Source: Nitrososphaerales archaeon TH5893 (GTDB lineage: Archaea > Thermoproteota > Nitrososphaeria > Nitrososphaerales > Nitrososphaeraceae). Taken from it: a stretch of DNA of 12,567 nucleotides. This document shows positions 1 through 12,567 of the stretch, piece by piece. Under the pieces are notes generated by a model. The model saw nothing but the letters and a program-made list of their open reading frames with translations. It did no database searches and was not told where the DNA came from. The DNA is taken from assembly GCA_014523685.1 (NCBI GenBank), contig JAATVT010000101.1, positions 1 to 12,567 of the forward strand, in the 5' to 3' direction. The translations under genes and the position numbers were made by a program. The number at the start of each line of letters is the position of its first letter. Position 1 is the stretch's first letter.

Positions 1-115
1 CCTCAATATTGCCCCGCTAACCTAAACAGACGTCTTCGAGATGGACTGTGCAATAAGCAGTAAGGTATCGCAATGTTTAAAGTTCTCATGCTACTAGCGT
101 ATCCCTGGATTAGCG

Positions 116-868
116 TTGGTATTTATTGCTAGAACAAAGTCACCTGAGGAATGGAAAGCAGTCACATCCGCAATCTCTACTTTGGTAGATGAGGCAACAT
201 TCGAAGCAACTGTTGAGGGTATATCATTTAGGGGAATGGACCCATCACATGTTGCACTCATAGATATTCAATGGCCCAATTCAACATTTGCTTCTTACGA
301 ATGTGATTCCTCCGTAAAATTTGGTGTTAGGGTTGATGAATTTTCCAAATTGATAAAGAGAGGCGACAAGAAAGACGGTGTAGAAATAGGTGTTACCGAT
401 GACAGCAAGTTGACTATAAAACTTTCTAATGGGTATAAGAGAGAATACAAGATGAGACTTATCGAAAGTTCCTCATCTTCCACGCCTCTGCCAAAATTAA
501 GTTTCAATTCTAAAATTGTATTGACTGGAGGTGCTTTTGACAAGATCCTCTCCGACATTCAAGTTGTTTCTGAATATATTTCTCTTCACACCGACTCCAA
601 CAGAGTGGAATTCTCGGGAAAAGGTGATTCAGGCGAAGCCGAAATAGTCTTAGAGTCTGGAAGCGAGGGTCTTGAGGACCTAAACGTTAAAGAAGTAAGT
701 ACCGCCACCTACAGCTTGGATTATCTGTCCAAAATAACTAAGGCGATAGGAGCTGTGGGATCGTCTATAGCTGCTGAGTATTCAAGCAAGATGCCGCTAC
801 GCCTTGAATTCAGAGTTGCCAATATTGGAAGGATCCATTTTTACCTGGCGCCCAGAGTTCAGGATTAG
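116..868 (+). CDS. pcn: DNA polymerase sliding clamp PCNA
   Basis: This encodes a 250-residue archaeal PCNA, the ring-shaped trimeric clamp that tethers polymerases, FEN1, ligase and other replication and repair proteins to DNA. The length is usual for the family. Visible hallmarks are GMDPSHVALID (residues 40-50), the interdomain connecting loop near residues 116-127 (a serine run followed by TPLPKL), and the C-terminal LAPRV that forms part of the PIP-box binding surface. The start is TTG: an in-frame TAG lies at 95-97 and no ATG occurs between it and the conserved N-terminus. A TTTAAA element at 76-81 could be the TATA box, giving a leader of about ten bases. The next gene, aspartate kinase, follows after 57 bases on the same strand and has no obvious functional link. 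The identification is firm; the exact start is slightly less so. Confidence 0.96.
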   Translation: MVFIARTKSPEEWKAVTSAISTLVDEATFEATVEGISFRGMDPSHVALIDIQWPNSTFASYECDSSVKFGVRVDEFSKLIKRGDKKDGVEIGVTDDSKLTIKLSNGYKREYKMRLIESSSSSTPLPKLSFNSKIVLTGGAFDKILSDIQVVSEYISLHTDSNRVEFSGKGDSGEAEIVLESGSEGLEDLNVKEVSTATYSLDYLSKITKAIGAVGSSIAAEYSSKMPLRLEFRVANIGRIHFYLAPRVQD

Positions 869-925
869 ATGACCTTAATACACAATATCTCTGGATGAGG
901 AAACTAGGAAGATCTTGGGATTGAT

Positions 926-2350
926 ATGCGGGTCGTAATGAAGTTTGGTGGAACAGGAGTGGATTCTTGTCAAAATCTGATAAATGTATCTGAACTTGTA
1001 ACCAATTACAAAAGGGATAACGGGTATGAAATCGTCGTTGTTGTCTCCGCAGTTCGAGGGGTGACCGATTCCTTACTGAATTTGACTGATTCAATAAATA
1101 AGCATGAAAATGTTTCTATACAAGACTTCTTAGTAAACCTACGCAGGATTCATATAAAGATAATCGAGGACTGTATCCATAGCAAGAAACTCCATGATCT
1201 AGCTGAGGAAAAAATTACCGATATCCTGGGGGAGCTCAAAGAAGTCCTTGGGGGTATAGTGATACTGAGGGACGTTACTCCCAAATCTCTCGACTACCTG
1301 TTATCATTTGGTGAAAGATTGTCCGCATCTCTTGTCTCTTTTGCTTTACAGGACAAGGGAGAGTCCACCGAATGCTTAACTGGCAAAGAAGTAGGCATCG
1401 TAACTGATTCAAATTTTGGAACTGCCAAGCCGTTAATGGACACGACAAGGTTAAGGGTTCGCCATCGGATTGAACGACTATTGGAGACGAAGAAGATCCC
1501 AGTAATCACTGGGTTTATTGGATCCGATCAAAATGACAACGTTACTACTTTGGGTCGAGGCGGATCTGACTATACGGCGACCATTATAGCTGCGAGTATT
1601 AATGCAGACGAAACATGGCTTTGGACTGATGTAGATGGGTTGATGACTGCAGATCCGAAGATTGCCAATGATGCCCAGGTGCTAAAGGAGATTTCCTTTA
1701 GTGAAGCAATGGAAATGGCTCTGTTCGGTGCGAAATATATGCATCCTCGAGCGCTTGAACCCGTAATAGAGATAGGAATCCCAGTGAGAATACGAAACAC
1801 CATGAATCCTTCAAATCTAGGCACAATGATTTCGCAGAATCCAAGTGACAGATCTAAGAAAATCGTCAAATCGGTTAGCGCTATAAGGCAAACAGGCTTG
1901 ATCGATGTTGGAGGCACCGCAATGGCCAATGCGCCAGGAACCGCCGCCAAAATTTTCGACGTACTGGCTAAAAAAGACATTAACATTATTATGATTTCAC
2001 AGAGTCCTTCAGAATCTAGTATCTCGATGGTTTTAAGGAAAAATGACATAGAAAAAGCTGTGAGTATTCTTGAACTCAGTTTATTGGGAAGAGTCATTAG
2101 AAAAGTCGAGGTTAATAGTAATGTATCTGTCATTGCCGTCGTAGGCTCTGGTATGCGCGGGATTCAAGGTGTAGCTGCCAGAGTTTTCAGTGCTGTAGCA
2201 CGTGAGAATGTGAACGTCATAATGATTGCACAAGGCTCATCTCAACTTAATTTAGCTTTTGTAGTTAGTGATAATGATTGTGAGACAGCAGTAAGGGCCC
2301 TGCATAGGGAATTCGATCTGGGAAAACCCGAACCAGACTGTGACGCATGA
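926..2350 (+). CDS. lysC: Aspartate kinase with two C-terminal ACT domains
   Basis: Aspartate kinase phosphorylates L-aspartate with ATP, the first step toward lysine, threonine, methionine and isoleucine. The 474-residue product is the monofunctional form with no homoserine dehydrogenase fused. The kinase domain shows MKFGGTGV (5-12), SFGERLSA (127-134), TTLGRGGSDYTA (207-218) and WTDVDGLMTADP (233-244). Two ACT domains follow, roughly at 322-395 and 400-465, the second containing GMRGIQGVAARVFSAVA. Such ACT pairs normally bind an end-product amino acid for feedback control; which one cannot be read here. The serine usual in the KFGGTS motif is glycine (residue 11). The ATG at 926 places the motif at the usual distance from the N-terminus. 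No clear TATA box sits 26-30 bases upstream, so co-transcription with PCNA is possible. The gene could equally be named ask or thrA. Confidence 0.94.
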   Translation: MRVVMKFGGTGVDSCQNLINVSELVTNYKRDNGYEIVVVVSAVRGVTDSLLNLTDSINKHENVSIQDFLVNLRRIHIKIIEDCIHSKKLHDLAEEKITDILGELKEVLGGIVILRDVTPKSLDYLLSFGERLSASLVSFALQDKGESTECLTGKEVGIVTDSNFGTAKPLMDTTRLRVRHRIERLLETKKIPVITGFIGSDQNDNVTTLGRGGSDYTATIIAASINADETWLWTDVDGLMTADPKIANDAQVLKEISFSEAMEMALFGAKYMHPRALEPVIEIGIPVRIRNTMNPSNLGTMISQNPSDRSKKIVKSVSAIRQTGLIDVGGTAMANAPGTAAKIFDVLAKKDINIIMISQSPSESSISMVLRKNDIEKAVSILELSLLGRVIRKVEVNSNVSVIAVVGSGMRGIQGVAARVFSAVARENVNVIMIAQGSSQLNLAFVVSDNDCETAVRALHREFDLGKPEPDCDA

Positions 2351-2456
2351 ATTTAACTTAAGAACCGAATATTTTCTCCTGTAAACCCCGAATTTGAACA
2401 GGATATGCTAACAAGACCAATCGACTAGGGGGCTTGTATCATCTTGTTTAGACCAA

Positions 2457-2603
2457 ATGCTATACAGCGATCTAAAAGATGGAGAATATATGAAGGTCTT
2501 GGTCGCGCGTCTCATGTCAATGAAAAATATTGAAATGAATAATCCAGCGAAAATACAAAGATGGAAAAAGATAAATTGCATCCTCTCATGTCTTGATTTT
2601 TAG
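2457..2603 (+). CDS. Doubtful 48-codon frame ending against the cobJ start
   Basis: This open frame runs from ATG at 2457 to TAG at 2601-2603, so its stop directly abuts the cobJ ATG at 2604. The predicted peptide starts MLYSDLKDGEYMKVLVARLM and ends CILSCLDF. I recognise no family. Against it, the likely cobJ TATA element lies inside its last third, and the frame has no convincing promoter or ribosome site. In its favour are only the abutting stop and start and a length above what random sequence would usually give. It may be a leader peptide or chance. Confidence 0.18.
   Translation: MLYSDLKDGEYMKVLVARLMSMKNIEMNNPAKIQRWKKINCILSCLDF
2570..2577 (+). promoter_or_regulatory. Probable TATA box of cobJ
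   Basis: GATAAATT is centred about 30 bases before the cobJ ATG at 2604. Archaeal transcription usually starts about 26 bases from the TATA centre, which would leave a leader of only a few bases and supports 2604 over the in-frame ATG at 2622. Confidence 0.45.
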
Positions 2604-3404
2604 ATGGAAAAAGAGAAGGGCATGTTATATGTAGTCGGAATTGGCCCAGGCGACCACGACCATATGACATTCAGGGCCAAACAGGCAATACAGGAAAGCG
2701 AAGTAATCATAGGATATGATACGTATGTTTCTTTAATTGAAGACATTATCATCGGCAAAGAGGTGTATAGATACCCTATGACCCAAGAGGTGGACCGAGC
2801 CAACCAAGCAATAGAGCTCGCGGAGAGCGGGAAGATTGTTTCATTGGTATCCTCTGGTGACCCGGGCATATACGGGATGATAGGCTTAATTTATGAGATC
2901 TTGGCTGAAAAAGACTGGGACCGGCAAGTAGGCATTGATGTCGAATGTATTCCTGGGGTTTCATCTCTTAACTCATGCGCAGCTCTAATAGGTTCACCCT
3001 TAATGACTGATTTTGCAGTTGTCAGCATGAGCGACCTTCTAGTGCCATGGGAAATAATAATGAAGCGTGTCGAGGCTGCAGCATCAGGGGATTATGTTAC
3101 CGTAATCTATAATCCATCAAGTAAGAAACGCGTTCATCAGCTGAGAGATGCTCGAGATATTTTCCTCAAATACCAAAAACCCGGAACGCCTGTCGCAATA
3201 GTTAAGGGAGCATATAGGGAAAGCCAGTCAATATTAATTACTACCCTAGATAAGATGCTGGAACACCCAGACATGCTAGGGATGATTACTACTGTAATAG
3301 TGGGAAATTCTTCTACGTTCAACTTCAGGGGAATGATGATAAACCCACGAGGATACAGGTCGAAATATCAACTCGTAAAGGAGACCTCTTCTATGCCACT
3401 TTAG
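2604..3404 (+). CDS. cobJ: Precorrin-3B / cobalt-factor III C17-methyltransferase
   Basis: This is a SAM-dependent methyltransferase of the corrin pathway (CobJ in aerobic naming, CbiH in anaerobic naming) that methylates C17 and promotes ring contraction during cobalamin synthesis. The 266-residue length fits the family. Motifs are VVGIGPGDHDHMT (10-22) near the N-terminus, SSGDPGIYGM (83-92), IPGVSSLNSCAALIGSPL (116-133), YNPSSKKR (169-176) and the C-terminal NPRGY (247-251) typical of the CbiH subgroup. No other cobalamin gene is in the window, so the gene stands apart from its pathway partners here. It has its own probable promoter and converges with tyrS across 243 bases. Assignment within the tetrapyrrole methylase superfamily rests on the NPRGY ending and the YNPSS segment; confusion with a sister enzyme such as CbiF is unlikely. 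Confidence 0.92.
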   Translation: MEKEKGMLYVVGIGPGDHDHMTFRAKQAIQESEVIIGYDTYVSLIEDIIIGKEVYRYPMTQEVDRANQAIELAESGKIVSLVSSGDPGIYGMIGLIYEILAEKDWDRQVGIDVECIPGVSSLNSCAALIGSPLMTDFAVVSMSDLLVPWEIIMKRVEAAASGDYVTVIYNPSSKKRVHQLRDARDIFLKYQKPGTPVAIVKGAYRESQSILITTLDKMLEHPDMLGMITTVIVGNSSTFNFRGMMINPRGYRSKYQLVKETSSMPL

Positions 3405-3647
3405 TGAATCAGTCATGTTCCACCTACTAGGAACGGTATTTGGTTGCACCTAGTCAAAGTGGTATTGGAAGATTGATCGCCCTGAGCTTCATAGACACCT
3501 TATTCTTAAAATCAAGTGAATCTTCAAGCAATAAACTATATAGTCTGTATAGCGAAAATACATCAGATTTTATTTTTAGTTTGGCAAAGTTACTTTATAC
3601 TTTTGATATGTCACGAGACAGCATGGTCTAGAGCATGTGTCAAATAG

Positions 3648-4697
3648 TTATTCAATTGTCTGAGGTACTTTCCCCTCGAAGTGTTTTCGTACGGGGTCGA
3701 CAATCTTATTTATGTAAAAGGCGGTTGCCTTCTTTAAATCAGCTGGGTGTATTTTTTTTTCGATAAAGCCCATTTCCAGCTCATGATAGTCATAGTATGC
3801 CAAATTCCCTCCCCATTTCGAAGGTCGCTCCACGACAAACTCAGGAAATTGGTGAAAAATAATGTACCTGACTAACTCAAGCACAGGATTCCCATTTACA
3901 ATTCCTAGGGGACAGTACGCTTTCATTATTTTGTCATGTATCTTTTTTTCGTCATCGTGGATCAAAATTCCGCTCGCAGGGTTACTCTTGCTCATTTTAC
4001 TTAGGACTTTCGCATTAGCAATAGCATGATAAGATGATCCAGTCGCCTGCGGCTCACCCAAGCCCGGCAATAAATGATGATGCACGGATACAGGAACCTT
4101 CCAACCCATCTTAGGGAATATCTCACGGGCCAACATGTGAACCTTCCGTTGATCCATACCTGCGTGCACAATATCAAGATCCATTTCTTCGATATCCACG
4201 CACTGCATAGGTGGATATAGGAGCTTTGAAAAATCAAGTGTATCTTTTTCGGATCTACCCATTATAGTTACGGAGCGAATTATTCTGGATAGTGTTAGAT
4301 GTTTTGTAAATTGGACCAAGTTCTTCCAATAATCTGTGTTATCTTTGTACAGATCACTTCCGGTCTCAAGACGGACCCCTGGACAGAAGAACCTAAATGC
4401 GTCGGAGTAATAATTAGAGAGTTCAGAAATCTTAAGCCAATTGCCCCCAAGCTTATCATTAATGTATGTATGCCAATCTGCTAGGAAGACGCTGGCGTCA
4501 ATCTGAGCCTCTAAGAAATCATTTATCTTGAAACCTGTGAGAACTAAACTTCCCAAATGCAAGAGTCCTGAAATTTCGATACCAATATAGTGTTTAGGGA
4601 TTTTGGTTTCCTTTAATAGAGATATTAGTTCATCCTTTACTACAATCTCTTCAGTGGGATCCCTGCTTATTAGCTCTAGTCTCCGTTCTAAGTCCAT
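3648..4697 (-). CDS. tyrS: Tyrosyl-tRNA synthetase, archaeal type
   Basis: This class I synthetase charges tRNA-Tyr with tyrosine in the cytoplasm. The 349-residue product has the archaeal/eukaryotic catalytic core followed by a short C-terminal anticodon-binding region. Tyrosine-pocket residues are recognisable: Tyr37 in HYIGIE, Tyr161, Gln165 and Asp168 in LLYPPMQCVD, and Gln183 in GMDQRK. The HIGH signature appears as HLGS (47-50), with serine replacing the last histidine. The second signature is KMSKSNP (234-240). The archaeal-style block AYCPLGIVNGNP follows further on. The ATG at 4697 is the natural start, since the conserved region begins shortly after. The gene is convergent with cobJ and divergent from the topoisomerase VI operon; a palindrome at 4707-4727 sits just upstream of its start. 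Confidence 0.94.
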   Translation of the reverse strand: MDLERRLELISRDPTEEIVVKDELISLLKETKIPKHYIGIEISGLLHLGSLVLTGFKINDFLEAQIDASVFLADWHTYINDKLGGNWLKISELSNYYSDAFRFFCPGVRLETGSDLYKDNTDYWKNLVQFTKHLTLSRIIRSVTIMGRSEKDTLDFSKLLYPPMQCVDIEEMDLDIVHAGMDQRKVHMLAREIFPKMGWKVPVSVHHHLLPGLGEPQATGSSYHAIANAKVLSKMSKSNPASGILIHDDEKKIHDKIMKAYCPLGIVNGNPVLELVRYIIFHQFPEFVVERPSKWGGNLAYYDYHELEMGFIEKKIHPADLKKATAFYINKIVDPVRKHFEGKVPQTIE

Positions 4698-4706
4698 CCA
4701 CAGCAG

Positions 4707-4727
4707 ATGGGCTTACAAGTGGCCCAT
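4707..4727. promoter_or_regulatory. Palindrome ATGGGC-N9-GCCCAT before tyrS
   Basis: Perfect six-base arms flank a nine-base centre, ending ten bases before the tyrS ATG. TATA-like stretches on the tyrS strand (around 4726-4735 and 4738-4747) put the transcription start within or beside the palindrome. It could be an operator or a 5' leader hairpin; the sequence alone does not decide. Confidence 0.35.
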
Positions 4728-4921
4728 ATTATGTTTTACTTATAGAGATATTAATCATTTTCATGTCTATTTTAAATGATTCCAACCAGAGATACCCTCT
4801 AAATCTTCGCGTACTAATAAAAGCAACCTACCTATGTCCTTCTAGTCAAAAAAATTATCCTTGAAAGTTAAATTCAACCCTGTAAAAAGTTAAATGGAGA
4901 CTACGAATCAATTAGGACTGA

Positions 4922-6991
4922 TTGAAGCCGAAGCATAGTATCGAAGTGGCATCAACCCAAGTAGAGAATGTTACCTCGCCTAGAACTAGCTCTTCGATTA
5001 ATAATATGGGCAGAATCAGATACGATAAAAAGGCAGAGTCAGAATTCTTTGTTGACAACTCAGCACTTGCCGGATTTACTGGAGAACGTATTTTATATAT
5101 GGCGGTTAGAGAATTAATTGAAAATTCTCTTGATTCATGTGAGATTCATCACATTCTGCCTGACATTACTTTGTCCTTAAAATTGGTTGACCCACTAAAC
5201 GATCTTTGGCTAATCTCTTGCGAGGATAATGGGATAGGAATCCCAGCTGACAAAGTGCCTGTTGCGGTGTGCTCATTTCTTACATCCGGGAAATATGTCG
5301 AAAAACAACAGAGAGGTCTTTTTGGCGTCGGTCTCAAGATGATAGCTGCGTTCTCAACAAAGGATACGGATCATCCCCTTAGAGTGTGGAGTAAATCAAG
5401 TGAAGATAGAGCCGAACATTACTTTGATCTCAGAACAGATATCAATACCAACAAGCCAATTGTCATGGCCAAAAATGCATTGAAACCCCCAGACGGTCGG
5501 ATTAAGCATCCTTCTGGATTTAGAATTGAGGCAATATTACGCGCGAGATTGTCTCCAATAACTAAGAGCCGAATTTATGAGTATATCAGCCAGACGAGTG
5601 TTGTTAATCCATATTCAGTCCTAGTATTTGAGACCGATGATGGCAGGGTTGTTTTCGATAGGCGGACAAATGCTATCCCCGAACCTGCAAAAGAAGTCCT
5701 GCCACATCCTTCTGACATGGATCTAAAGACCCTCAAGAAAGCAGTTATGAATTATATGAATCAAAAAACAACCATCCATGGTCTTCTATGTTCGGCCTTC
5801 CAAAAGATTTCCGGAGAAAAGGCAAAGGAAATTATCGGGAGAGCAGGGGTAGATCTTAAGGCGGCAAACCTGTACAATGAGCATGAACTTATAAAAATTG
5901 TCAACGTCTGCAAACACACCAAGTTTCAAAGTCCAAACACAGACCATCTGAGCCCAATAGGAGAACAAATTTTGACAGCTGGTATGACCTCTGAATATGC
6001 TATCACAATGAACAAAGACGTACGAGGCTCGCTTCCTCAAGACCAACCACATCTTACCGTCAAAGTGCTAAAACCTTCCCTCACGGCGTATTCTTCAAGA
6101 ACATGTGTAATTAACAATAGACCAACAGTAGTGGAGTGCGGGATTGCATATGGTGGTGATATCGGCTCATTTAAGCTGTACAGATTTGCAAACAAGATTC
6201 CCTTGCTTTACGATGAGGGTTCTGATGTGGCAAGAGAGGTAGTCTCTGAAGTGGAGATAAATAGAATGGGAATATCAAAAAAAGAAGTAAAAGAGCAGTT
6301 TTCGACAGCTGATACCAAATCTGATCGAGCAGTCGAAATGCTTCCTATTCATATTTTTTTCCACATTTGCTCAACTAAAATTCCGTATAAAACAGCAGGC
6401 AAAGAAAGTATCGCTGCAGAAGGCGAATTGAAAAAATACATGAAGTCATGTTTAGCAGATCTATATAGGAAGGTAAGCGCCCAAATACGAAAAGAGCTTC
6501 GTGTCAAGGATGCTGAGAATCGCCTCCGTTTATATCGCCACTATATACCATTCATAATTGAGGCAATTTCAGAATCGATTGATATTGATGCAAAGAGACT
6601 TTATGAGTTGTTCAATAAATTAGCTGAAAGACATGTCAAAGGTGAATCGCTACCAACTAAACCGAACTACATTGAGGACACTATTACCGAAGATAGGATC
6701 CAGCAGGAGGTTGGAAAGGATACATTGGCTCCATCAAAAACAGCATCCCCTAATATGTATGGGGAAAAAGCTTTGGGGGATGAGGACAAATACCTTCGAT
6801 CCAATACATCAGCCCTTCGAACAAAAAAAAAGACATCTATTCTAGCCCCAAGTAAAGACAATCAGCCAGAAAATTTGCGACATACTACTAGAATCAAGAA
6901 TAAGAAAAGAAAAAAGAAAGAGATAGACAATCAAATAACGCTGGACAAATTCGATAAATTTAGGAGACCGAGAGAGCCCGGGAGAAGGTAG
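4922..6991 (+). CDS. top6B: DNA topoisomerase VI subunit B, with PIP-like tail
   Basis: This is the ATPase subunit of topoisomerase VI, an A2B2 type IIB enzyme that passes one duplex through another. The GHKL ATPase shows ELIENSLDSCE (64-74), EDNGIGIP (101-108) and the ATP-lid motif RGLFGVGLKM (131-140). An H2TH region follows at about 268-330, then the transducer with YRFANKIPLLYDEG (420-433) and STKIPYKTAGKESIA (484-498). At 689 residues it is well over the roughly 530 of the well-studied crenarchaeal protein. The excess is a low-complexity tail from about 580, a basic block KNKKRKKK (659-666), then QITLDKFD (671-678), which resembles a PCNA-interacting box. The start is TTG right after an in-frame TGA at 4919-4921; ATG at 5006 (residue 29) is an alternative. 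A nine-A run lies at 6823-6831. Subunit A follows after four bases. Confidence 0.95.
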   Translation: MKPKHSIEVASTQVENVTSPRTSSSINNMGRIRYDKKAESEFFVDNSALAGFTGERILYMAVRELIENSLDSCEIHHILPDITLSLKLVDPLNDLWLISCEDNGIGIPADKVPVAVCSFLTSGKYVEKQQRGLFGVGLKMIAAFSTKDTDHPLRVWSKSSEDRAEHYFDLRTDINTNKPIVMAKNALKPPDGRIKHPSGFRIEAILRARLSPITKSRIYEYISQTSVVNPYSVLVFETDDGRVVFDRRTNAIPEPAKEVLPHPSDMDLKTLKKAVMNYMNQKTTIHGLLCSAFQKISGEKAKEIIGRAGVDLKAANLYNEHELIKIVNVCKHTKFQSPNTDHLSPIGEQILTAGMTSEYAITMNKDVRGSLPQDQPHLTVKVLKPSLTAYSSRTCVINNRPTVVECGIAYGGDIGSFKLYRFANKIPLLYDEGSDVAREVVSEVEINRMGISKKEVKEQFSTADTKSDRAVEMLPIHIFFHICSTKIPYKTAGKESIAAEGELKKYMKSCLADLYRKVSAQIRKELRVKDAENRLRLYRHYIPFIIEAISESIDIDAKRLYELFNKLAERHVKGESLPTKPNYIEDTITEDRIQQEVGKDTLAPSKTASPNMYGEKALGDEDKYLRSNTSALRTKKKTSILAPSKDNQPENLRHTTRIKNKKRKKKEIDNQITLDKFDKFRRPREPGRR
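6932..6955 (+). other. PIP-box-like motif QITLDKFD in Top6B C-terminus
   Basis: Residues 671-678 read Q-x-x-L-x-x-F-D, matching the PCNA-interacting core (Q, aliphatic at +3, aromatic at +6); the second aromatic is Asp, a relaxation seen in some archaeal PIP boxes where only one aromatic is kept. It sits 12 residues from the C-terminus after a disordered-looking basic linker, the usual context. Function is inferred. Confidence 0.55.
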
Positions 6992-6995
6992 GAAG

Positions 6996-8099
6996 ATGCC
7001 GGCGATAGATGAACGTCATCAAGAAGTTATTAAGAAAATCAAACTGGTTATGAAAGATATCAGCAAGAATATTACAGTTGAAAGGATGCCTGTCTTGGAC
7101 GTCCCGAAAATCGGATACGATAACACAATCTGGTCTGAAGAAAAAAGGATGTTAACAATTGGGAGTAAGAAAGTTCAAGTTAGCCCTGATAGCATCAAGA
7201 AAATTCCAACATTTTCGCAATATCTTGTCATGGCTAATGCAGTAAGAAAGTTGCTTGATGAGGAAATGGAGAGCACAATAAGAGGCATGTACTACGCTAC
7301 TCTAAGTACAGTCGGGGACGATAAAATAAAGCAAAAGTTCTGGAATAGTCAAGAAAATTCTGATGATGCGATCAAGGCAGTTGAATTGCTGACTGGAGTT
7401 CCCCGGGAGGAATTCTCCGTGACATCCAAACCCAAGGGAATGATTTCGGGTCCAATCACCTTGCGAGTCGGCGGCGACGTTATAGACTGCAGCCTTGGAA
7501 GCAGGGCAACCTCGCAGCTGATCCCAACCAACATCCGCGATCTAGAAATAATTGATGTCAAGGCAGACTTCATCATGGTTGTAGAGAAAGATACAGTTCT
7601 CAATAATATCCGCAAGTCAGGATTCATTCAAAAATATAACGCCATATTGCTAACTGGATCCGGAGAACCTGACCGCGCTACTAGAATGATGGTAAAGACT
7701 CTAAATGAAGTCTGGAAAAAGCCGGTAGTAATATTTACTGATGCAGATCCATGGGGTTTAGGGATCGCCTTACGTTACAAGATTGGCAGCGAGTCGCTTA
7801 GCTATGATAGCGATAGACTGGTAACTCCTGACGCGAAAGTGTTGGGAATGATGTTTTCTGATATCTACGAGTATAATATACCTGAAGTAGCCCGATTGCC
7901 CGCAACTGAGGAAGATATATCCAGAGCAACCGATATGAAGAAGAAACCATGGCTGAATGACAAAAAGTGGCAGAAAGAATTGTCATTGTTTTTACAGAGA
8001 AAGGAAAAATGCGAGCTAGATGCATTTTTCAAGCACGGCTTCAGGTACTTGGCAGAAACCTACATTCCGGAAAAGCTGAGGCATGCGGGCCTTCTTTAA
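6996..8099 (+). CDS. top6A: DNA topoisomerase VI subunit A
   Basis: This is the DNA-cleaving subunit of topoisomerase VI, the archaeal relative of Spo11. The 367 residues comprise an N-terminal winged-helix (CAP-like) domain with the catalytic tyrosine in RGMYYATLS; Tyr100, the second of the pair, is the likely nucleophile. The Toprim domain that follows has metal ligands Glu197 (MVVEKD) and Asp249/Asp251 (TDADPWG). The segment TGSGEPDRATRMM (220-232) is the conserved Toprim stretch after the glutamate strand. The C-terminus has the family's W-x-x-E-L region and ends HAGLL. It begins four bases after the top6B stop, with a purine-rich GGTAGGAAG immediately before ATG, so the two subunits are almost certainly co-transcribed and made in matched amounts. 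All key residues are present. Confidence 0.96.
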   Translation: MPAIDERHQEVIKKIKLVMKDISKNITVERMPVLDVPKIGYDNTIWSEEKRMLTIGSKKVQVSPDSIKKIPTFSQYLVMANAVRKLLDEEMESTIRGMYYATLSTVGDDKIKQKFWNSQENSDDAIKAVELLTGVPREEFSVTSKPKGMISGPITLRVGGDVIDCSLGSRATSQLIPTNIRDLEIIDVKADFIMVVEKDTVLNNIRKSGFIQKYNAILLTGSGEPDRATRMMVKTLNEVWKKPVVIFTDADPWGLGIALRYKIGSESLSYDSDRLVTPDAKVLGMMFSDIYEYNIPEVARLPATEEDISRATDMKKKPWLNDKKWQKELSLFLQRKEKCELDAFFKHGFRYLAETYIPEKLRHAGLL

Positions 8100-8165
8100 T
8101 ATTATCAACTCAACCCTCTGCCGTAGATCCTGATTCGCTCTTGTTAGCATTTTGAGTCTGGGGGA

Positions 8166-8435
8166 TCAATCTCGTACCGCTCGAGATTTGAACTGGAGGA
8201 CTGAGTTACCCTCAAATAACTCAGGTACTACAATTTTTTGCTCTAACCTGGTAACTGCTCGTCTCATTTCCAAGTCACCCGAATCGCTTTTGCTTAGAAA
8301 TCCATTTTTGACAAATAGAACCTGCAGCGCTGGATCCACGTCTAAATCTGAATTCAAAACGTCATATGAGAGCGACCTAGCGATGTTGTGATGGTTAACG
8401 CCGCATCTAATGATCTTTACTGGAATTACGTACAT
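8166..8435 (-). CDS. Small protein of unknown function (89 aa)
   Basis: The 89-residue product begins MYVIPVKIIRCGVNHHNIAR and ends SVLQFKSRAVRD. I do not recognise a named family. Evidence for coding is the ATG start, a regular alternation of hydrophobic and charged residues, a helix-like acidic/basic stretch (DLEMRRAVTRLEQKI), and the lack of any better reading of this 350-base gap. The opposite strand is also open over much of it, but that translation is serine/threonine-rich and lacks hydrophobic patterning, so I favour the minus strand. No signal peptide or membrane segment is seen. It converges with top6A (66 bases apart) and diverges from the zinc-ribbon gene starting at 8456 or 8483, so promoters for both must lie in a very short interval. 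Confidence 0.62.
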   Translation of the reverse strand: MYVIPVKIIRCGVNHHNIARSLSYDVLNSDLDVDPALQVLFVKNGFLSKSDSGDLEMRRAVTRLEQKIVVPELFEGNSVLQFKSRAVRD

Positions 8436-8455
8436 TCTACCAACTCTTAATAGGT

Positions 8456-8665
8456 TTGAATTGCGTACCAGTTTTTGATCCTATGACAGAAATAGAGGCT
8501 AAATGTCCCAACTGTACCAAGCGGGCGACAGTTGATGAGAATTTGACCCAAGTCAATTGTAGGGTCTGCGGTTTTACCACCTCATATGAAGATTACCTTG
8601 AGATAATGAAATCAAAGGCGGTACAAATGGCAGACGATCTTCAGATGGACTGGGATAAGAGCTGA
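8456..8665 (+). CDS. Small zinc-ribbon protein (60-69 aa)
   Basis: The product has two CxxC pairs, KCPNC and NCRVCG (Cys17/20 and Cys35/38 when counted from TTG), separated by 14 residues, the signature of a single zinc ribbon. An acidic, methionine-rich helix follows (YEDYLEIMKSKAVQMADDLQ). There are two possible starts: TTG at 8456 (69 aa) or ATG at 8483 (60 aa, beginning MTEIEAKCPNC). A weak TATA-like CTTAATAG at about 8446-8453 would place transcription start near 8475 and favours the ATG. The function is not known to me; small zinc ribbons of this size in archaea often bind nucleic acid or a partner protein. It diverges from the 89-residue gene and converges on another zinc-ribbon gene at 8771-8920. 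Confidence 0.78.
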   Translation: MNCVPVFDPMTEIEAKCPNCTKRATVDENLTQVNCRVCGFTTSYEDYLEIMKSKAVQMADDLQMDWDKS

Positions 8666-8770
8666 TTAATTCGTTTGAGAATGACAACAACAATGAATTA
8701 GTCGAAAATGACAATATAGGAACCAAATACAATAGTCCACATTAATTGACTGCAACTATTCTAATGGTGC

Positions 8771-8920
8771 TTACCAGAAATTGCCCTTGTCAGAGCACGT
8801 TAATTCGGCCCCACAGTTAAGACATCGCAGATGACATGCTTGTAGGCTTAACATACCAAACCCACACCTAAGGCATTCCACCCTTTTTTCGTTCGGATTT
8901 TCTGAGGACCTCGTCTCCAA
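8771..8920 (-). CDS. Tiny zinc-ribbon protein (49 aa), TTG start
   Basis: This short minus-strand gene encodes about 49 residues. The core reads ECLRCGFGML (15-24), then ACHLRCLNCGAELTC (28-42), ending SDKGNFW. Cys16/Cys19 and Cys33/Cys36 form two CxxC knuckles; Cys29, His30 and Cys42 are extra potential ligands. That density of Cys, each knuckle followed closely by glycine, is very unlikely by chance. The frame is open further upstream to a TAA at about 8975, but without an ATG. TTG at 8920 is preferred because AATAAATA on this strand (8947-8954) lies 26 bases before it, predicting a near-leaderless transcript. A GTG giving 36 residues is an alternative. It diverges from ribosomal protein S6e. 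The role is unknown; nucleic-acid or ribosome binding is only a guess. Confidence 0.75.
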   Translation of the reverse strand: METRSSENPNEKRVECLRCGFGMLSLQACHLRCLNCGAELTCSDKGNFW

Positions 8921-8946
8921 TATAATAACATTCTCCAGACTAGAGG

Positions 8947-8954
8947 TATTTATT
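8947..8954 (-). promoter_or_regulatory. TATA box of the 49-aa zinc-ribbon gene
   Basis: Read on the minus strand this is AATAAATA, flanked by AAG and CCTC. Exactly 26 bases separate it from the TTG at 8920, the spacing expected for a leaderless archaeal transcript. This is the main argument for that start codon. Confidence 0.5.
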
Positions 8955-9014
8955 CTTGGTGCAGGAAGATTTAATTACGAGTTGAAAATTTTGTAAAGAT
9001 GGATAGTCAAGACA

Positions 9015-9434
9015 TTGGCACATTTCAAGTTGGTAGTATCTGACCCGACTGGGAAAAGCAGTTCCAGAGAAATCAAGGACATTTTGGCTCAGCCATTGCT
9101 TGGTTCACGGATTGGAGACGTATTAGATTCTTCTATTATAGGTGTTAATCCAGGTAAAATGAAAATTACTGGTGGAAGTGACAAATCTGGGGCCCCCATG
9201 AGAGCGGACGTGCACGGTGGAGTAAAAAAATATGTCTTGTTATCTAAGGGCGTTGGAATGAAAAACAATTTGGAAGGAGCAAGAGTAAGGAAGCTGATAA
9301 GAGGCAATCTAATCACCGAGGAAATTTACCAACTAAACTGTTCGCTAATTGAGGGTATTTTACCCACGGACCAAGTAAAGAAAGGAGAGGAGTCTCCTAA
9401 CAACACAGTATCTAAAGAATCTGCCAAGAAGTGA
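9015..9434 (+). CDS. rps6e: 30S ribosomal protein S6e
   Basis: S6e is a small-subunit ribosomal protein shared by archaea and eukaryotes. The 139-residue product opens AHFKLVVSDPTGKSSSREI and contains the diagnostic block KITGGSDKSGAPMRADVHG (50-68), then YVLLSKGVGMK and the rRNA-binding RVRKLIRGNLITEEIYQLN. The archaeal form lacks the long C-terminal kinase-target tail of eukaryotic S6, though a short charged extension (KKGEESPNNTVSKESAKK) is present. The start is TTG; no in-frame ATG occurs until residue 49, past conserved sequence. A TATA-like A/T stretch at about 8984-8992 suits a leaderless start. It lies 81 bases upstream of aIF2-gamma on the same strand, a neighbourhood that recurs in archaeal genomes. 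Confidence 0.95.
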   Translation: MAHFKLVVSDPTGKSSSREIKDILAQPLLGSRIGDVLDSSIIGVNPGKMKITGGSDKSGAPMRADVHGGVKKYVLLSKGVGMKNNLEGARVRKLIRGNLITEEIYQLNCSLIEGILPTDQVKKGEESPNNTVSKESAKK

Positions 9435-9484
9435 ATACCAAAATAGCATCATGAATATTTAGCGAAGACTGAAAATCAATTAGG

Positions 9485-9492
9485 TTAATATC
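9485..9492 (+). promoter_or_regulatory. Possible TATA box of aIF2-gamma
   Basis: TTAATATC is centred about 28 bases before the TTG at 9516, consistent with near-leaderless initiation there. It suggests the factor gene can be transcribed separately from S6e. Confidence 0.35.
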
Positions 9493-9515
9493 TCCCAAGA
9501 ATTTTAACATTCTCA

Positions 9516-10778
9516 TTGCATTGGAAAGAAACTCTTCCTGACTGGTACGTGAAAGAATATGGATACCAACCTAACATAAACATCGGCACAGCTGGCCATG
9601 TCGATCATGGCAAAACTACTCTCGTAGAAGCTATTACAGGTGTCTGGACAAGTGGTCATAGCGAAGAATTGAAAAGAGGTATTACTATAAAAGTTGGCTA
9701 TGCTGACGCCGCATTTTACAAATGTTCTCAGTGTCCTATTCCGTTGGGGTATTCTTCCACTCCAAAATGTGCAAACTGTGGTAAAGAAAGTGTACTTCAA
9801 CGTGTCGTCAGTTTCGTGGATTCTCCCGGACACGAAAGTTTAATGGCAAATATGCTATCAGGAGGAGCATTGATGGATGGTGCTATATTAGTTATCGCGG
9901 CTAATGAGAAAGTACCTCAGCCTCAAACTAGAGAACATCTGCTTGCCTTACAAGTCCTTGGAATTAAGCAAATTGTAATAGTACAGAATAAGGTTGACCT
10001 AACAGAATCGGAGAAAGCAATAGAAAATTATGACCAAATTAACGAATTTGTAAAAGGGAGCGTAGCTTCAGATGCTCCTATTATTCCAATATCAGCCCAG
10101 CACAAATTAAACATCGATGCATTGATTGGTGCCATAGAAAACTCGATAAAAACACCATCCAGGTCAACGAATAAAGCTGCGATCATGCACGTATTGAGAT
10201 CATTTGATATAAACAAACCCGGTTTACCTTTAGAAAAGGTCAAGGGAGGAGTTATTGGTGGTGCCTTAATTCAAGGCGAGTTGTCAGTAGGGGAGGAGAT
10301 CGAAATTAGACCAGGTTTTATGGATGACAAGAGAGGCAAATACGAACCCATTCGTTCAGTAGTATCTACTTTGGGTACTGGAGCCGGACTTGTAGAAAGG
10401 GTACGACCGGGCGGATTAGTGGCTATTGGTACGAAACTAGATCCAGCCTATATCAAGAGCGATTCGCTGATAGGTTCCGTGGTTGGTAAACCCGATTCTT
10501 TGCCAGATGACGTCGAGGAAATTAGTATTGAAGTTCAACTCTTCGATACTGCGGTGGGTACTCAAGAAATGGTAAAAGTTGAACCCATCAAGACCAAAGA
10601 ACCCCTTCGGTTGAATGTTGGAACAGCGGCAGCTTTAGGTGCCGTAACGAGCTCCAAAGACAGTAAAGTAGAGGTGAAACTTAGAAAGCCACTATGCCTA
10701 CTCCCCAGAAGCCGAGTAGCAATTAGCAGAAGAATCTCGGATAGGTGGAGGCTAATTGGTGCAGGCGTTACCTCTTAG
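9516..10778 (+). CDS. eif2g: Translation initiation factor 2 subunit gamma
   Basis: This GTPase is the core of archaeal IF2, which brings Met-tRNAi to the small ribosomal subunit. The G domain has all motifs: G1 GHVDHGKT (27-34), switch 1 KRGITIKVGYADA (53-65), G3 DSPGHE (102-107), G4 NKVD (158-161) and G5 SAQ (193-195). A zinc knuckle typical of the gamma subunit lies inside the G domain (Cys70, Cys73, Cys85, Cys88). Beta-barrel domains II and III follow, with RSFDINKPG (228-236) and KGGVIGGALIQGELSVGEEIEI. The 420 residues match the usual length, and the presence of the zinc knuckle and the domain II signature separates it from EF-Tu/aEF1A and SelB. TTG at 9516 is the start, giving MHWKETLPDWYVKEYGYQPN before the P-loop strand. 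Confidence 0.96.
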   Translation: MHWKETLPDWYVKEYGYQPNINIGTAGHVDHGKTTLVEAITGVWTSGHSEELKRGITIKVGYADAAFYKCSQCPIPLGYSSTPKCANCGKESVLQRVVSFVDSPGHESLMANMLSGGALMDGAILVIAANEKVPQPQTREHLLALQVLGIKQIVIVQNKVDLTESEKAIENYDQINEFVKGSVASDAPIIPISAQHKLNIDALIGAIENSIKTPSRSTNKAAIMHVLRSFDINKPGLPLEKVKGGVIGGALIQGELSVGEEIEIRPGFMDDKRGKYEPIRSVVSTLGTGAGLVERVRPGGLVAIGTKLDPAYIKSDSLIGSVVGKPDSLPDDVEEISIEVQLFDTAVGTQEMVKVEPIKTKEPLRLNVGTAAALGAVTSSKDSKVEVKLRKPLCLLPRSRVAISRRISDRWRLIGAGVTS

Positions 10779-10840
10779 TTGGATTCGGTGCTCTGCAGCA
10801 ATTCGGCTATTATTCTTATTTCAATTGATAAAGAGTCTAT

Positions 10841-10896
10841 GGCTAACATTAGTCCCATGTGAATCGCACGTTAGCCTTGGTGTGTCAAGGAGGGGG
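10841..10896 (+). repeat. Nested inverted repeats downstream of aIF2-gamma
   Basis: In the 182-base gap between aIF2-gamma and the PIN gene, GGCTAAC (10841-10847) pairs perfectly with GTTAGCC (10870-10876). The adjacent CCTTG (10875-10879) pairs with CAAGG (10886-10890) across a six-base loop, followed by a G5 run. TCCC in the first loop could pair with that G run as a pseudoknot. It may be a terminator-like or structured RNA element; no known RNA family is recognised. Confidence 0.3.
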
Positions 10897-10899
10897 CGT

Positions 10900-10939
10900 T
10901 TTATATATCGAAACGAACTTCAAAGTAAGATTATACATA
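10900..10939 (+). promoter_or_regulatory. Promoter region of the PIN gene
   Basis: Two TATA-like elements occur: TTTATATAT at 10900-10908 and TTATACATA at 10931-10939. The second is centred 26 bases before the ATG at 10961 and would give a leaderless transcript; the first, a better consensus, would give a leader of about 30 bases. Confidence 0.4.
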
Positions 10940-10960
10940 CGGTGGCGACTTTATTCTAGA

Positions 10961-11368
10961 ATGAAAGTACTATGCGACACAAGCTTCCTGATGGTTCTGG
11001 CTTCAACACCACTTAAGCGAATGGCAAAGATAGAGATGGAATTGGGCAAACTCACTTTTCTAGTTCCAAATGTTGTGATTGGAGAACTTAAGAAACTTGA
11101 GGCGCGAGCAGGTCCAAAAAGGTCTCTGATCGCCAAGACCTCGATTGAAATTGCGAATTCAAAACTTAGAATTGTAGAACTTCCCAACTATGGGCGGGTC
11201 GACGAATCGATACTTGAATATGCAAAGACTTCCAACTGCGCAGTGGCAACATTAGACAGGAATCTTAAAATCGCGCTGCGAAGAAATAACATCTTGGTAA
11301 TCAGTCTAAGCAACAATAGATTGATAATAGAATCCCTTCCAGAGGAACAATATTTTAAATATTGCTGA
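10961..11368 (+). CDS. PIN-domain endoribonuclease, Fcf1-like
   Basis: The product is 135 residues and consists of a single PIN domain, a Mg-dependent RNase fold. The expected acidic residues are present: Asp6 in LCDTSFLM, Glu42 in VIGELKKLE, Asp81 in VDESILEYA and Asp99 in ATLDRNLK. The frame is open upstream to a possible ATG at 10859, but that 34-residue extension (rich in Arg and Val, with no PIN homology) precedes a canonical PIN beginning MKVLCDTSF, so ATG at 10961 is chosen. A PIN gene next to aIF2-gamma is a recurring archaeal arrangement, and that protein is usually compared with eukaryotic Fcf1/Utp24 in 18S rRNA processing; a role in rRNA maturation is inferred from that context. 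No antitoxin gene adjoins it, which argues against a VapC toxin. Confidence 0.87.
   Translation: MKVLCDTSFLMVLASTPLKRMAKIEMELGKLTFLVPNVVIGELKKLEARAGPKRSLIAKTSIEIANSKLRIVELPNYGRVDESILEYAKTSNCAVATLDRNLKIALRRNNILVISLSNNRLIIESLPEEQYFKYC
11348..11364. promoter_or_regulatory. Palindromic TATA element before the MBL hydrolase gene
   Basis: CAATATTT-T-AAATATTG is a perfect eight-base inverted repeat around one base. It overlaps the last codons of the PIN gene, and its centre is 29 bases before the ATG at 11385, the right place for a TATA box of a leaderless transcript. Its symmetry could also suit a dimeric regulator. Confidence 0.45.
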
Positions 11369-11384
11369 AATGATAAACTAGATC

Positions 11385-12047
11385 ATGTTCGGCTATGATC
11401 AGTTGGAGTTCCATTGGACAGGGCATGATGGCTTCCGAATCGCAGATAACAAGGACACGAGGGTAATTTACATCGACCCCTATCAACTGTCAAATAAGCA
11501 TAAAGGTAAGAAGGATGCTGATATAATCCTCATATCCCACAACCATTATGATCACCTCAGCAGTGAAGACCTGAAGGGTGTTGCAAATAATAACACAACA
11601 ATCGTCACGGCTAACGAGTGTTCAGAAAAGCTTCAGGATTTTTTATCAAATAAGATAATAGCATTAATGCCTGGAGAAAAAACTGTTGTCAATGATATTA
11701 CTATTGAAGCAATTAGGGCCTACAATACTAATAAGAAATTTCATCCGAAAGAGGACAACAAGATTGGTTTTGTTATTAGTATTGATAATCATCGAATATA
11801 TCATGCAGGGGATACAGACATAATTCCGGAAATGGAGGGTTTGAATCCAGATATCGCTCTGTTACCTGTTTCCGGAACCTATGTAATGACGGCAGACGAA
11901 GCTGCAAGGGCAACAAATGAAATTATCAAACCAGGTAAAGTTGCAATACCAATGCACTATGGTACTATAGTCGGTTCAAAGGAAGATGCGGATAAATTCA
12001 AAACTCTCGTAACGGTGTGTAGAGTTGTAATTTTGGAGAAAGAGTAG
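11385..12047 (+). CDS. Metallo-beta-lactamase-fold hydrolase (UPF0173/UlaG-like)
   Basis: This 220-residue protein belongs to the compact metallo-beta-lactamase group containing UPF0173 proteins and L-ascorbate-6-phosphate lactonase UlaG. Metal ligands are visible: His52, His54, Asp56 and His57 in ISHNHYDHLS, Asp143/Asp145 in YHAGDTD, and His191 in IPMHYGTIVG. The N-terminal EFHWTGHDGFRI and IYIDPY match the group's first strands. No signal peptide or membrane segment is seen, so it is cytoplasmic. The substrate cannot be predicted. It follows the PIN gene by 16 bases, so read-through is possible, but the palindromic TATA element suggests its own promoter. RNase-type MBL proteins (beta-CASP) are much longer, so that reading is rejected. 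Confidence 0.88.
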   Translation: MFGYDQLEFHWTGHDGFRIADNKDTRVIYIDPYQLSNKHKGKKDADIILISHNHYDHLSSEDLKGVANNNTTIVTANECSEKLQDFLSNKIIALMPGEKTVVNDITIEAIRAYNTNKKFHPKEDNKIGFVISIDNHRIYHAGDTDIIPEMEGLNPDIALLPVSGTYVMTADEAARATNEIIKPGKVAIPMHYGTIVGSKEDADKFKTLVTVCRVVILEKE

Positions 12048-12093
12048 GAAATCACTAATTTTAAAGCTATTATTTAGCCCCAATTTTAAAAAA

Positions 12094-12101
12094 TTTATAT
12101 A
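12094..12101 (+). promoter_or_regulatory. Strong TATA box before the lysine-rich mini-gene
   Basis: TTTATATA, preceded by AAAAAA, is one of the best archaeal TATA matches in the window. Its end is 26 bases before the ATG at 12128, predicting a leader of about four bases. A second A/T stretch (TTTTTATATA, 12111-12120) is closer and would start transcription inside the frame. Confidence 0.55.
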
Positions 12102-12127
12102 CGATCTGTTTTTTTATATAGCTGAAA

Positions 12128-12181
12128 ATGGCGGCAAAGAAAAAAGCAAAATCTGCTAAGAAGGGAAAATCCAAGAAGTAG
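12128..12181 (+). CDS. Lysine-rich 17-residue mini-protein
   Basis: An ATG-to-TAG frame encodes MAAKKKAKSAKKGKSKK: nine lysines, four alanines, two serines, one glycine and no acidic residue. It resembles the basic tails of histone-like or ribosomal proteins, but stands alone. Support for expression is positional: an excellent TATA box with leaderless spacing upstream, and a nine-base-pair hairpin beginning seven bases after the stop. Synonymous codons are mixed (GCG, GCA and GCT for Ala; AAA and AAG for Lys; TCT and TCC for Ser), which is not what a simple nucleotide repeat gives. Such a peptide would bind nucleic acid or ribosomes electrostatically; that is inference. The alternative is a noncoding RNA using the same promoter. 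Confidence 0.5.
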   Translation: MAAKKKAKSAKKGKSKK

Positions 12182-12188
12182 TACGTTA

Positions 12189-12211
12189 AACGATTGATGA
12201 ATATCATCGTT
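12189..12211 (+). terminator. Hairpin after the lysine-rich mini-gene
   Basis: AACGAT-(T)-GAT pairs with ATC-ATCGTT around the loop GAAT: nine base pairs with one bulged T. A T-rich stretch (TTCTTTTATT) follows about a dozen bases on. It could act as a transcript 3' end or stability element. Confidence 0.4.
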
Positions 12212-12446
12212 AATTCCCCCATTCTTTTATTGTGGGTCATTGTTTCTTCCTTTATGCGGTTTGCGAAGCCAAGTCTAAGCAGTTCTAGTTACAACTACGC
12301 TTGAATATGCTTGCAACTCGTTAACTTATTTATATGAAATAAGAAATCAACATTTTTTTGAATTTGTCATCCCATAGTCTTGGTGGCTGACAACTGTTGT
12401 GGGAAATACGGTACCTTAAAAAAGCAGTGAATCAGATTTGACAACT
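12212..12446. other. Intergenic region with A/T palindrome and promoter
   Basis: No convincing gene is seen here. CTTATTT-ATATG-AAATAAG (12325-12343) is a perfect seven-base inverted repeat containing a TATA-like core. TCCCAT (12370-12375) can pair with GTGGGA (12399-12404, one G-T pair). CCTTAAAAAA at 12414-12423 is the probable TATA element of the following membrane-protein gene. A small RNA starting near 12358 is possible but unsupported. Confidence 0.35.
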
Positions 12447-12567
12447 ATGCTAGGTGGAAGCAAGGTACTGTTGCGCAGAGGAAAATTCGAATTTGAGTTA
12501 AGACATCTTTTGGTTATAGCAGTTCTTGCCATATGTTTCACCACTGCATTCATTATGCGCGCTTATC
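12447..12567 (+). CDS. Membrane protein N-terminus, probably STT3/AglB (partial)
   Basis: The gene runs off the right edge; 40 codons are visible from ATG at 12447. The N-terminus is basic (GGSKVLLRRGKFEFELRH), then one hydrophobic span (LLVIAVLAICFTTAFIMR, about residues 21-38) ends in RAY. A short basic cytoplasmic start, an FELRH segment and a first helix finishing in an arginine are how archaeal oligosaccharyltransferases (STT3/AglB, which transfer the N-glycan to Asn) begin, but the catalytic DXD and WWDYG motifs lie outside the window. An A/T-rich TATA element at about 12414-12423 fits a near-leaderless start at 12447; an in-frame TTG at 12438 is an alternative. Another multi-pass membrane protein is possible. 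Confidence 0.55.
   Translation, partial: MLGGSKVLLRRGKFEFELRHLLVIAVLAICFTTAFIMRAY

Follow-up and report, generated by a model that had tools for sequence, protein, structure and literature searches.

The window analysed here, a stretch of 12,567 nucleotides from Nitrososphaerales archaeon TH5893, an archaeon of soil, encodes a topoisomerase VI subunit B (Top6B) whose C-terminal tail is probably a flexible tether ending in a putative PCNA-interacting (PIP-type) motif. This signal, which is conserved and takes textbook form in some relatives, suggests that the untangling of DNA is tied to its copying. Docking of the tail on the sliding clamp had been proposed in a sequence-only reading of the same DNA, and is supported by the sequence comparisons described below.

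Topoisomerase VI genes and the C-terminal tail of Top6B

The top6B gene (4922..6991, + strand) encodes a protein of 689 aa from a TTG start codon, the position of which is uncertain, with some relatives called at 661 or 681 aa. It is identified by its relatives, the close ones that bear a lineage name being assigned to Nitrososphaeraceae or Thermoproteota archaeon, and by Pfam matches to PF09239 (1.1e-34) and HATPase_c. The top6A gene for subunit A (6996..8099, + strand; PF21180 and PF04406) starts 4 bp after the end of top6B, and the GHKL ATPase and Topo-VIb transducer domains found with Pfam, with top6A adjoining, identify the protein as topoisomerase VI subunit B. In an AlphaFold2 model built on a 32-sequence alignment (pTM 0.67), most of residues 35-575 (5024..6646, + strand), comprising the GHKL ATPase, H2TH and transducer regions, are folded, while pLDDT values below 50 are confined to residues 1-34, 362-375, 388-393 and 576-689. 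A large insertion near the places of residues 366-375 of the window's Top6B occurs in the Top6Bs of genus g2 (L132, L133, L135 and others), the open frames of which span approximately 700-1010 aa.

The last of the low-confidence regions, residues 576-689 (6647..6988, + strand), constitutes the predicted disordered tail. When compared with the 530-aa chain 2zbk_B, which we take to derive from Sulfolobus shibatae, residues 34-561 align to residues 7-494, and the 159 extra residues are distributed as approximately 92 at the C-terminus, 27 at the N-terminus and 40 internally. The protein is thus longer, as the sequence-only reading had held in comparison with the classical crenarchaeal subunit, but the tail accounts for approximately 90-110 residues and not for the 150 or so ascribed to it. 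The low-complexity linker described in that reading is indeed predicted to be disordered and is variable, but it is not featureless, since residues 586-598 (6677..6715, + strand) are conserved among close relatives, as judged column by column over 97 sequences. A second conserved stretch is found at residues 621-627 (6782-6802). Both are possible second binding elements.

The basic block KNKKRKKK (residues 659-666; 6896..6919, + strand) precedes the PIP-type motif QITLDKF (residues 671-677; 6932..6952, + strand), which with D678 extends to position 6955 (QITLDKFD, residues 671-678, 6932-6955) and fits the pattern Q-x-x-(I/L/M)-x-x-aromatic, and twelve residues follow F677, all as first described. 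The archaeal PIP box is defined in a passage of PMC7776575 as QxxLxxFx, and Q671, L674 and F677 occupy its positions 1 (Q), 4 (L/I/M) and 7 (aromatic). A strict definition, given in a passage of PMC3950489, includes two aromatics; position 8 in the window is D678, and the motif is therefore filed as PIP-like rather than as a strict PIP box. The missing second aromatic had been named as a weakness, and it is a real one in the window, but this residue is present in other Top6Bs (QTTMDVFY and endings of the QHTLDAFF type). The motif lies within the flexible terminus below pLDDT 50, and a short helix is placed on it, over residues 674-679, with low confidence in the free model. The proposed partner, the PCNA sliding clamp, is encoded at 116..868 (+ strand; Pfam PCNA_N and PCNA_C) and matches archaeal PCNAs of known structure over its length. 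It retains M41, H45, V46, P227 and Y243 at places which presumably correspond to the PIP pocket of human PCNA, and its pocket is therefore considered intact.

Top6Bs of the Methanomethylicia and known clamp clients

The most telling comparison lies outside the class, in family f22 of the same phylum (labels f2-f22 are the groupings used in this analysis), which has two Top6B copies; in the seven genomes read, a PIP box terminates the second of these. Family f22 is assigned to the Methanomethylicia from its named relatives; six of the first 44 proteins related to the second Top6B in a protein search bear names, these being Candidatus Methanosuratus, Methanomethylicus, Methanomethyliales, Methanomethylicaceae or Verstraetearchaeota. 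The pattern QxxΦ[DE]x[FYW] followed by a hydrophobic residue at position 8 occurs in 43/44 of these second Top6Bs, with endings such as QHTLDAFF, QSTLEQFF and QMTLEQFW, and position 8 is aromatic in 23/44; only P0163 is devoid of the motif. Four further proteins (P0165-P0168), which share 50-54% identity with the Methanomethylicia second Top6B, end in QPTLDNFF, QPTLDNYF or QPTLDTYF, and the short P0169 carries QHTLDSFF. P0170-P0172 have no motif, and neither do the other 68 Top6Bs returned by the protein search (0/68); the strict motif is likewise missing from 43 Top6Bs from other classes of the phylum (0/43), of which eight and three bear loose labels.

In four f22 genomes the second operon consists of a PIP-tailed top6B followed by its own top6A (with Pfam applied to one Top6B and one Top6A of this second copy), while in three of these four the first operon encodes a 514-aa Top6B without a tail, again followed by top6A. 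One genome can therefore hold topoisomerase VI both with and without the motif. The loci to which this pairing of a tail-less and a PIP-tailed operon relates are L364-L370. The second topoisomerase VI of the Methanomethylicia resembles that of the window in that its Top6B has a long disordered tail with a PIP-type end, and differs in that the PIP box is of textbook form and stands beside a tail-less topoisomerase VI. This contrast between copies is the strongest support for the clamp-docking reading, and a PCNA tether can be proposed with higher confidence for the Methanomethylicia copies than for the protein in the window.

Known clamp clients serve as a yardstick. The PolB enzymes of related genomes end in QSNLDELFW, QQSLDELFW or TKLEEYFW, and that of the window's own genome in QANLDELFW. 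FEN1 ends in QSLE[KQN]WF (12/22 loci read, with the own-genome FEN1 not among these), and in RQSSLERWF, RQPNLDKWF and similar forms in 6/7 cases in f22. The motif grammar of Top6B matches that of these known clients of the same groups, except that the second aromatic, retained by FEN1 and PolB in related genomes, is lacking in the window. RFC-L was rejected as a further reference: no C-terminal PIP box occurs in its readable ends in related genomes (for example L158, L160, L162 and L164-L166), and it gives no calibration because the other rows are in the wrong frame and all matches fall under the family cut-off. A passage of PMC7776575 does report a C-terminal PIP box on RFC-B of Haloferax, unlike the RFC-L of these related genomes. 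RNase HII (4/17 loci read) showed no motif and was not used, and comparison of Top6B tails with PDB sequences returned unrelated weak matches only.

As in the archaeal PCNA clients FEN1, PolB, RFC-L, RNase HII, NreA and Hef, Top6B presents a short Q-x-x-L-x-x-aromatic motif at a flexible terminus; the differences are that the motif is borne by a subunit of a type IIB topoisomerase and that, in the window, it has no second aromatic. Human topoisomerase II alpha, an enzyme of type IIA, has been reported to bind PCNA and offers a parallel for a clamp-linked type II topoisomerase. The Top6Bs of gyrase-bearing archaea also carry a lineage-specific C-terminal addition, which according to the passages available of PMC9348778 is a folded immunoglobulin-like domain, in contrast to the disordered tail with docking motif in the window.

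Variation and conservation of the motif in the Nitrososphaeria

Among 33 complete Top6Bs of the window's family (34 same-family genomes with a match, minus L094, which has an open end), sixteen carry the strict motif, seven lack the aromatic at position 7 (QTTLDAV-like), six retain only LxxF and four have none. Absence of the strict motif from 17/33 of the family, including its complete loss in four, counts against a PCNA tether. Two of the sequences (L088 and L091) end in QTTMDVFY, with both aromatics, and other strict forms include QEKIENFM (two) and QSTMDSF or QSTIDSY. In genome G003, Top6B (L004) has lost the motif aromatic (QTTLDAV), while FEN1 (L064; QSLEKWF) and PolB (L274; QQSLDELFW) keep theirs, and a changed clamp therefore does not explain this loss. 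Beyond the family, the strict motif is found in f4 (10/11), f13 (4/4), f11 (2/2) and in the single sequences of f9, f10 and f12 (1/1 each), and all four f7 sequences match, although two of these matches are false (L143 and L338), being located inside the folded end and not in a tail. It is absent from thirteen Top6Bs of f2, which we infer to be the Nitrosopumilaceae and in which one near miss ends in KQSSLKDHV and whose lack of it also speaks against a tether, and from the 25 sequences of f3, f5, f6, f8 and f14-f19 together. The label 'LxxF without Q' refers to core residues where it was given to Nitrosopumilaceae or to other Top6Bs without a tail. Four named loci (L037 and L039-L041) are without a C-terminus and L363 was left out of the analysis; the locus counts overlap, with some genomes present both as a named locus and under a G handle.

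Relatives of the f10 Top6B, collected by protein search, carry QxxΦ[DE]x[FY] within their last 25 residues in 97/120 cases, as against 0.27/120 matches in shuffled ends. The residue at position 8 is never aromatic in these 97 motif-bearing proteins (S, G, A, D, I, T, R, K or N), and is G, D, E, N or S in the relatives of the window's Top6B. The consistent absence of an aromatic there, where FEN1 and PolB retain theirs, is the argument that weighs most against a plain PIP box. It favours a reading in which the Nitrososphaeria motif is a docking peptide for another partner that recognises QxxΦ[DE]x[FY], for instance another replisome or chromosome-organising protein, with only the Methanomethylicia motif binding PCNA. 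Such a partner is considered unlikely, though it deserves more weight than the other alternatives: QTTMDVFY and QEKIENFM, each present twice among the genomes of the window's family, indicate that the motif drifts into plain PIP form, and PolB and FEN1 there share its core, [ST]L[DE]xΦ.

The graded series within the family, from two aromatics to one, to none and to loss of the motif, would also be expected if the window motif were a weakened remnant of a PIP box, inherited from an ancestor that bound PCNA and now being lost. The five anchors of the motif (Q671, T673, L674, D675 and F677) are, however, invariant in 97/97 near-full-length close relatives of the window's clade (the first 98, minus the 628-aa P0013, which stops before the motif), which argues for present selection and makes decay of this kind rather improbable. 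K679 is likewise invariant, positions 672 and 676 vary slightly, and position 678 varies more. Mean entropy across these relatives is 0.13 bits in the motif, 1.19 bits in the linker (residues 581-670) and 1.57 bits after the motif. The sequence-only reading had asked whether the motif is kept while the linker varies, and among close relatives this is the case: across fourteen linker clusters mean identity is 0.93 in the motif and 0.40 in the linker, and the motif is the most conserved seven-residue window of residues 599-689. The motif codons change synonymously across 36 distinct DNA versions (all clades pooled), and a DNA-level cause of the conservation, such as a top6A promoter beneath the motif, was discounted on this ground. 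The motif is selected as a peptide.

The motif is also rare at other protein ends. In a 28% sample of a same-family genome (700 ORFs), Qx[ST][ILM]Dx[FY] occurs within the last 40 residues of Top6B only, and the looser Q..[ILMF][DE].[FY] in 4/700 ORF ends, Top6B included. A QxTLDxF-like DNA pattern has 22 matches in the window's own genome, one of which ends a long ORF, that of Top6B, with the remainder located within stop-to-stop frames of at most 72 codons. A motif match at the end of a transglutaminase (L249) was taken as chance. A chance match in the window's tail itself, which is basic, of low complexity and rich in K and R, might be suspected from the occurrence of the loosest pattern, Q..[ILM]..[FYW], in 9/700 ORF ends of the same sample (Top6B included), but is scarcely credible given that the last 40 residues of 120 relatives yield a mean of 0.1 matches when shuffled (maximum 2) against 107/120 observed, a guide rather than a p-value as homologues are not independent, and that the same motif type ends three separate Top6B clades and the conservation data contradict chance.

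Evolution and proposed role in replication

In a FastTree phylogeny of 145 Top6Bs (midpoint root, some weak nodes), motif-bearing sequences fall into three separate clades, one formed by the window's family, one by some of the other Nitrososphaeria and one by copy 2 of the Methanomethylicia with P0165. Either repeated gain of the tail or many losses of an old one would fit this distribution. Among the Top6As compared outside the family, the nearest to that of the window is the Methanomethylicia copy 2 protein (33-37% identity, 229-250 bits), with the f10 Top6A (30%, 172 bits) and Methanomethylicia copy 1 (approximately 29%, 147-154 bits) scoring lower, and in a tree of 44 Top6As the window's protein clusters with copy 2 and with sequences from other classes. 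The Nitrososphaeraceae may thus have exchanged topoisomerase VI, which is a lead and not a result.

If the tail acts as a PCNA tether, the pocket of the clamp would receive Q671, L674 and F677, and the disordered residues 576-670 would give the A2B2 enzyme the reach to act on DNA and crossings near the loaded clamp. Its likeliest task would be to clear precatenanes and supercoils from the DNA near the fork and behind it, since clamps remain on DNA that has just been replicated. The window motif, having no second aromatic, would be expected to bind PCNA more weakly than FEN1 or PolB do, and such binding would be appropriate for an enzyme that has to leave the clamp accessible.

In the titles, abstract openings and passages of the open-licence literature searched, topoisomerase VI is nowhere described as carrying a PIP motif, and the word PCNA is absent from PMC13040014, PMC11302465 and PMC9348778. 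According to passages of the review PMC4929162, and also of PMC8228993, pull-downs with NucS of P. abyssi recovered PCNA together with the two subunits each of RFC and topoisomerase VI. The interaction network obtained in P. abyssi with PCNA as bait (PMC3820547) provides no support, its sole 'topoisomerase' passage concerning topoisomerase 1. Passages of PMC9348778 relate the folded Top6B C-terminal additions to gyrase and describe the Top6Bs of archaea without gyrase as having shorter ends that resemble one another. According to a passage of PMC2643942, from 2008, no archaeal topoisomerase other than topoisomerase VI was then known to relax positive supercoils, a function essential for replication.

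With PIP-type tails on at least three Top6B clades, those of the Nitrososphaeraceae, of other Nitrososphaeria and of the second topoisomerase VI of the Methanomethylicia, it seems somewhat likely that recruitment of topoisomerase VI by the clamp is a design that recurs among archaea, and that in the Methanomethylicia a dedicated clamp-bound enzyme works alongside a housekeeping one without a tail. A natural comparison is offered by genomes that encode topoisomerase VI in both forms, PIP-tailed and tail-less. If true, the clamp tether would be a direct and testable answer to how topoisomerase VI reaches newly replicated DNA.
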